From Leeuwenhoekiella sp. (GTDB taxonomy: Bacteria > Bacteroidota > Bacteroidia > Flavobacteriales > Flavobacteriaceae), in assembly GCA_002708845.1 (NCBI GenBank), contig PAPI01000004.1, forward strand, positions 62,001 to 126,000: a stretch of DNA of 64,000 nt. The letters run 5' to 3'. The notes under the pieces are model-generated. The model saw only the letters and a program-made list of their open reading frames with translations, had not been told where the DNA came from and did not search any database. Below, one piece after another: positions 1-64,000 of this stretch. The position numbers and the translations under genes were made by a program. Each line of letters starts with the position of its first letter. The stretch's first letter is position 1.

Positions 1-263
1 ACAATCTCGACACTTTGCAGCATAGACTCCAGATTCGCACCAAATATTTGTATGCCTACGGGGCGTTCTTTCTCGTAGATATCTAACTTCATCACGCTTT
101 TAGCAGCGTCACGTATAAGGCCCTCACTTGAGATAAACTCTGTAAATACTACATCTGCACCCTGCTCTTTGCATAATGCGCGAAAGGGCGGGTCACTCAC
201 ATCTTCCATGGGTGCCAAAAGCAACGGGAAGTCTCCTACATCAATATCTCCAATTTTTGCCAA
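1..263 (-). CDS. dusB: tRNA-dihydrouridine synthase, DusB-like (partial)
   Basis: The reverse strand encodes the N-terminus of a dihydrouridine synthase, which reduces uridines in the tRNA D-loop using FMN and NADPH. The visible part begins AKIGDIDVGDFPLLLAPMED and continues with VSDPPFRALCKEQGADVVFT, the TIM-barrel entry with the APMxxVSD motif typical of the DusB branch, and then GIQIFGANLESM. The 3' part lies beyond the window edge. There is no ATG; TTG at 261-263 places the family-typical KIGD start at the right distance, and an in-frame stop lies some 75 bases further upstream. Family is sure, exact subfamily and start are less so. Confidence 0.85.
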   Translation of the reverse strand, partial: MAKIGDIDVGDFPLLLAPMEDVSDPPFRALCKEQGADVVFTEFISSEGLIRDAAKSVMKLDIYEKERPVGIQIFGANLESMLQSVEI

Positions 264-383
264 AGCTTTGATTTTTACTTCAATATCTTTAAGGTAACCT
301 AAAAGACTATCGAGTCTGTATTATCGCGCAAAATTAAACAATGTTTGGCAAACTATACCTATACCGGTTTGCTTCCCAAAAAT

Positions 384-2816
384 CTAGTCATTTGGTTTTA
401 AACGGCTCTCTTCTTCAGCATTAACTGCTCTGCCATTATCTCTAAGCTTGAAGTTTCCAAATTTATACCGAAGTCCTACCCGTATTTTCCGTGATTCGGG
501 CATAGCGAAAAACGAATTGTTCTGGTTGAGATAACGCGAAGTCATCGGAATGTTATTCGTATTCAAAATATCTTCAGAACTCAGATTAAAAATTAATCTT
601 CCGTTTAAAAAACTCTTCTGAATGTCAATATTTAAAGCATACTGCGGCCTGTCGTATTGATATGAACCTGATAAGATATTTGAAATGAACGTATTTGACA
701 AAGTTGCGGTAAGAGTACGCTCCTGATCAATAATAAAATAATTTTGCGTTTGGGCATAAAAACCGGTAATCTTTTGCTTGTAATCCTGGTCAACGCTCTC
801 AAGTGCCTTAAATTCATTCTCCATTCTAAAAAGTGAAGTATTAGCGCTCATCCACATCCAGTTGGTCACAAATTCAGAATAAATCACATCCAGACTGTAT
901 TGTTGCTCGTAATTGAGATTAGTGTTTACACCGCGTAATGTCAGGTTTTCATTATCCTGAAAAGGTAATCTGGACATCATATCATCTACACGATCCCAAT
1001 ATAAATTAATGAAAAGCTTACTTTTAAAAGTATAACTGAACTCTACGTGGTTGTTGATTGCAGGCTGAATATTAGGATTCCCTTCCTGAAAGTTATTTTC
1101 ATTCAAAAAATACCGGAACGGATTTAAACTCTGGAAACGCGGCCTCTCAATCCTGCGGCTGTAGGTGAGTCCAAAAGAATGATTTTCAGACGGACTGTTC
1201 ATCAAATAGACGGTTGGGAAAAGCTCAAAATACTCTTGCGTATTGACTACTCCGAGTGTTCTTGAGTTTCCATTAGCATCGGTATATTCTCCACGCAAAC
1301 CGGCCTGAAGACTCCATTTTTCCCAATCCTTCGAAAAGCTGAAATAGGATGCATAAATACTTTCAGTATAATCAAAATTATCATTCAGGATTGCATTGCC
1401 GGTATTAATATCACCATTGCCGTCAAAAAACTCCTGCCTGCTCTTTGAATCGATTCCTGAATATTTAGCGCCGGCTTCAAATGCCCAACTTCCTAAATTC
1501 CCGGTATAATCTAGTTGACCTGTATAGATCTGAGAATTTTGAGTGGGTATGGTATTAAATGAATTGGCATTTAAAAGATTGCCTTGCGGCGAAAAATAGC
1601 GCGTTGCTACAGCTTGCGACTGATCGTTAGCATAATCAATATAGTTTGCATTTGCAGTAAGGGTCGCATCGTTTTCACCCAGCTGGCGCTCATAATTCAA
1701 ATTAAAAAGCAAATTATCCCTCGAATTCTCAAGAAAGCTCTTGGTAGTATAAAGCGAATCAAGTTGCCCTTGTGGATTGAAAATTTCGGTTCTCCCGCTG
1801 ATGTCTGAGTCGGCTTTTGGGGTGTGCAGCACATTGGCGCTCAGACTCAGCATGTCTTTTTCGCTTAGCGTAAAATCTAAAATAGTATTGAAGCTGTGCG
1901 AAAGCGTGCGGGTATCCTTTGTAAACAAATCATCCCAGGTTGCTTTAGTGCTTCCATTGGGATTGAAAAATTCGATGAAGCCTTCATCGGTTTTGGTATC
2001 TAAACGCGAATTGAAAGTATAACCGGCATAAGCATTAAGCCAATCGGTTTTATAATAGTGACTGGTTCCTGCTGCGTATTTAGGCAAAATACCTACAGTT
2101 GCCGAAGCGTCTACACTTCCTTTATAACCTATCGACAGATTTTTGGATGTTACAATATTTAAAATCGCTCCACCTTCTGCATCGTATTTGGCAGGTGGCG
2201 TGGTAATCACCTCAACAGATTTTACGTTAACCCCTGCAAAACCTTCCAGCAATTGCTGCAGTTCGTCATTGGTTAAGTACACCTTGCGATCATTGATGTA
2301 CACCTGCGCAGGACGATTTCTTACCAAAATGCTTCCCTGGTTAACAATGACTCCGGGTGTGCGCTTCAGAATATCAAAAGTGGTCCCTGAAGAAATCGCT
2401 GTGTTTTCCACATCAAAAATCAGACGATCCGTCTTACGCTGTATGATTGGCCTACGGGCAGTTACGGTGACTTCATTTAAAAACTGAGCAGACTCTTTTA
2501 GTACAATAACCGGTACACTTAAGCTTTCCTGAAGTTCAAAAGGATTACTATAGACGTCTTCATAGCCAACATAACTGGCTTTAAGCAGGTAGTTACCGCT
2601 ATTCAAATCTCCAAATTTGAACGCACCTTCTTCATTGGTAACCGACCCACTCACAAAAGTAGAATCGGCGGCTTTTAAGAGTAAAACATTGGAAAACGGG
2701 ATCGGCTTTTGTTCAACATTCTGAACAAGCCCGTCAAGGACTAGACTTTGAGCTGATAGAAATAGGGGGGCGAAAACAAAGAAGTTAAATAGTAATTTTG
2801 ATCGCATAGGGCTCAA
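384..2816 (-). CDS. Outer-membrane TonB-dependent-receptor-like protein with carboxypeptidase regulatory domain
   Basis: An 810-residue outer-membrane protein. Residues 1-22 form a signal peptide ending near LSAQ; residues about 25-110 look like the carboxypeptidase-D regulatory-like beta-sandwich (KPIPFSNVLLL, GSVTNEEGAFKFGDL, YVGYED) that precedes many Bacteroidota receptors; residues about 120-225 resemble a plug (TPGVIVNQGSILVRNRPAQV, YINDRKVYL, VEVITTPPAKYDAEGGAILNI); the remainder is a long beta-strand-rich barrel of the OMP_b-brl_3 type. Such proteins take up or respond to large ligands at the cell surface, but the ligand cannot be read here. No SusD-like lipoprotein, sigma/anti-sigma pair or glycanase lies next to it, so it is not a visible polysaccharide-utilisation locus. 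M4 is an equally plausible start. Confidence 0.85.
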   Translation of the reverse strand: MSPMRSKLLFNFFVFAPLFLSAQSLVLDGLVQNVEQKPIPFSNVLLLKAADSTFVSGSVTNEEGAFKFGDLNSGNYLLKASYVGYEDVYSNPFELQESLSVPVIVLKESAQFLNEVTVTARRPIIQRKTDRLIFDVENTAISSGTTFDILKRTPGVIVNQGSILVRNRPAQVYINDRKVYLTNDELQQLLEGFAGVNVKSVEVITTPPAKYDAEGGAILNIVTSKNLSIGYKGSVDASATVGILPKYAAGTSHYYKTDWLNAYAGYTFNSRLDTKTDEGFIEFFNPNGSTKATWDDLFTKDTRTLSHSFNTILDFTLSEKDMLSLSANVLHTPKADSDISGRTEIFNPQGQLDSLYTTKSFLENSRDNLLFNLNYERQLGENDATLTANANYIDYANDQSQAVATRYFSPQGNLLNANSFNTIPTQNSQIYTGQLDYTGNLGSWAFEAGAKYSGIDSKSRQEFFDGNGDINTGNAILNDNFDYTESIYASYFSFSKDWEKWSLQAGLRGEYTDANGNSRTLGVVNTQEYFELFPTVYLMNSPSENHSFGLTYSRRIERPRFQSLNPFRYFLNENNFQEGNPNIQPAINNHVEFSYTFKSKLFINLYWDRVDDMMSRLPFQDNENLTLRGVNTNLNYEQQYSLDVIYSEFVTNWMWMSANTSLFRMENEFKALESVDQDYKQKITGFYAQTQNYFIIDQERTLTATLSNTFISNILSGSYQYDRPQYALNIDIQKSFLNGRLIFNLSSEDILNTNNIPMTSRYLNQNNSFFAMPESRKIRVGLRYKFGNFKLRDNGRAVNAEEESRLKPND

Positions 2817-2925
2817 ATCTAAATTAATTTTTAGGTTAAATTATCGTGATTCTAAAAAATTTCGATGATTGACAGCCAATCCTTGAGGTACAATAGATTT
2901 ATTAGAAAATGCTTAACCTAAACCG

Positions 2926-2933
2926 TATATTTG
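2926..2933 (+). promoter_or_regulatory. Bacteroidota-type -7 promoter element upstream of lepA
   Basis: TATATTTG matches the TAnnTTTG -7 consensus of the Bacteroidota primary sigma factor. It lies about 130 bases before lepA in a 247-base gap. A clear TTTG -33 element at the ideal spacing is not visible, so this is a motif-based proposal. An inverted repeat TTTACT/AGTAAA at 2953-2970 follows in the leader. Confidence 0.45.
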
Positions 2934-3063
2934 CCCCTTAAAGTTGACCCTGTTTACTTACACGAGTAAATTGTTTTTCGATTAAACGTTTTTTCAACAG
3001 AAAAAAATTGCAGACAAATCGAAAAATAATCCGTAAACCGGGCAACGCTGATGAAGAACGTCT

Positions 3064-4860
3064 ATGAAGAACATTCGCAATTTTTGCATTATCGCTCACA
3101 TTGATCACGGGAAAAGTACGCTTGCAGACCGTCTGCTAGACTCTACAGGTTCGGTAACCGATCGTGAAAAACAAGAGCAATTATTAGATAATATGGATCT
3201 GGAGCGCGAGCGTGGTATTACCATTAAATCGCACGCCATCCAGATGAATTATATACACAACGGTGAGCCTTATATTCTAAATCTCATCGACACTCCGGGA
3301 CACGTAGATTTCTCTTACGAAGTTTCGCGAAGTATTGCTGCCTGCGAAGGTGCATTACTTGTTGTTGATGCCGCGCAGAGCATTCAGGCCCAGACGATTT
3401 CTAACCTGTATCTGGCTCTCGAAAACGATCTGGAAATCATTCCGGTACTTAACAAAGTTGATTTGCCCAGCGCAAACCCCGAAGAGGTGACTGATGATAT
3501 AGTAGATCTGCTAGGTTGTAATGCAGAAGATGTAATCCCGGCCAGTGCTAAAACCGGAATTGGTATCACCGAGATCCTAACTGCGATTATTGAGCGTATT
3601 CCGCCACCAAAAGGGAATCCTGACGAGCCTCTACAAGCCTTGATTTTTGATTCGGTTTACAACCCATTTAGAGGGGTTGAAACCTATTTTAGGGTTTTGA
3701 ACGGCGAGATTACTAAAGGGCAGAACATCAAGTTTATGGCTACCGGTAAAACCTATTTTGCCGACGAGGTAGGAACTTTAAACTTAAAGCAAACACCGAA
3801 AAAAGTCATCAAAACCGGTGATGTGGGTTATCTAATCACAGGTATCAAAGAGGCGAAAGAAGTAAAAGTAGGGGATACCATTACCGATGCGAAATCGCCT
3901 ACCACCAATATGATTGAAGGTTTTGAAGATGTAAAACCTATGGTATTTGCAGGGATTTACCCCGTAGATACAGAAGATTACGAAGACCTGCGCTCTTCAA
4001 TGGAAAAACTGCAGCTTAACGATGCCTCGTTAGTCTTTCAACCGGAAAGTTCAGCTGCGCTGGGGTTTGGATTTCGATGTGGATTCTTAGGGATGTTGCA
4101 CCTGGAAATCATTCAGGAGCGTTTGGAGCGCGAGTTTGATATGACCGTGATCACAACGGTACCTAACGTATCGTATCACGCCTATACCATAAAAGATAAA
4201 GAAACGCCCATCCTGGTTAATAACCCTTCTGATTTACCAGACCCTTCAGGAATGGACCGGGTTGAAGAGCCTTTTATCAAGGCAAGCATCATTACCAAAG
4301 CCGATTTTGTAGGCCCGGTGATGTCACTGTGTATCGAAAAACGAGGGCAGATTACCAATCAGACCTATCTTACCCCAGAGCGCGTAGAATTGTCCTTTGA
4401 TATGCCTTTGGCCGAAATTGTATTTGACTTTTACGATCGTCTTAAAACGGTTTCTAAAGGCTATGCATCCTTTGACTATTCGCCTATTGGAATGCGTGCT
4501 TCGTACCTGGTAAAAGTAGACGTACTGCTTAACGGAAACACGGTAGATGCACTTTCAGCGCTGCTGCACCGTGATAATGCCTATGATATTGGTAAAAAGA
4601 TGTGTGAGAAGCTTAAAGAGTTGATTCCGCGTCAGCAATTTGATATTCCTATTCAGGCGGCGATTGGTGCTAAAATCATTGCACGTGAGACCGTAAAAGC
4701 CCTGCGTAAAGATGTTACTGCAAAATGTTATGGTGGTGATATTTCGCGGAAGCGAAAACTACTAGAAAAGCAGAAAAAAGGTAAAAAACGTATGCGCCAG
4801 GTGGGTAACGTAGAAATCCCTCAGGAGGCATTTATGGCCGTACTGAAACTTAACGATTAA
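3064..4860 (+). CDS. lepA: Elongation factor 4 (LepA), ribosome-associated GTPase
   Basis: A 598-residue translational GTPase, the usual length for LepA/EF4, which acts on elongating or initiating ribosomes and back-translocates or helps assemble them. G1 is AHIDHGKST (residues 11-19), G2 RGITI (50-54), G3 DTPGH (76-80), G4 NKVD (130-133) and G5 SAKTG. The C-terminal signature with [19 protein letters not shown] (a basic RNA-binding tail) is LepA-specific and separates it from EF-G. It follows a 247-base leader with a promoter motif and is followed within 1 base by a tiny membrane-protein gene, then a terminator. Confidence 0.98.
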
Positions 4861-4861
4861 G

Positions 4862-5023
4862 ATGAAACGCATACAGCTAATTGGTCTTGGACTTATTGTG
4901 CTTTGTGGCCTTATCAGCCAATATACTAATGCCACTCAAAATCAATTTATGGTATGGCTACTCGCTATTGGTGCGGTAGCCGGTATTTTGATGGTAATTT
5001 CTGAATATTTCAGCCGCAAGTAA
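4862..5023 (+). CDS. Small two-helix membrane protein (53 aa), unknown
   Basis: An ORF of 53 residues starts one base after the lepA stop and ends just before a strong terminator, so it must be the last cistron of the lepA transcript. It reads MKRIQLIGLGLIVLCGLISQ, then a short polar turn YTNATQNQF, then a second hydrophobic stretch MVWLLAIGAVAGILMVISEY and a basic end SRK. Two transmembrane helices with a short loop are clear. I do not recognise a family; the placement, tight spacing and good coding character support a real gene. Function unknown. Confidence 0.65.
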   Translation: MKRIQLIGLGLIVLCGLISQYTNATQNQFMVWLLAIGAVAGILMVISEYFSRK

Positions 5024-5040
5024 ACCGACATTAAAAACGA

Positions 5041-5069
5041 AAAAAGCTTCCTAAAAACGGAAGCTTTTT
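5041..5069. terminator. Bidirectional intrinsic terminator
   Basis: AAAAAGCTTCC and GGAAGCTTTTT form an 11-bp stem around a 7-base loop, with T-runs on both strands. It ends the lepA transcript and also serves the convergent oxidoreductase gene that ends at 5090. Confidence 0.85.
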
Positions 5070-5089
5070 TGTTTGGTATCACCAAAGCA

Positions 5090-6184
5090 TCAATACTGTT
5101 CCAGTTGAATGCGTTCACTGTTATTATAGCCCGACTTTAGCGCGGCCTCCACAATCTGAATATCCCGTAAACCTTCAATTCCGGGTGCGATTAGCGAAGT
5201 ATCATTCATAATGGCCAGAGCATCATCGTCCATTTGCAGGGCTTGTTGGTTACAATTACATGGCGGTAACTTCTTGCCATCGCTGGTGCTTCCCTGAACT
5301 CCATTGTAACTCTGAAACGGGGATAACTCATAGTCCCCATTTTCGCAGTTTATCTTTAAAAAGTTAACATTATCTGCATAGGTGACCCGCGCTGTGGTCT
5401 TTAATCCACCCGGGAATTCCACATCGAGCCAGGTTATTTCAGGGGCTTTATTTAAAAAGAGGTCCGGGCGTTGGGTTTCGTGTCGTGCGGTGAGCGATAC
5501 TGGTTCTAAGCCGGTTGCATAGCGCAGGGCATTAATATTATACACACCCATATCGTAGATGGCACCGCCTCCTTTAGCGCCATCCAGGCGCCAACCACCA
5601 CCGGAGCCTATACGCCAGCCCACTTCGGTGTCAACGGTTTGAATGGGTCCATAAGGTTGGGTTTTTGCCCATTTGGTAATAGTCTGCGTATTTTCTTCGT
5701 GCTGCATTCGATACCCTATCGCTAGTTTTACTCCATTTTTATCACAGGCATCTATGATCTCTTGACATTCCTCAACCGTCATCGCCATAGGTTTTTCACA
5801 GAATACGTGCTTTCCGGCATTAGCCGCCATTACGCTGTATTTTTTATGCAAAAACGTGGGTGTTACGATATAGACCACATCGATATCCGGATTATTTGCA
5901 ATCTCAGGCAAGGTCTCGTAGCTGTAGACATTTTCATCTTTGATACCATATTTCTCCTGCCATTGCGGAATTTTTTCGGGACTTCCCGTTACAATGCCGC
6001 GCAATTCTATATGCCCGGTTTGTTGTAGGGCAGGAGCCAGGTTATTAGTGGCATAACTTCCTAGCCCCAACAGGGCAACACCCAATTTTTTATTGGGTTT
6101 GGAACACGCATAATAAGGTAAGGGCAAGGTCGAGGCTGCAAGAACAAGTCCTGATTTCTTCAAAAAACTTCTGCGGGTACTCAT
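5090..6184 (-). CDS. Tat-exported Gfo/Idh/MocA family oxidoreductase
   Basis: A NAD(P)-dependent sugar or polyol dehydrogenase-type protein of about 364 residues. The twin-arginine signal RRSFLKKSG followed by a hydrophobic stretch and an Ala-x-Ala-like region shows folded export by the Tat system. The Rossmann fold starts with GVALLGLGSY; the family hallmark EKPMAMT is present, as is a typical second domain (GGGAIYDMGVYNINALRYAT). The start was set at the ATG at 6184, immediately before STRRSFL; an upstream ATG would add ten residues before the Tat motif. Substrate unknown; exported members of this family often act on glycans. The gene stands alone on its strand between two terminated units. 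Confidence 0.88.
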   Translation of the reverse strand: MSTRRSFLKKSGLVLAASTLPLPYYACSKPNKKLGVALLGLGSYATNNLAPALQQTGHIELRGIVTGSPEKIPQWQEKYGIKDENVYSYETLPEIANNPDIDVVYIVTPTFLHKKYSVMAANAGKHVFCEKPMAMTVEECQEIIDACDKNGVKLAIGYRMQHEENTQTITKWAKTQPYGPIQTVDTEVGWRIGSGGGWRLDGAKGGGAIYDMGVYNINALRYATGLEPVSLTARHETQRPDLFLNKAPEITWLDVEFPGGLKTTARVTYADNVNFLKINCENGDYELSPFQSYNGVQGSTSDGKKLPPCNCNQQALQMDDDALAIMNDTSLIAPGIEGLRDIQIVEAALKSGYNNSERIQLEQY

Positions 6185-6252
6185 CATTTTTGTTTTCAAG
6201 TTAATGAATACCAAATCAATACAGAAAATTATTCTAAAAGCTTAGGAAAACT

Positions 6253-8118
6253 TTAAAGTTCCTTTTCATCAATCTTAGGCTTGACCGGCATTTTTTCAGG
6301 ATCAAAAGGCTTACCTAAATATACCAGCTTGGTATTTTCAAAACTGTCTATATCAAGTTCATTGATATTTGACTTTAAAATTTCCAGTTCACCCGATTCC
6401 TTCTTTAGAAATATAGGCACCATATTATGATCCTCACGGGTACTTTTTACAAGCTTTTCAAAATCCTCTTTAGTATTAACCTCAACCTCCTGAATGGTAG
6501 GATGCGCACGCGCGACTTCCGTAAGTCGTATAAAGTCATCTGTTGGTGAGAAAAGACCCTCGTCAGGAGCATCCGGTCCACGCATCTCATCAGGTGTGAT
6601 TAGTCTAAACGATCCGTTTTCGCCAAAAATATCTTTAAAACGCTTGATGGCGTAGTCGTTAATGTCACCATTTCCGGTAAGTGCCATCAGGTAACCCACA
6701 TCATTCAGCTCAATATTGTTCATCAAACTATCCGAATAAATACTGTCTTCAATAGCTTCAAGGCCACGCTCTTTGGCTTTTTCAATATTGTAGCTGTTGC
6801 TATCAACAAGTACCACGTGGCGGCCGTTTTTCATCAGGTATTCACCAATGATACGTGAAGCTTTTGATGCACCGATGATTACAATACCTTTGGATTCGGT
6901 GAGGAATACACCTACAAGTTTAGCAAATATGCGTGCGGTAGTTGCATTAAGAAGTACTGTTCCCAGCACGATCATAAAAACAAGTGGAGTAATATATTCT
7001 GCACCTGCTACGCCTTCATTAACCAATTGCAAGCCAAAAAGTGAAGCAATACCTGCTGCTACAATACCACGGGGACCTACCCAGCTCACAAAAAGTTTTT
7101 CGTTAAACTTTAAACCAGAGCCTTTTGCACTTAGGAACACTCCAATAGGTCGTAAAATAAAAACCACTACCGCAAATAGCAAGGCTGCCTTCCAGGTATA
7201 AACCAGATATAAATCCTGCATTTCGATATTTGCGGAAAGTAGAATAAACAACAAGGAAATAAGCAAAACGCTCAGCGATTCTTTAAAGTAGAGAAGTTCT
7301 TTGATATTGGGCAATTTCATATTCCCCATAATAATCCCCATCACCACAACCGAAAGCAGACCACTCTCGTGGGCAAACAAATCGGAGAGTACAAATACCC
7401 CAAGCACGGTAGCCAGTGTAAATACATTCAATAAGTAATGCGGAATCACGTTGCGCTTGATTGCAAATGCCAGGGCGTGTGCAAAGGTAAAACCGAAGGT
7501 AAATCCAAAAAGTACAATTTTACCAAACTCCTCAAGAGCAGTCAGGGTAAATTCGCTACCGGCACCAACACTAATAAATTCAAAAACCAATACGGCTACC
7601 AAAGCCCCTATTGGGTCAATAAGAATCCCTTCCCATTTGAGAATGGCAGAGATGTCTTTTTTAAGTGGAATGTTACGAAGTATAGGGGTTATTACTGTAG
7701 GTCCTGTAACAATAATCAATGCTGAAAACAGAAAGGAAATTCTAAGACTCAGGTCAAAAATATAGTAGGCAGCTGCCCCTGCGCCAAAGAACGTTACAAG
7801 AGAGCCTACTATAATCAGTTTAGTGATTACCGGTCCCACATTTTTAATCTCGCTAAAACGTAGGGTAAGACCTCCTTCAAAGAGAATGATCCCAATAGCC
7901 AGAGACACAAAGTTAAAAAGCCGCTCTCCCGGAAATATGCCTGCCTCGCCATCCCAGATGGGTTCTATCCATTTGGAGCCGTCATACGTAAACAAAGTTG
8001 AAATAGGCCCCACAAAAAGCCCGATTAAAATAAGAGGTAAAATCGCAGGTATTTTAAACTTCCAGGCGACCCATTGTGCCAAAATACCTAAGATTATAAT
8101 TCCGCCCAGTTCTAACAT
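6253..8118 (-). CDS. Cation:proton antiporter (CPA1-type) with TrkA-N/RCK regulatory domain
   Basis: A 621-residue inner-membrane transporter. Residues about 1-400 contain 12 or so hydrophobic helices with the Na+/H+ exchanger core (GGLTLRFSEI, GPTVITPILRNIPL, GILIDPIGALVAVLVFEFIS). The D in LIDPIGA and the preceding helices are the usual ion-binding region. From about residue 410 a Rossmann-type RCK/TrkA-N module begins (GIVIIGASKASRIIGEYL, VVLVDSN), followed by a soluble C-terminal part, suggesting gating by nucleotide. It would export Na+ or K+ against protons for pH and osmotic homeostasis. It is separated by 68 bases from the oxidoreductase gene downstream. Confidence 0.9.
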   Translation of the reverse strand: MLELGGIIILGILAQWVAWKFKIPAILPLILIGLFVGPISTLFTYDGSKWIEPIWDGEAGIFPGERLFNFVSLAIGIILFEGGLTLRFSEIKNVGPVITKLIIVGSLVTFFGAGAAAYYIFDLSLRISFLFSALIIVTGPTVITPILRNIPLKKDISAILKWEGILIDPIGALVAVLVFEFISVGAGSEFTLTALEEFGKIVLFGFTFGFTFAHALAFAIKRNVIPHYLLNVFTLATVLGVFVLSDLFAHESGLLSVVVMGIIMGNMKLPNIKELLYFKESLSVLLISLLFILLSANIEMQDLYLVYTWKAALLFAVVVFILRPIGVFLSAKGSGLKFNEKLFVSWVGPRGIVAAGIASLFGLQLVNEGVAGAEYITPLVFMIVLGTVLLNATTARIFAKLVGVFLTESKGIVIIGASKASRIIGEYLMKNGRHVVLVDSNSYNIEKAKERGLEAIEDSIYSDSLMNNIELNDVGYLMALTGNGDINDYAIKRFKDIFGENGSFRLITPDEMRGPDAPDEGLFSPTDDFIRLTEVARAHPTIQEVEVNTKEDFEKLVKSTREDHNMVPIFLKKESGELEILKSNINELDIDSFENTKLVYLGKPFDPEKMPVKPKIDEKEL

Positions 8119-8300
8119 GAATTTTGATTTTTTGCTATGATACGGCTTTAAAAATTCATTTTAAAGCCTGATTTTGCTATTCTTTGTTAAATATAGCTTA
8201 ATTCGCCAAGGCTTAAAATTTGATTTAACGCTGTTTTAGTAATTTGCACCACTTTGTTTATCCTGAAGCCGCATTATTTTCAGCTTCCTGCGTAAAACTA

Positions 8301-8361
8301 CCTCAGGGCAAGCCCAGAGGCATTCGTTATTAACAAATTTTCATTTTCGAGGTAAACCTCG
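8301..8361. repeat. Two GC-rich hairpins in the 8119-8409 intergenic gap
   Basis: The 291-base gap between divergent genes holds no ORF but two compact palindromes. At 8301-8320 CCTC-A-GGGC-AA-GCCC-A-GAGG folds into a double stem; at 8348-8361 CGAGGT-AA-ACCTCG is a perfect 6-bp stem. Neither is followed by a T-run, so they are not simple terminators. They look like a dispersed intergenic element or a leader structure for the downstream hydrolase gene. Confidence 0.45.
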
Positions 8362-8409
8362 TGCTATTAATCTATTTGGCGGTGCCAATTAAAAATCAGT
8401 AGTCTGTTT

Positions 8410-9267
8410 ATGGTCATTCACGCAATAGAAGCCGGTAATTTTAAATTAGACGGGGGTGCTATGTTTGGAGTCGTTCCAAAATCACTCTGGACCCGTACCA
8501 ATCCTGCAGATGCAAACAATATGATTGATATTGCTGCACGCTGCTTATTGATCGAAGACGGTGATCGTCTAATTCTTATAGACACGGGAATGGGAGATAA
8601 GCAAAGCGAAAAGTTTTTTGGTTTTTACTATCCCTGGGGAGGTGATACACTCGAAAAATCTCTGAAATCAAAAGGGTTTCACCCTGATGATGTAACCGAT
8701 GTTTTTCTTACTCATTTGCACTTTGATCATTGCGGTGGCTGTATAAAATGGGCTGAAGATGGTAAAACTCCGGTTCCCGTTTTTAAAAATGCAACCTATT
8801 GGAGCAACAAAGATCACTGGGAATGGGCCACAAAACCCAATGCCCGGGAAAAAGCTTCTTTCTTGAGTGAAAACATTCTGCCTATTGAGGAAAGCGGGCA
8901 ACTTCAGTTTATTGAAAAAACCGGAAATACCTATCTCGAAAAGTCTGATTTAGGCTTTGGTATTCTATTTGCAGATGGGCATACTGATAAACAGATGATT
9001 CCACACATAAAATATAAAGACAAGACCCTTGTTTTTGCAGCAGATTTGTTGCCTACAGCAGGCCATTTACCCTTGCCTTACGTAATGGGCTTTGATACTC
9101 GGCCACTACTCACTTTGGGCGAAAAGGAAAGCTTTTTAAACGATGCGGCAAATCATAATTATTACTTGTGGTTAGAGCATGATGCACATAACCCCATAAT
9201 AACCGTAAAACACACCGAGAAAGGTGTGCGGCTTAATGAATGCCTTAAAATTGAAGATGTGCTATAA
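8410..9267 (+). CDS. MBL-fold metallo-hydrolase
   Basis: A 285-residue soluble protein of the metallo-beta-lactamase superfamily. The metal ligands H102-L-H104-F-D106-H107 are intact, preceded by the IDTGMGD strand (the D is the usual upstream motif) and followed by the FADGHTDKQ and FAADLLPTAGH blocks that carry the third His and bridging Asp, and a final LEHDAHN. Without a signal peptide it should be cytoplasmic. Members include lactonases, glyoxalases and RNases; the overall pattern fits the AHL-lactonase/quorum-quenching-like single-domain group, but no substrate can be assigned. A subtilase gene starts 62 bases later. Confidence 0.88.
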   Translation: MVIHAIEAGNFKLDGGAMFGVVPKSLWTRTNPADANNMIDIAARCLLIEDGDRLILIDTGMGDKQSEKFFGFYYPWGGDTLEKSLKSKGFHPDDVTDVFLTHLHFDHCGGCIKWAEDGKTPVPVFKNATYWSNKDHWEWATKPNAREKASFLSENILPIEESGQLQFIEKTGNTYLEKSDLGFGILFADGHTDKQMIPHIKYKDKTLVFAADLLPTAGHLPLPYVMGFDTRPLLTLGEKESFLNDAANHNYYLWLEHDAHNPIITVKHTEKGVRLNECLKIEDVL

Positions 9268-9329
9268 CATCAAATGTTTAAGTGACAAGAATATAAAACC
9301 TAAATATTAAATATTAATAAATTCTGATA

Positions 9330-10988
9330 ATGAAAAAATCCCTAATAGCAGCATTTGGCGCTGCATTGCTTATAGCCGGTTGCGATACACCCGCAAAACT
9401 GATAAGTGTTCCCGTTGAAAATGTTGATCAACTCCCCGTTAAAATAGCCGATCTGGATGAGGAGCAGCTGAAAGAATGGCCAGGAAAAGACATTAAAGAA
9501 GATACCATTCCCGGTATGAGCGTTGAAAAAACTTATGCCGAACTTATAAAAGGTCAGGGATCTTCAGTTATCGTTGCCGTAATTGACAGTGGTGTTGATA
9601 TCGAACACGAAGACCTCGAGGGCGTTATCTGGACTAATGAAGATGAAATCCCGGGTAACGGAATTGATGATGACAAAAATGGTTATATCGATGACATTCA
9701 CGGTTGGAACTTTCTGGGCGATATTGTTGCCGAGCAGCTTGAAAAAGCACGTATTGTTCAGGCGTACGATGCACAGTTTAAAGGAAAAACCTTAGATCAA
9801 ATCCCTTCCGCTCAAAAAGAGCTTTTTGAAACCTATACCAAAGCAAAAGCAGAGGTAGAGAAGGAGCGTGATGAACTTCAACAACAAGTTACCCAGTATG
9901 AAGGCTTAATGGCTGCTGTAAAAACAGCTCACACTGAAGTTTCTCAAAAATTAAATAAAGAAGATTATTCAGCCGAAGAACTTGCTGCGCTTCCGGCAGA
10001 AACGCAGATGGAGCAACGCAACAAAGCAATTCTTACTCAAATGCTAACCTATGCAGATACCATTCCTGAATTCATGGAAATGTTAACGGAGCAGTTAGAG
10101 AGTATGCAGGAGCGCCTCAATACCAATTATAACCTAAATGCCAACTATCGCAGTGTATTGGGTGATGACCTCAATGATTTAAAAGATACTAATTACGGTA
10201 ATAACAATGTAATAGGACCAGACCCTGAAGCAGCTTTACACGGTACTCATGTTGCCGGGATTATTGCTGCTGAACGCAACAATGGTATTGGTATGAATGG
10301 GGTGGCCAACAATGCGAAAATTATGGTCGTTCGTGCTGTTCCAGATGGAGATGAATATGATAAGGACATTGCTTTAGCAATACGTTATGCCGTAGACAAC
10401 GGGGCAAAAGTAATCAATACCAGTTTTGGTAAATACTTTGCCACGCATCCCGAGTGGGTGTACGATGCCATCAAATATGCTGCGAAAAAGGATGTTTTAA
10501 TTGTAAATGCAGCTGGTAACGAAAGCATTGATCTTGATGGTGATGATACCGTTTATCCTAATGATCAGCTTGATAACGTAACTGAATTTGCCGATAATGT
10601 AATTACAGTAGGTGCGCTAAACTATAAATACAGTGGTAAATTAGTTGCTAGCTTTTCAAACTACGGAAAATCGAATGTTGACGTTTTTGCTCCTGGAGTT
10701 AAGATATGGTCAACAGTTCCCGGTAATGAGTATGAGTTCTTACAGGGAACCTCGATGGCTGCGCCTAATGTGGCCGGAGTGGCAGCAATGTTGCGCTCGT
10801 ATTACCCACAATTTTCTGCTGCACAGATTAAGCAAATTATAATGCAGAGTGGAGTAACCAGCAACATTCAGGTATCAGCAGGTGGTGATGCAGAGGTTGT
10901 GAAACCTTTCAGCGCACTATCAAAATCCGGTGAAATGGTAAATATGTATAATGCCTTTAAAATGGCAGAGTTATCTACTAAAAAGTAA
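9330..10988 (+). CDS. S8 (subtilisin) family lipoprotein peptidase with large coiled-coil insertion
   Basis: A 552-residue serine protease. The signal peptide ends in a lipobox LIAG-C18, so it is probably a lipoprotein. The catalytic triad is complete: D86 in VIDSGVD, H304 in LHGTHVAG, S475 in GTSMAAP; N in NAAGNE is the oxyanion region. Between Asp and His lie about 200 residues instead of the usual 30-50; residues about 145-265 are Glu/Gln/Lys/Ala-rich and predicted coiled coil (KAEVEKERDELQQQVTQYE). No separate prodomain is obvious. The M1 aminopeptidase gene follows after 5 bases, so the two are co-transcribed and probably cooperate in extracytoplasmic protein breakdown. Confidence 0.92.
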   Translation: MKKSLIAAFGAALLIAGCDTPAKLISVPVENVDQLPVKIADLDEEQLKEWPGKDIKEDTIPGMSVEKTYAELIKGQGSSVIVAVIDSGVDIEHEDLEGVIWTNEDEIPGNGIDDDKNGYIDDIHGWNFLGDIVAEQLEKARIVQAYDAQFKGKTLDQIPSAQKELFETYTKAKAEVEKERDELQQQVTQYEGLMAAVKTAHTEVSQKLNKEDYSAEELAALPAETQMEQRNKAILTQMLTYADTIPEFMEMLTEQLESMQERLNTNYNLNANYRSVLGDDLNDLKDTNYGNNNVIGPDPEAALHGTHVAGIIAAERNNGIGMNGVANNAKIMVVRAVPDGDEYDKDIALAIRYAVDNGAKVINTSFGKYFATHPEWVYDAIKYAAKKDVLIVNAAGNESIDLDGDDTVYPNDQLDNVTEFADNVITVGALNYKYSGKLVASFSNYGKSNVDVFAPGVKIWSTVPGNEYEFLQGTSMAAPNVAGVAAMLRSYYPQFSAAQIKQIIMQSGVTSNIQVSAGGDAEVVKPFSALSKSGEMVNMYNAFKMAELSTKK

Positions 10989-10993
10989 TAAAT

Positions 10994-12877
10994 ATGAAAC
11001 TTAAAAAAGCAATACAATCCACTTTGTGGGGTGCTTTAGTCCTTGCTTTGGGTTTAATCCCTGCAAAAACTTTGGCACAGAATAATACTTCCTACTGGCA
11101 ACAGCATGTTGATTACAAAATGGAAGTAGATATGAATGTTGAAGATTATAACTATACTGGTAAGCAGGAGTTAGTTTACACAAATAATTCGCCTGATACC
11201 TTAGACCAGGTATTTTACCATCTTTATTTTAATGCCTTTCAACCGGGCAGTGAGATGGATGTGCGCTCACTGACCATAAAAGATCCAGATCGCCGTGTGA
11301 CGGATCGTATTTCAAAATTAGAACCGGATGAAATTGGTTTCTTAAATGTGAATACGCTTACACAGGACGGAACGCCTTTAACTTATGATGTTGCAGGAAC
11401 CGTGTTAGAGGTTAGTCTCGCTAATCCTATTGCGCCGGGCGAAAGCACGACTTTTAATATGGATTTCAACGGGCAGGTACCGGTACAAATTCGTAGAAGC
11501 GGTCGCAACAATGCCGAAGGTGTAGCGCTTTCGATGACGCAATGGTATCCTAAACTGGCTGAATACGACTTTGAAGGCTGGCACGCCGACCCGTATATCG
11601 CGCGTGAATTTCATGGCGTTTGGGGGGATTTTGATGTGAAAATCACAATTGATTCAGACTATACAATTGGTGGAACAGGATATTTACAAAACCCTGAAAT
11701 TGGACACGGCTATGGAGAACCGGGTCAAAAACCTATTAAACCAACAAAAGGAAAGTACACCTGGCATTTTGTAGCGCCTAATGTACACGACTTTACCTGG
11801 GCAGCAGATCCTGATTATATTCACGATAAGCTGACTGCTTCAGATGGTACGGTATTGCACTTTTTCTATAAAGACAACAAAAAAATCATTGAAAACTGGA
11901 AGAAATTACAGCCTAAAACCGCTGAACTTTTAGCCTTTTATAATGAAAACGTAGGTCCTTATCCGTATGATCAGTATTCTGTGATTCAGGGAGGTGACGG
12001 CGGTATGGAGTATGCGATGTGTACGTTAATTACCGGCGAGCGCAGCTTTGGTAGCCTGGTTGGTGTAACCGCACACGAGATGGCGCATACCTGGTTTCAG
12101 TTTTTACTGGCTTCAAACGAGGCCAAACACGAGTGGATGGACGAAGGCTTTACCAGCTATATTTCTGACGAAGCGATGAATGTGGTAATGGACGAAAAGA
12201 AGCCTAATCCACAGGCCGGGAACTATGCTTCTTATTTTAGATTGGCTACCAGCGGTATTGAGCAGCCACAAACTACTTATGCAGATCGTTATGCGTTGAA
12301 TGCTGCTTACGGAGCTTCAGCTTATTCTAAAGGAGCTGTTTTCTTAGCTCAGCTGGGATACATCATTGGAAAGGAAAATCTGGACAAGACCATTAAGCAA
12401 TATTTTGAAGAATTTAAATTCAAACATCCTACGCCTAATGATATTAAGCGCGTTGCCGAAAAAGTAAGCGGGATGCAGCTAGACTGGTACCTCGTTGACT
12501 GGACACAGACTACAAATACCATTGATTACGCGATTAAAAATGTGGAAGAAGTAGATGGTAAAACACAGGTAACGCTAGAGCGTAAAGGTCTTATGCCTAT
12601 GCCTGTTGATTTTTACGTCAATTTCAAAGAAAACGGTAATGCAGAGGGTGTAAATGAATCCTATTACATTCCGTTGCGTATGATGCGTGCCGAAAAGCCT
12701 AATCCGTTTCCAAATATGGAACGTACGCAACTCGAAGACTGGCCATGGGCGTATCCTACCTATACGTTTACTATAGACAAACCGCTTTCTGAAATCAATG
12801 CAATGACTATTGATGCACAACAATTGATGGCAGACATCGATCGAAGCAACAACAGCTGGAATCAGCCTGCTGAATAA
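10994..12877 (+). CDS. M1 family zinc metallopeptidase (aminopeptidase)
   Basis: A 627-residue exported aminopeptidase. A signal peptide ends near LAQNN. The zinc site H361-E-M-A-H365 with E384 nineteen residues later (WMDEGF) is the classic HExxH-x18-E of gluzincins; the exopeptidase motif is present in the variant GGMEYAM (canonical GAMEN). The N-terminal part is the beta-sandwich of M1 enzymes (YHLYFNAFQPGSEMD). It should remove N-terminal residues from peptides in the periplasm. It is the second gene of a two-gene unit with the subtilase and is closed by a terminator. Confidence 0.93.
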   Translation: MKLKKAIQSTLWGALVLALGLIPAKTLAQNNTSYWQQHVDYKMEVDMNVEDYNYTGKQELVYTNNSPDTLDQVFYHLYFNAFQPGSEMDVRSLTIKDPDRRVTDRISKLEPDEIGFLNVNTLTQDGTPLTYDVAGTVLEVSLANPIAPGESTTFNMDFNGQVPVQIRRSGRNNAEGVALSMTQWYPKLAEYDFEGWHADPYIAREFHGVWGDFDVKITIDSDYTIGGTGYLQNPEIGHGYGEPGQKPIKPTKGKYTWHFVAPNVHDFTWAADPDYIHDKLTASDGTVLHFFYKDNKKIIENWKKLQPKTAELLAFYNENVGPYPYDQYSVIQGGDGGMEYAMCTLITGERSFGSLVGVTAHEMAHTWFQFLLASNEAKHEWMDEGFTSYISDEAMNVVMDEKKPNPQAGNYASYFRLATSGIEQPQTTYADRYALNAAYGASAYSKGAVFLAQLGYIIGKENLDKTIKQYFEEFKFKHPTPNDIKRVAEKVSGMQLDWYLVDWTQTTNTIDYAIKNVEEVDGKTQVTLERKGLMPMPVDFYVNFKENGNAEGVNESYYIPLRMMRAEKPNPFPNMERTQLEDWPWAYPTYTFTIDKPLSEINAMTIDAQQLMADIDRSNNSWNQPAE

Positions 12878-12898
12878 ACTTTAGATTCTATAAATCTT

Positions 12899-12929
12899 AA
12901 AGCCGCTTCATGTTGAAGCGGCTTTTTTT
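12899..12929 (+). terminator. Intrinsic terminator after the M1 peptidase gene
   Basis: AAAGCCGCTTCA, a 3-base loop and TGAAGCGGCTTT make a 12-bp stem followed by T residues, 21 bases after the stop codon. Confidence 0.9.
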
Positions 12930-13021
12930 ATCTGTGACATTCGCTTGAATGAAACCACTTGCCCTTCAGTTGTGTTTGTTAACTATCTTTACACCTCAAT
13001 TTTTTCGCCTTTGGCTAAACT

Positions 13022-13399
13022 ATGAAGCAAACCTTCCCTAAAAAAGAACACTTAAAACGGAAAAAACTTATCGATGCCTTATTTGCCGGAGGTCAGAAAG
13101 TAAGCGCGTATCCGCTGCTTTTGGTTTATAAAACTTCGGTTTTGCCCGAAGAAGGTATCGCAATACAGGCCGGTGTTTCTGTAGCCAAACGCAATCACAA
13201 ACTTGCCGTAACGCGCAACCGCATAAAACGCATCATGCGAGAGGTTTACCGAAAAAATAAAACCACTTTTCATACAAATGGTTCAACTTTTGCGTTTATG
13301 TTTATCTATACCGGCCGCGAAGTGATGTCTTATGAACAGCTTGAAAAAGCCATGCTGAAGCTCATTACCAATTTCAACGCCGCGCAAAACGAGAGCTAA
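13022..13399 (+). CDS. rnpA: Ribonuclease P protein component
   Basis: A 125-residue basic protein that binds RNase P RNA and aids 5' maturation of tRNA precursors. The signature TRNRIKRIMREVYR (family RNRxKRxxRE) follows GVSVAKRNHKLAV, and the N-terminus FPKKEHLKRKK is the usual RNA-facing beginning. The gene is not next to rpmH or dnaA, in keeping with Bacteroidota, where that arrangement is broken. It heads a unit with the DUF4349 gene 18 bases downstream and the S41 protease. TATCTTTA at about 12983 is a near match to the -7 promoter element. Confidence 0.96.
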   Translation: MKQTFPKKEHLKRKKLIDALFAGGQKVSAYPLLLVYKTSVLPEEGIAIQAGVSVAKRNHKLAVTRNRIKRIMREVYRKNKTTFHTNGSTFAFMFIYTGREVMSYEQLEKAMLKLITNFNAAQNES

Positions 13400-13417
13400 T
13401 TATTAAACGGAATTCTT

Positions 13418-14236
13418 ATGAAAATACTGGGATTTTGGTTGCTGAGTATGATTTATATGTGCTCAAGCGGCAGTTCTGAAGAATCTTATGCAACGGCAGA
13501 TGCAGCTTTTGAAGAGGGAATGGTTCAGGCAGAAATGGCTGATGATCTTGAGACAGATGCTGATGTGCAGCAAAAAATCATTAAAAGCGGAAATCTACGA
13601 TTTGAAACGCAGGACTTAGCCAAAACGCGTGCTCAAATTTTAACAGCTGTTGAAGCTACAAATGCGTATGTTGAAAATGAACGTACAGGTAAAGATTACC
13701 GTGGAAATTACCAGGAATTACAATTGCGTATTCCTTCAAAAAACTTTCAACAGGCGCTAGAGCTTATCTCACAGGGAGTAGAATTCTTTGAGGAAAAATC
13801 TATAAGTCAGCGCGATGTCACCGAAGAATTCATCGATCTTGAAGCCCGGCTCAAAGCCAAACGCGAACTCGAAAACCGGTATCTGGAGTTGCTTAAAAAA
13901 GCTTCTTCAGTAAAAGAAATTTTAGAGATTGAACGCGAACTTTCGGTCATTAGAGAAGAAATTGAGTCTAAAGAAGGCAGACTCAAATACCTTTCAAAAC
14001 AAGTTTCATACAGTACTTTGAATGTCTATTTCTACAAAACCGAAGTGGAGACCGGTGTGACCAAATCTTATGGTTCTAAAATACTACAGGCGTTTAAAGG
14101 TGGCTGGCAGGGAATTTCTACTTTCGTTTTGGGGTTGATTTACATCTGGCCATTTATTCTTCTGGTTATTCTTAGTATCTTCCTCATACGCCGTTGGCAA
14201 AAACGCAAATCCCGAAAAAACACGCCTAAAACGTAA
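13418..14236 (+). CDS. DUF4349 domain-containing membrane-anchored protein
   Basis: A 272-residue envelope protein. The N-terminus has a short hydrophobic segment ending in IYMC-15, a possible lipobox; residues about 50-210 are the DUF4349 domain (IIKSGNLRFETQDL; LRIPSKNFQQAL; KSISQRDVTEEFIDLEARL) including a long helical hairpin/coiled coil around 140-195 (ERELSVIREEIESKEGRLK); residues about 236-260 form one transmembrane helix followed by a basic tail. DUF4349 has no established biochemical role. It lies between rnpA and the S41 protease with short gaps. Confidence 0.88.
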   Translation: MKILGFWLLSMIYMCSSGSSEESYATADAAFEEGMVQAEMADDLETDADVQQKIIKSGNLRFETQDLAKTRAQILTAVEATNAYVENERTGKDYRGNYQELQLRIPSKNFQQALELISQGVEFFEEKSISQRDVTEEFIDLEARLKAKRELENRYLELLKKASSVKEILEIERELSVIREEIESKEGRLKYLSKQVSYSTLNVYFYKTEVETGVTKSYGSKILQAFKGGWQGISTFVLGLIYIWPFILLVILSIFLIRRWQKRKSRKNTPKT

Positions 14237-14253
14237 TTGAAAATAGTTTTTCT

Positions 14254-15882
14254 ATGAAAAAGAGAATCCTCATAGCTGCTGCTTCGCTAACCATTTTATT
14301 TACTACCGTAAGTTTTAAAAGCGACTTTTTTGAAATCGCCAAGCAGATCGAAATCTTCACCACCTTGTTTAAGGAACTCAATATGAACTATGTAGATGAG
14401 GTGAATCCTGCGCAACTTATGGACAGTGCGATAGAGGGCATGCTTGCAGACCTGGACCCGTATACCACCTATTGGACCGAGCAGGAAGTTGAAGATGCAC
14501 GCATTAACAACTCAGGTGAATATACCGGGATTGGAGCTTCGGTTTTATCTCGCAACAAGAAGATCACCATAATAGAGGTCTATGAGGATTATCCTGCCGA
14601 TAAAGCCGGGTTACAAGCGGGTGATGAACTTATTAAAATAGGGGATATTACCATTGCAGATTTTGAAGACGATGCAGGCGATTTGCTTCAGGGAGCTCCG
14701 GGTACCAGTATTCCTATTACCTATAAACGCCAGGGTAAACTTCAAAATACAACACTTACGCGCGAGGAAATAGATATTCCGGCTGTGCCTTTTTATTCGC
14801 TTATAAAAGGAAATATTGGCTACGTGGTTTTATCTAAATTCAATAAAAAAGCCTCTGCAGAAACAGCTGCTGCTGTAAAGGATCTTAAAGAACAGGGCGC
14901 AACGGCCATCATTCTCGATTTACGCGGTAATCCGGGTGGCTTGTTAACCGAAGCGATCAACGTAAGCAATTTGTTTTTACCGAAAGGAAAGCTAATCACC
15001 ACTACAAAATCGGTTATCGAAAAGTACAACCAGCAATATTATACCCGCAATGAACCCTTAGATACTAACATTCCGGTAGCTGTGTTAATAAACGGTCGCA
15101 GTGCTTCGGCTAGCGAGATCGTATCAGGCTCTCTGCAGGATTATGATCGTGCTGTGATTGTAGGAGCCCGAAGTTTTGGTAAAGGTCTTGTACAGCGCCC
15201 TAAAGAGCTTACCTATGGTACCCAGTTAAAGATTACCATCTCTCGCTATTATACCCCCAGCGGCAGATGTATACAGGCATTGGATTACTGGAATCGTGAT
15301 GAGCAGGGTAATGCCATACGTACCGATGTTGCAGATTACAACGCTTTTAAAACCAGTACCGGTCGTACGGTTTATGATGGAGGAGGAGTACTGCCTGATA
15401 TCGTGGTGGAGTCCGCTAAATTGAGCGCAATCACCGAAGCTTTGTTAAAAGATCAGGCAATTTTTGATTTTGCTACAAACTATTTCTATACCCATAAAAT
15501 CGAAAAACTTAGCGATTTTAAATTTACGCAGGCTGACTATGCTGCTTTCAAACAATTTTTGGACAAACAGGGCTTTACCTATGAAACCCAGACCGAAAAA
15601 GAACTGGAAGAAGCCTATCTCAATTCAGAAAAAGATGATTTGCAGAATGCTATAAGTACCGAATATGCTAACCTTATGAAAGCGATTGATGCAACTAAGA
15701 AAAAAGAATTAGATGCCAAAGAAAATGAGATTTCAAATCTAATTATTGACGAACTCGTAAAGCGTTATTTCTACAGACAAGGTTTGTATGAATACCAAAT
15801 CAATCACAATGAAGAGATTGCAGAAGCTGCAAACATAGTTAATGATGCTTCCAGATACCGTAAAATTTTAAATCAGAAGTAA
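14254..15882 (+). CDS. S41 family C-terminal processing peptidase (Ctp/Tsp-like)
   Basis: A 542-residue periplasmic serine protease. A signal/anchor helix occupies residues 1-21. A PDZ domain starts with GIGASVLSRNKKITI and carries YPADKAGLQAGDELIKIGD; the catalytic block NGRSASASEIVSGS contains S285 and, 25 residues later, K310 in SFGKGLVQ, the spacing found in Tsp (Ser-452/Lys-477). These enzymes cleave near the C-terminus of exported proteins. A C-terminal helical region of about 130 residues follows the protease domain. Third gene of the rnpA unit. Confidence 0.94.
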   Translation: MKKRILIAAASLTILFTTVSFKSDFFEIAKQIEIFTTLFKELNMNYVDEVNPAQLMDSAIEGMLADLDPYTTYWTEQEVEDARINNSGEYTGIGASVLSRNKKITIIEVYEDYPADKAGLQAGDELIKIGDITIADFEDDAGDLLQGAPGTSIPITYKRQGKLQNTTLTREEIDIPAVPFYSLIKGNIGYVVLSKFNKKASAETAAAVKDLKEQGATAIILDLRGNPGGLLTEAINVSNLFLPKGKLITTTKSVIEKYNQQYYTRNEPLDTNIPVAVLINGRSASASEIVSGSLQDYDRAVIVGARSFGKGLVQRPKELTYGTQLKITISRYYTPSGRCIQALDYWNRDEQGNAIRTDVADYNAFKTSTGRTVYDGGGVLPDIVVESAKLSAITEALLKDQAIFDFATNYFYTHKIEKLSDFKFTQADYAAFKQFLDKQGFTYETQTEKELEEAYLNSEKDDLQNAISTEYANLMKAIDATKKKELDAKENEISNLIIDELVKRYFYRQGLYEYQINHNEEIAEAANIVNDASRYRKILNQK

Positions 15883-16019
15883 TTCTATTTTACCCCAAAC
15901 ACACCCATTTACAATAAATTTTTTACAATACCATACATAAATGGTTGGATTTAACAGTTTTAAACCATGTTTTAACCTCAGTTTAAGATTCAATTGGATC
16001 TAAAAGCTTATTATTAAGT

Positions 16020-16397
16020 ATGATAACTTTAGATAAGGACACAGATAAGAATACACAGATTTTGGAACAGGCAATAGGATACCTGGAAGACCGCGGCTTT
16101 GAAAATATAAAAGCAGATACGGAAGGCTTCGAAAGTCCTAAATCATATATCAAGAAAGGGAGTGAAGTAAGTATTACTCCAGACATTGTAGCTGAGCGTG
16201 ATGGTGAAAAGCACATTTTTGAACTCAGTTTAAAGTCAAAAAAACCCCGTTTACTTAAATCTAAATGGTTATTTCTGGATGTACTTAGTAGTATGAAAAA
16301 TTTTAAATTTAAAATTATGACTACCAGAGGCCATTATAAGTTTACTGATGAAACACTAAGTAGCATCAGTCTCGATAAAAAACCTGTGAAAATTTAA
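16020..16397 (+). CDS. Hypothetical protein, possible nuclease-like fold
   Basis: A 125-residue soluble protein I do not recognise. It has an N-terminal helix (KNTQILEQAIGYLEDRGFEN), then a strand/acidic pattern TPDIVAERDGEKHIFELSLK and later strands (FKFKIMTTRGHYKF). The D-x14-E-x3-K arrangement and the surrounding strands recall the PD-(D/E)xK/VRR-type nuclease core, but spacing is imperfect (E-L-S-L-K rather than ExK), so this is only a hint; similar orphan proteins are common in flavobacteria. It has its own 137-base upstream gap and shares a bidirectional terminator with the convergent acetyltransferase. Confidence 0.7.
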   Translation: MITLDKDTDKNTQILEQAIGYLEDRGFENIKADTEGFESPKSYIKKGSEVSITPDIVAERDGEKHIFELSLKSKKPRLLKSKWLFLDVLSSMKNFKFKIMTTRGHYKFTDETLSSISLDKKPVKI

Positions 16398-16428
16398 AAG
16401 AAGTATCTAACATACTTGACCAAAATAA

Positions 16429-16457
16429 AAAATCCGCTGTAGAGCGGATTTTTTTTA
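16429..16457. terminator. Bidirectional intrinsic terminator
   Basis: AAAATCCGCT and AGCGGATTTT form a stem around GTAG with A- and T-runs on either side; it sits between the 125-aa gene and the convergent GNAT gene, whose stop codon overlaps its T-run. Confidence 0.85.
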
Positions 16458-16895
16458 GTTTCTAAGCATACGTATGTGCGGAATATTATCTTCCAGATAA
16501 CCTTCGCCAAATTCTTTAAAACCCAGGTCATTGTAAAACTTCTTCAAATAAACCTGAGCTGATAATTCAATTTCTTCTGCATCAAAACGATCTTCCAAAA
16601 CCTGTATAGATGCGTTCATAATATCCTTCCCGTAACCGTATTTGCGGTGATTTTCCTTAACGATTACCCTTCCTATGCTTGCCCGTTCAAAATAATCTCC
16701 CGGTTTAAATATGCGTGTATAAGCTACGAGTTTATCATTTGTGAAACCCAAAACGTGCAGGGCCTTTTGATCTTTACCGTCAACATCTTGATACGGGCAG
16801 TTTTGCTCAACTACAAATACTTCGGCACGCAATTGCAACACATCGTAAAGTGTCTGCAGACTAAATTCATTAAATGTGAGTAGTTCTATTTTCAT
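16455..16895 (-). CDS. GNAT family N-acetyltransferase (ElaA-like)
   Basis: A 146-residue cytoplasmic acetyl-CoA-dependent acyltransferase. The acetyl-CoA loop motif is visible in RVIVKENHRKYGYGKDIMNA (R/Q-x-x-G-x-G/A variant), preceded by a strand with SIGRVIV. The N-terminal part (LTFNEFSLQTLYDVLQLRAE, VFVVEQNCPYQDVDGKD) closely follows the ElaA group, in which QxCPYQE/DxD is characteristic. Substrate unknown. The start lies 9 bases from the end of the CDF gene upstream, so the two form one minus-strand unit. Confidence 0.9.
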   Translation of the reverse strand: MKIELLTFNEFSLQTLYDVLQLRAEVFVVEQNCPYQDVDGKDQKALHVLGFTNDKLVAYTRIFKPGDYFERASIGRVIVKENHRKYGYGKDIMNASIQVLEDRFDAEEIELSAQVYLKKFYNDLGFKEFGEGYLEDNIPHIRMLRN

Positions 16896-16904
16896 AAAGC
16901 AAAC

Positions 16905-17828
16905 TTAGTGCTGAACAATTAGTTTTTTATCATCGGTTTTGTCAAATTCAGGCTGAATGTTTACGTGGTTGATTCCACATTCATGAGCATAGGTTTCAAT
17001 CTTATTCAGTATGCTATCAAACTCACTCATCGTAATATCTGCTTCCAGATCTATATGAGCTTCCAGATGGGTTTGCTTTTCATTGAGCTGCCAGATATGG
17101 ATGTGGTGTATGTTTTTTACCCGATCTAGTTGCTTCACGTGGTCTACAAAATGCGAGAGCTCAATATCTTCCGGACTAAAAAGCATCAGCACTTTAAATG
17201 AAGATTTTAGCAATCCGTAACCCATAACAATGAGGTAAATACTTATAGCAAAGGTTAGTAATGGATCAATCCAATATATTTCAAAGGCACTCATCAAAAT
17301 TCCACCTACTAATACCGCTACGGAAGCCATCATATCGGTCAATAAATGTAAATACGCAGATTTCATGTTCATATTTGAGTTGCTGTCTTTTTTAATTAAC
17401 AACACACTAAAACCGTTTGCAACAATTCCCAGCGCTGCCATCCAGATCACGATAGAGGATTCTATGGGTTCAGGATTTAAATACCGAACTACAGCTTCTT
17501 TAATCAGAATAAGTGCGACTACAATAAGAGTTGCTGCATTGATGAAGGCGGCCAGTATTTCGGCACGTTTATAACCAAAGGTTTTATCAAGCGACGCTTC
17601 TTTTTTGGAAAGTATGCGAGCTATATAGCTCACAACCAGTGAGAGTACATCGCTTAGATTGTGTGCAGCGTCTGACAATAATGACAGACTCCCAGAAATG
17701 ATACCGCCTATGGCCTGCGCCAGGGTAATCAGAATATTTAGACCTATGCTTATAAGTAAATTACGCCCACTAAGGTCAGCACCGTGATTGTGTTGATGAC
17801 CGTGAGCGTGACTGTGATCGTGTCCCAT
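16905..17828 (-). CDS. Cation diffusion facilitator (Zn2+/Co2+/Cd2+ exporter)
   Basis: A 307-residue inner-membrane metal/proton antiporter. A His-rich N-terminus (MGHDHSHAHGHQHNHGAD) precedes six transmembrane helices; the metal-binding HxxxD motifs are present in helix 2 (SDAAHNLSDVLS) and helix 5 (YLHLLTDMMAS); the C-terminal cytoplasmic ferredoxin-like metal-sensing domain follows (IHHIHIWQLNEKQTHLEAHI). It protects against zinc or related metal excess. First gene of a two-gene unit with the GNAT gene. Its upstream DNA is a 1-kb AT-rich region containing a dyad (17922-17936) and two GTTAAC sites that might bind a regulator. Confidence 0.94.
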   Translation of the reverse strand: MGHDHSHAHGHQHNHGADLSGRNLLISIGLNILITLAQAIGGIISGSLSLLSDAAHNLSDVLSLVVSYIARILSKKEASLDKTFGYKRAEILAAFINAATLIVVALILIKEAVVRYLNPEPIESSIVIWMAALGIVANGFSVLLIKKDSNSNMNMKSAYLHLLTDMMASVAVLVGGILMSAFEIYWIDPLLTFAISIYLIVMGYGLLKSSFKVLMLFSPEDIELSHFVDHVKQLDRVKNIHHIHIWQLNEKQTHLEAHIDLEADITMSEFDSILNKIETYAHECGINHVNIQPEFDKTDDKKLIVQH

Positions 17829-18400
17829 AGGATTTTATTAAAAGGTTGATAGCTAAATGAACTGTTTTTACAAAGATATTCATAAGCCGGGCCAAGCTTA
17901 CCCGGTATTATTTGATTAACGCTGATTTTAAATCAGTTAACATTTAGTTAACATGGGTGTTTATAAGTTGTCGTCAAAAACTAACAAGCAAAATTGCTTT
18001 TTCAATAAAAAAATTCAAAGCAGAACATACCCCATACGAGTCAAGAAAATCTTCTTACTTTTTATGTGAAAGTTATGAGACAAATCAATCTTCATTTTTG
18101 ATAAATGTTAGTAAGATTTTATCAAAAAAAAGCTGCTTATTTCAGTTTTCAACAATTGTTGACAGCTAATTATAATACGTTTAAAATCAAGTGTTCCTGA
18201 TGCTGAAAACCTATCAATAAATGGTTGATAAATGGCAATAACAAAAAAAACAAAACTTTATAAACCTAAGTTATACCGCTACTAACAAGCTATAATACCC
18301 ATCAGTTTTAATTTTAAATTTCAAAAAAGAAAAATGATAATACTATTACTTGTTGATAACAACCTGTTTTAAAAAAGTGATTACTAATTTGAGTTTAGTC
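17829..18400. other. AT-rich intergenic region with TTGATA boxes and inverted repeats (candidate replication or regulatory region)
   Basis: About 570 bases without a convincing gene. Notable elements: CCGGG/CCCGG pair (17887-17905); CTGATTT-T-AAATCAG (17922-17936) next to GTTAAC at 17936 and 17947; TTTTTGATAAA and its reverse complement (18095-18105, 18118-18128); TCAACAATTGTTGA (18149-18162); TATCAA/TTGATA facing pair (18212-18230); TTGTTGATAACAA (18350-18362), containing TGTTGATAA, one base from the classic DnaA box complement. TTGATA-type cores recur at least six times. This resembles the make-up of an origin or a densely regulated promoter region; no dnaA gene is near. Confidence 0.35.
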
Positions 18401-18429
18401 AAAAAAAAAAAGACTCTGTTGTTAGAGCC
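18401..18429 (-). terminator. Intrinsic terminator of the small minus-strand gene
   Basis: Read on the minus strand, GGCTCT, a 6-base loop AACAAC and AGAGTC form a 6-bp stem (one G-T pair) followed by a run of about 11 T. It lies 25 bases after the stop of the 34-codon ORF. Confidence 0.75.
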
Positions 18430-18453
18430 TTGATTGGAACCTGAAATAGATTT

Positions 18454-18558
18454 CTAAAAGATCGAATTTACATAGGAGACAACTGCCAGTAGACCTAGCA
18501 GAAAAATAGATACAAATAGAATGACAACCGAATAACGCCTAACCTGAATCAATTTCAT
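18454..18558 (-). CDS. Single-helix membrane peptide (34 aa), unknown
   Basis: A 34-codon ORF reading MKLIQVRRYSVVILFVSIFL then LGLLAVVSYVNSIF: a short basic N-terminus and one strong transmembrane helix of about 22 residues. The sharp hydrophobic profile, a positive-inside flank and the dedicated terminator immediately downstream argue for a real gene rather than a chance ORF. No ribosome-binding site stands out, which is normal for Bacteroidota. No family is recognised. The remaining 18559-18882 segment before rnr shows nothing else beyond AT-rich leader DNA. Confidence 0.55.
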   Translation of the reverse strand: MKLIQVRRYSVVILFVSIFLLGLLAVVSYVNSIF

Positions 18559-18882
18559 AATCAATTATTTGGAAGTTAATTACGAGATAAATTTAATATA
18601 ATTTTAACAATATAATGCTAATCATAAATTATTTAAAAATGAATTTTAGGTTAAATGAAAATCGCTAATCGGCGTATATGCTAAAGATTAACTAAATCTT
18701 TACGATTCAGATCCTTATAACTAACCTCTGAAATCGTACTTTTACAAAAATCAGTACGCTGCTAGGAGTACTGTTAAATTTCCCATACCTTGGGAAATCT
18801 TAAAAACTGAATTTTAGAAACGCTAACCTCAAAATTCTAAAATTCTATTCTTTCCAAATAAAAATTTAATACAACGCATTTA

Positions 18883-21087
18883 ATGCCAAATAAAAAAAGA
18901 AGAAGATCAAATCCCGAAATTGGGGATCTTACACAAAAAATACTTAAAATACTTAAGCGAGAACCGGGTAAGTCATTTAATCATAAGCAGATAGCTGCCA
19001 AACTTCAGGTAGATGATCCCAATAGCCGAAATCAAATTGTAAAAAATCTCTCGCAACTTCAGGCTAAAAAGCACATTAAAGAGACCGAACGCGGTAAATA
19101 TACCTTTAGTGCAGAATCTCACTATCATACCGGTACCCTTGACAGTACTACCAAAGGTGACGGATACGTTGTTGTAGAAGGGATGGAACAGGATATTTAT
19201 ATCCCAAAAAACAATATGAATAAAGCCTTAAACGGCGATACAGTTAAGGTTTACGTCTATAAGCAACGACGCAGCAAAAAGCATGAAGGTGAAATTGTAG
19301 AAATCTTAGAGCGCAAAACCAATGAATTTGTTGGAGTAGTACAAATGCAAAAGAATTTTGCTTTTGTAAATACTTCTGCTGAAGGAAAGATGCGCACCGA
19401 TGTTTTTGTACCTAAAAACAAACTCAACGGAGCTCAGGACGGGGAGAAGGTTCTGGTTAAAATAGAAGACTGGCCTGAGAAAGCCGATTCTCCTTTTGGT
19501 AAAATCATCCAGGTTTTAGGAATGCCCGGTGAACACAATACCGAAATCCATTCCATTTTAGCGCAATACGGTTTACCACACGATTTTCCGCAGGAAGTAG
19601 AATCTTTTGCTAATCAAATTGATACCAGTATTAAAGCAGAAGAAATCGGCAAGCGCCGTGATATGCGGGATGTGCTCACATTTACTATAGATCCAAAAGA
19701 TGCTAAAGATTTTGATGATGCTTTAAGTTTTCAGGTTTTGGAGAATGGAAATTATGAAGTAGGTATTCACATTGCAGATGTTTCGCATTATGTGGTTCCG
19801 GGAACCATTTTAGATGATGAGGCTTACGAGCGTGCTACTTCGGTTTATTTGGTAGATCGGGTTGTACCTATGTTACCCGAAATTTTATCAAATAATGCCT
19901 GTTCCCTTCGGCCTAATGAAGAAAAATATACCTTCTCTGCAGTATTTGAACTCGATAAATCTTCCGGAAAGGTAAAAAATCAATGGTTTGGTCGTACCGT
20001 GACCTACAGTGACGCCCGTTTTGCCTATGAAGAAGCACAACAAATTATTGAAACCCGAAGTGGTACCATTCCTGCCGAAATTTCGCTAACTGGAAAAGAA
20101 TACACCACAGATGAAGCCATAGTTGAGGCAACTTTAGAACTGGATCGTCTGGCTAAAATTATGCGTAAACAGCGTATGAAAAACGGTGCGATTTCATTTG
20201 ATAAGGTTGAAGTTAAATTCAATCTGGATGAAGATAATGATCCTGTTGGCGTATTCTTCAAAACTTCAAAAGATGCCAACAAACTGATTGAAGAGTTTAT
20301 GCTTTTGGCCAACAAAAAAGTAGCCGAATTCATTGGTAAGCAGTCGCCAAAGAAAACCTTTGTTTATCGTATTCACGATGAACCGGATGATGAAAAGCTA
20401 TCTGCATTGCAAACTATTGCCGGACGTTTTGGTTATAAAATGAATCTTAAAGATCGTAAAAGTACCACGGCATCTTTAAATAATTTGTTGAGCGATGTTT
20501 CAGGTAAAAAAGAGCAGAATTTAATTGATACGCTGGCGATTCGAACAATGAGTAAAGCGGTTTACAGTACAGATAACATTGGGCATTACGGGTTGGCTTT
20601 TGAATATTACACTCATTTTACCTCGCCTATACGTCGTTATCCTGATGTGATGGTGCACCGTTTACTACAGCATTATTTAGATCAGGGAAAATCTGCAAAC
20701 GAAGAAGAATACGAGCAAAAGTGTAAGCACAGCAGCGAGATGGAGTATTTAGCTACCAGTGCAGAGCGTGACTCGATCAAGTATATGCAGGTCAAGTTTA
20801 TGCAGGATCACAAAGATGAGACCTTCCTGGGTGTAATTTCTGGAGTGACCGAGTGGGGAATCTACGTGGAAATTGTAGATAACAAATGTGAAGGTATGAT
20901 CCGTTTACGCGATATCAAGGGCGATCATTTTGATTTTGACAGAGATCAATACGCGATAGTTGGTAGAAAAACCAAACAGGTAATCACCCTGGGCGATGAG
21001 GTTTATGTAAAGGTTAAAGAGGCAGATCTGGTTAAAAAGCACCTCGATTTTACACTGGTAAGTGTGAAATCTGCAGTTGAAGATTAA
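18883..21087 (+). CDS. rnr: Ribonuclease R (3'-5' exoribonuclease)
   Basis: A 734-residue processive exoribonuclease of the RNB family that degrades structured RNA and takes part in ribosome quality control. The order is N-terminal winged-helix (about 1-75), cold-shock-type OB domains (about 80-220), RNB catalytic domain beginning near residue 225 with IDPKDAKDFDDA (D270, D276, D278, D279 the Mg2+ ligands), HYGLAFEYYTHFTSPIRRYP further on, and a C-terminal S1 domain (FLGVISGVTEWGIYVEI). Length and order fit RNase R. It is monocistronic or leads into the DUF2807 gene 59 bases later. Confidence 0.97.
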   Translation: MPNKKRRRSNPEIGDLTQKILKILKREPGKSFNHKQIAAKLQVDDPNSRNQIVKNLSQLQAKKHIKETERGKYTFSAESHYHTGTLDSTTKGDGYVVVEGMEQDIYIPKNNMNKALNGDTVKVYVYKQRRSKKHEGEIVEILERKTNEFVGVVQMQKNFAFVNTSAEGKMRTDVFVPKNKLNGAQDGEKVLVKIEDWPEKADSPFGKIIQVLGMPGEHNTEIHSILAQYGLPHDFPQEVESFANQIDTSIKAEEIGKRRDMRDVLTFTIDPKDAKDFDDALSFQVLENGNYEVGIHIADVSHYVVPGTILDDEAYERATSVYLVDRVVPMLPEILSNNACSLRPNEEKYTFSAVFELDKSSGKVKNQWFGRTVTYSDARFAYEEAQQIIETRSGTIPAEISLTGKEYTTDEAIVEATLELDRLAKIMRKQRMKNGAISFDKVEVKFNLDEDNDPVGVFFKTSKDANKLIEEFMLLANKKVAEFIGKQSPKKTFVYRIHDEPDDEKLSALQTIAGRFGYKMNLKDRKSTTASLNNLLSDVSGKKEQNLIDTLAIRTMSKAVYSTDNIGHYGLAFEYYTHFTSPIRRYPDVMVHRLLQHYLDQGKSANEEEYEQKCKHSSEMEYLATSAERDSIKYMQVKFMQDHKDETFLGVISGVTEWGIYVEIVDNKCEGMIRLRDIKGDHFDFDRDQYAIVGRKTKQVITLGDEVYVKVKEADLVKKHLDFTLVSVKSAVED

Positions 21088-21146
21088 GCAACTGTAACAA
21101 ACAGTTTTTGGTTTTGTCTTTAAAACAGACTAAAATTTTTAGAATT

Positions 21147-21821
21147 ATGAAAAATCAATTTGTACTACTGTTTATAATGCTCACGTGTGCGCTAAGTGCA
21201 CAGGAAAAGGTTGAAAATATCGGAGATTTTACCGAAGTCAAAGTTTTTGACCGGATGCGTGTTAACCTGATCAAATCTGATGAGAACAAAGTGATTTTAA
21301 AGGGTAGGGATACCGAAGATATTGAGCTTGTTAACAAAGATGGTATTCTTAAAATACGTATGGATATCGATAAGATTTTTGACGGAAACGAGACTTTTGT
21401 TGAGGTATATTTCAACAATTTGAAGGTCATAGATGGCAACGAAGGTGCAGAAATCAACATCAATGAACTTTTGGAGCAGGATGAGATTGAAATACGGGTA
21501 CAGGAAGGAGCACGGGTTACAGCCGGTATTGATGTAGAATCTGCAACCTTGCGAGCGGTAACTGGTGGTATTATACGAATAAATGGGAGTGCACGTTCTC
21601 AAAATGTCGAGATAAACACCGGTGGAATTTACAATGGAAAAAACTTGGAAACCACAGATACTCAAATACGTATACAAGCCGGCGGTGAGGCGGAGATTTT
21701 TGCAAGAAGAACTGCTGATATTAAACTAAGAGCTGGTGGTGACGTTTACGTCTATGGGAATCCTACCGAATTAATAAAAGATAAATTTATTGGAGGTCGG
21801 GTAAGGCTAATGAACAACTAG
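21147..21821 (+). CDS. Exported DUF2807 (auto-transporter-like head GIN) domain protein
   Basis: A 224-residue exported protein. Starting at the ATG at 21147 gives a standard signal peptide MKNQFVLLFIMLTCALSAQ; the longer in-frame extension upstream lacks this logic. The mature part is built of short repeated beta-turns (VKVFDRMRVNLIKSD, ILKIRMDIDKI, VYFNNLKVIDGNEGAEINI, ARVTAGIDVESATLRAVTGG) that suggest a right-handed beta-helix, as in DUF2807 proteins of Bacteroidota. These are thought to be periplasmic or surface proteins of unknown role. Confidence 0.85.
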   Translation: MKNQFVLLFIMLTCALSAQEKVENIGDFTEVKVFDRMRVNLIKSDENKVILKGRDTEDIELVNKDGILKIRMDIDKIFDGNETFVEVYFNNLKVIDGNEGAEININELLEQDEIEIRVQEGARVTAGIDVESATLRAVTGGIIRINGSARSQNVEINTGGIYNGKNLETTDTQIRIQAGGEAEIFARRTADIKLRAGGDVYVYGNPTELIKDKFIGGRVRLMNN

Positions 21822-21862
21822 CAGGCATCAGCGTATCAAAGCAGGTATTCGGTCATTTTAAT

Positions 21863-21870
21863 TATTTTTG
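21863..21870 (+). promoter_or_regulatory. Candidate -7 promoter element for the LysE-family gene
   Basis: TATTTTTG matches TAnnTTTG, 111 bases before the LysE-family start, inside a 159-base gap. Motif evidence only. Confidence 0.35.
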
Positions 21871-21980
21871 CAGGGATAAACCTAAATTCTTTTAGGTTTT
21901 AAAGAAATTATCGAGGTTGTTTTCCTAATTTGACAATCTTTAATCCCGCAGTTTTGCGAAAAGACTTTTGATACTCTTAA

Positions 21981-22691
21981 ATGCTACAAGACCTCTCAAC
22001 AGCGATTCCTCTGGGTTTTTTACTTGCATTCTTAGTTGGTCCCGTGTTTTTTGTATTGTTAGAAACAGCTGCTTTAAAAGGTTTTAGAGCGGCTTTCGTT
22101 TTTGATATAGGTGTCGTTTGTGCAGATACGATTTTTATTTTAATCGCCTATTTCAGTACAAATCAATTGCTTGATAAGCTTAAAGATGATCCTGCATTGT
22201 ATGTTTTTGGTGGAATGCTGCTATCAGTTTACGGAGTAATTTCATTTTTACGAGTGCGTAAAAATAAGCTTGATGATGATGAGCATCCTACCGTCATTAT
22301 GAGTAAACGCAATTATATAGGGCTCTTTGTGAAAGGCTTTCTACTCAATTTTATCAATATTGGTGTTTTAGGATTTTGGCTGGTAATCCTTATTTCTGCA
22401 GGACCTGCATTGGATATGAATCCAGACCGGCTGCTGGTTTTCTTCGGGGTAATTCTCCTGACCTATCTGATTATTGATATTTTCAAAATTCTTTTAGCCA
22501 AAAAATTGCGAAGCAAACTAACTCCAACACGTATAGCCCGCATCAAGCAGGGTATAAGCATACTGATGTTACTTTTTGGACTTCTATTAATTTCTAAGGG
22601 AATTTTTCCTTCAGAAGTGCATCAGTTAGAAAAACGTATAGAAGAAATTACGCCTGAAAATCAGTTTGGGATAGATAGTCTGGATCTTTAA
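21981..22691 (+). CDS. LysE/RhtB family exporter
   Basis: A 236-residue inner-membrane protein with about six transmembrane helices. The N-terminus has the family pattern PLGFLLAFLVGPVFFVLLET with the conserved G-P of helix 1, and GFRAAFVFDIGVVCADTIFI for the following helices. LysE/RhtB proteins export amino acids or similar small molecules by proton exchange; the substrate is not evident. A short hydrophilic tail follows the last helix (EKRIEEITPENQ). It stands alone between the DUF2807 gene and the tRNA-Cys region. Confidence 0.85.
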   Translation: MLQDLSTAIPLGFLLAFLVGPVFFVLLETAALKGFRAAFVFDIGVVCADTIFILIAYFSTNQLLDKLKDDPALYVFGGMLLSVYGVISFLRVRKNKLDDDEHPTVIMSKRNYIGLFVKGFLLNFINIGVLGFWLVILISAGPALDMNPDRLLVFFGVILLTYLIIDIFKILLAKKLRSKLTPTRIARIKQGISILMLLFGLLLISKGIFPSEVHQLEKRIEEITPENQFGIDSLDL

Positions 22692-22760
22692 TAATTTTAA
22701 GATGACATGTATCAAGATTTCCTGAATCACTGCTTTCTAGTTTAAACGGGAATGTATTTA

Positions 22761-22840
22761 AAATAAAAAACCCTTCCGGTTAAGAAGGGTCTTTGTTGAG
22801 GTTTCGAGAGTCCCGAAGTTTCGGGAGACCCGCTATACGT
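22761..22840 (-). pseudogene. Decayed partial copy of tRNA-Cys 3' end plus its terminator
   Basis: The stretch 22761-22813 repeats 22861-22910 almost base for base: A-run, terminator hairpin CCCTTC...GAAGGGT, CTTTGTTGAGG and the start of the acceptor/T-arm. After TCGAGAG the copy loses the T-loop: a palindrome TCCCGAA-GT-TTCGGGA (22811-22826) stands in its place, then CCGCTaTACGT resumes the tRNA sequence before similarity stops. It cannot fold into a tRNA, and the 5' half is missing. It is best read as a relic of a tandem tRNA-Cys duplication or of an integration/excision event at the tRNA 3' end. Confidence 0.6.
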
Positions 22841-22864
22841 TTCCCACATTAAATAATTTCAAAT

Positions 22865-22889
22865 AAAAAACCCTTCTGTTGAGAAGGGT
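22865..22889 (-). terminator. Terminator of tRNA-Cys
   Basis: On the minus strand ACCCTTC, loop TCAACA and GAAGGGT followed by TTTTTT, 9 bases downstream of the tRNA 3' end. Confidence 0.8.
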
Positions 22890-22897
22890 CTTTGTTG

Positions 22898-22968
22898 AGG
22901 TGTCGAGCGGATTCGAACCGCTGTACGTGGTGTTGCAGACCACTGCCTAGCCACTCGGCCACGACACC
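22898..22968 (-). tRNA. tRNA-Cys (anticodon GCA)
   Basis: The minus strand folds into a cloverleaf: acceptor GGTGTCG/CGACACC, D-arm GCC...GGC, anticodon arm GTGGT-CTGCAAC-ACCAC with anticodon GCA, T-arm AGCGG-ATTCGAA-CCGCT. The discriminator base is T (U73), an identity element for cysteine. The CCA end is not encoded (CA only), as in many Bacteroidota tRNAs. It is transcribed towards its terminator and away from folB. Confidence 0.95.
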
Positions 22969-23019
22969 CTTTTTATTCAGGACTGCAAATTTAAGTTTTT
23001 TCTTTAGATAATAAAGGGA

Positions 23020-23376
23020 TTAACGCTTTTTAGTAAGGGTAACCCCAACTGAAGCCACATCACCACCTATTGGCGGATTTATTTTACGTACCGTTACTGT
23101 AGCTTTTTTAAGTTCGGGAATCTCCAGAAATGAACGATCTAATATGCGCTGGCCCACGTGTTCCAGCAATTTTGAGCGTTGTGCCATCTCTTCTTTAATA
23201 ATTTTATTCAGATGCACATAGTCTACCGTATCAGCGAGTTCATCAGTCACAGCAGGTTTGGTGAGATTTGATTTCACCTTAAGATCTACCAGATAATCAG
23301 ACCCTATCTGACCTTCTTCAATTAAACAACCATGGTAAGCGTAAACCTTTACTTTATTGAGTTTTATAATTCCCAT
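23020..23376 (-). CDS. folB: Dihydroneopterin aldolase
   Basis: A 118-residue enzyme of folate synthesis that cleaves 7,8-dihydroneopterin to 6-hydroxymethyl-dihydropterin and glycolaldehyde. The N-terminus LNKVKVYAYHGCLIEEG holds the conserved (A)YHG with the following acidic residues, DTVDYVHL provides the Tyr of the active site, and KATVTVRKINPPIGGDVASV is the characteristic C-terminal strand with the Lys and the P-P-I turn. Monocistronic on the minus strand upstream of tRNA-Cys, with which it could share a transcript. Confidence 0.93.
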   Translation of the reverse strand: MGIIKLNKVKVYAYHGCLIEEGQIGSDYLVDLKVKSNLTKPAVTDELADTVDYVHLNKIIKEEMAQRSKLLEHVGQRILDRSFLEIPELKKATVTVRKINPPIGGDVASVGVTLTKKR

Positions 23377-23562
23377 TTTCTTTTTCAGATTAATTCTTCA
23401 GTAGTTTTCTGACCTTGAAGTAGTACAAAGATATTACATAAGCCTATCCTTAAATAAATAACTAAAGTTTTAATACCCTTTAGCAAGGCTGAAGCACTGC
23501 TATTTTTACTAATTTTACCCACTTACAGGCAGGGTAATCGCCGGTTGTAATTTGATAAATTT

Positions 23563-25593
23563 ATGGCAGAAGAATATGTAGCGCTCAATTTTTTAGAGCA
23601 AATCGTAGAAGAAGATATTAAGAACGGTTTCCCAGAATCCAGTTTAAGGTTTCGGTTTCCTCCAGAGCCAAATGGTTATTTGCATATAGGCCACTGTAAA
23701 GCGATATGTATCAGTTTTGGTTTGGGCGAAAAATACAATGCACCGGTCAATTTGAGATTTGACGACACCAATCCATCAAAAGAGGAGCAGGAGTATGTTG
23801 ATGCGATTCAGGAAGATATCAAATGGCTAGGTTTTAAATGGGATCAGGTTTGTTATTCTTCAGACTACTTTCAACAGTTATACGACTGGGCCATTCAGCT
23901 TATAAAAGAAGGTAAAGCCTATGTAGATTCGCAATCTAGCGAAGCTATGGCTGAACAAAAAGGAACACCAACAGAACCGGGTACAAAAAGTCCTTACAGG
24001 GATCGTTCGGTTGAAGAAAACCTGCAGCTTTTTGAGCAAATGAAAAATGGGGAGTTCCCTGAGGGCGTTCATGTGCTTCGGGCTAAAATTGATATGACTT
24101 CGCCCAATATGCTTTTACGTGATCCATTAATGTATCGCGTAATAAACAAAGCTCATCATCGTACCGGTAATACCTGGCACATTTACCCGATGTACGACTG
24201 GGCTCACGGAGAAAGTGATTATTTAGAACAAATTTCCCACAGTTTATGCTCGCTTGAATTTAAGCCACACAGACCGCTTTATGAGTGGTTCGTAGATCAC
24301 GTGTATACAGATGGGGTAAAACCCAAACAACGTGAGTTTGCGCGGCTCAATTTAAGTTATACCATTATGAGTAAGCGCAAGCTGCTCAGACTTGTAGAGG
24401 AGGGTATTGTAAGTGGCTGGGATGACCCGCGCATGCCCACCATTTCGGCATTAAGACGTAGAGGTTATACTCCAGCTTCAATCAAGAATTTTATAGATAC
24501 GGTAGGTGTTGCCAAGCGTGAGAATGTTATTGATGTTTCATTGCTTGAATTCAACGTACGCGAAGATTTGAATAAAACCGCGCCGCGTGTGATGGCTGTT
24601 TTAGATCCTGTAAAGTTGATAATTGACAATTATCCTGAGGATAAAGTAGAATGGCTTGAGGCCGAAAATAACCCGGAAGATGAAAGTGCTGGTTACCGAA
24701 AAGTGCCTTTTTCTAAAGTACTATACATTGAAAAAGATGACTTTAAAGAACAGGCAAATAGTAAATACTTCAGACTTTCATTAGGTAAAGAAGTAAGGCT
24801 CAAAAACGCTTATATAATTAAAGGAGAATCCGTAGTTAAAGACGATCAGGGCAATATAACTCAAATACACTGTACTTATGATGCTGATTCACAAAGTGGA
24901 AGTGGAACAGAGGCCAGTTTGCGCAAGGTAAAGGGTACCTTGCATTGGGTGTCTGTTGATCATGCGATAGAAGCTGAAGTACGTCTCTACGATAGGTTGT
25001 TTAACCACGAGTCACCTGATGGAGATAAAGAGGTTGATTTTATGCAGCATCTTAACCCTAAATCTTTGGAAGTTATAACAGGTTATCTTGAACCCAGTCT
25101 TGCCGAAGTATCACCTTATGAGAGTTTCCAGTTTCAACGCATAGGCTATTTTAATGTTGACAAGGAAAGTACATCTGATAAATTAGTATTCAACAGAACA
25201 GTGGGTCTTCGCGATACATGGGCAAAAGTGGCTTCTAAATCAGAAGATCAGAAAACCCCTCAGGTTCAGCAAAAGAAAAACATCCCGCAGATTCCGGCTT
25301 TAAACGAAATTAAAAAAGTGGGTAAAAAACTGGCTCAAATTCCAGATGAAAAGCGGGTAAAAGCTGTCACTCGTATTCGTGAGTTGGCAAAAGACGTTGA
25401 TTATGAAGAGCTAAAAGAGCTCTTTAATACTTCGGCTAAAAAGGTAGGAACACGCCTGGCGGTTTTAGAGACCTTAATCGTCTTAATCAAGTTTGATAAA
25501 GTGGATGCAAAAGATCAGGAAGTTGCAGATTATTTGGAAGAAATGAGAACTTCTGGAGAACCACTTCTTGAAGAATCAGCTAAAGGCTTATAA
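23563..25593 (+). CDS. glnS: Glutaminyl-tRNA synthetase with C-terminal extension
   Basis: A 676-residue class I synthetase that charges tRNA-Gln directly. HIGH motif at residues 41-44 (PPEPNGYLHIGH) and the KMSKS equivalent MSKRK at 269-273; VLRAKIDMTSPNM is a GlnRS-specific block. The catalytic and anticodon-binding beta-barrel parts end near residue 557, the usual end for bacterial GlnRS (E. coli 554). About 119 further residues follow: a Lys/Gln linker and an all-helical domain (EKRVKAVTRIRELAKDVDYE, FNTSAKKVGTRLAVLETLIV). This tail does not look like the YqeY domain fused to GlnRS in some other phyla. A strong terminator follows. Confidence 0.96.
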   Translation: MAEEYVALNFLEQIVEEDIKNGFPESSLRFRFPPEPNGYLHIGHCKAICISFGLGEKYNAPVNLRFDDTNPSKEEQEYVDAIQEDIKWLGFKWDQVCYSSDYFQQLYDWAIQLIKEGKAYVDSQSSEAMAEQKGTPTEPGTKSPYRDRSVEENLQLFEQMKNGEFPEGVHVLRAKIDMTSPNMLLRDPLMYRVINKAHHRTGNTWHIYPMYDWAHGESDYLEQISHSLCSLEFKPHRPLYEWFVDHVYTDGVKPKQREFARLNLSYTIMSKRKLLRLVEEGIVSGWDDPRMPTISALRRRGYTPASIKNFIDTVGVAKRENVIDVSLLEFNVREDLNKTAPRVMAVLDPVKLIIDNYPEDKVEWLEAENNPEDESAGYRKVPFSKVLYIEKDDFKEQANSKYFRLSLGKEVRLKNAYIIKGESVVKDDQGNITQIHCTYDADSQSGSGTEASLRKVKGTLHWVSVDHAIEAEVRLYDRLFNHESPDGDKEVDFMQHLNPKSLEVITGYLEPSLAEVSPYESFQFQRIGYFNVDKESTSDKLVFNRTVGLRDTWAKVASKSEDQKTPQVQQKKNIPQIPALNEIKKVGKKLAQIPDEKRVKAVTRIRELAKDVDYEELKELFNTSAKKVGTRLAVLETLIVLIKFDKVDAKDQEVADYLEEMRTSGEPLLEESAKGL

Positions 25594-25613
25594 ACTAAAG
25601 AATCAGAAAGAGC

Positions 25614-25640
25614 AAAAAAGGATCATAATGATCCTTTTTT
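25614..25640 (+). terminator. Intrinsic terminator after glnS
   Basis: AAAAAAGGATCAT/ATGATCCTTTTTT, a near-perfect palindrome with T-run, 20 bases after the glnS stop. Confidence 0.88.
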
Positions 25641-25708
25641 AGCATTCCTTTAAGGTTAATAGTCAATTTATTAACCGGTTATTAACGGAGAAAAGACGCA
25701 TAGGTCTT

Positions 25709-25716
25709 TACCTTTG
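25709..25716 (+). promoter_or_regulatory. Candidate -7 promoter element for the YtxH-holin unit
   Basis: TACCTTTG matches TAnnTTTG, 24 bases before the YtxH start, directly after the glnS terminator, so a promoter is required here. Confidence 0.55.
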
Positions 25717-25740
25717 ACAGGAACAAAAATCTAAATTATC

Positions 25741-26115
25741 ATGTCAAAAACAGGAAATACAATTTTAGCTTTAGTAACAGGTGCAGCAATAGGTGCAGGT
25801 CTTGGACTTCTTTATGCTCCTGAGAGTGGGGATAAAACCAGAAAGAAAATTTCAAAAAATGCTAAAGAGACAAAGAGAAAACTAGAAAAGCAAATTAACG
25901 AAACTTCTGAGCAATTGTCTGCTTCTGCAAAACAAGCTAAAAAGTCTTTTGACTCCAAGCTTGAAGATACCTTGAAAACAGCAAGTTCTAAAGCTGACGA
26001 TATATTGGTAAGTATGGAAAAGAAGCTTGAAGAGCTCCGTAAAAAGAATGCCAAAGGATCACAGGAAGTTGTAAACGAAGTGAAAGATATTGACGTGCCA
26101 ACTGCAAAAGCATAA
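25741..26115 (+). CDS. YtxH domain-containing protein
   Basis: A 124-residue protein with one N-terminal helix in the YtxH pattern (ILALVTGAAIGAGLGLLYAP, then ESGDKTRKKI), followed by a long charged amphipathic/coiled-coil region rich in Lys, Glu and Ser. YtxH proteins are general-stress-associated and membrane-anchored; biochemical role unknown. First gene of a three-gene unit (6-base and 2-base gaps) with a holin-like protein and a 78-residue protein, an arrangement that suggests a joint envelope or osmotic-stress function. Confidence 0.88.
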   Translation: MSKTGNTILALVTGAAIGAGLGLLYAPESGDKTRKKISKNAKETKRKLEKQINETSEQLSASAKQAKKSFDSKLEDTLKTASSKADDILVSMEKKLEELRKKNAKGSQEVVNEVKDIDVPTAKA

Positions 26116-26121
26116 GCACAT

Positions 26122-26520
26122 ATGTCTATATTCAACTTTTCAGAAAATATAAGTAAAGTATCTGATGATGCTAAGAAGTATCTAGATAGTAGTCTTGAGT
26201 ACTACAAATTAGATAGTTTCAAAAAAATGATGAATGGTGCTGTATCTCTGGTCAACCTTTTAGTTAGTGGCAGCATCTTTTTGATTTTCCTACTGTTCAT
26301 TTCGGTAGGTATAGCGATATCAATTGGTGAATCATTAGGAACGATGAGTTACGGTTACTTTATAGTTGCCGGATTTTACCTTTTGATATTTATACTTTAC
26401 AAATTATTTGGTAAACCCCTTACAACTGAAATCGTTCTTAAAAAATATTCTAAGGTATTCTTTAATGAATCAACTCAGGAAGACGTTTTGGACGAAGAAT
26501 TTAAGCATTTAGAAAAGTAA
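26122..26520 (+). CDS. Phage-holin-3-like (Actinobacterial holin type) membrane protein
   Basis: A 132-residue protein with two adjacent transmembrane helices: residues about 42-70 (LVSGSIFLIFLLFISVGIAI) and 75-98 (GYFIVAGFYLLIFILYKLFG), preceded by an amphipathic N-terminus and followed by a charged tail. This is the layout of the Phage_holin_3_6/YqjE-like superfamily found in chromosomal stress operons. There are no phage genes around, so it is a housekeeping membrane protein, not a lysis factor. Middle gene of the YtxH trio. Confidence 0.8.
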   Translation: MSIFNFSENISKVSDDAKKYLDSSLEYYKLDSFKKMMNGAVSLVNLLVSGSIFLIFLLFISVGIAISIGESLGTMSYGYFIVAGFYLLIFILYKLFGKPLTTEIVLKKYSKVFFNESTQEDVLDEEFKHLEK

Positions 26521-26522
26521 TT

Positions 26523-26759
26523 ATGAAAGTCTATAAATCATTCGATCAGATCGATCACGATCTAAAAATACTTAAGCTTCAGCAACAGATAGATGAAGAA
26601 ACGCTTAAGCTGAGTATTAATGATGTTAAGAGTTCCTTTTCACCGGTAAGTCTTATTGCCGGTTCCTTAGGTGCAATTGTTCAGAAAGCTATTGTAGTTA
26701 AAACAGTAAATAAGCTTTTAGGCATTAAGAAAGTAAAAGTTAAGAATGTAGAAGATTAA
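26523..26759 (+). CDS. Small protein of the YtxH-holin operon (DUF6327-like)
   Basis: A 78-residue protein, start 2 bases after the holin-like stop. Residues 1-40 are a charged helix (SFDQIDHDLKILKLQQQIDE); residues about 42-70 are mildly hydrophobic (SPVSLIAGSLGAIVQKAIVV) and end in a basic tail. The pattern is what I associate with the flavobacterial DUF6327 family, but I cannot verify that. Probably peripheral to or partly in the membrane and working with the two proteins upstream. A strong terminator closes the unit. Confidence 0.75.
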   Translation: MKVYKSFDQIDHDLKILKLQQQIDEETLKLSINDVKSSFSPVSLIAGSLGAIVQKAIVVKTVNKLLGIKKVKVKNVED

Positions 26760-26780
26760 GAGTCATTTATTAGGAATATT

Positions 26781-26813
26781 AAAAGCCCGGATTTTACGAT
26801 CCGGGCTTTTTTG
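26781..26813. terminator. Bidirectional terminator
   Basis: AAAAGCCCGGAT/ATCCGGGCTTTT stem with T-run; between the YtxH unit and the convergent SPFH gene ending at 26815. Confidence 0.9.
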
Positions 26814-26814
26814 A

Positions 26815-27816
26815 TTAAGATAAATCTTCAGTACTATCTGAATCTGTATAACCAGATTGCGGTCTGGGTTTTTTAGTCTTTTTAGTTTTGGCCGCTATTC
26901 CCAGTTCTGCATTACGCTTTTTCATTTCTTCACCAATCTGGTTTGAAGCCACAAAGCTGGCAATCATGTTATTAAGCATATCGCTTCCGGCCTGAGGTGA
27001 ATTAGGAAGTAAAATTAGATTACTATTTGTTTCTTCTCCAATTGATTGTAATGTATCGTAGTGTTGGGTTACCACAATCAAAGCCGAAGCTTCTTGTGAA
27101 TTGATTCCAACATTATTTAAAACTTCTACAGACTCCTCCAGACCGCGAGCAATCTCTCTACGCTGGTCTGCTATACCCTGACCCTGTAAACGCTTGCTTT
27201 CGGCCTCTGCACGAGCTTTAGCAACGATTTTGATACGTTCTGCTTCTGCCTCATACTCAGCTGCTACTTTTTCGCGTTCAGAAGCGTTGATTCGGTTCAT
27301 AGCAATTTTTACCTGCTGGTCAGGATCTATATCGGTCACGAGTGTTTTAATAATATCATAACCATAGTCCGTCATAGCCTGATTTAATTCACTTTTTACA
27401 GCAATGGCAATATCATCTTTACGCACAAATACATCATCCAGTTTCATCTTTGGCACTTCAGAACGTACCACGTCAAACACATATGAGGTAATTTGGTTTT
27501 GGGGATCTTCAAGCTTGTAAAACGCGTCATACACATTCGATTTAACCACTTGAAACTGAACAGAAATCTTCAATCGTACAAATACGTCATCTTTGGTCTT
27601 AGTCTCTACAATTACATCCAGCTGCTGAATACGTAGATTTACCCGACCTGCAATTTTATCAATTAGCGGGATTTTGAATTGAAGTCCCGAATTGCGAATA
27701 CTGGTAAACTTTCCAAAGCGCTCAATAATGGCAGCCGTCTGCTGCTTAACCATAAAAAAGCTTGAAATGATAATTAAAAGGCCTATAAATAAGATGACCG
27801 GTAGAAAATAAGACAT
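26815..27816 (-). CDS. SPFH/band 7 (stomatin-like) membrane protein
   Basis: A protein of about 333 residues. The start at 27816 (MSYFLPVILFIGLL) gives one N-terminal transmembrane helix; an upstream in-frame ATG would add 16 unlikely residues. The SPFH domain follows (QQTAAIIERFGKF, GLQFKIPLIDKIAGRVNLRI, LRIQQLDVIVETKTKDDVFV), then a coiled-coil (RINASEREKVAAEYEAEAER) and a flotillin/stomatin-like tail. Such proteins form large oligomeric membrane microdomain scaffolds and often regulate proteases. No NfeD gene is adjacent. Confidence 0.92.
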   Translation of the reverse strand: MSYFLPVILFIGLLIIISSFFMVKQQTAAIIERFGKFTSIRNSGLQFKIPLIDKIAGRVNLRIQQLDVIVETKTKDDVFVRLKISVQFQVVKSNVYDAFYKLEDPQNQITSYVFDVVRSEVPKMKLDDVFVRKDDIAIAVKSELNQAMTDYGYDIIKTLVTDIDPDQQVKIAMNRINASEREKVAAEYEAEAERIKIVAKARAEAESKRLQGQGIADQRREIARGLEESVEVLNNVGINSQEASALIVVTQHYDTLQSIGEETNSNLILLPNSPQAGSDMLNNMIASFVASNQIGEEMKKRNAELGIAAKTKKTKKPRPQSGYTDSDSTEDLS

Positions 27817-27907
27817 AGGATTACTTTTTTGAATTACTAAGATTATTGAAGGCGTACTTATCAAAAATACAATAGATTTGTCTCATTTTTGATAAATTCG
27901 TAACACC

Positions 27908-28555
27908 TTGAGGCTACTATTTTTTATAAGCGTTATCCTGTTGAGTATTTCTGCAAATGCTCAGCGATCAACCAAAATTTATAACCGCATAGGTATTCAG
28001 GGGGTTTATACCTTAACCACTTTGCATACCAACAACTTGAATACTATTCAGTCTGATGGTTTTCAGGCAGGTTTATCTACGCGCGGTGCTTTTTACAACA
28101 ATTTTGATTTGATCTACGGTATTGACTTTTTGCAAACCGGCGTGGAGATTCAGGGTAGGGAAGAGGTTATTCCATACACACTAAGTGGAGTTCAGGTAAA
28201 ACTATTAGCCAGTTATCTGATCGCGGGAGAAAATTTAAGTTTAGAATTTGGCCCGATTCTGCAGGTCAATGGAGGTTTAAAGCTTGATGACCAAAATCAG
28301 GAAAATCAAATTCTAGAGGGTTACACCTTACTTAATGCAGGAGATCTGGAAGAAATAAGCAGGGTAAATGGTATGTTGACAGCTGGTATAACCGGTGGAT
28401 TGGAGTGGCTACGCTTGACTGCAGCTTATCAATATAATTTTACCAATATTTTAAATAAATTCAATTCAGAAGATTTGAATCTAAAAGATCCTGCAGCAAC
28501 AAATTTCAAGGGAAATCTTGGGCTTATCACCGCAGGAATTGTGATCTATCTATAA
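27908..28555 (+). CDS. Outer-membrane beta-barrel protein (PorT-like)
   Basis: A 215-residue exported protein starting at a TTG codon, chosen because it is the only start that gives the complete signal peptide MRLLFFISVILLSISANAQ. The mature part alternates short hydrophobic/aromatic strands (RIGIQGVYTLTTLH, FQAGLSTRGAFYNNFDLIYG, GVQVKLLASYLI, LSLEFGPILQVNGG) and ends in a strand (LGLITAGIVIYL), as expected of an 8-stranded outer-membrane barrel. Role unknown. The 3' end overlaps the convergent gltX by 6 bases. Confidence 0.75.
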   Translation: MRLLFFISVILLSISANAQRSTKIYNRIGIQGVYTLTTLHTNNLNTIQSDGFQAGLSTRGAFYNNFDLIYGIDFLQTGVEIQGREEVIPYTLSGVQVKLLASYLIAGENLSLEFGPILQVNGGLKLDDQNQENQILEGYTLLNAGDLEEISRVNGMLTAGITGGLEWLRLTAAYQYNFTNILNKFNSEDLNLKDPAATNFKGNLGLITAGIVIYL

Positions 28556-30070
28556 ATTTTCAATAGCAAAGCGAATACGCTCCAGAGTTTTGGCTTTGCC
28601 AATCGTAGCTGCAATTTCAAAAACATCAGGTCCTGACATAGAGCCAACCAGACTTAAACGTAGCGGTTGCATTACCTTTCCGAAGCCCAGATTTTCAGAA
28701 GTAATCCATCCTTTTACCTGAGTAGAGAGGTTTTCGGCATTAAAATCTTCGGTGTCATTTACAATTTTAGATAAATGAATCATAATATCACCGGTATCTT
28801 CTTTCCAGGCTTTTTTCGCAGCCTTCTCATCGTATTCTTTTGGTCTTTCAAAAAAGAAATGACCCTGCTCCCATAAATCTTCAATAAAAACAGCACGCTC
28901 TTTAACCATAGCAATTACTTTTTGAACGTATGCATCATCATAATCCAGGTGCTTTTCTTTTAAAATCTCCTGAAAAGGTTGTACCAATGCAGCTTCTGAT
29001 GTTAAGTGTAAATGTTGTTGTTGAAACCATTTTGTTTTTTCAGGATCAAACTTTGCTCCAGATTTATGTACACGCTCCAGTTCAAAATCGGCTACAAGCT
29101 CTTCAAGTGCGTAAATTTCTTTTTCGGTACCTGGATTCCATCCTAAAAATGCGAGCATATTAACCACAGCTTCCGGCAGGTAACCATCTTCTCGATATCC
29201 CGCAGAAATTTCCCCGGTTTTAGGATCTTTCCACTCTAATGGAAATACCGGAAATCCCATTTTATCTCCGTCCCGTTTGCTCAGTTTCCCTTTCCCTACC
29301 GGTTTCATGATAAGCGGTAAGTGTGCAAATTGAGGGGCTTCCCAGCCAAAAGCACGATACAACATGACGTGTAAAGCCAGTGAAGGGAGCCACTCTTCAC
29401 CGCGTATAACGTGTGTGATTTCCATCAAATGATCGTCAACGATATTTGCCAAATGGTAAGTGGGCATACCGTCTGACTTAAACAAAACCTTATCGTCTAA
29501 AAGACTGGTGTCAACCTCTACCGTGCCCCGAATAAGATCTTCAAGTTCTAGCAATTCACTTTGAGGAGATTTGAAACGAATTACGTAATCTTCCCCGGCA
29601 TCAATACGTTTTCGGGTTTCTTCCGCAGAAAGATTGAGTGAATTATCGAGTTTATTGCGATTATGCCAGTTGTAGATGAAGGTTTTCCCTTTTTCTTCGT
29701 GGTCTTTGCGATGCGCATCAAGAGCTTCGGCAGTGTCAAATGCATAATAGGCATCACCGGATGCAATGAGTTTTTCGGCGAAAGCAAAATACTTGTCCTT
29801 GCGCTCGCTTTGACGGTAAGGGCCATAGCCTTTTTCTTTGCCCGGACCTTCGTCAAAAGGAATACCACACCAGTTAAGGGCTTCAATAATATAGTCTTCA
29901 GCGCCTGCAACATACCTGTTTTGGTCTGTATCTTCTATACGTAAGATAAAAGAACCCTTATGCTTTTTTGCAAAGAGGTAGTTGTATAAAGCGGTGCGTA
30001 CACCACCTATGTGTAAGGGACCGGTAGGACTGGGTGCAAAGCGCACTCTTACGTTTTGATGCATAGTCAA
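28550..30070 (-). CDS. gltX: Glutamyl-tRNA synthetase
   Basis: A 506-residue class I synthetase. HIGH-type motif HIGG at residues 20-23 (PSPTGPLHIGGVRTALYNYL) and KMSKS-type KLSKRDG; RIEDTDQNR is the glutamate-binding block. The C-terminal helical anticodon-binding domain is full length. Since a separate GlnRS is encoded 3 kb upstream, this enzyme is expected to be discriminating for tRNA-Glu. Monocistronic on the minus strand; the gap 30071-30255 to DUF4175 shows no gene. Confidence 0.97.
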   Translation of the reverse strand: MTMHQNVRVRFAPSPTGPLHIGGVRTALYNYLFAKKHKGSFILRIEDTDQNRYVAGAEDYIIEALNWCGIPFDEGPGKEKGYGPYRQSERKDKYFAFAEKLIASGDAYYAFDTAEALDAHRKDHEEKGKTFIYNWHNRNKLDNSLNLSAEETRKRIDAGEDYVIRFKSPQSELLELEDLIRGTVEVDTSLLDDKVLFKSDGMPTYHLANIVDDHLMEITHVIRGEEWLPSLALHVMLYRAFGWEAPQFAHLPLIMKPVGKGKLSKRDGDKMGFPVFPLEWKDPKTGEISAGYREDGYLPEAVVNMLAFLGWNPGTEKEIYALEELVADFELERVHKSGAKFDPEKTKWFQQQHLHLTSEAALVQPFQEILKEKHLDYDDAYVQKVIAMVKERAVFIEDLWEQGHFFFERPKEYDEKAAKKAWKEDTGDIMIHLSKIVNDTEDFNAENLSTQVKGWITSENLGFGKVMQPLRLSLVGSMSGPDVFEIAATIGKAKTLERIRFAIENL

Positions 30071-30255
30071 ATTTTAGAGCGCAAAGGTACTCAATATACT
30101 AAACTATAAAACATACCTTATGTGGGCTTTTAGATAGGGTTTCGGTTCTATTTGGCAATTAGCGCTGTGATCTGCCTTAAGTTGTGTATTTTATGAGTAT
30201 TGGCTATACTAGAAAATCGTAGTTTTAGTTATTGAATGTATGAGAGCTTAACAAG

Positions 30256-33200
30256 ATGGCGTTAGAGGAAAAATTAGAAGCATTTATCAGTAAGTATTAT
30301 AAGAACGAACTTCTCAAGGGAATTTTGTTTTTTCTTGCGATTGGACTAACCTATGTGCTTCTTGTATTGATAATTGAGTATTTTTTCTGGCTTAATAAAT
30401 TAGGACGGGGATTGCTTTTTTGGTCTTTTGTAGGATTAGAATTGGTCTTACTGATTCGGTTTATTTTCATTCCACTTTTTCGATTGTTTAGACTTTCAAA
30501 GGGAATTGATTACAACAAGGCGTCAGTACTTATAGGAAATCATTTTCCTGAGGTTCGTGATAAGTTGATTAATACGCTTCAACTAAAAGCCAGCAGTTCC
30601 CAATCTGATTTACTTGCGGCAAGCATTGCGCAAAAGAGTAAAGAATTAGAACCGATTCCGTTTTCATTAGCTGTAGATTATAAATCGAATGCCAGATACA
30701 TCAAGTATGCTCTGATTCCCGTATTGATTTTTGCAGCGTTCAGTTTTAGTAAAGGCACTTCTTTTTTCAGCGAAAGCGCTGAGCGGGTTTGGGACTATAA
30801 AGGGGAATATGTTCCTCCGGCACCTTTTAACTTTGAATTGATCAATCCTGAAGATAGGGCAGTGGAAGGCCAGGTTTTTGAGATAGCAACTCAGGTTTCA
30901 GGTAATCAATTGCCTGAAGAAGTACAAATTGAACTAAACGGTCAGGAGTTTTTTATGAAAAGTCGTGGGGCCGGTCGTTTTGTATTTACAGTAGATCAGG
31001 TTCAGGGAGATTTGAATTTCCAATTTAAAGGAAATGGTGTAACCTCTAGAAGTTATGAGGTACCCCTGGTGCAAACCCCGGTGTTAACCGGTTTTGATGC
31101 TCAACTCTCTTATCCTGCCTATTTGCGTAAGCCAGACGAAACTATTTCAAATACCGGTTCGTTCACAGTTCCAGAAGGAACCCGCGTTACCTGGAAACTT
31201 ACTGCTCGCAACGCCACTGTTTTAGAATTCATATCAGATACCGTCATTTCATTTAATCGGGATGGCAGTGATTTTACTTTAGAACGTCAGTTTTTCAGAC
31301 CGGCTGATTATGCAATTGCTACTAGTAATTCGACGTTAAAACGGTACGAAGAGCTTAACTATCACATCGATGTTGTACGCGATGCATATCCTGAATTGAA
31401 TTTAGAACGTAAGGCAGACACTACTGGTTCAGAACAAATTTATTTTAAAGGATCAGTAAGTGATGATCACGGTTTGCGAAGCCTAAAATTGGTGTATTAC
31501 ATTGAAAATCAGTATAGTGAAAAGAATTATTTAGATATTCCTGTTTCTGAGAGTAATATAGATCAGTTTTATGCTGCTTTTCCCGGCAAGCTGAATCTGG
31601 AACAGGGTAAGGCGTATACATATTTTTTTGAAGTACGCGATAATGACGCTCTTAATGGCTTTAAAGCTACGCGTTCGGCTTCCGAGACTTATAATGTACT
31701 TACAGATGATCGCGCCTTAGATAAACAATTGGAAATACAGGAAAAGACACTCAAAGACCTGGATAAGTCGGTCTCAAAAATGCAGGAACGACAGGAAAAG
31801 CTTCAGGACTTGCAAAATTTACAGAAAGAAAAAATTAAGTTGGATTTTAACGACCGAAAGAAGTTGCAATCCTTTTTTGAGCGTCAAAAGGCCCAAGAAG
31901 AGTTGATGAAAAATTATTCCGAAACGCTGAAGAAAAGCTTAGAACGTATGGAGGATCTTATGGAATCTCCATCACCAACTAACGAATTATTAAAAAAACG
32001 GTTGGAGAAGAATGAAGAGCAATTGCGCGAGCAGGAAAAGTTAATGGAAGAGATGGCAAAGCTGCAAGAATTGATGGACGATGAAGAGCTGAGTAATCGC
32101 TTGGATGAGTTGTCTAAGAATAGCAAGAATTCTTCAAGAAGTATGCAGCAGTTACTCGAATTAACCAAGCGTTTTTTCGTTCAAACTAAGGGAGAACGTT
32201 TAGGACGTGAATTGAATAATTTAGGACAAGAGCAGGCTAAGGAAGCAGCACCTAACAAGCAATCGGATATACAGAAACAAAAAGAATTAAGTGAATCTTT
32301 TAAGGATATAAATGAAGAAATTGAGGACCTACGCAAGGAGAATTCGAAGCTTCAGAAGCCCTTAGATATGCCACAATCTTCTAAAATTCAAGATATTCAA
32401 CAGGAACAAAAAGAGGCAGAAGACGCTCTAGAAAAAAACTCTGATAGTGATAACCAAAGCCAAGAATCTTCTGAAGGTCAAAGTGAAGGAAAAAAATCAC
32501 AAAAGAAAGCCGGTGAAAAAATGCAAAAGCTTGGTCAGCAAATGATGCAAAGTATGTCTTCTGGTGGTGGAGGTGGAAGCACCCAGCAGTTAGAAGAAGA
32601 TATAGAGATGTTGAGACAGATTCTAGATAATCTTATTGTGTTTTCATTTGATCAGGAAGCTCTTAAGGATGATTTTGGTAATCTCGATAATTCAAACCCC
32701 TTGTTTTCTAAATATCTTGTCAAGCAAAATACATTGCGGGAGAACTTTCAGCATATTGATGATAGCTTGTTTGTTTTGGCGTTGCGTAATCCCTTTTTAG
32801 AAGAAGATATAAATGCTGAATTAACTGAAATTAGTTATGGCTTAAATCAGGCTCTAGAACGACTTGCAGAGAATGAAATTTCTAAAGGTCTTGCCAGCCA
32901 GCAATATGTTTTTAAAGGAGCTAATACCCTTGCAGACATGCTTTCTGATATTTTAGATAATATGCAAGGCCAATTGTCCATGTCTATGGGTAGCGGAAGC
33001 AGTGGGGCACCGATGCCTTCCCCGGGCAGTGGTGGTGATAAGCAATTGAGTGATATAATTATGTCTCAGGAGGAGCTGGCCAAGAAATTAGGAGAAGGAA
33101 AAGATAGTGGAGATACAAAGGGAAATAAACCAGGCGATAATAAAGAGGGTGACGGTAAAAACTCGGGAGAGGGTGAAGGATCACAAGGAGATAATGGTAC

Positions 33201-33657
33201 TCCAAAGGAAGGTTCCAATGAAGAAGCCGGCGGTAAGGCTGGCGAAGCCGAGTTAGCCAGGCAGTATGAGATTTATAAGCAACAGGAAGATTTACGTAAC
33301 AGGTTACAGGATTTAATTCAAAACGGTGATCTTGATGAATCGGCAAGAGATTTGCTTAAACAAATGGAGGACGTGGAGGAGTCATTATTGTCTGGAAATT
33401 CAGAAAATGCCAGACGAAGAATGGAGAATTTAATACAGCAATTTTTAAAACTCGAGGATGCTGAACAGGAAAAGGAGCGAAGAACGGAGCGTGAGTCTAA
33501 TTCTAATAAAGAAAATTTTACCAATGATATCAGGAATGATTTTCCAGAGGTAAGGGATTACTTTAATACAGATGAGATTTTAAATAGGGATGAGTTACCC
33601 CTTAAATTACGTTTTAAACAGAAGGTTAAAAATTATTTTGATAAAGGAGATGATTGA
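30256..33657 (+). CDS. DUF4175 family large membrane protein
   Basis: An 1133-residue protein. Two or three transmembrane helices lie at about residues 22-42, 52-75 and 150-168; residues about 185-480 are beta-rich (PAPFNFELINPEDRAVEGQV, TPVLTGFDAQLSYPAYLRKP), and from about 490 onward the chain is overwhelmingly Glu/Lys/Gln-rich coiled coil with low-complexity linkers (GGGGGS, GEGKDSGDTKGNKPGDNKEG). This is the layout of DUF4175 proteins, conserved in Bacteroidota next to ybeY and mnmG. Function unknown; an envelope-spanning or scaffold role is a guess. The last codons overlap ybeY. Confidence 0.88.
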   Translation: MALEEKLEAFISKYYKNELLKGILFFLAIGLTYVLLVLIIEYFFWLNKLGRGLLFWSFVGLELVLLIRFIFIPLFRLFRLSKGIDYNKASVLIGNHFPEVRDKLINTLQLKASSSQSDLLAASIAQKSKELEPIPFSLAVDYKSNARYIKYALIPVLIFAAFSFSKGTSFFSESAERVWDYKGEYVPPAPFNFELINPEDRAVEGQVFEIATQVSGNQLPEEVQIELNGQEFFMKSRGAGRFVFTVDQVQGDLNFQFKGNGVTSRSYEVPLVQTPVLTGFDAQLSYPAYLRKPDETISNTGSFTVPEGTRVTWKLTARNATVLEFISDTVISFNRDGSDFTLERQFFRPADYAIATSNSTLKRYEELNYHIDVVRDAYPELNLERKADTTGSEQIYFKGSVSDDHGLRSLKLVYYIENQYSEKNYLDIPVSESNIDQFYAAFPGKLNLEQGKAYTYFFEVRDNDALNGFKATRSASETYNVLTDDRALDKQLEIQEKTLKDLDKSVSKMQERQEKLQDLQNLQKEKIKLDFNDRKKLQSFFERQKAQEELMKNYSETLKKSLERMEDLMESPSPTNELLKKRLEKNEEQLREQEKLMEEMAKLQELMDDEELSNRLDELSKNSKNSSRSMQQLLELTKRFFVQTKGERLGRELNNLGQEQAKEAAPNKQSDIQKQKELSESFKDINEEIEDLRKENSKLQKPLDMPQSSKIQDIQQEQKEAEDALEKNSDSDNQSQESSEGQSEGKKSQKKAGEKMQKLGQQMMQSMSSGGGGGSTQQLEEDIEMLRQILDNLIVFSFDQEALKDDFGNLDNSNPLFSKYLVKQNTLRENFQHIDDSLFVLALRNPFLEEDINAELTEISYGLNQALERLAENEISKGLASQQYVFKGANTLADMLSDILDNMQGQLSMSMGSGSSGAPMPSPGSGGDKQLSDIIMSQEELAKKLGEGKDSGDTKGNKPGDNKEGDGKNSGEGEGSQGDNGTPKEGSNEEAGGKAGEAELARQYEIYKQQEDLRNRLQDLIQNGDLDESARDLLKQMEDVEESLLSGNSENARRRMENLIQQFLKLEDAEQEKERRTERESNSNKENFTNDIRNDFPEVRDYFNTDEILNRDELPLKLRFKQKVKNYFDKGDD

Positions 33658-34069
33658 GTTTAATAGTCAGAACGATTTTAGTTTACAGGAAGAGGATCGT
33701 ATTAAGTTGTGGTTAGAGCGTATTGCGCAAAAAGAAAGTTTTCAAATAGATGAACTGGGATATGTGTTTTGCTCGGATGAGTATTTATTAGAAATCAATA
33801 AACAATACCTGGACCATGACACGTATACAGATATTGTGACTTTTGATTACAGTGATAATGGTGTTCTTAATGGTGAGCTCTATATCAGTACAGAGCGTGT
33901 TGAGGATAATTCTAAAGATTTTAATGTAAGTTTTGATACCGAACTTCGACGAGTTATAGCCCACGGTTTACTCCATATGTGTGGTTATGGTGATAAATCT
34001 GTAGATGAAATTTCTGTAATGCGGTCAAAGGAGGAAGAATGTTTAAAATTGTGGGAGGAGGGTTCTTAG
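33650..34069 (+). CDS. ybeY: Endoribonuclease YbeY (rRNA maturation factor)
   Basis: A 139-residue metalloprotein that matures the 3' end of 16S rRNA. The zinc motif HGLLHMCGYGDKS (family HGxLHLxGYDH) is present, with the terminal His of H-x3-H-x5-H replaced by Lys-Ser context (GYGDKS), a point to check. YISTERVEDN and HDTYTDIVTFDY are further family blocks. The ATG at 33650 lies inside the DUF4175 gene, overlapping its stop by 8 bases and preceded by AAAGGAG, an unusually good ribosome-binding site; longer in-frame extensions are unlikely. Confidence 0.92.
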   Translation: MIEFNSQNDFSLQEEDRIKLWLERIAQKESFQIDELGYVFCSDEYLLEINKQYLDHDTYTDIVTFDYSDNGVLNGELYISTERVEDNSKDFNVSFDTELRRVIAHGLLHMCGYGDKSVDEISVMRSKEEECLKLWEEGS

Positions 34070-34089
34070 TGCGTTGGTTTTTATTTGAT

Positions 34090-34097
34090 TACCTTTG
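34090..34097 (+). promoter_or_regulatory. Candidate -7 promoter element for mnmG
   Basis: TACCTTTG matches TAnnTTTG, 43 bases before mnmG and 28 bases before the parS-like site, so a transcript would carry the parS-like sequence in its leader. Confidence 0.5.
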
Positions 34098-34124
34098 CGC
34101 CCATTTTTCAGAGTATTAATTAAA

Positions 34125-34140
34125 TGTTTCACGTGGAACA
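34125..34140. other. parS-like site immediately before mnmG
   Basis: TGTTTCACGTGGAACA differs at one position from the near-universal parS TGTTTCACGTGAAACA, the binding site of ParB in chromosome segregation. It ends directly at the mnmG ATG, where a ribosome-binding site would normally sit. Confidence 0.8.
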
Positions 34141-36018
34141 ATGAGTTTTTTTGATCAGACATATGATGTTATTGTAGTAGGAGGGGGTCACGCGGGTTGT
34201 GAAGCCGCGGCCGCAGCTGCCAATATGGGCAGCAGTACGCTGCTTGTTACGATGAACCTGCAGACTATCGCGCAGATGTCGTGCAACCCGGCAATGGGTG
34301 GTATTGCAAAAGGACAAATCGTTCGTGAAATTGACGCCATGGGTGGCTATAGTGGTATTGTTTCAGACCGTACTGCTATTCAGTTTAAAATGCTTAACAA
34401 GAGCAAAGGTCCCGCTATGTGGAGTCCACGTGTGCAAAGTGATCGAATGCGTTTTGCTGAGGAATGGCGTCTGATGCTTGAGCAAACTCCTAATCTTGAT
34501 TTTTATCAGGAAATGGTTAATGGTTTGCTTATAGAAGGGGATCGTGTTACAGGAGTACGTACTTCTCTTGGGATTGAGATTAAAGCGAAATCAGTAATTC
34601 TTACTAATGGTACTTTTCTAAACGGTTTAATTCACATTGGTGAAAAGCAATTTGGAGGAGGTAGAGCAGGGGAGCGCAGTGCAACCGGAATTACCGAGCA
34701 GTTAGTTGATTTAGGTTTTGATTCCGGTAGAATGAAGACAGGAACACCACCTCGTGTTGATGGTAGAAGTCTTGATTTTTCAAAAATGATCGAGCAACCT
34801 GGAGATGAAGATCCTCAAAAATTCAGTTATTCAGATAAGACAAAGCCGCTTTCTAAACAGCGGTCGTGTCAAATGAGTTACACGAGTCCTGAGGTTCATG
34901 AATTACTTCGTGAAGGTTTTGATCGTTCACCTATGTTTAATGGTCGAATTCAAAGTACCGGACCACGGTATTGTCCTTCTATTGAAGATAAAATAAATCG
35001 GTTTGCAGATAAAGACCGTCATCAGCTTTTTGTAGAACCTGAGGGATGGGATACTATTGAGTATTATGTAAACGGATTTTCCACTTCCCTTCCAGAAGAT
35101 GTTCAGTTTAAAGCTTTGCGCCAGGTTGCTGGTTTTGAACATGTGAAGTTTTTTAGACCCGGTTATGCGATCGAGTATGATTACTTTCCGCCGACTCAAT
35201 TAAGACATACCCTCGAGACTAAATTGGTATATGGCTTATATTTCGCAGGTCAAATTAACGGAACTACAGGTTATGAGGAAGCTGCCTCTCAAGGTTTGAT
35301 GGCGGGTATAAATGCAAGTTTGAAGGTTCAGGAGAAAGATCCTTTTATCTTAAAAAGAGATGAGGCCTATATTGGTGTTTTAGTAGATGATTTAATTACT
35401 AAAGGCACGAAAGAACCTTATCGTATGTTTACATCCAGAGCTGAATATAGAACGTTACTTCGTCAGGATAATGCGGATAGTAGACTTACGCCGCGTTCGT
35501 TTGACATCGGTTTGGCTAGAGAAGATCGTATGCGTGCTTTAGAAAAGAAAGAATCACAAGCTCAGAATTTGGTAGAATTTTTCAATACAACCAGTATTCA
35601 ACCAGAGGAAGCAAATCCTGTTTTAGAGGAAAGGGGAACTTCACCGATGAAGCAGTCTGATAAAATGGTGAAAATTTTCAGTCGGCCTCAAATAGCTCTT
35701 GATGATATGCTTCAATTTAATGATGTTAAGTCTTATGTTGAAGAACATGATTTAGATACCGAAGTTTTAGAACAGGCTGAAATCAGAATTAAATACGCGG
35801 GTTATATTGAGAAGGAAAAAGCCAATGCCGATAAACTTCAGCGATTGGAGAACATCAAGATCCCGGATAATTTTGATTACACCAAGTTGAAATCGCTTTC
35901 TTTCGAAGCACGCGAAAAACTTTCAAAAATCAGACCTACTACCATCTCTCAGGCTTCCAGAGTAAGTGGGGTTTCTCCGAGTGATATTTCGGTGATGTTA
36001 GTTTATATGGGACGCTAA
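34141..36018 (+). CDS. mnmG: tRNA uridine-5-carboxymethylaminomethyl modification enzyme MnmG (GidA)
   Basis: A 625-residue FAD-dependent enzyme that, with MnmE, builds the cmnm5 group on U34 of several tRNAs. The FAD motif VGGGHAGCEAA (from residue 12), CNPAMGGIAKGQIVREIDAM, MKTGTPPRVDGRS and the C-terminal GYIEKEKANADKL/ASRVSGVSPSDI are all present and length is standard. It is bracketed by two parS-like 16-mers, one directly at its start codon and one 7 bases after its stop. Old literature names it gidA because of its frequent location near the origin. Confidence 0.98.
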   Translation: MSFFDQTYDVIVVGGGHAGCEAAAAAANMGSSTLLVTMNLQTIAQMSCNPAMGGIAKGQIVREIDAMGGYSGIVSDRTAIQFKMLNKSKGPAMWSPRVQSDRMRFAEEWRLMLEQTPNLDFYQEMVNGLLIEGDRVTGVRTSLGIEIKAKSVILTNGTFLNGLIHIGEKQFGGGRAGERSATGITEQLVDLGFDSGRMKTGTPPRVDGRSLDFSKMIEQPGDEDPQKFSYSDKTKPLSKQRSCQMSYTSPEVHELLREGFDRSPMFNGRIQSTGPRYCPSIEDKINRFADKDRHQLFVEPEGWDTIEYYVNGFSTSLPEDVQFKALRQVAGFEHVKFFRPGYAIEYDYFPPTQLRHTLETKLVYGLYFAGQINGTTGYEEAASQGLMAGINASLKVQEKDPFILKRDEAYIGVLVDDLITKGTKEPYRMFTSRAEYRTLLRQDNADSRLTPRSFDIGLAREDRMRALEKKESQAQNLVEFFNTTSIQPEEANPVLEERGTSPMKQSDKMVKIFSRPQIALDDMLQFNDVKSYVEEHDLDTEVLEQAEIRIKYAGYIEKEKANADKLQRLENIKIPDNFDYTKLKSLSFEAREKLSKIRPTTISQASRVSGVSPSDISVMLVYMGR

Positions 36019-36024
36019 TTTTAT

Positions 36025-36040
36025 AGTTCCACGTGAAACA
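36025..36040. other. parS-like site immediately after mnmG
   Basis: AGTTCCACGTGAAACA, whose reverse complement TGTTTCACGTGGAACT matches the parS consensus at 14 of 16 positions; a second copy of the upstream site in opposite orientation of its asymmetric half. Confidence 0.7.
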
Positions 36041-36075
36041 CTTTGCATTTTAATCTTCTTTAGACGTAAATAATT

Positions 36076-36906
36076 TTGAAAAAAAGCGATTTGAAAATTA
36101 AAGATCATTCCTTTTCTCAGGAAGAATTTGATTTGATTTACGACGCAGAACTGGATAAATACATAACAACTCCGGTTCCTCAAAATTTGGAAGACTATTA
36201 TAAAACCGAAAACTACATTTCGCATACAGATGCTAAAGCCGGATTAACTGATAAAATTTATCAGATGGTGAAGCATTTTATGCTAAAGCGAAAACTGAAC
36301 CTGATTAGTCAATATGCTTCTCGGGGGAAGCTTTTAGATATTGGAGCAGGTACCGGTGATTTTTTAAAATCTGCACAAGAATCCGGTTGGGAGGTAAGAG
36401 GTCTCGAACCTAGCGAGACAGCTCGCCAAAATGCCCAAAATAAAGGAATTAAACTTTCGGCTACTATAGATAATTTAGACGGTGAAGATTTTGAGGTAAT
36501 TAGTATGTGGCATGTTTTAGAACACGTACCAGATACTCAAAAGCAAATACAATGGATTTTTGATCACCTCACAGAAAATGGAATTGCGGTAATCGCTGTT
36601 CCTAATTTTAAATCGTACGACGCTAATTATTATAAAGAATTTTGGGCCGCCTGGGATGTGCCGAGACATCTGCATCATTTTTCTTCAAAAAGCATAAAAT
36701 ATCTTTTTGAGAAACACAGTTTTAAATGTATAGCTATAAAACCACTTATTTTCGATTCCTTTTATGTAAGTATGCTTTCTGAAAAATACAAAGGTTCAAA
36801 TTCACCAATGATCCCCGGGTTTTTTAGAGGACTCCTGTCAAATATCAAGGCTAAATCATCTGGTGAATATTCTTCTCTTATTTTTATCCTTAAAAAGCAG
36901 GAATAA
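36076..36906 (+). CDS. Class I SAM-dependent methyltransferase
   Basis: A 276-residue soluble protein starting at TTG (no ATG fits the reading frame better). Motif I is LLDIGAGTGDFLKSA, with GLEPSETARQNAQ as the acidic strand and SMWHVLEHVPD as the post-I helix; NYKEFWAAWDVPRHLHHF is typical of the Methyltransf_23 group that modifies sugars, lipids or quinone-like compounds. The N-terminal 60 residues carry no Zn-finger. Substrate unknown. It follows the parS-like site and mnmG closely and may be part of the mnmG transcript. Confidence 0.88.
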   Translation: MKKSDLKIKDHSFSQEEFDLIYDAELDKYITTPVPQNLEDYYKTENYISHTDAKAGLTDKIYQMVKHFMLKRKLNLISQYASRGKLLDIGAGTGDFLKSAQESGWEVRGLEPSETARQNAQNKGIKLSATIDNLDGEDFEVISMWHVLEHVPDTQKQIQWIFDHLTENGIAVIAVPNFKSYDANYYKEFWAAWDVPRHLHHFSSKSIKYLFEKHSFKCIAIKPLIFDSFYVSMLSEKYKGSNSPMIPGFFRGLLSNIKAKSSGEYSSLIFILKKQE

Positions 36907-37098
36907 TTGAATTAAAGGCATTGGAGGTGTTTTCGGGAGGTTGCATAGCCATTTCCTTCGCATCTTGTTTAACATCTCTTAAATCGCTTTATTTGAGCTC
37001 AGTTTTTATTGCTTTTGATTATTTGTAACTTCAAAAGAATAGACAGTCCTTATCGTAAATTTATTTTTGCAAAATCTTTTTTTAATCGAAGCTAATCT

Positions 37099-37106
37099 TA
37101 CATTTG
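37099..37106 (+). promoter_or_regulatory. Candidate -7 promoter element for the OmpH-like gene
   Basis: TACATTTG matches TAnnTTTG, 18 bases before the lipoprotein start. The gap 36907-37098 has no gene. Confidence 0.55.
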
Positions 37107-37124
37107 CAGCAAATTTTAACAAAT

Positions 37125-37697
37125 ATGAAAATTTCAATCCAATTAGTGCTTTTAGCATTTCTGGTATCCGCTTGTTCTAAATCAAAAACAGGTTTTGTTG
37201 ATACCCAAAAATTATTTGAAGAATATACAGAGCTTACAGAAGTTCAGGACAAGTACACCAAAATGAGTGATGAGGTACGTGCAGATCTTGAACCCCAAAT
37301 CCAGGCTTTTCAAATCAAAGTTGATCTTTATCAAAAAAATGCTGGCAGTATGAGTCCGGCAGAACGTCAGCAAAAGGAACAGGAGCTTGGTGCTATGCAG
37401 CAACAGATTCAGCAAGCGCAACAGATGCGTGGAGGTCAGATTCAGCAGGAAAGCCAGGCCGAAATAGATACCATTATTAAAAAAGTACGTGACTTTATTG
37501 CCGATTACGGAAAGAAGAACGAATATGAGTATATCTATGGTAAAAATGAAGGAGCTAATATCCTATATGGTAAAGAGGAATTAGATCTTACCGACGAAAT
37601 CCTCAAAGCTCTGAATGACAAATACTCTAACGGAGATACTGTAGTTTCTGAAGAAACTGAAACAGAAGCAAAGACAGATACAACTGTTACTGAATAA
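37125..37697 (+). CDS. OmpH/Skp family lipoprotein chaperone
   Basis: A 190-residue lipoprotein. The ATG at 37125 gives MKISIQLVLLAFLVSAC with a clean lipobox; the frame extends upstream to a TTG but that would spoil the signal. The mature protein is a long helical hairpin (EEYTELTEVQDKYTKMSDEV, RQQKEQELGAMQQQIQQAQQ) with the small Skp-like body at both ends (GFVDTQKLFEEY, YIYGKNEGANILYGKEELDL). Skp-type proteins hold unfolded outer-membrane proteins in the periplasm; Bacteroidota usually carry several copies. Lipid anchoring is a variation on the soluble E. coli Skp. Confidence 0.88.
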   Translation: MKISIQLVLLAFLVSACSKSKTGFVDTQKLFEEYTELTEVQDKYTKMSDEVRADLEPQIQAFQIKVDLYQKNAGSMSPAERQQKEQELGAMQQQIQQAQQMRGGQIQQESQAEIDTIIKKVRDFIADYGKKNEYEYIYGKNEGANILYGKEELDLTDEILKALNDKYSNGDTVVSEETETEAKTDTTVTE

Positions 37698-37717
37698 ATT
37701 TCTATATAATTACAATT

Positions 37718-37743
37718 AAAGCTGCCTAGGGCAGCTTTTTTTA
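37718..37743. terminator. Bidirectional terminator
   Basis: AAAGCTGCC-TA-GGGCAGCTTTTTTT with a 9-bp stem; shared by the OmpH-like gene and the convergent holB. Confidence 0.85.
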
Positions 37744-38889
37744 TGCTTTAGTGTGTAGTAAACGGGTAAGTTTAATGGAAAGATCAGTCAGAATGATTTT
37801 CGCGTTCCCGTTACGCTCAATGTGATATGCAGCAGTCTGCAATTCTTCAATTACACCAGTTATATTATTTCCGTGAACAAAGGGAGCAAATTTGGCCAGT
37901 TCAAATTGTGTAGAAGGCTGAAGATAAACCATTTCAGAAGCATTATAATTCAATAATAAGGCTTGCCTAAAAAAATCTTCACAATAGCCTAAAAAGCTTT
38001 TTTGAGTTTCTCTGCCTTTTGAAGCAATATTTTCGCTCCACGAGATAAGGTCTAGTATCGCTTTTTTATTACCTCGCGCTTTAAATGCGGTACGCACCCA
38101 GTCTACAAACCAGGTTTCATACTCTTCTTCCTCACTGTTATTATGCAAAAAATGTAATGCGAGATTGTAATCACCGTGAGCTTTAACAGCTATTTTTTTT
38201 GCTTCTGCGGGTGTGACTTTATGTTTTTGTATCAAAGCTTCCTCAAGTGCCTCTGCGGCAAGGGGAGGAAAATGCAACACCTGGCAACGCGATTTAATGG
38301 TATCTAGAATCTGATCTTCATTTTCAGCAATAAGTATAAATACCGTTTTCTGCGGTGGCTCTTCAATCAACTTAAGTAATTTATTTGAGGCCGAAGTATT
38401 CATTTTATCAGCCATCCAAATAATCATAACTTTGAAGCCTCCTTCGTAGGATTTCAGCGAGAGTTTGCGCACGATATCCTGTGCCTCATCTACCCCAATT
38501 TTACCCTGTTTTTTTTCAATTCCCAGATGTTGATGCCAGTCATATAGGCTTCCGTAAGGATTCTTGCTGAAAAATTCGCGCCATTCCTTGGCAAAATGGT
38601 CAGATACCGGATGTGATTTAACGCTGTCAGTTGTAGCAACCGGAAATGCAAAATGCAAGTCAGGATGAGAAAGATGTTCAAATTTCAAATTACAGGAAGC
38701 ATTAGCTCCAGAATTTTCACCACCTGCATTTGCGCAAATAAGATATTGAGCATAGGCAACGGCACAGGGTAAAACACCGCTTCCACTAGAGCCTATAAAA
38801 AGTTGGGCGTGAGCGATACGTTTCCGGTCTACACTGGTAGTCAGGTGATTTTTGATGAACTGCTGCCCTAATATCGATTGAAACTGCAT
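37741..38889 (-). CDS. holB: DNA polymerase III delta' subunit
   Basis: A 382-residue clamp-loader subunit. The nucleotide-binding loop region is GSSGSGVLPCAVAYA, in which the essential Walker-A lysine is absent, as usual in delta' (non-hydrolysing) subunits; IIWMADKMNTSASNKLLKLI and EEPPQKTVFILIAENED LLDTIKSRCQ-type blocks (sensor 1, with the SRC arginine-finger motif) follow. The Cys residues that coordinate zinc in other clamp-loader subunits are only partly present. Monocistronic on the minus strand, divergent from pgk. Confidence 0.93.
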   Translation of the reverse strand: MQFQSILGQQFIKNHLTTSVDRKRIAHAQLFIGSSGSGVLPCAVAYAQYLICANAGGENSGANASCNLKFEHLSHPDLHFAFPVATTDSVKSHPVSDHFAKEWREFFSKNPYGSLYDWHQHLGIEKKQGKIGVDEAQDIVRKLSLKSYEGGFKVMIIWMADKMNTSASNKLLKLIEEPPQKTVFILIAENEDQILDTIKSRCQVLHFPPLAAEALEEALIQKHKVTPAEAKKIAVKAHGDYNLALHFLHNNSEEEEYETWFVDWVRTAFKARGNKKAILDLISWSENIASKGRETQKSFLGYCEDFFRQALLLNYNASEMVYLQPSTQFELAKFAPFVHGNNITGVIEELQTAAYHIERNGNAKIILTDLSIKLTRLLHTKA

Positions 38890-38935
38890 CCGCCAAATAT
38901 AACAGAAATGTAACGTATTTTCTGAGCCTATCTGT

Positions 38936-38943
38936 TATATTTG
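38936..38943 (+). promoter_or_regulatory. Candidate -7 promoter element for pgk
   Basis: TATATTTG matches TAnnTTTG, 77 bases before the pgk start in the divergent holB-pgk gap. Confidence 0.55.
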
Positions 38944-39020
38944 TTGGCTCCATACCCGATGATAGGGTACATACTGAAGACCAATCACAAAAAGAATAGC
39001 TAACCGTAAAATCAATTTTA

Positions 39021-40208
39021 ATGAAAACCATTGACGATTTTAATTTTAATGATAAAAAGGCCCTGATACGCGTAGATTTTAATGTTCCACTTAATGACGA
39101 TTTGGAAGTAACAGACGTTACGCGTATTGAAGCTGCTAAACCCACAATTCTAAAAATTTTGGAAGATGGTGGCTCGGCGATATTAATGTCACATCTGGGC
39201 AGACCAAAAGATCATGAGCCTGAGTTTTCGTTAAAAAACATCGCGGGCAAAGTTTCTGAAATCATAGGTGTTCAGGTGAAATTTGTAGAAGATTGCGTAG
39301 GATCTAAAGCGGAAGAAGCTGCTGCAGCGCTTGAGCCTGGAGAAATCCTGTTACTTGAAAATCTGCGCTATCACGATGCGGAGACTGAAGGTGATGAAGA
39401 TTTTGCTAAACAATTAGCGAATCTTGGAGATATTTATGTGAATGATGCCTTTGGTACTGCTCACCGAGCACACGCCTCAACAACAATAGTAGCTCAATTT
39501 TTCCCAGAGAAAAAGTGCTTTGGTTATTTGCTGGCAAAAGAAATTGAGAGCATCGATAAGGTATTGAACGATAACCAAAAGCCAGTACTTGCCATTCTTG
39601 GGGGTGCTAAAGTTTCTTCAAAAATCACGGTTATTGAAAATGTTTTAGACAAAGTAGATGATCTGATTATTGGTGGTGGTATGGCATACACGTTTATTAA
39701 GGCTCAAGGGGGGGAAGTTGGAAGCTCTATTTGCGAAGATGATAAAATGGAATTGGCTCTTGATATTTTAAAACATGCGAAAGAAAAAAATGTAAGCGTG
39801 CATTTACCGGTAGACGTAGTAGCGGCAGACAGCTTTTCAGAATTTGCAAATACAAAAGTAGAGCCAATTGATAAGATCCCTGATGGCTGGCAAGGCCTTG
39901 ATGCGGGTCCAAAATCTTTAGAAAATTTCAAACAGGTGGTGCTCAAAAGTAAAACCATTTTATGGAATGGTCCTTTGGGTGTTTTTGAGATGAAACCTTT
40001 TGCGAATGGGACTATTGAACTCGGTAATTTTATCGATGAGGCTACTCAAAAAGGTGCGTTTTCTCTTGTAGGTGGTGGTGATAGTGTTGCTGCAGTGAAA
40101 CAATTTGGTTTTGAAGATAAGGTAAGTTACGTTTCTACAGGTGGTGGTGCTATGCTCGAAATGCTTGAAGGTAAAGAGCTACCCGGTATTGCGGCTATTC
40201 AGAATTAA
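39021..40208 (+). CDS. pgk: Phosphoglycerate kinase
   Basis: A 395-residue glycolytic enzyme transferring the phosphate of 1,3-bisphosphoglycerate to [11 protein letters not shown] is the N-terminal signature, with LMSHLGRPK and LLENLRYH providing the triose-binding basic residues; the C-terminal ATP-binding domain shows [22 protein letters not shown] and the final [13 protein letters not shown]. Length is standard for bacterial PGK. It has its own promoter motif; the transglycosylase gene follows after 85 bases. Confidence 0.98.
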
Positions 40209-40293
40209 CATAAAACCGGTATAGGATTATCCCGGGCGTTTTAGATTTTGATTAAAAAATACGACTTTAGCGTTTGCATCGTTGTAAGTATCT

Positions 40294-41898
40294 ATGAAGA
40301 AAAGCTTAAGTCTGGGCATTGTATTAAGTTGCGTGTCTGTTCTGGTCTTAAACGCCCAGGAAACCAATACCGAAAAATCAGCTGAAGAAGTACAGATCAG
40401 CAAATCGCTACCTATTGTTGATACGGTAGAACTCAAACAAATTCAGCAAAATCTGGATAAGGAATTGAAGCAGAATGCCTCAAAACCGGAGCAAAAAGTA
40501 TTTCTCTTTAAAGAGGTGGATGGCGATGCAACAACCTATACACTCAAAGACCGAAAATTTACTGCTAAAATAGATGAGCGCTGGATTGAAGAACTTACCA
40601 CAGGAACACTCTACGACTCTATTAACGCCCTTGTAGATGATACAGACTACGAAGAGGTAAATTACCCTGAACTCACCACAGAAACGCTTAAAAAACGTCT
40701 TGCAGACCTTAATGCGCGTACGCCTTTCAACATCGAATACAATCCCTCGCTTGAAAATGTCATTAAAGGCTATTTAAAGCGTCATAAGCCCACCTTAGAG
40801 CGGCTAATGGGACTATCTGAATTTTATTTTCCGGGATTTGAAGAGACTTTTGATAAATACGATATGCCACTTGAACTCAAGTATCTGGCAATCGTAGAAT
40901 CGGCTTTGCGTCCCAGAGCCAAATCGCGAGTAGGTGCTACCGGAATCTGGCAGTTTATGTTTAGCACTGGTAAATTATACGGTCTTGACATCAGTTCTTA
41001 TGTAGATGAACGTATGGACCCCATAATGTCAACTGAAGCCGCAGCGCAATATCTTTCAAAACTATATGAGATTTTCGGAGATTGGGATCTGGCTCTGGCC
41101 TCTTACAATTCCGGTCCTGGTAATGTGAGCAAAGCAATACGCCGCAGCGGTGGCCGCACCAATTACTGGAACATCAGAAATCATCTACCTCGGGAAACAG
41201 CGGGATATGTTCCTGCTTTTCTGGCAACGATGTACATCTTCGAATACGCTGAAGAGCATGGTTATAAGCCTCAAAAGCCTGAAATCAATTATTTTGAGAC
41301 GGATACCGTTCGTGTAAAGGAAATGCTTACCCTGCAACAGGTTTCTGCTTATACCGGTGTTTCGCTTGAAGAAATTCAGTTTTTAAACCCGGCGTATAAA
41401 CTTGATATTATTCCCTATGTTTCTGATGAGGAATATTATCTGAGACTACCCGTTACGGCCCTTGGACCCTTCGTAAATAATGAAACCGAGATTTACGCTA
41501 CCGCCAAGGAAGAATTAAAACGGGAAGAAGAAACACTGCCACAATATCTTGAAGTACCGTCAAGTGTTACATACAGAGTGCGCAGCGGTGATTATTTGGG
41601 TAAAATAGCCGAACGGTATGGGGTAGGGGTTTCTCAAATTAAACGCTGGAATAATCTGAGGTCAAATAATTTACGTATAGGTCAGCGCCTTATTTTATAC
41701 CCTTCAAAACCGGTTGCTTTAACTGCAAAGCCAAGCTCAAATTCAGGCTCTTCAAAAAAGTATGTTGTTAAAAAAGGAGATAGTTTATGGACGATTGCGC
41801 GTAAATTTCCTGGAGTAAGTGCTGAGAACCTTAAAGTTTGGAACGATCTTAGTGGTACTAATTTGAAACCGGGAATGACCCTGGTTATCGCTAACTAA
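40294..41898 (+). CDS. Lytic transglycosylase with LysM repeats (MltD-like)
   Basis: A 534-residue exported peptidoglycan enzyme. A signal peptide (LGIVLSCVSVLVLNAQ) is followed by an unstructured part, then the SLT domain from about residue 170 to 330 with catalytic E202 in LAIVESALRPRAKSRVGATG, IWQFMFSTGK and LALASYNSGPGNVSKAI. Two LysM domains (about 425-470 and 487-532; YRVRSGDYLGKIAERYGVGV and YVVKKGDSLWTIARKFPGVS) bind glycan strands. It cuts the MurNAc-GlcNAc bond with formation of anhydro-MurNAc. The DUF4837 gene follows 18 bases later. Confidence 0.95.
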   Translation: MKKSLSLGIVLSCVSVLVLNAQETNTEKSAEEVQISKSLPIVDTVELKQIQQNLDKELKQNASKPEQKVFLFKEVDGDATTYTLKDRKFTAKIDERWIEELTTGTLYDSINALVDDTDYEEVNYPELTTETLKKRLADLNARTPFNIEYNPSLENVIKGYLKRHKPTLERLMGLSEFYFPGFEETFDKYDMPLELKYLAIVESALRPRAKSRVGATGIWQFMFSTGKLYGLDISSYVDERMDPIMSTEAAAQYLSKLYEIFGDWDLALASYNSGPGNVSKAIRRSGGRTNYWNIRNHLPRETAGYVPAFLATMYIFEYAEEHGYKPQKPEINYFETDTVRVKEMLTLQQVSAYTGVSLEEIQFLNPAYKLDIIPYVSDEEYYLRLPVTALGPFVNNETEIYATAKEELKREEETLPQYLEVPSSVTYRVRSGDYLGKIAERYGVGVSQIKRWNNLRSNNLRIGQRLILYPSKPVALTAKPSSNSGSSKKYVVKKGDSLWTIARKFPGVSAENLKVWNDLSGTNLKPGMTLVIAN

Positions 41899-41916
41899 CT
41901 TTAATTATTTTAAACG

Positions 41917-42894
41917 ATGCGAAAAATTATTCTATTATTGACACTTATAGCTTTAGTAGCCTGCAATGATAAGCCTGAAGGTAAAGTACTTTCAGCCTCA
42001 TCAGGAGCACTAAATGCTTTAACTGTTGTCATGCCAAATGATATGTGGGCAGGTCAAATAGGAGAGGCTGTACGCCAGAAACTAGCCGGCCCCGTACACG
42101 GTCTGCCTCAGGTAGAACCCATGTTTGAAATCAATCAAATGCCTTCTGAAGCTTTTACCGGCTTTATGCGCAAGCAGCGTACATTTCTTAAAATCGAGCA
42201 GTCCGATTCATCCGGGGTTTCTATTATTAAAGATGAATATGCGCGTCCACAAACCGGGATCATCGTAAAAGGCCCCTCAGAAGAAGCTATTATTAATCAA
42301 ATAACACAGGATAGTGCTAAGATTGTTAATGCGGTTAAAAATGCTGAGTTTACTGAAAAAATTCGTCAAATAAGTCTGTCTTTAAAAGATGATGAACCGC
42401 TTACCGAAGCTTTTGGCATTACTATGAAGTTTCCCACGGCTTACCGTTATGCGAAAAAAGACAAAGATTTTTTCTGGATACGTAAAGACATTCCGCATGG
42501 CGATATGAACATTACCGTTTATGAGGTGCCTTACAATACGATAGACAGAGATTCAAATACCGTAGGCTCATTGATAAAAATGCGTGATTCTATAGGCGGA
42601 GACAATATAACCGTGAGTGAGGGGATGCGTTTTATTACTGAGGCGGCTTTCGCTCCTTATCTGGAAGAAGCCACGATAGATGGTAAACCCGCCTATCAAA
42701 TGAAAGGGATGTGGGAAGTAAAAGGCCGTTATATGGCCGGTCCTTTCGTGAATTTTACGGTAGATGATAAAGAAAACAATCGTTATCTGGTGCTGGAAGG
42801 TTTTGTATTTAAGCCTTCAGCAAGTAAACGGGATAATTTATTTGAGTTAGAATCTATACTGCGATCAGTTAAATTTGTAGATAAGAAGAACTAA
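41917..42894 (+). CDS. DUF4837 family lipoprotein
   Basis: A 325-residue lipoprotein: signal peptide MRKIILLLTLIALVAC with a lipobox, then a mature domain of alternating strands (ALTVVMPNDMWAGQIGEAVR, PQVEPMFEINQMPSEAF, GITMKFPTAYRYAKK). DUF4837 proteins are widespread in Bacteroidota and have no known function. Here it shares a transcript with the MltD-like transglycosylase and ends at a strong terminator, suggesting a cell-envelope role. Confidence 0.9.
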   Translation: MRKIILLLTLIALVACNDKPEGKVLSASSGALNALTVVMPNDMWAGQIGEAVRQKLAGPVHGLPQVEPMFEINQMPSEAFTGFMRKQRTFLKIEQSDSSGVSIIKDEYARPQTGIIVKGPSEEAIINQITQDSAKIVNAVKNAEFTEKIRQISLSLKDDEPLTEAFGITMKFPTAYRYAKKDKDFFWIRKDIPHGDMNITVYEVPYNTIDRDSNTVGSLIKMRDSIGGDNITVSEGMRFITEAAFAPYLEEATIDGKPAYQMKGMWEVKGRYMAGPFVNFTVDDKENNRYLVLEGFVFKPSASKRDNLFELESILRSVKFVDKKN

Positions 42895-42910
42895 GAAATA
42901 GGTATAAACG

Positions 42911-42943
42911 AAAAAAGCGCTTGAATTTTCAAGCGCTTTTTTT
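42911..42943. terminator. Bidirectional terminator
   Basis: AAAAAAGCGCTTGAA/TTCAAGCGCTTTTTT, a nearly perfect stem with T-runs on both strands, shared with the convergent tatA. Confidence 0.92.
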
Positions 42944-42965
42944 ATTTCAACATTTTAAAAAATCA

Positions 42966-43172
42966 TTACGATTTTTTATCCTCTAGTTTTTCTTCAGATT
43001 TCTTGGGGCTGTCATCATCTCGCGATGCATCCTTAAACTCTTTGATACCACTTCCTAAGCCTCGCATCATTTCCGGTATTTTTTTACCTCCAAAAAGTAA
43101 GAGTACTATTACTACGATAAGCCCAATCTGCCAGGGACCCACCATGCCTAATATTATCGCTGGTATATTCAT
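42966..43172 (-). CDS. tatA: Twin-arginine translocase subunit TatA/TatE
   Basis: A 68-residue protein with one transmembrane helix (PWQIGLIVVIVLLLFGGKKI) followed by the amphipathic helix PEMMRGLGSGIKEFKDAS and a charged tail, the full TatA layout including the FGGKKIPE hinge. TatA forms the pore through which folded, RR-signal proteins cross the inner membrane; the oxidoreductase at 5.1-6.2 kb is a likely client. No tatC is adjacent. The charged acidic/basic tail is longer than the core family minimum. Confidence 0.95.
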   Translation of the reverse strand: MNIPAIILGMVGPWQIGLIVVIVLLLFGGKKIPEMMRGLGSGIKEFKDASRDDDSPKKSEEKLEDKKS

Positions 43173-43266
43173 AATTCAAAATTTAGATGGTAAAGATAAC
43201 AAGAATTAGCCAAAAAGCGTTGCAGTATGTAAAACTTTAGCAGTAGGCAAACGCCTTTTTAAATTT

Positions 43267-43274
43267 TATATTTG
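43267..43274 (+). promoter_or_regulatory. Candidate -7 promoter element for the M23 peptidase unit
   Basis: TATATTTG matches TAnnTTTG, 57 bases before the M23 gene, in the divergent tatA-M23 gap. Confidence 0.55.
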
Positions 43275-43331
43275 TTGGCGCATAAATGAACCGCAAACCT
43301 ATTCGATATGCGATTAAAGCCCGTTTAAGCT

Positions 43332-44198
43332 ATGGCCAAACCCAAAGAGCGCAGAAAACTAAAAAAGCGACTCCTGCACAAGTACAGGTTGTTGATTTTA
43401 AATGAAGATACTTTTGAGGAGCGTGTTTCCTTAAAACTAACCCGGCTCAATGTGTTTATTTTGGTGGGTTTTTCTATGATTATTCTTATCGCGCTTACAA
43501 CCTTGCTCATCGCATATACACCCTTGCGTGAGTACATACCGGGATATTCTTCAGTAAAACTCAAACGTCAAGCCACTGCGTTAATGTTTGAGACCGATTC
43601 TTTAAAGCGACAGCTTGACATCAACAAACAATATCTTAACAGTATAAAAAAAGTGCTTACGGGTGATGTGGCTGAAGTAAATTTTAATAAAGATTCTATC
43701 GCTTTGAATGAGCCCAGAGATACTAACGGCCTGGAGTTTCGGGTTTCTAAGGAAGACAGTATTTTAAGGGAACAGGTAGCCAATGAAGACCGTTATAATT
43801 TGTTTGATCCGGCATCTTCAACGATGAGTTTTTCGCTTTTCCCACCCGTAAAAGGAAATATTACTGAAGGTTATGATGCAGACGAGCGGCATTACGCTGT
43901 AGATGTCGTGGTACCCAAAAATGAACCGGTAAAAGCTGTAGCAGACGGCACGGTAATTTTTTCAGAATGGACGGCAGACACGGGCTATGTACTTATCATT
44001 GAACACGGTAATAATTTAATTTCGGTTTATAAGCACAACGCTTCCCTAACCCAAAATCAGGGAGATCTGGTAAAGGCAGGTGAAGTCGTCGCAATTGCAG
44101 GTTCAACCGGCGAACTTTCTACAGGGCCCCATTTGCATTTTGAATTGTGGAACAATGGTTATCCTGTAGATCCTACAAACTATATCTCATTTGAGTAA
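43332..44198 (+). CDS. M23 family peptidoglycan endopeptidase
   Basis: A 288-residue membrane-anchored zinc peptidase. One transmembrane helix at about residues 37-58 (FILVGFSMIILIALTTLLIA), a coiled-coil linker (ALMFETDSLKRQLDINKQYL), then the LytM domain from about 170: H187-x3-D191 (RHYAVD) and H267-L-H269 (GPHLHFELW) are the metal/catalytic residues. It cleaves peptide cross-links in peptidoglycan. The C-terminal strand VDPTNYI is typical. Its stop codon overlaps the GH3-family start in TAATG, so the two are translationally coupled. Confidence 0.95.
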   Translation: MAKPKERRKLKKRLLHKYRLLILNEDTFEERVSLKLTRLNVFILVGFSMIILIALTTLLIAYTPLREYIPGYSSVKLKRQATALMFETDSLKRQLDINKQYLNSIKKVLTGDVAEVNFNKDSIALNEPRDTNGLEFRVSKEDSILREQVANEDRYNLFDPASSTMSFSLFPPVKGNITEGYDADERHYAVDVVVPKNEPVKAVADGTVIFSEWTADTGYVLIIEHGNNLISVYKHNASLTQNQGDLVKAGEVVAIAGSTGELSTGPHLHFELWNNGYPVDPTNYISFE

Positions 44199-45691
44199 TG
44201 TCTATAAAATCACTTTCAGCTAAAATATTTGCCAAATACATTGTTTCCAAAACTAAAATGTGGAGCCGTAATCCAGGTGCTACCCAACAGCAGGTTTTTG
44301 AACATTTAATCAGCAAAGCCGAAAAAACACGTTTTGGTCAGGACCATAATTTTAAAGAGATAGATAGCTACGAGTCCTTTAAAAATCAGGTTCCAATTAG
44401 AGATTATGAGCAGCTAAAACCTTACGTAGAAGAGGTTGTTGCTGGTAAAAAAGACATTTTATGGCCCGGATTGCCTGAGTATTTTGCAAAAACTTCCGGA
44501 ACGACATCCGGGGCCAAATACATTCCCATCACAGCTGAGTCTATGCCTATGCACGTTAATGCTGCCCGAGATGCAATTTTACATTATATCGAAGACACGG
44601 GTAACAGTGATTTTGTTGACGGAAAGATGATCTTTCTACAGGGAAGTCCAGAACTTCAAATCAAAAATGGCATTAAAACCGGGCGTCTGTCTGGTATTGT
44701 GGCGCATTACGTGCCCGGCTATTTACAACGTAATCGGATGCCTTCATGGGAAACCAACTGCATTGATGACTGGGAAACCAAAGTAGATGCTATCGTTGAA
44801 GAGACCCACGATAAAAATATGAGTGTAATCAGTGGGATTCCTTCCTGGGTACAGATGTATTTTGAACGCCTTAAAGCCAAGCGCAATTTGCCCGTAGGTG
44901 ATATTTTTCCCAATTTCAACCTGTTTATTTACGGCGGGGTGAATTACGAGCCGTATCGCGAGAAGTTTGAAAATTTAATAGGGAGAAAGGTTGATAGTAT
45001 TGAATTATACCCGGCCAGTGAAGGTTTTTTCGCATTTCAGGATTCACAAACCGAAAAAGGAATGCTTTTGCTCCTCAACAGCGGTATTTTCTATGAGTTT
45101 GTAAAAGCCGATTCCTTTTTTGATGAAAACCCTGAACGTTTGAGCATCACTCAGGTTGAACCTGGGGTAAACTATGTAATGATTATTTCTACCACCGCCG
45201 GCTTATGGGCTTATAATGTGGGAGATACTGTGATGTTTACTTGCTTAAAACCCTATCGGGTTGTCGTTACCGGGCGTATAAAGCATTTTATATCGGCCTT
45301 TGGAGAGCACGTCATTGGCAAAGAGGTTGAAGAAGCCTTAAGCGCCGCTGCACAAGAATATCAGGTTCAGGTAAGTGAGTTTACGGTTGCTCCGCAAATC
45401 AATCCGGCTTCAGGATTACCCTATCACGAATGGTTTATAGAGTTTGAACGGGAACCTCAGGATTTTGATGCTTTCGCGAAAGCGATAGATGAAAATTTAC
45501 AAAAACAAAACAGCTATTACTTTGACCTCATCAAAGGTAATGTGCTCAAGAGGCTTGAGATACATAAAATCCCGGCTGGAGGTTTCAACACCTTTATGAA
45601 ATCACAGGGAAAACTGGGAGGCCAGAATAAGCTGCCTCGCCTGTCTAACGACCGTAAAATCGCTGAGGCTTTAGAACAACTTAATTTTTAA
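44198..45691 (+). CDS. GH3 family acyl-adenylate-forming enzyme
   Basis: A 497-residue member of the GH3 group of the ANL superfamily (named after plant auxin-amido synthetases). ATP-binding motif FAKTSGTTSGAKYIPIT, LYPASEGFFAFQD as the A5-like motif and YNVGDTVMFT as the A7-like motif are intact. Such enzymes link a carboxylate to an amino acid or similar amine; in bacteria the substrate is unknown. The gene carries the palindrome GCTTTCGCGAAAGC (45470-45483) coding AFAKA. Overlaps the M23 gene upstream by one base. Confidence 0.9.
   Translation: MSIKSLSAKIFAKYIVSKTKMWSRNPGATQQQVFEHLISKAEKTRFGQDHNFKEIDSYESFKNQVPIRDYEQLKPYVEEVVAGKKDILWPGLPEYFAKTSGTTSGAKYIPITAESMPMHVNAARDAILHYIEDTGNSDFVDGKMIFLQGSPELQIKNGIKTGRLSGIVAHYVPGYLQRNRMPSWETNCIDDWETKVDAIVEETHDKNMSVISGIPSWVQMYFERLKAKRNLPVGDIFPNFNLFIYGGVNYEPYREKFENLIGRKVDSIELYPASEGFFAFQDSQTEKGMLLLLNSGIFYEFVKADSFFDENPERLSITQVEPGVNYVMIISTTAGLWAYNVGDTVMFTCLKPYRVVVTGRIKHFISAFGEHVIGKEVEEALSAAAQEYQVQVSEFTVAPQINPASGLPYHEWFIEFEREPQDFDAFAKAIDENLQKQNSYYFDLIKGNVLKRLEIHKIPAGGFNTFMKSQGKLGGQNKLPRLSNDRKIAEALEQLNF
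45470..45483. repeat. 14-bp palindrome GCTTTCGCGAAAGC inside the GH3 gene
   Basis: Perfect palindrome, in frame as Ala-Phe-Ala-Lys-Ala. An identical copy lies in the same frame at 60888-60901. Confidence 0.85.
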
Positions 45692-45708
45692 AAAGTATAT
45701 TTGGCTTT

Positions 45709-47400
45709 ATGAGTTTATTAAAACAAGAAAGCAGAACACGTGCACAGGAGTCCTCTGCAGCCATTGAACGCATGTATATCACGATGCGACACCTATTTAA
45801 CCGTGGGTTTTACAAACCTATGGGGGTTTCGGGTGATACCCTTCGGGAATCATTGCTCATTTTAAGACCAGAAATATACGGTACTATTGCAGACGAAAAG
45901 GTAGAACTTAACGGCCTTCTTTACGTCATAGATCGGTTGCCCGAAGGCATTGAAGAATGTCGCTATATCAATCTCACCAGTGATGAGGGGTATAAAGATT
46001 CTCATTTTAAGCCCATTGTTCCGCCAAAGCGTCGCCGCAATTGCTACCGCATTGACGAGGAGCAAATGAACATCGAAATCACTCGCGGGCGCTCGGAGAT
46101 TTATGATATTCTCACCCACCTTACCTTCCTCTTTGTGGAGTCGCACAAGATTATGAAACGCGTGGTCATTAACGAAGAGGGGCATACCACACGCGATTGG
46201 AAAAAACTGGAAAAAGCCGTTCTTGATGAAGAACCGCTCAGCCGTCAGGATCGTGAAATTGCTCTTACACATACCGCAAATATTTTGGGCAGAACCTTTC
46301 AGGAAGTGTCTACTATTTATGGGAAATTTTCGGTATCTGATAATGAAAAACGCTTTTTAAGACTCATTTACTGGCTGGGTAAGCGTGCTATTGAAGAAGC
46401 TCTCGATAGCGACAAGCGCCTGGTTACGTTTTCACCCTTATTACGTGAACGTCTGGGTCATCACATACACGGGGAGATCTGGGCAAACGATATCAAAACA
46501 GAGCTTGATGCCAAGGGACTTCTAAATAGACCCATTCACATCATCAGTGCAAATATGCACAGCGTGATGAATACACTTTTTGCTCCCGTAGCCCTTGAGA
46601 AAGAAATAGCCAAAAAGGAAAACCTCGAGATTTATGAGACGCTGAGTAATCCCGGCAGTGCTAAACTACGTGCCCGTGTGGAGAAGACAGCTCAGCAAAA
46701 CGGCATGATTTTCCTGCGCGATCAAAGTGGAACCAACATCGATGTGCAGATTTTTGATACTAAAAAATTAGATTTAAAGCAGAACAACTTCTGTAATAAA
46801 GCCTCATATCCCGAAGGCAAAGAGCCCGTAATCATTGTTATGGATTATGCTTTTGGTGAACAGGCTTACGAAACCATGGAAGAATTGCTCAAACCCTATG
46901 AAAACAAACGCGAAAATGTGCACCTTGATGTAAAGTCGATTTCCATAATGGGTAAGGCCGGAATTTTGGAAGGTGGCAAGGGTGATATTATGATCCCGAG
47001 CGCACATTTGTTTGAAGGCACGGCAGATAATTACCCCTTTGAAAACCAACTTAAAAAGGAGCATTTAGACGGGCATGGAATTTCGGTTTATGAGGGTGCA
47101 ATGATTACCGTTTTGGGAACTTCGCTTCAAAACCGCGATATTTTGCGCTTTTTCTACGAAAGTACCTGGAATGTTATAGGCCTTGAGATGGAAGGCGCAC
47201 ATTACCAAAAAGCCATACAGGCTGCGGCAAAACTCCGCGGAAGCATCAGCGATAGCGTAAAAGTGCGATATGCCTATTATGCATCAGATAATCCGCTTGA
47301 GACAGGTAGTACTTTAGCTTCAGGAGGTTTAGGTACCACGGGTGTAAAACCAACGTATTTGATAACCGAGCGTATTTTAGAACAAATATTTAGCGAGTAA
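45709..47400 (+). CDS. DUF6909-like protein with nucleoside-phosphorylase-like C-terminal domain
   Basis: A 563-residue soluble protein. The N-terminal half is helical with blocks such as GFYKPMGVSGDTLRESLLIL, RSEIYDILTHLTFLFVESHK and VTFSPLLRERLGHHIHGEIW that I associate with the Bacteroidota DUF6909 family. The C-terminal half resembles the purine/uridine phosphorylase superfamily: VIIVMDYAFGEQAYETMEEL, SIMGKAGILEGGKGDIMIPS and NVIGLEMEGAHYQKAIQAAA, where GLEMEGA matches the ribose-binding GxEMExA motif. It could be a nucleosidase or nucleotide-processing enzyme. Its start lies 18 bases after the GH3 stop; the Wzz-like gene overlaps its stop (TAATG). Confidence 0.8.
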   Translation: MSLLKQESRTRAQESSAAIERMYITMRHLFNRGFYKPMGVSGDTLRESLLILRPEIYGTIADEKVELNGLLYVIDRLPEGIEECRYINLTSDEGYKDSHFKPIVPPKRRRNCYRIDEEQMNIEITRGRSEIYDILTHLTFLFVESHKIMKRVVINEEGHTTRDWKKLEKAVLDEEPLSRQDREIALTHTANILGRTFQEVSTIYGKFSVSDNEKRFLRLIYWLGKRAIEEALDSDKRLVTFSPLLRERLGHHIHGEIWANDIKTELDAKGLLNRPIHIISANMHSVMNTLFAPVALEKEIAKKENLEIYETLSNPGSAKLRARVEKTAQQNGMIFLRDQSGTNIDVQIFDTKKLDLKQNNFCNKASYPEGKEPVIIVMDYAFGEQAYETMEELLKPYENKRENVHLDVKSISIMGKAGILEGGKGDIMIPSAHLFEGTADNYPFENQLKKEHLDGHGISVYEGAMITVLGTSLQNRDILRFFYESTWNVIGLEMEGAHYQKAIQAAAKLRGSISDSVKVRYAYYASDNPLETGSTLASGGLGTTGVKPTYLITERILEQIFSE

Positions 47401-48368
47401 TGGCAGAGCATAAGAATCAGGATGTAGATCTGTTAGATGTTTTCAAATGGCTAAAACAGCTCTGGGTTAATCTCTGGATTAATATCTATAGATTCTTTTT
47501 GTTTTTGATTCGAAATGCCCTAATAGTTGTGGTGCTTCTTGTTTTAGGTTTTGGTATAGGCTATGGTTTATCTTCTTTATTGAAATCAAAATATAAAGCG
47601 GAACTTATAATTAAACCAAATCTGAACACTACCTCGTATTTGTACCAAAAGACAGAGGAACTGGACAGTCGTCTGGTTTTTAAAAACTCAGATGGAAGTT
47701 TAACTGCTATTGATGCTATTGAGATTGAGCCTGTAAAAGATATTACAGACTTGCTTGAAAATTTATCTGAAATACCCACAGCAATCATTCCCGATGTAAC
47801 CGATTACCGCGAAACGGAATCTGAATTTTACAAAAAAACTCTTTTTACTCCCGGCTATGCCTTTCATCGTATTGAAATCGTTGCAAAAGACACTACAGAT
47901 CCGCGTGATTTACTTAGAAGTATGGAAGCCTCAACGTTTTTACAACAAAAGCTTCAGGCAGCTCGACTGAGTTTAAATACACAGATTACAGAAAATCAAT
48001 TCTCGATAAATCAAATAGACAGTTTGTTGTTGAATCTCAACAATCAGCTTAAGCAAAACCAATCATCTTCGGCAACTACTCCGGTGATTTCCGTTTTACA
48101 GGGTTCTGACATTACCCAGCTTTATGCTTCCGTCTTAGAAAATAAAACAGAATTGCTTGAGCTTCAGGATGAACTCACCCAAAAGCGACTCGACCTGCAA
48201 GAGGTTTTCAAAATCTATTCGGTTTCAAGCTGGAAGTCAAAAGCTTCACTAAAAACCTACTTACCTATACTTTTGCCCTTGTTTTTTGTCTTTTGTTTTC
48301 TGCTTTTGAAATTTTTAAAGCGATTAAGAGGTAGATTACAGGAACTTTCAAATTCTTCAGTTCACTAG
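47400..48368 (+). CDS. Wzz-like polysaccharide chain-length/membrane protein
   Basis: A 322-residue protein with a transmembrane helix near residues 35-58 and another near 286-306 flanking a large periplasmic region with a coiled coil (about 190-265; LLLNLNNQLKQNQ, LLELQDELTQKRLDLQE). This two-helix/coiled-coil topology is that of Wzz/PCP proteins that set glycan chain length, but no C-terminal tyrosine kinase or typical P-x2-P-x4-S-P motif is seen, so the assignment rests on topology and on its position at the head of the polysaccharide locus. Overlaps the DUF6909-like gene in TAATG. Confidence 0.65.
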   Translation: MAEHKNQDVDLLDVFKWLKQLWVNLWINIYRFFLFLIRNALIVVVLLVLGFGIGYGLSSLLKSKYKAELIIKPNLNTTSYLYQKTEELDSRLVFKNSDGSLTAIDAIEIEPVKDITDLLENLSEIPTAIIPDVTDYRETESEFYKKTLFTPGYAFHRIEIVAKDTTDPRDLLRSMEASTFLQQKLQAARLSLNTQITENQFSINQIDSLLLNLNNQLKQNQSSSATTPVISVLQGSDITQLYASVLENKTELLELQDELTQKRLDLQEVFKIYSVSSWKSKASLKTYLPILLPLFFVFCFLLLKFLKRLRGRLQELSNSSVH

Positions 48369-49451
48369 ACCATGATAAATTTTAAGGAGTGAATTATTGC
48401 GGATTTTAATATCATAATGCTGAGCTTTTTCTAATCCGTTTTCAGATGCTTGAGTATAAAATTCGGAGTCTGATTCTAATTTCAGAAGAAGTTTGCGAAG
48501 TGTATTTGCGTCGCCTGGAGCAAAAAGGTATTGTTCAGAAGCAATCAAATCTTTGAGTCCGCCCACATTTGTTGCTAAAACGGGTTTACCGGCTGCCATT
48601 CCTTCTAAAACTGCCAGCCCAAAACCTTCATAATGGGAGGATAGAATGACCACACTGGTCATTGCATATAAGCTGGCGATTTCGCTTTGCTCTTTTAAAA
48701 AGATTACCCGGTCATTTAAGTCCATTTTAGCGCACAAGGATCGCGTTTCTGATAACAATGGTCCATTTCCCGCCAAAAGCAGTTTAAAACGCTTAGGCGT
48801 GTCTTTAAAAGCTTTCAAAAGCGTCTTGTGATCTTTCGCAGGGCGAAAACTGGAAACCTGCAGGCATATAAAATCGTTGTCCTCTAGACCATAATTTTTA
48901 CGTAAAGCAGGCTGGGCATTTTGATATCTTGAAAGATTCAGGGCGTTATTGAGCACTACGTATTTGAAAGTATCTTTCGTTTTCAAATGAGAAATTACAC
49001 TTTCTTTTACCGCCTGAGATACACAAAGTACCTTACTGATGCCTCGATAACACCACAAATCTATATATCGAAACAGCAAATTTTGCCTCTTTTTTACAAT
49101 AGGACAATGCTCGGTATAAATCAGTTTGGAATGTGATTGGGTTAAAACCATTGCGAGTCTCACGTAATACAGGGAGGGTAGGAGGTGAACGTGAATCAGA
49201 TCATAAGTTTTATTTTTTAGAATGCGGTTGAGCTCCCAAACCCCAAGCAAATTATATGGAGATTGATGTTGCAGCTCGATGAGGTTGATCTGACCTGCTT
49301 GATGAAGTTGTTCTTTTAGAAACGTTTCTTTTTTCGACAAGAGCACTAAATCTACCTGTAGATTTTCGCGATCTAAATGAAGCAGGGTATCTGTGAGCAT
49401 ACGCTCTGCCCCGCCGGTTATTAAATTATTGATGACGAAAAGGATATTCAT
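48357..49451 (-). CDS. Glycosyltransferase family 4
   Basis: A GT-B fold retaining glycosyltransferase of about 364 residues, starting at the ATG that gives MNILFVINNLITGGAERM, the usual first strand with the GGAER motif. The C-terminal donor site is SSHYEGFGLAVLEGMAAGKP (E-x7-E). It should add one sugar to the lipid-linked repeat unit. It lies on the opposite strand to most of the locus and overlaps the end of the Wzz-like gene by 12 bases, which implies its own promoter in the 49452-49551 gap. Confidence 0.9.
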   Translation of the reverse strand: MNILFVINNLITGGAERMLTDTLLHLDRENLQVDLVLLSKKETFLKEQLHQAGQINLIELQHQSPYNLLGVWELNRILKNKTYDLIHVHLLPSLYYVRLAMVLTQSHSKLIYTEHCPIVKKRQNLLFRYIDLWCYRGISKVLCVSQAVKESVISHLKTKDTFKYVVLNNALNLSRYQNAQPALRKNYGLEDNDFICLQVSSFRPAKDHKTLLKAFKDTPKRFKLLLAGNGPLLSETRSLCAKMDLNDRVIFLKEQSEIASLYAMTSVVILSSHYEGFGLAVLEGMAAGKPVLATNVGGLKDLIASEQYLFAPGDANTLRKLLLKLESDSEFYTQASENGLEKAQHYDIKIRNNSLLKIYHGLVN

Positions 49452-49551
49452 GTTAAGCAAGTCAAAAGCATTCTGCGGGCGATACCGTATTTAAGTTGTA
49501 CGTGCTATTTGTATCTTTCGCCCTTCGGTTGAAAAAAACCGTGGCTAAAGT

Positions 49552-50862
49552 ATGCATAAAAAAGGGATCAACAAGTTGCGCAAAATCTTAGGTACAAAAC
49601 TCTATAGTGGTGCTATGCTTATGATGTCTTTGCGCGTTGTGGGCGTACTGGCTCTTTTTCTGGTTACCCTGTATATCACAAATTCATTTGACTCTTATTT
49701 GGTAGGTCGCTATGAGTTTGCGCGTTCAACCATTTTTGTTTTAGGGAGTCTTATTCTTTTGGGAACAGATCAAACAATTTTATACTTCGCAGGCAGATTT
49801 AAAAGCCACGAAAACTTCAAGGCTCTGTTTCAAATTTACAAACGCATCCTGTTGATTATATTGGTTTTGAGCGTTTTACTTTTGAGCATTTTCTACAGTT
49901 TAATGCCTTATTTTTCGCGGCATTTCGCCAGCAGTCAGGATTCTATAGAGCTGATTTTTAAAGTGATTTTGAGCGTATTTTTCTATGCTGTTGCAATGCT
50001 TAATATTGAGTTTTTCAGAGCTTTGGGGCTTCAGGCAAAATCGGAGCTTTACCGTGGACTTTTCAGACATGGTTTGCTGTTTATAGGTGCAGTGGGCATT
50101 ACTTTTAACTTTATAAACGAAGAAGTCGCTGAGGTTTTTTTAGGAAGTTATATTGTGGTTGCTTTAGTGACTTCGGTTGAGCTTATGTGGTTTTACCGAA
50201 AACGAAAAATTTTTGCCCAAAACAGTCCTAGAATAACTTACAAAACTTTATTTAACGCGACACTTCCGGTAGCTGTAAGCTCACTCGGCTTTTACCTTTT
50301 GATCTCGCTGGATGTGTTCTTTTTAAAGCTATATGAAGATTTTGAAACTCTGGCTTTTTATGGTATAGCATTAAAAATCATCTTCCTTATTGCTACGATC
50401 GTAAACACAGTTGCCTCTTTCTTGGCAGTTGAAATTGCTAATCTTTATTCCAACGATCAGAAAGCTTTACAGCAGCTTTTAAAACGAGGTGTGCGATTTA
50501 TTGCGTTGTTGTCTAGCGTACTTACTGCTGTTATCATCATATTTTCAGACTGGCTTTTGTCTTTTTTTGGTCCGGAATACGTCAAGGCGTCTCATGCACT
50601 GATTATATTGGCAGCAGGGCACTTTTTAGCTTCGCTTTGCGGGGTAACAGCCACTTATTTGAACATGACAAAAAAGCAGAAAAGTTTGCAAAACATACTT
50701 ATTGCTGCAGTAATTCTCAATGCCTTGCTCAACTGGGGGTTGATTCCCCATTTTGGGATTGAAGGTGCCGCAATGGCTTCGGCTGCAAGTGTACTTTTTT
50801 GGAATGTTTGTGGAGTATATTTAGCGTACCGAAAAGATCGCATTAAAATCTACCTGCATTAA
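49552..50862 (+). CDS. Wzx-type polysaccharide flippase
   Basis: A 436-residue integral membrane protein with about 12 helices of the MATE/MVF/Wzx superfamily (TDQTILYFAGRFKSHENF, ATLPVAVSSLGFYLLISLDV). It would flip undecaprenol-linked glycan to the periplasmic face. The C-terminal helix pair (LNWGLIPHFGIEGAAMASAA) is the most typical part. Next gene begins 4 bases later, a translationally close operon with the two polymerase-type proteins. Confidence 0.9.
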   Translation: MHKKGINKLRKILGTKLYSGAMLMMSLRVVGVLALFLVTLYITNSFDSYLVGRYEFARSTIFVLGSLILLGTDQTILYFAGRFKSHENFKALFQIYKRILLIILVLSVLLLSIFYSLMPYFSRHFASSQDSIELIFKVILSVFFYAVAMLNIEFFRALGLQAKSELYRGLFRHGLLFIGAVGITFNFINEEVAEVFLGSYIVVALVTSVELMWFYRKRKIFAQNSPRITYKTLFNATLPVAVSSLGFYLLISLDVFFLKLYEDFETLAFYGIALKIIFLIATIVNTVASFLAVEIANLYSNDQKALQQLLKRGVRFIALLSSVLTAVIIIFSDWLLSFFGPEYVKASHALIILAAGHFLASLCGVTATYLNMTKKQKSLQNILIAAVILNALLNWGLIPHFGIEGAAMASAASVLFWNVCGVYLAYRKDRIKIYLH

Positions 50863-50866
50863 ACTT

Positions 50867-51934
50867 ATGAATCGCTATCTCCCCAGATCTAAAGCTACAT
50901 TTCTTGCCATTGCTGTTTTGACAGTGATTTTGGGTGTTTTGGCAACCTACTATTTACCGGTTCGTTTTTTCTATGATGCCCAGACCATTATAAATGATTA
51001 CGATAATGAAAAGGGCTTCGTAGGGAGCTACCCGGTTACAATGTCTTTTTATGAATACACCGGTCTAGGAAGTTTACCCTTTCCGCTGGTTGCATTCATA
51101 CAACTGATTATGCTACTGTGGGTCATTTATAAAATTGGAATACCAGAACATTTTGCCAGTCTCAATTTGAGAAATATTCTGGTGTATACAATGATTTTAA
51201 TGCTGGCCTTCTATATTTCTATGCCTTCAAAAGAGTTTTTAACCTTCTTGTTTATTGGCTTAATTGTCGGGATTTTTCAGAAAAAAAGGTTTAGCGTTAC
51301 AACAACCATCAGCATGGTATTTTTACTGCTAATTGCGTTTGGATTATGGTTCAGGCTGTATTATGCTATTCTACCGGTATTAACATTAATGATTTTTTAT
51401 GCTTCCCGAATCAAAATCAAACAGCAGGTATTAGCTGGTTTGGTGACTGGATTTGTGGTTATGATTTTCATTTCGCTTTCATACGGATTTTTAAAGGGAG
51501 AATTTTTGAGCGAAAGCACCCGCGAAGCTTTAAATGCAGAACGACTTGGAAAATTAGCAACCAACTCGGTAATCAACTCACCGGTAAAACCCGATACCTG
51601 GTACGGCGAAAGCTTCAGCATCCTTTACGGGTTTATTTCGGTAAACATACCTGTAAATGGGTTACGACATATTTTAAAGCCGCAAATTCTGCTATTTATA
51701 GCATGGCAACTGCTTTTTACGCTTTATTTGTTTTGGCTTTTTAAAAATGCGTTAAAATCAAAAAGGAAGAATAGCCTTGAGATTTGGATTTTCAGTCTCG
51801 TATTTAGCTATTTCATTCTTCAAGGGGTATTTGAACCTGATTTAGGATCTGCCGTCAAACATAAAATTGGGATACTACCCCTTCTATATTACATACTCTA
51901 CTATGATGATTTCAGAAAGAACATACCGGTTTAG
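50867..51934 (+). CDS. Polytopic membrane protein, candidate Wzy-type polysaccharide polymerase
   Basis: A 355-residue protein with about ten transmembrane helices and one larger extracytoplasmic loop (residues about 215-265, SESTREALNAERLGKLATNS). Sequence is only loosely related to EpsG/Wzy proteins (YISMPSKEFLTFLFIGL and FEPDLGSAVKHKIGILPLLY recall that group). The position between the flippase and an O-antigen-ligase-type gene supports a role in polymerising or transferring the repeat unit, but this is inference. The stop codon lies inside the next gene. Confidence 0.7.
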   Translation: MNRYLPRSKATFLAIAVLTVILGVLATYYLPVRFFYDAQTIINDYDNEKGFVGSYPVTMSFYEYTGLGSLPFPLVAFIQLIMLLWVIYKIGIPEHFASLNLRNILVYTMILMLAFYISMPSKEFLTFLFIGLIVGIFQKKRFSVTTTISMVFLLLIAFGLWFRLYYAILPVLTLMIFYASRIKIKQQVLAGLVTGFVVMIFISLSYGFLKGEFLSESTREALNAERLGKLATNSVINSPVKPDTWYGESFSILYGFISVNIPVNGLRHILKPQILLFIAWQLLFTLYLFWLFKNALKSKRKNSLEIWIFSLVFSYFILQGVFEPDLGSAVKHKIGILPLLYYILYYDDFRKNIPV

Positions 51935-53198
51935 CTATAATCTTTGGCTGGTAATTCTGGGAGCGTCTTTGATATTTAGGGTTCCCGCAACGGTTTTGTT
52001 GATCATTTTTGCGGCATACAATCTGTTTTTCTATAAGCGCATGAAATTCACTGCGTATCGTGTGTTTATTATCCTATTAATTGCCAGCCCATTTCTACTC
52101 GATTTGCTCTTTTTTTGGAATAATGATAGTCTGGCAGCAGGTTTAAAACACGGAGAAAAGCGCCTTGCCCTGATCCTGCTTCCGGTATGTCTACTCAGCC
52201 AGACATATCGTTTTAATACCTTTAGAGTGCTGCGTTATTATGCCTGGTTAGTTACACTCCTTGTTTTTATTTGCTTACTTCGATTTGCCTGGATAGAGTC
52301 TGAGTTGTTTCTCAAATATCTCAATGGTAACGAACTTTGGGAAATGGGTTATGCCTTCGCAAAATCTACAGGAAACCACGCTCCGGCGCTTAATATGCAT
52401 ATGGCTTTTGTAGTGGTGATCAATTTCTTTTTTATTGTACATCGGTCTCAAAATTCAGGAATGTGGAGTTTGATTTTGCGCATACTCTTTTTTGTGATTT
52501 CAGTGATTTTACTGCTTTACATAAATACGAGACTGGCAATCGTTTTTGCCTTTATAGGGATGATTTTGGTGGGTGTATATCAAAGCAAAAAATTATTCAG
52601 CCCTCAGATACTTAAGAAATTGGCTCTGGGAATTTTAATTTTTGGTGCGCTAGGTGTTGGCTTTGTAAAGCTCTTTCCATATAGTACCCAGAAATTTTCT
52701 TCCGTCACTTTTGCACATATGGATAAAGTGGGGAGGCTTGATGAACTCGAGCATCCTGAGGAAACGGTTTTTAATGGTCTCGTTACAAGACTCAGTATTT
52801 GGAAAACAGCACTACAAGTTGCACAAAACAATCCTTGGGTTGGAGTAGGAAGTGCAGATGGTAAAAAAGAATTGATAAAACAGTATAAACGCACGAATCA
52901 GCAGTTTTTAGCTAAATATGAGTTTCCTGCTCACAATCAATATCTTGATTTTTGGATCAAATTTGGATTATTAGGACTGCTGGTAAGTTTTCTGTACATG
53001 GGCCTGTTTTTATATGTGGGAATACAAACGAGGCAGGTGCTCTGTATTTTTCTTTTTCTACTGTTTGCCGCTGCAAATATGGTTGATGATTTTTTAATTC
53101 GTTTTGACGGAATTGTATTTAGCGGGCTTTGGATTTCCTTTTTTGCGCAGAATTATATTTTAGATTTTGAGCATAGAAAGCGAGCCGAGACTCTTTAA
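51906..53198 (+). CDS. O-antigen ligase/polymerase (Wzy_C domain) family protein
   Basis: A 430-residue protein with about 11 helices and a large loop near residues 265-335. The signature PAHNQYLDFWIKFGLLGLL is the conserved Wzy_C/WaaL region with its His. Start set at the ATG at 51906 (MISERTYRFSYNLW; 51903 is one codon earlier); a TTG 39 bases upstream would lengthen it needlessly. Overlap with the preceding gene is 29 bases, in line with coupled translation. It should join polysaccharide to a lipid acceptor or polymerise it. Confidence 0.88.
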   Translation: MISERTYRFSYNLWLVILGASLIFRVPATVLLIIFAAYNLFFYKRMKFTAYRVFIILLIASPFLLDLLFFWNNDSLAAGLKHGEKRLALILLPVCLLSQTYRFNTFRVLRYYAWLVTLLVFICLLRFAWIESELFLKYLNGNELWEMGYAFAKSTGNHAPALNMHMAFVVVINFFFIVHRSQNSGMWSLILRILFFVISVILLLYINTRLAIVFAFIGMILVGVYQSKKLFSPQILKKLALGILIFGALGVGFVKLFPYSTQKFSSVTFAHMDKVGRLDELEHPEETVFNGLVTRLSIWKTALQVAQNNPWVGVGSADGKKELIKQYKRTNQQFLAKYEFPAHNQYLDFWIKFGLLGLLVSFLYMGLFLYVGIQTRQVLCIFLFLLFAAANMVDDFLIRFDGIVFSGLWISFFAQNYILDFEHRKRAETL

Positions 53199-53212
53199 GA
53201 ATTGACAAGGAA

Positions 53213-54301
53213 TTATCTGGGGCTTTGAAGATAAAGTTCGGTCAGTTTATTAAAATTAGTTGTAGAGTCAAACAGTATGCGATTGCGTTTTGCTGCGGCC
53301 TCACCCATTTTCTCACGTACTTCTACAGACTGTAGCGCTTTTAGGCAAGTTTGAAATTCTTCTGCTTTTTCAAATAAATATCCGGTCTTGCCCGATTTTA
53401 TAATGTCTTTGTTGCCAATAATATTGGTTGCAATTACCGGAATTTTGCGTGAAGCCGCCTCCAGGACAGCAATCGGCAAACCTTCCCAAAGCGAGGTTTG
53501 TAAATACACATCCAGTTTTTCAAGCCAGGCAATTCCCTTCTGATTTTCTTTAAACCAGCCTGTAATTGTGATATTTGAAGCGGTAAGTAAATGCCTAAGT
53601 TCACCGTCACCTATCCAGATAAATTCAATTTCCGGATTGCTTAAGGCAAGTTGATTAAAAAGTGCCGGATCACGCTGGGCTGTGGTACGGGCCAGTATTC
53701 CGATTTTTTCAATTTTAGAATTTTTGGTTTTGGTAATCGGTGCAATTTCCTGATGATTAATTCCATTTCGCACTAATACTGCTTTTCCAATTTTCTTTGA
53801 ATGATAAAGCTCTGTATCGCCGCAGGCGACTATGGTGCCACCACAAATTTTTTGGCTAAAAAACTCTATAGCGTAGAACAGGCCTCTCTTGAATGTACTC
53901 ACATCTTTTCTGAGAAACGAATACCCGTGAGGAGTGTAAAAAAGCTTTGCCTGAATACCTCTTGAAAGCAAATGAGCAAAACGTCCCAGTATTCCGGCTT
54001 TTGAGGAATGTACGTGTAGAATATCGGGCTTGATATGAAGCAGTTCCTTTCGGATCATTTTAAACGCCTTGTAATCTCCTGAAGGATTGATCTCCCGCAT
54101 CATCGGTATTACGATAAGGTTCGTTTGCGGGTGAAAATCTTGTGCTATGCGGTCCGGATCAATTTGTTCGCGCTTGTCACTATAGATAACGGTTACATCA
54201 AAGCGCGGGTCTGCGGCCAAAACTTGAGTCAGATTGATGAAATAGGTATATACACCGCCTCCCAAAGCTTCAACAAGGTGCACAATCTTAATTTTCTGCA
54301 T
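53213..54301 (-). CDS. Glycosyltransferase family 4
   Basis: A 362-residue GT-B enzyme: KIVHLVEALGGGVYTYFINL as the first strand-loop, DILHVHSSKAGILGRFAHLL as the acceptor-side helix, and TSLWEGLPIAVLEAASRKIP as the donor-binding E-x7-E. Second minus-strand transferase in the otherwise plus-strand locus; the gap to the sugar transferase gene (54302-54491) has room for divergent promoters. Sugar specificity unknown. Confidence 0.9.
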   Translation of the reverse strand: MQKIKIVHLVEALGGGVYTYFINLTQVLAADPRFDVTVIYSDKREQIDPDRIAQDFHPQTNLIVIPMMREINPSGDYKAFKMIRKELLHIKPDILHVHSSKAGILGRFAHLLSRGIQAKLFYTPHGYSFLRKDVSTFKRGLFYAIEFFSQKICGGTIVACGDTELYHSKKIGKAVLVRNGINHQEIAPITKTKNSKIEKIGILARTTAQRDPALFNQLALSNPEIEFIWIGDGELRHLLTASNITITGWFKENQKGIAWLEKLDVYLQTSLWEGLPIAVLEAASRKIPVIATNIIGNKDIIKSGKTGYLFEKAEEFQTCLKALQSVEVREKMGEAAAKRNRILFDSTTNFNKLTELYLQSPR

Positions 54302-54491
54302 AGATATAGGTTCAGGTCCTGAAATATCCTTTCAGGCTTTAGGAGCTTTTTCGGGGCGAAAAGATATTATCATAATTTGAAATAGCGTAGGTCATTTCCA
54401 TTTTATTTGAATATGTGTTTAAGAGCTTAGCGCTTACCGAAAATCTTTTAGTAATTTTAGCTCGTTTACCCCTTTTGGAATTACAGTATTT

Positions 54492-55844
54492 ATGAACGAA
54501 AAGTCCATCAGACACAATTACCTGCTACAGCCGGCCATTGCGCTTTTTGATATCGTCGTAATTATAGTAAGTGCATTTTTACTGCACTTACCCACCCATG
54601 CTTTCCTGATTTTTGCAGTTTACAGCGTCTTTGGCTGGCTCATTACTACTGTGGGTTTTGGATTTTATAAAGTTTATAGATTTACGCCACTTGTACGTAT
54701 TTTGGGGCTCATAAGCCGGCAATTATTTCTTGTTTTATTGTGTACGCTTTCTTTCTTCGGGATTTTTAACGAAATCGATATCGCTTTAATCGATATACTG
54801 AATTATCTGTCTGTTTCGATGATTAGTATAGCACTTTTTAAAATACTAGTTTTTAATCTGCGTAAAAAATTTAGAACACGACTGGGTGCTGATTATGTAC
54901 GTGTTGTAATCATTGGCCGAAATGCTAAAACCGAAAAGCTAAAAGATTTTTTCAACTATAATAGGGCATACGGCTTTAAAATGCTTCAGAACTTTGATCT
55001 TAAAAATGAGCAGATCAGCCTAAATGAGATACAGAATTACGTTTTGGAAAATACAATAGAAGAGGTGTTTTGTTCAATTTCCGAACTTAACAATGCCGAA
55101 ATTAAACAGCTCATTGATTTTGCAGACAATCATTTGGTCAAAGTAAAATTCCTTCCAGACAACAAGGATATTTTTACAAAAAAGATGGATTTTCAATACT
55201 ACGGTTATACACCTATACTTGCGCTGCGCACGCTTTCTCTCGATTCTCCCATTAATATGTTTTTAAAGCGTTTGCTGGATGTTTTAATTTCGGTTCTCGT
55301 GGTTGTAGGTGTTTTGTCCTGGTTAACTCCCCTTCTGGCAATCATCATTAATTTAGACAATAAAGGGCCCTTATTTTTTAAACAGTTGCGCACGGGTCTT
55401 GACGGTAAGGAGTTTTATTGCTATAAATTCAGATCTATGGCGGTCAATTCTGACGCGAATAAGCAACAGGCAAGACGTGACGATCGTCGTACCACACGTG
55501 TAGGTAGGTTTCTAAGGCGCACCAGTCTTGATGAGTTTCCGCAGTTTTATAACGTTTTGATGGGTAACATGTCTGTTGTTGGCCCCAGGCCGCATATGCT
55601 GAGTCATACCATTGATTTTGCCTCACAAATAGATAAATTTATGTTGCGACATCTCGTAAAACCGGGAATTACAGGTCTTGCTCAGATAAGTGGGTACCGT
55701 GGAGAGATCGAAACCAAACATGATATCAAAAACCGCGTACGACTCGATATCTTTTACGTAGAAAACTGGTCTATCTTGATGGATCTGCGTATTATCGCTA
55801 AAACATTTTTACAGGTCATCTATGGCGATAAAAAAGCCTATTAA
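54492..55844 (+). CDS. Polyprenyl-phosphate sugar-1-phosphate transferase (WcaJ/Bac-transferase type)
   Basis: A 450-residue initiating transferase. Four to five N-terminal helices (residues about 15-115), a Rossmann-like middle domain (YVRVVIIGRNAKTEKLKDF) and the C-terminal bacterial sugar transferase domain from about 255 (FLKRLLDVLISVLVVVGVLS, GPLFFKQLRTGLDGKEFYCY, KFRSM, RRTSLDEFPQFYNVLMGNMS, VVGPRPH). It transfers the first hexose-phosphate to undecaprenyl phosphate and so defines this locus as lipid-linked glycan assembly. Overlaps the GT2 gene by 23 bases. Confidence 0.95.
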   Translation: MNEKSIRHNYLLQPAIALFDIVVIIVSAFLLHLPTHAFLIFAVYSVFGWLITTVGFGFYKVYRFTPLVRILGLISRQLFLVLLCTLSFFGIFNEIDIALIDILNYLSVSMISIALFKILVFNLRKKFRTRLGADYVRVVIIGRNAKTEKLKDFFNYNRAYGFKMLQNFDLKNEQISLNEIQNYVLENTIEEVFCSISELNNAEIKQLIDFADNHLVKVKFLPDNKDIFTKKMDFQYYGYTPILALRTLSLDSPINMFLKRLLDVLISVLVVVGVLSWLTPLLAIIINLDNKGPLFFKQLRTGLDGKEFYCYKFRSMAVNSDANKQQARRDDRRTTRVGRFLRRTSLDEFPQFYNVLMGNMSVVGPRPHMLSHTIDFASQIDKFMLRHLVKPGITGLAQISGYRGEIETKHDIKNRVRLDIFYVENWSILMDLRIIAKTFLQVIYGDKKAY

Positions 55845-56589
55845 CGCTCCATTAATCTCAATTGTAACGCCTTGTTACAACTCGGCTGCGTATATCGAAG
55901 CGACTGTAAAATCCATTAAAAATCAAAGTATTACAGACTGGGAGTTATTGCTGGTAGATGACGGCTCTATAGATCAAACGCTGCAGATTATAAGTAAACT
56001 GGCAGCAGAGGACGCACGCATTTCCTATTTCAGGCAACCAGAGAACAAGGGTCCGGCGGCTGCTCGTAATCTGGGTATTAAAAAGGCAAAGGGTGATTAT
56101 TTAACCTTTATTGATGCTGACGATTTGTGGTTTCCACAGTTTTTGGAGCGCAGTCTTGAGGCTACCCGGAAGCACGCTTTTGTTTTTAGTTCGTACCAGC
56201 GTCTTGATGAAAACCTGCAACCCTATCTTTCTGATTTTATCGTACCGAAACGTGTAAGCTATACAGATATTTTGAAGAGCAATTCGATAAGTTGTCTTAC
56301 CGCTTTTATTGATATTTCCCAGCTTGGTAAAAAGTATATGCCTTTGATTAAAAAGCGACAGGATATGGGTTTGTGGCTACAGTATTTAAAGCAAACCGGC
56401 TTCGCATACGGTATTCAGGAGCCACTTGCCGTTTACCGAATACGCAAAAATTCGCTTTCGCGTAATAAAGCAGCCTTGCTCAAATATCAATGGCAGTTCT
56501 ATAGAGAATTTGCTGAACTAAATCCTATACAATCGGCCTATTATATGGCGTGCTGGGCGTACAATGGCTTTGTGAAATACCGCAATTAA
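55822..56589 (+). CDS. Glycosyltransferase family 2
   Basis: A 255-residue GT-A enzyme. PLISIVTPCYNSAAYIEATV is the first nucleotide-binding strand, LLVDDGSIDQT the second and FIDADDLWF the DxD-type motif; ENKGPAAARNLGIKKAKGDY lies between. Short length without transmembrane anchor suggests a soluble or peripheral enzyme that extends the lipid-linked unit. Start overlaps the end of the sugar transferase gene; the last bases overlap the convergent CapK-like gene by 4. Confidence 0.92.
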   Translation: MAIKKPINAPLISIVTPCYNSAAYIEATVKSIKNQSITDWELLLVDDGSIDQTLQIISKLAAEDARISYFRQPENKGPAAARNLGIKKAKGDYLTFIDADDLWFPQFLERSLEATRKHAFVFSSYQRLDENLQPYLSDFIVPKRVSYTDILKSNSISCLTAFIDISQLGKKYMPLIKKRQDMGLWLQYLKQTGFAYGIQEPLAVYRIRKNSLSRNKAALLKYQWQFYREFAELNPIQSAYYMACWAYNGFVKYRN

Positions 56590-57878
56590 AAACTTCGGGT
56601 GAATTGCTTCAGTTTACCGCGAGTGCTTCGGTCTAAATTTGTTTTTCGTTCTATTTTAATGGTTACATCCTGCCCGAAATAATGCAACAACGCCCGTTTT
56701 ATTTTTTGAATTTCCGCTTCGGCGAAAGCTTTATCTGCCACATATTCTACTTCAAAACGATCAGGCTTTGACTGATTGATGACAAATTCTTTTACCGAGC
56801 CGGTATCACTAATAATTTCTTTGGTTACATAGTAAAATGCAAGAGCCGGAATCTTTTTTCCGTCAGGCAACAGCGCATAATCCCCAATACGGCCTTCCAG
56901 CTTGCTTAAAACCGGCAAGCCATCCTTAAAATTTAAAGTACCAAGATCACCTAGTTCATAACGGATAAACGGATGTGCCTTATTGAATAGCGCAGTAATC
57001 ACGATTTTCCCCGAAACACCTTCAGCTACAGGCCGATTATGCTCATCCAGAATTTCTACATAAATCAGCCTTGAGTCTATCTTCAAACTACCACTCGCTT
57101 TACCAATGGCAATGATTCCGGTTTCTGAGGCACCGTATTCATTGATAATGGGAATGCCAAACTGGTTTTCAAGTAACTGTAAATCTTCCGGAAACAGCAT
57201 TTCGGCTGTGACAATGCAGTGCGTGAGGCTCGGGCAAATTTCTTTTAGAATCACACCTTTTTCGGCTAAAAACCGGGCAAAAAGCACCAACGAACTAGTA
57301 TAACCGTTGAGGTACCCGTATTTTTTAGTCTTAAAATGACGAATGAAGTTTTCAAAATTTTCTGACGAAGTATTAAAAATGGGAAAGCGGTAACGGTTTC
57401 CCAAAACGTCTTTAAAACGCTCTTTGTAATGTTCCACACCGCTTTTAGGAATACCGTAAAAACGAGCTTCTGGCAAAGCGATATCGATGCCCAGTCCTGT
57501 ATATAAATCCTGTATGGAAGCCCACGTCAACGCGTGTGCAAATTTATCTTTAGCAAAAATGAATGGATTCCCCGATGAGCCAGAGGTCTTGTGTTTATGA
57601 ATATTTTTTTCTGAAATGCCCAGAGCCAGTCGGTTTTTGAGCGGTTGTTGTAAATCGCTTTTGGTCAACACCGGCAGGGAATCCCAATCGGTAAATTTTC
57701 CGGCTAAATCCTGATAAAAAGGGTTTTTGCTTAGGTGATGCTCGAGAATTTCAGCTTTTTTAGTTTCGGCATACGCCGAATAATCCCGTTCTAGTTCAGC
57801 CTGCAGCTGCTGCAGTTTGCTTTTTGCGGCTGCGATGGGATAGCCGCTAAGGCGCAGACTGAGGTTGGTTAAATTCAC
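56586..57878 (-). CDS. CapK/PaaK-like AMP-forming ligase
   Basis: A 430-residue ANL-superfamily enzyme related to phenylacetate-CoA ligase and to CapK of capsule clusters. Motifs: KTSGSSGNPFIFAKDKFAHA (P-loop-like A3), EYGASETGIIA (A5) and YELGDLGTLNF (A7). In capsule loci CapK-like proteins probably activate a carboxylate used to decorate sugars, e.g. acyl or amino-acid groups. Opposite strand, convergent with the GT2 gene. Its AFAEA peptide is coded by GCTTTCGCCGAAGC, close to the palindrome noted elsewhere. Confidence 0.85.
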   Translation of the reverse strand: MNLTNLSLRLSGYPIAAAKSKLQQLQAELERDYSAYAETKKAEILEHHLSKNPFYQDLAGKFTDWDSLPVLTKSDLQQPLKNRLALGISEKNIHKHKTSGSSGNPFIFAKDKFAHALTWASIQDLYTGLGIDIALPEARFYGIPKSGVEHYKERFKDVLGNRYRFPIFNTSSENFENFIRHFKTKKYGYLNGYTSSLVLFARFLAEKGVILKEICPSLTHCIVTAEMLFPEDLQLLENQFGIPIINEYGASETGIIAIGKASGSLKIDSRLIYVEILDEHNRPVAEGVSGKIVITALFNKAHPFIRYELGDLGTLNFKDGLPVLSKLEGRIGDYALLPDGKKIPALAFYYVTKEIISDTGSVKEFVINQSKPDRFEVEYVADKAFAEAEIQKIKRALLHYFGQDVTIKIERKTNLDRSTRGKLKQFTRSF

Positions 57879-57912
57879 AAGACTAAAATTAGTAGGTCAA
57901 TTTACAAACATT

Positions 57913-57920
57913 TATTTTTG
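57913..57920 (+). promoter_or_regulatory. Candidate -7 promoter element for purD
   Basis: TATTTTTG matches TAnnTTTG, 28 bases before purD in a 70-base divergent gap with the CapK-like gene. Confidence 0.45.
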
Positions 57921-57948
57921 GGGCTTAATTAATTTTTAAGCTCATCTG

Positions 57949-59220
57949 ATGCATATTCTAATTCTGGGCGCCGGCGGGCGTGAACATACATTTGCCTATA
58001 AAATCGCTCAAAGTCCTAAATGTGAAAAGCTTTTTGTAGCTCCGGGTAACGCCGGTACAGCCGGTATCGCAACTAACGTTCCGGTTTCGGTAACCGATTT
58101 TGAAGCGATAAAAAAGCTGGTTTTACAGGAAAATATTGATATGGTTGTCGTTGGCCCAGAAGATCCGCTGGTACACGGGGTGTATGATTTCTTTAAAAAT
58201 GATAAGGAACTCGGGCAGGTTGCGGTTATTGGTCCGTCAAAACGCGGAGCGTTACTGGAAGGCAGTAAAGAGCGGGCTAAAGAATTTATGGCCATGTACA
58301 ATATTCCCACGGCAGCTTATGAGAGTTTCAAAGCCGAAAGCCTGGAGGCCGGAAAAGCATTTCTCGAAGAGCTTAAGCCTCCTTACGTGCTTAAAGCAGA
58401 TGGACTGGCAGCCGGGAAAGGCGTGGTTATCCTGAATGATCTTGATGAGGCCAAAGCAGAATTGGCAGATATGCTCACTAATAAAAAGTTTGGTGCTGCC
58501 AGCGAAACGGTAGTAATCGAAGAGTTTTTAGACGGTATTGAGCTCAGCGTTTTTGTGCTTACAGATGGTAAAAATTACATCACTTTGCCTACGGCGAAAG
58601 ATTACAAACGCATTGGTGAGGGGGATAAAGGCCTGAATACTGGTGGTATGGGAGCAGTTTCTCCGGTTCCATTTGCAGATGTGGCTTTTATGGAAAAAAT
58701 CGAAAATCGAATTGTAAAACCTACGATTGAAGGTCTAAAGGCTGAAGAAATTGAGTACAAGGGCTTTATTTTTATCGGACTTATCAAAGTAGGGGATGAC
58801 CCTAAAGTGATTGAATACAACGTGCGTATGGGTGACCCGGAAACTGAAGTTGTGCTGCCGCGTATCAAGAACGATCTAGTAGAAGTATTTGAAAAAGTTG
58901 CTGCGCAAAAATTAAACGAGGTCAATCTGGATTTAGATCCCAGATCTGCGGCTACCGTGATGCTCGTTAGCGGCGGCTATCCCGAAAGTTATGAGAAAGG
59001 TAAGGTTTTAACCGGATCAGAAACAGTTGAAGATTCACTGGTTTTTCACGCGGGCACCAGCCTCAAGGATGATGAGGTGATTACCTCGGGGGGTCGTGTG
59101 ATGGCGGTAACTTCACTTCACGATGATTTTAGGGAAGCGCTTAAAACATCCTATAAAAATATTGAGAAAATCAAGTTTGACAAGATGAACTACCGCAAAG
59201 ACATCGGTTTTGATCTTTAA
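57949..59220 (+). CDS. purD: Phosphoribosylamine-glycine ligase
   Basis: A 423-residue ATP-grasp enzyme of purine synthesis (GAR synthetase). LILGAGGREHTFAYKIAQSP is the N-terminal pattern, PYVLKADGLAAGKGVVIL and VVIEEFLDGIELSVFVLTDG the ATP-grasp core, and NVRMGDPETEVVLPRI the conserved metal-binding block. Length and order are those of the stand-alone enzyme (no PurM/PurN fusion). A strong terminator separates it from the small minus-strand gene. Confidence 0.98.
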   Translation: MHILILGAGGREHTFAYKIAQSPKCEKLFVAPGNAGTAGIATNVPVSVTDFEAIKKLVLQENIDMVVVGPEDPLVHGVYDFFKNDKELGQVAVIGPSKRGALLEGSKERAKEFMAMYNIPTAAYESFKAESLEAGKAFLEELKPPYVLKADGLAAGKGVVILNDLDEAKAELADMLTNKKFGAASETVVIEEFLDGIELSVFVLTDGKNYITLPTAKDYKRIGEGDKGLNTGGMGAVSPVPFADVAFMEKIENRIVKPTIEGLKAEEIEYKGFIFIGLIKVGDDPKVIEYNVRMGDPETEVVLPRIKNDLVEVFEKVAAQKLNEVNLDLDPRSAATVMLVSGGYPESYEKGKVLTGSETVEDSLVFHAGTSLKDDEVITSGGRVMAVTSLHDDFREALKTSYKNIEKIKFDKMNYRKDIGFDL

Positions 59221-59239
59221 AACAGCATTTTATTTCAAT

Positions 59240-59268
59240 AAAAAAGCCTGCACATTGCAGGCTTTTTT
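59240..59268. terminator. Bidirectional terminator after purD
   Basis: AAAAAAGCCTGCA/TGCAGGCTTTTTT with a 3-base loop and T-runs on both strands, between purD and the convergent small gene. Confidence 0.9.
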
Positions 59269-59289
59269 AATATGATAAGGGAACAAAAA

Positions 59290-59505
59290 TTAGTTGTTGA
59301 GGTTGTGATGTTCCTGACTGTCAAATTTATTAAGTTGCATACACCAGTAAACAAATGCTGCTGATACGATTAAGATAAAAACAACGTTGATAAGGTTTGC
59401 AGCCAACCAGCTTTCATCCTGCAATTGACGTAACCAGTCAAGTGGTTTAAAAGCCACATTAACAAAAAAATCCTGAATTCCGTAAAATAAATCTTTCAAT
59501 TCCAT
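59290..59505 (-). CDS. Small membrane protein (DUF6341-like)
   Basis: A 71-residue protein: an amphipathic N-terminus (LKDLFYGIQDFFVNVAFKP), a linker with LQDESW, one transmembrane helix (AANLINVVFILIVSAAFVYW) and a short polar tail. This pattern, next to purD and a DUF6427-like gene, is what I know as flavobacterial DUF6341; function unknown. It is divergent from the next gene. Confidence 0.78.
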   Translation of the reverse strand: MELKDLFYGIQDFFVNVAFKPLDWLRQLQDESWLAANLINVVFILIVSAAFVYWCMQLNKFDSQEHHNLNN

Positions 59506-59586
59506 AATTGTATACTTTTACATCCTGATTAGGAATGCCGCAACTGTTATTTTAAAGTGTGCGTTGCAAAAATAGAAAAAACTACA

Positions 59587-60519
59587 ATGCTAACAAGCTT
59601 TTTTGGTGCTTCAAAACCTATAAATTTCGCAGTAATCTTATTGGGGGTTATCTTGTTTCTTGCAGGATATTACATACTTTCAGATTATTATGAGCTTACA
59701 GCCCTTAGCGTGTTAAGTCGATTTATGGTTTTATTGTTGTATTTGTTTTCGCTTGGGGTGCTCAATTTTGTGGTAAAACGGAACACTCTTACTCGAAGAA
59801 CAACCTACATTGTCTTTTTCTTCGCCTGTTTTACACTGGCCATTCCACAGACTTTTTTTAATACGAAAATTATACTTTCCGGCTTATTTGTGCTGTTAGC
59901 CTTGCGTCGCATTATAAGTCTCAAATCAGAAAAGGATCAGAAAAAGAAAATCTTTGACGCCGCCTTCTGGATTGCCATCGCCTCCCTGTTTTTCTTCTGG
60001 AGTTTGCTTTTTCTGGTGGTGTTGTATTTTGCCATTTTATTTTATGCTCCTAACGAATACCGAAACTGGTTGCTTCCGTTTGCGGGCCTATTTACTGTTT
60101 TCATTTTAACATTTACCATAAGCCTCTATTATGAGGGCGCTGCAGTATTTGCGCGCAATTATGTGCAATTACCCACCTACGATTTTTCGGCCTATAACAA
60201 CCTGAGGCTCCTATTACCCACTTCATTTATAATAACGCTATATCTATGGTGCGGTTTTAGATATGTATCGCAAATAAGTGACGTAAGCCAAAAATTAAAG
60301 TCATCTTATCTCCTTACGTTTATAAGCTCTGTAGTTGCCTTAATAATCGCAATTATTCTTGCTCCTGAACGGGACGGTAGCGAATTGTATTTTTTGTTTG
60401 GACCCTTGGCTATTATCACAGCTAATTATATAGAAACCAGTAGCGGTTTTTGGTTTAAAGAAATGATGATGTGGCTGGCACTGCTTATGCCTTTTATTGC
60501 AGTCTTATGGGGCGCTTAG
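59587..60519 (+). CDS. DUF6427-like polytopic membrane protein
   Basis: A 310-residue protein with about nine hydrophobic helices, starting at the ATG at 59587 (MLTSFFGASKPINFAVILLG), with the SFFGASKPINF beginning characteristic of the flavobacterial DUF6427 family; an earlier in-frame start would add ten hydrophilic residues. Function unknown. The stop overlaps the start of the restriction-endonuclease-like gene by 13 bases. Confidence 0.82.
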   Translation: MLTSFFGASKPINFAVILLGVILFLAGYYILSDYYELTALSVLSRFMVLLLYLFSLGVLNFVVKRNTLTRRTTYIVFFFACFTLAIPQTFFNTKIILSGLFVLLALRRIISLKSEKDQKKKIFDAAFWIAIASLFFFWSLLFLVVLYFAILFYAPNEYRNWLLPFAGLFTVFILTFTISLYYEGAAVFARNYVQLPTYDFSAYNNLRLLLPTSFIITLYLWCGFRYVSQISDVSQKLKSSYLLTFISSVVALIIAIILAPERDGSELYFLFGPLAIITANYIETSSGFWFKEMMMWLALLMPFIAVLWGA

Positions 60520-61151
60520 ATTTACAGGTTATTGAAAACCAACTAAAAAAGCGCTGGGCCTATCCTGAGCACTGGTTTCAAAAGCAAAATGATCTCTGGG
60601 ATTCGCGCAGCAATTTTATTTATAATTCGCCAGATTTTGAGAATTTAATTTCAAGTATTAATCAGGAAGCAAAACTGCACAGTCTTGATGTTCAAATGTT
60701 TTTTCAATATGCAGTTAACCGCTGGTATAATTACTGGAGCGCCCGCGCTGTAGAACAGATATTTTGTGATATTCCGGGAGTTTTGCCGGCAAAAAATGCA
60801 AAAGACCGCCTGGTCGATTTTAGTATAGACGGAATTAATTTTGACCATAAGACCTCTGTTTTTCCTAGAGGCTTTGGTAAAGATCTCGCTTTCGCGAAAG
60901 CAAATCTTACTGCACTTATAAACTGGCTTTATGCCAATCAAAGTACCGGGAAGCGTTATCACCGATCAAATCGACTTTTTCTAGTGGTTTTTAAAAAAGA
61001 CGGCAGGCACTATCAATTAAAGGCAGAAATCTCCTGGTTGCAAAAGCTTATTGCAGATTATGTGAGTACTTTTGACAGCTCAAAATTAGTTGCGGTCTCA
61101 ACACCTGATCAAAAAACCGCATTTTCAGACATTATCTGGGCTGTTCGATGA
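60507..61151 (+). CDS. Candidate type II restriction endonuclease (PD-(D/E)xK-like)
   Basis: A 214-residue soluble protein, start at ATG 60507. No family is recognised by eye, but residues 101-115 (RLVDFSIDGINFDHK) contain D104 and D113-H-K115, the D...DxK arrangement of PD-(D/E)xK nucleases, with E83 as a possible third acid. It overlaps by 4 bases (ATGA) the start of a DNA adenine methyltransferase, the standard organisation of a type II restriction-modification pair. It overlaps the upstream DUF6427 gene by 13 bases, so it has no promoter of its own. It carries GCTTTCGCGAAAGC at 60888-60901. Confidence 0.65.
   Translation: MGRLDLQVIENQLKKRWAYPEHWFQKQNDLWDSRSNFIYNSPDFENLISSINQEAKLHSLDVQMFFQYAVNRWYNYWSARAVEQIFCDIPGVLPAKNAKDRLVDFSIDGINFDHKTSVFPRGFGKDLAFAKANLTALINWLYANQSTGKRYHRSNRLFLVVFKKDGRHYQLKAEISWLQKLIADYVSTFDSSKLVAVSTPDQKTAFSDIIWAVR
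60888..60901. repeat. 14-bp palindrome GCTTTCGCGAAAGC inside the nuclease gene
   Basis: Identical to 45470-45483, again in frame as Ala-Phe-Ala-Lys-Ala. Confidence 0.85.
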
Positions 61152-62143
61152 ATTATATTGGTTCAAAATATAAACTCTCTTCCTGGCTGCTTAAAAGCAT
61201 CAAGCACGTATGTGGTAACGATTTATCAAGTCTTGTTTTTTGTGATTTGTTTGCAGGTACGGGTAGTGTGGGGCGTAGTTTTAAACCTATGGTGCAAACG
61301 GTCATCGCAAACGATCTGGAGTTTTACAGTTATGTTTTAAACCGAAATTATATCGGCAACAATGAGTCTATTGATGCTTCAGCCTATATTGAAGAATTAG
61401 AAAGCCTTCCGCCTGAAGATGGTTTTATCTATAACACCTATAGCGAAGGCGGAGCATCGGGGCGTTTGTATTTTTCGGCCGAAAATGGCAGGAAAATAGA
61501 CGCTATCCGCAGCCAGATTGAAGCTTGGTTTTCGCAAGGCAAAATAGACGAAGACCTGTATTTTTTTCTCCTGACCAGTTTGCTTGAAAGCGCCGATAAG
61601 GTTGCCAATACGGCTTCAGTTTATGGGGCTTATTTGAAAAAACTGAAAAAATCAGCTCAAAAACCACTGACGCTCAAACCTGCTGATTTTGAAATCACTT
61701 CGGGGAATCATTCGGTTTACAACCAAAACAGCAACGAACTAATAAAACAGATTTCAGGCGATATTCTATATCTGGACCCCCCTTATAATTCACGCCAATA
61801 CGGGGCAAATTATCATGTGCTCAATACTATTGCAAAAAAAGATACCTTTGTACCCAAAGGAAAAACCGGGTTGCGCACCTATAAAAAAAGTGCTTTTTGC
61901 AGCAAAAATGAGGTGGCTGCAGCATTTGAAACGTTGATTAAACAGGCACATTTTAAAACCATCTTTTTAAGTTATAACAATGAGGGTTTAATGCCTGCCG
62001 AAACCGTAAAGGCAATTATGCGGCAATATGGCAAATACGATTTGGTCACCACGTCTTATCAGCGTTTTAAAGCCGATAAAACCGAAAATCGCAATCATAA
62101 AGCAACCGGTACAACTGAATATTTACACATTTTAGAAAAATAA
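61148..62143 (+). CDS. D12-class N6-adenine DNA methyltransferase
   Basis: A 331-residue methyltransferase. The N-terminus MNYIGSKYKL is the D12 pattern, the SAM-binding motif I is DLFAGTGSVG (33-42) and the catalytic motif IV is LYLDPPYNSRQYGANYH with D210-P-P-Y213. It should methylate adenine in the recognition site of the adjacent nuclease. It starts 4 bases before the nuclease stop (ATGA), and DUF4254 begins 6 bases after its stop. Recognition sequence cannot be predicted. Confidence 0.92.
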   Translation: MNYIGSKYKLSSWLLKSIKHVCGNDLSSLVFCDLFAGTGSVGRSFKPMVQTVIANDLEFYSYVLNRNYIGNNESIDASAYIEELESLPPEDGFIYNTYSEGGASGRLYFSAENGRKIDAIRSQIEAWFSQGKIDEDLYFFLLTSLLESADKVANTASVYGAYLKKLKKSAQKPLTLKPADFEITSGNHSVYNQNSNELIKQISGDILYLDPPYNSRQYGANYHVLNTIAKKDTFVPKGKTGLRTYKKSAFCSKNEVAAAFETLIKQAHFKTIFLSYNNEGLMPAETVKAIMRQYGKYDLVTTSYQRFKADKTENRNHKATGTTEYLHILEK

Positions 62144-62149
62144 CCAGCC

Positions 62150-62764
62150 ATGATAACACATACCGCAAAACGTATTTTTGAACGTGCTGTAGACGATTAC
62201 CACATAAAAGACCGTGTAGATCAACCCTTTGACAATCCATATGATACTGATGTTGACTTTTTAGAGCATTTGCTGTATCGCAAAGCCTGGATTGACACTG
62301 TGCAATGGCATTATGAAGATCTTATTCGCGACCCAAATATTGACCCTGTAGAAGCCCTTGAGCTAAAACGTAAAATCGATGCCTCAAACCAGGACCGCAC
62401 CGATATGGTGGAGTATATAGATAGTTACTTTCTTAAACTGTATCGCAATGTAGAGCCTAATGATTCGGCAACGATAAATACAGAAAGTCCTGCCTGGGCG
62501 CTGGATCGCCTGGCCATTCTTACCCTGAAGATTTATCATATGGAAGAGGAGGCAAACCGCGAAGACGCTTCAGACGAGCATAAAATCGCCTGCCAGAATA
62601 AGCTTGATGTACTTATTGAGCAGCGCGTAGATTTATGTACTGCGATAGATACCTTGGTACGTGATATAGAGAGCGGCGACAAGTACATGAAAGTCTATAA
62701 GCAGATGAAAATGTACAATGATGATGAGCTAAACCCGGTGTTACGCAGCCAGAATAAAAAATAG
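62150..62764 (+). CDS. DUF4254 domain-containing protein
   Basis: A 204-residue, almost wholly helical soluble protein (DFLEHLLYRKAWIDTVQWHY, WALDRLAILTLKIYHMEEEA). DUF4254 proteins are found in Bacteroidota beside heptosyltransferase-like genes, as here: the GT9 gene begins directly after its stop codon. Their role is not established; the placement suggests help in lipopolysaccharide core or glycan assembly. It is in the same reading run as the methyltransferase. Confidence 0.88.
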   Translation: MITHTAKRIFERAVDDYHIKDRVDQPFDNPYDTDVDFLEHLLYRKAWIDTVQWHYEDLIRDPNIDPVEALELKRKIDASNQDRTDMVEYIDSYFLKLYRNVEPNDSATINTESPAWALDRLAILTLKIYHMEEEANREDASDEHKIACQNKLDVLIEQRVDLCTAIDTLVRDIESGDKYMKVYKQMKMYNDDELNPVLRSQNKK

Positions 62765-63805
62765 ATGACGGTTGCCCAAAATCCCCACATTCTGTGCATA
62801 CGGCTTTCTGCAATGGGGGATGTGGCGATGACCGTACCCGTATTAATAGCCTTGACACGTACCTACCCCAATCTGGAGGTCACGGTAGTGTCAAGGCCTT
62901 TTTTTTTACCTTTCTTTGAGCCGTTGGAGCGCGTACATTTTTTTGGTGCTGATGTTAAGGGCACGTACAAAGGAGCCGTTGGGCTCTATAGACTCTATAA
63001 AGATCTGGAGCCCAGCCGATTTACGGCAATCGCCGATTTGCACAATGTGATCCGCTCCAATGTACTGCGATCTTTTTTCCGCCTACGCGGAAGCAAATCG
63101 GCACAAATTGATAAGGGTAGGGCTGAAAAGAAAGCCTTAACACGAGAGCACAATAAGGATTTTAGACCACTCAAAAGCACCCACGCACGTTATGCCGAAG
63201 TATTTGAAAAGCTGGGCTATCCGGTACAATTAACCGGCAACGAGCTCCTGGCAAAACAACCCATTACTGATAGCATTCGTGCTCATGTAGGTCACGAGCC
63301 GCAGAAATGGCTAGGTATAGCGCCTTTTGCTGCACACGCCGGCAAGCACTATCCGTTGGAGTTGATGGATGCTGTTTTAGCTCAATTGAATAAAGAACCG
63401 TATAAAATTATTTTGTTTGGCGGCGGGGCCGAAGAAACACAGACCCTGCAAAGCTTTGCTGACAAATATCCCAATTGTGTTTCGGTGGCGGGCAGATTCA
63501 GCTTTGCTGAAGAATTGGCCCTCATCTCCCATCTTGACGCCATGCTGGCGATGGATAGTGGCAATGGGCATCTTGCCGCGCTTTTTGGAATTCCAGTGGT
63601 GACGATGTGGGGGGTGACGCATCCGTATCTGGGCTTTACGCCATACGGTCAACCAGAAGAAAATCAATTGCTATCAGATCGCAAGCAGTTTCCGGCAATT
63701 CCCACTTCGGTTTATGGCAATAAAGTCCCTGCGGATTATGAGAAAGCGATGTACAGCATTAAACCGCAACAGGTAGTTGATCGTATCAAAACGATTTTAG
63801 CGTAA
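62765..63805 (+). CDS. Glycosyltransferase family 9 (heptosyltransferase-like)
   Basis: A 346-residue GT-B enzyme of LPS-core type. CIRLSAMGDVAMTVPVLIAL is the N-terminal GT9 motif with the conserved G-D; LGIAPFAAHAGKHYPLELMD and MDSGNGHLAALFGIPVVTMW are the ADP-sugar-binding blocks. It probably adds a heptose or related sugar to lipid A core. It follows the DUF4254 stop (TAG-ATG) without gap, ending the operon that starts at DUF6427. Confidence 0.93.
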   Translation: MTVAQNPHILCIRLSAMGDVAMTVPVLIALTRTYPNLEVTVVSRPFFLPFFEPLERVHFFGADVKGTYKGAVGLYRLYKDLEPSRFTAIADLHNVIRSNVLRSFFRLRGSKSAQIDKGRAEKKALTREHNKDFRPLKSTHARYAEVFEKLGYPVQLTGNELLAKQPITDSIRAHVGHEPQKWLGIAPFAAHAGKHYPLELMDAVLAQLNKEPYKIILFGGGAEETQTLQSFADKYPNCVSVAGRFSFAEELALISHLDAMLAMDSGNGHLAALFGIPVVTMWGVTHPYLGFTPYGQPEENQLLSDRKQFPAIPTSVYGNKVPADYEKAMYSIKPQQVVDRIKTILA

Positions 63806-63853
63806 ACTATCCTGTACAGGTGATCTCTTTTTTTACTTCCGATTATCAGATTT

Positions 63854-63939
63854 GGGCGTGACCCTACGGGTCGGGCTATTCGCTACAAGTTTATGCCCAA
63901 TAAAATGGGCATAAAGCTTTTCACTTCTATCCCTCACGC
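63854..63939. repeat. Structured intergenic repeat with three-way-junction potential
   Basis: The closing arms GCGTGA (63856-63861) and TCACGC (63934-63939) enclose two hairpins: ACCC-TAC-GGGT (63861-63871) and TTTATGCCC/GGGCATAAA (63890-63898, 63907-63915). The intervening TCGGGCTATTCGCTACAA resembles a dispersed repeat I associate with flavobacterial intergenic regions. No ORF is present from 63806 to the window end. Confidence 0.55.
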
Positions 63940-64000
63940 GATTTTCAACATTCAATTTTACGAGTATACTTTTTAATATCTCTTTAAAATGCTATGGTCA

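Follow-up and report, generated by a model that had tools for sequence, protein, structure and literature searches.

Introduction

ParB is loaded onto DNA at parS sites and spreads from them when CTP is present. As a rule, par operons and most parS sites are found in the ori domain of the chromosome (PMC7022226), and the ancestral cluster of 'origin genes' (PMC2099444) comprised parA, parB, gidA, gidB, dnaA, dnaN and others. Binding specificity within the family has been traced to a few residues; according to Jalal et al. 2020 (PMC7383237), residues 173 and 201 separate binders of parS (RxxG) from binders of NBS (QKKR), and position 172 is a parS-contacting serine conserved in ParB and Noc. 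A study of 12 gut bacteria, including two Bacteroidetes, cautions that origin and dnaA do not always go together, and it reports no known condensin homologue in the two Bacteroidetes examined (PMC10197239).

Here we analysed a stretch of 64,000 nucleotides from Leeuwenhoekiella sp. (contig PAPI01000004.1, positions 62,001 to 126,000; hereafter the window), in which two palindromes of parS type flank the tRNA modification gene mnmG, also known as gidA.

Two palindromes at the ends of mnmG

The mnmG gene (34141..36018, plus strand) encodes a tRNA uridine-5-carboxymethylaminomethyl(34) synthesis enzyme of 625 aa, identified by TIGR00136 (843.1 bits, cut-off 524.85) and PF01134. The first site, TGTTTCACGTGGAACA, occupies 34125-34140 and abuts the start codon (ATG at 34141), and the second, AGTTCCACGTGAAACA, occupies 36025-36040, six bases separating it from the stop codon, which ends at 36018; neither is assigned a strand. 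Both are 16-bp palindromes, the first with 1 and the second with 2 mismatches to TGTTTCACGTGAAACA. The initial annotation had described a site ending at the base before the mnmG ATG and another shortly 3' of the stop, each one or two changes from the near-universal parS, and these measurements bear out all three statements.

With up to 3 mismatches allowed, the window contained 3 matches to TGTTTCACGTGAAACA against 0.44 expected; the best two are those flanking mnmG, and the other has 3 mismatches. We scanned the whole assembly (4,353,457 bases, 39 contigs, 98.04% complete) for the exact degenerate core GTTYCACGTGRAAC, and found 2 copies, 1.9 kb apart and only at mnmG, while the control gave 0. 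Few and clustered sites are what had been anticipated of such a genome-wide scan. When up to 3 mismatches were allowed over the assembly, 22 places matched compared with 26 for the reversed control; because this is the chance level, the loose scan was not used. The pair flanking mnmG is far above chance.

The gene block reads gltX - DUF4175-like - ybeY - mnmG - methyltransferase - OmpH - holB - pgk. Upstream, ybeY (33590..34069, plus strand, TIGR00043) is the neighbour of mnmG, and downstream a methyltransferase-domain gene (36076..36906, plus strand, PF13489) is followed by an OmpH-like gene, holB on the minus strand and the phosphoglycerate kinase gene. Around mnmG there were 7 promoter-like hits (5.5 expected) and 5 terminator-like hits (1.8 expected), and none overlaps either site. 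The octamer TACCTTTG at window 34090-34097, between ybeY and the 5' site, fits TAnnTTTG, the Bacteroidota -7 promoter element. Given this match, the 5' site may lie within the mnmG leader.

Conservation of the sites at mnmG

Two samples, 60 relatives and 148 genomes over the phylum, together gave 205 different genomes. The exact core was present in 55 of the 60 relatives and 140 of the 148 phylum genomes (control matches, 2 and 7), or in 192 of 205 overall, mostly as two copies, against a control total of 9. Genomes with any exact site carry 1 to 9 copies, which mostly stay in the mnmG zone. Distances to mnmG were assessed in 177 genomes, 28 of the 205 being left out, namely G017 (no mnmG hit), G173 (weak mnmG hit), G040 (position of the second site missing), G141, G155, G171, G178, G198 and 20 further genomes. 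The layout was read from sequence in 144; in 32 it was taken from alignment coordinates, where distances run from the aligned mnmG ends and may be some bases too large; and in one, G027, whose mnmG is split over two contigs, it was set by hand to bracketing.

Of the 177 assessed genomes, 160 had an exact site no more than 600 bp from mnmG; 166 of the 177 carry an exact site somewhere in the genome. In 84 of these 160 the sites bracket the gene, in 37 they are upstream only and in 39 downstream only. Bracketing was found in 47 of 50 assessed members of the window genome's family, so the pair, whose conservation in relatives the initial annotation had proposed to check, is kept there, and the accompanying remark that it is unusual for such sites to pair around one gene does not apply to this group. 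The same layout appears in distant families, in 13 of 17 assessed members of f29 and in some or all of those of f26, f34, f38-f40, f42 and f45. The nearest upstream site was at a median of 13 bp from the mnmG start codon (121 genomes), and the nearest downstream site at a median of 7 bp from the stop (123 genomes). In all 13 of 13 genomes of the window genome's genus, no base separates the 5' site from the ATG (distance 0) and the gap between the stop and the 3' site is 0-7 bp; elsewhere in the family the 5' site is up to about 120 bp from the start. Outside the window genome's order, the marker neighbours of mnmG were mostly not found in the fetched stretches, yet the sites remain; some members of the class keep ybeY near mnmG.

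Named loci gave a similar picture. Among the best 80 of at least 592 matches, 66 bracket mnmG, including Flavobacterium, Chryseobacterium, Winogradskyella, Psychroflexus and Christiangramia, 10 have upstream sites only, 3 downstream sites only, and one, a Capnocytophaga MAG, has no site at mnmG; in one of the 66 (L354) the downstream site is inside the called ORF and is doubtful.

Some genomes hold larger sets of sites. There are 4 to 9 in G079, G083, G126, G142 and G199 (genus g45) and likewise in Flavobacterium loci L297, L300 and L302, among the matches listed. Many of these sites follow one another in arrays at intervals of roughly 40-70 bp, and most lie on the upstream side of mnmG. Separately, contig G006:C80 carries a second, distant mnmG (44% identity) and four exact parS cores; it is probably foreign DNA, the genome being listed at 9% contamination.

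Genomes in which sites and mnmG part

The 17 assessed genomes without an exact site at mnmG fall into two kinds. In 11 there is no exact site anywhere in the genome, and 9 of these have a one-mismatch core within 250 bp of an mnmG end; in the control, 14 of 1961 stretches had two or fewer mismatches. The remaining two are G149 and G051, the latter a 344,793 bp contig with mnmG present and with neither a ParB hit nor a site. Over all 205 genomes the exact core is missing in 13, and 12 of the 13 have a ParB hit.

In the other six genomes, G035, both f19 genomes, two f30 genomes and one f44 genome, mnmG had no site within 250 bp even at 3 mismatches, and exact sites are present elsewhere in the genome. 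In G035, which belongs to the window genome's family, mnmG lies about 280 kb from the sites; the three sites (L106; 7145, 8295 and 8768) stay beside the methyltransferase and OmpH genes, the usual neighbours of mnmG, and two of them, 0.47 kb apart, flank a 133-codon ORF next to the old neighbour of mnmG. In the f19 genomes (L109, from G122, and L111, from G095) a site is inside the coding sequence of a putative thrC-like gene, so named from its sequence and operon order, and G122 has a second site nearby. In the two f30 genomes and the f44 genome sites are present, none of them in the stretch fetched around mnmG. These layouts indicate that the sites and mnmG can each occur without the other.

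Six genomes have no exact core and a one-mismatch site by mnmG: L113 (G046), L114 (G058), L120 (G135), L121 (G196), L122 (G105) and L123 (G140). Most of these sites have a CATGTG or CACATG centre. A shift in ParB specificity is possible in these genomes.

ParA and ParB genes

The window genome encodes one ParB, beside a ParA-like ATPase, on another contig than mnmG (G000:C1, L165:9643-11351). The protein has 301 aa, scores 172.2 bits with TIGR00180 and carries GERRFRA in the N-domain, and its best solved relatives are ParB/Spo0J structures. The adjoining ParA-like and ParB genes are followed by a short unassigned ORF and then by putative dapB-like and lepB-like genes, named from their sequences. 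Counted along the sequence in Caulobacter numbering, R and G, as in parS binders, are at positions 173 and 201, asparagine replaces the conserved serine at position 172 and a permissive lysine is at position 184. The ParB encoded here is predicted to be the cognate of the two sites.

A ParB was found in 148 of 148 genomes of the phylum sample and in 57 of 60 relatives; those without a hit are G051, G015 (80% complete) and G059 (83% complete). Its gene does not keep to the sites. We measured this in the 28 single-contig genomes that have both an exact site and a ParB hit, taking the top ParB hit of each (some genomes have further, weaker ones) and, in part, chromosome lengths rounded to 0.1 Mb. 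The distance from parB to the sites ranged from 7.6% to 49% of the chromosome with a median of 27%, close to the 25% of random placement. In 26 of the 28, parB was more than 10% of the chromosome away, so that a par operon in the ori domain, which is usual and not defining for parS, was not the arrangement found in them. In G011, a single-contig congener, parB and the sites are on nearly opposite sides of the chromosome. Similarly, tblastn with the ParA and ParB of the window genome found neither parA nor parB in any of the mnmG-bearing stretches of about 5-16 kb.

Predicted replication origin

Cumulative GC skew, computed over 226 of the 387 kb of the window genome's own contig with an internal gap of 2 kb, is lowest at window 8348, and the predicted replication-origin region (8119..8409, no strand) is flanked by a divergent antiporter-like gene and a lactonase-like gene. 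In G011 (4,244,565 bp) the minimum within the 250 kb examined is at 4,196,646; its aligned place in the window is at about 8.2 kb, the two minima agreeing to about 0.15 kb. Twenty samples of 20 kb from G011 were mainly positive in skew over 0-2 Mb and mainly negative over 2.2-4.18 Mb, with a few on both arms near zero or of opposite sign. DnaA boxes were not enriched in the search (62 found, 73 expected) and formed no cluster at the predicted origin; the placement near window 8.3 kb is thus a prediction from skew. In the own genome and in G011, two genomes of one genus, a distance of 26-28 kb separates the site pair from the skew minimum, the pair being on a conserved segment common to the two. 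We also sampled the GC skew of G035, asking whether its stranded sites still mark the origin, and it was noisy.

Discussion

The observed properties of the sites are those of a chromosomal parS: 16-bp palindromes near TGTTTCACGTGAAACA, two clustered copies, a genome encoding ParB and a ParA-like protein, proximity to the skew origin in two genomes, and conservation over the phylum. By analogy with studied systems, we consider it very likely that the pair is genuine parS, the centromere of a ParABS system, to which binding, sliding and segregation would also apply. G051, with neither a ParB hit nor a site, agrees with this. Points that speak against it are the DnaA boxes, which are not enriched, the distance of parB from the sites, the asparagine at position 172 of ParB, and the 13 of 205 genomes that lack an exact core, 12 of which have a ParB hit. 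A segregation site in this region, as the initial annotation had anticipated, is accordingly what the single genomic cluster, the ParB and ParA-like ATPase genes, the skew and the relatives predict.

ParB made from another contig would load on both sites as a CTP-dependent clamp and slide over mnmG and its surroundings, and since ParB spreads from parS, mnmG would lie within the ParB-covered zone. The complex, next to the origin, would then be moved apart by ParA. The extra sites probably arose by local duplication. As to why the sites are at the ends of mnmG, we propose that the gene, as gidA, belongs to the old origin-proximal gene set, and we infer that the gene keeps the sites for this reason; they lie right against its start and stop codons, and rearrangements would seldom separate the two. 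That sites on both sides hug the mnmG ends across the phylum is not easily accounted for by hitch-hiking alone, and other explanations have to be weighed.

Being near-perfect inverted repeats, one just 5' of the ATG and one just 3' of the stop, the palindromes could be thought to form hairpins, in the leader or as a terminator, of the mnmG transcript. However, the predicted fold of the leader is no more stable than that of shuffled sequences (z +1.21), no terminator-like hit falls at either site, and among 235 sites the stem-breaking C/A forms (41) are as common as the stem-keeping T/G forms (40), as would be expected of a site that acts as DNA rather than as an RNA hairpin. The downstream site is even kept in its C/A form in 12 of 13 genomes of the genus. 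We rejected this reading on the form counts and the leader fold, and its probability is very small. That the matches arose by chance is practically inconceivable; two best matches flanking one gene where 0.44 were expected in the window, and a core kept in 192 of 205 genomes against 9 control matches, refute it. A further proposal, made in the initial annotation, is that ParB binding links mnmG translation, and with it tRNA modification, to segregation or growth state. Stated fully, the sites would be ParB operators of mnmG, with ParB at the 5' site blocking or tuning the start of transcription or translation so that the level of MnmG follows ParB/CTP state or origin copy number. The 5' site touching the ATG in 13 of 13 congeners agrees with this, as does the fidelity to mnmG (160 of the 166 assessed genomes with any exact site) where, outside the order, its marker neighbours are mostly not found in the fetched stretches. 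There are also precedents in PMC7022226: P. aeruginosa ParB repressed a gene adjoining an inserted parS, three genes in the V. cholerae ParB zone changed without ParB1, and a mutated S. pneumoniae parS raised comCDE expression 5 kb away. In B. subtilis, on the other hand, loss of Spo0J left parS-adjacent genes unchanged (PMC7022226). An operator would be expected at a fixed position at the start codon and to be required at mnmG, whereas side and distance vary (84 bracketing, 37 upstream only, 39 downstream only), which leaves no fixed operator geometry, the 5' site is up to about 120 bp from the start codon elsewhere in the family, and the G035, f19, f30 and f44 genomes, six of those assessed, have mnmG without a site. 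In G035 mnmG has moved away without a site while the sites stayed by its old neighbours, which weakens the proposed link further, and we regard the operator reading as quite improbable. From the variable geometry and the genomes that dropped the link, we argue that segregation, not control of mnmG, is the main role of the sites.

The dependence may run the other way, with the gene helping the centromere: a transcribed, ever-present gene between loading sites about 1.9 kb apart would set a preferred spacing or topology for ParB clamp loading, and selection would keep the sites around it. That 47 of 50 assessed family members have sites on both sides of the gene, a layout that recurs in distant families, fits this, as do the sites mostly staying in the zone although their number varies from 1 to 9, and the sites of G035 flanking a small ORF beside the old neighbour of mnmG. 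But those flanking sites are just 0.47 kb apart, one-sided layouts are common outside the order, and in the species studied, origin positioning needs no more than one parS close to oriC (PMC7022226); we therefore hold this reading to be rather unlikely. It is also unlikely that mnmG is the fixed centromere gene of the phylum. In that case ParB loading beside it would be selected for more than segregation and would tie the expression or folding of the mnmG unit to duplication of the origin, a bond that would have survived the break-up of the parA-parB-gid cluster.

The best reading is thus that the segregation element is canonical, an ordinary ParABS centromere in kind, and that the new part is the phylum-wide attachment of parS to mnmG with parAB elsewhere. 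No title on this parS-mnmG layout was among the papers listed in our literature searches; the survey of Livny 2007 may already contain parts of it. Since the origin is not necessarily marked by dnaA in this phylum, the mnmG-bound sites offer a simple and testable landmark by which to locate the centromere and the surroundings of the origin, and they raise the question of why parS sites stay by one tRNA-modification gene while the ParABS genes wander over the chromosome.

Compared with Noc/NBS, the system here has a related protein fold and similar palindromes. The own ParB scores 242.1 bits with the Noc model TIGR04285, below its cut-off of 315, and has R/G, not Q/R, at the switching residues (counted along the sequence). 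For the NBS bases at the distinguishing positions we relied in part on presumed identities. Both sites carry the parS bases at the two positions that distinguish parS from NBS (PMC7383237), so that neither NBS bases nor the QKKR residues are found here. With the ancestral origin gene cluster the locus shares gidA/mnmG, a member of that cluster and here near the predicted origin, but parA and parB were not found in the stretches of about 5-16 kb with mnmG. The chromosomal ParABS of Bacillus subtilis and Caulobacter is matched in the palindromes near TGTTTCACGTGAAACA, the ParB/Spo0J-related ParB, the adjoining ParA-like ATPase and the origin proximity; unlike in those systems, parB here lies far from the sites, which are set tightly against both ends of mnmG. 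What is unusual is that the sites faithfully follow mnmG while the parA and parB genes do not stay close.
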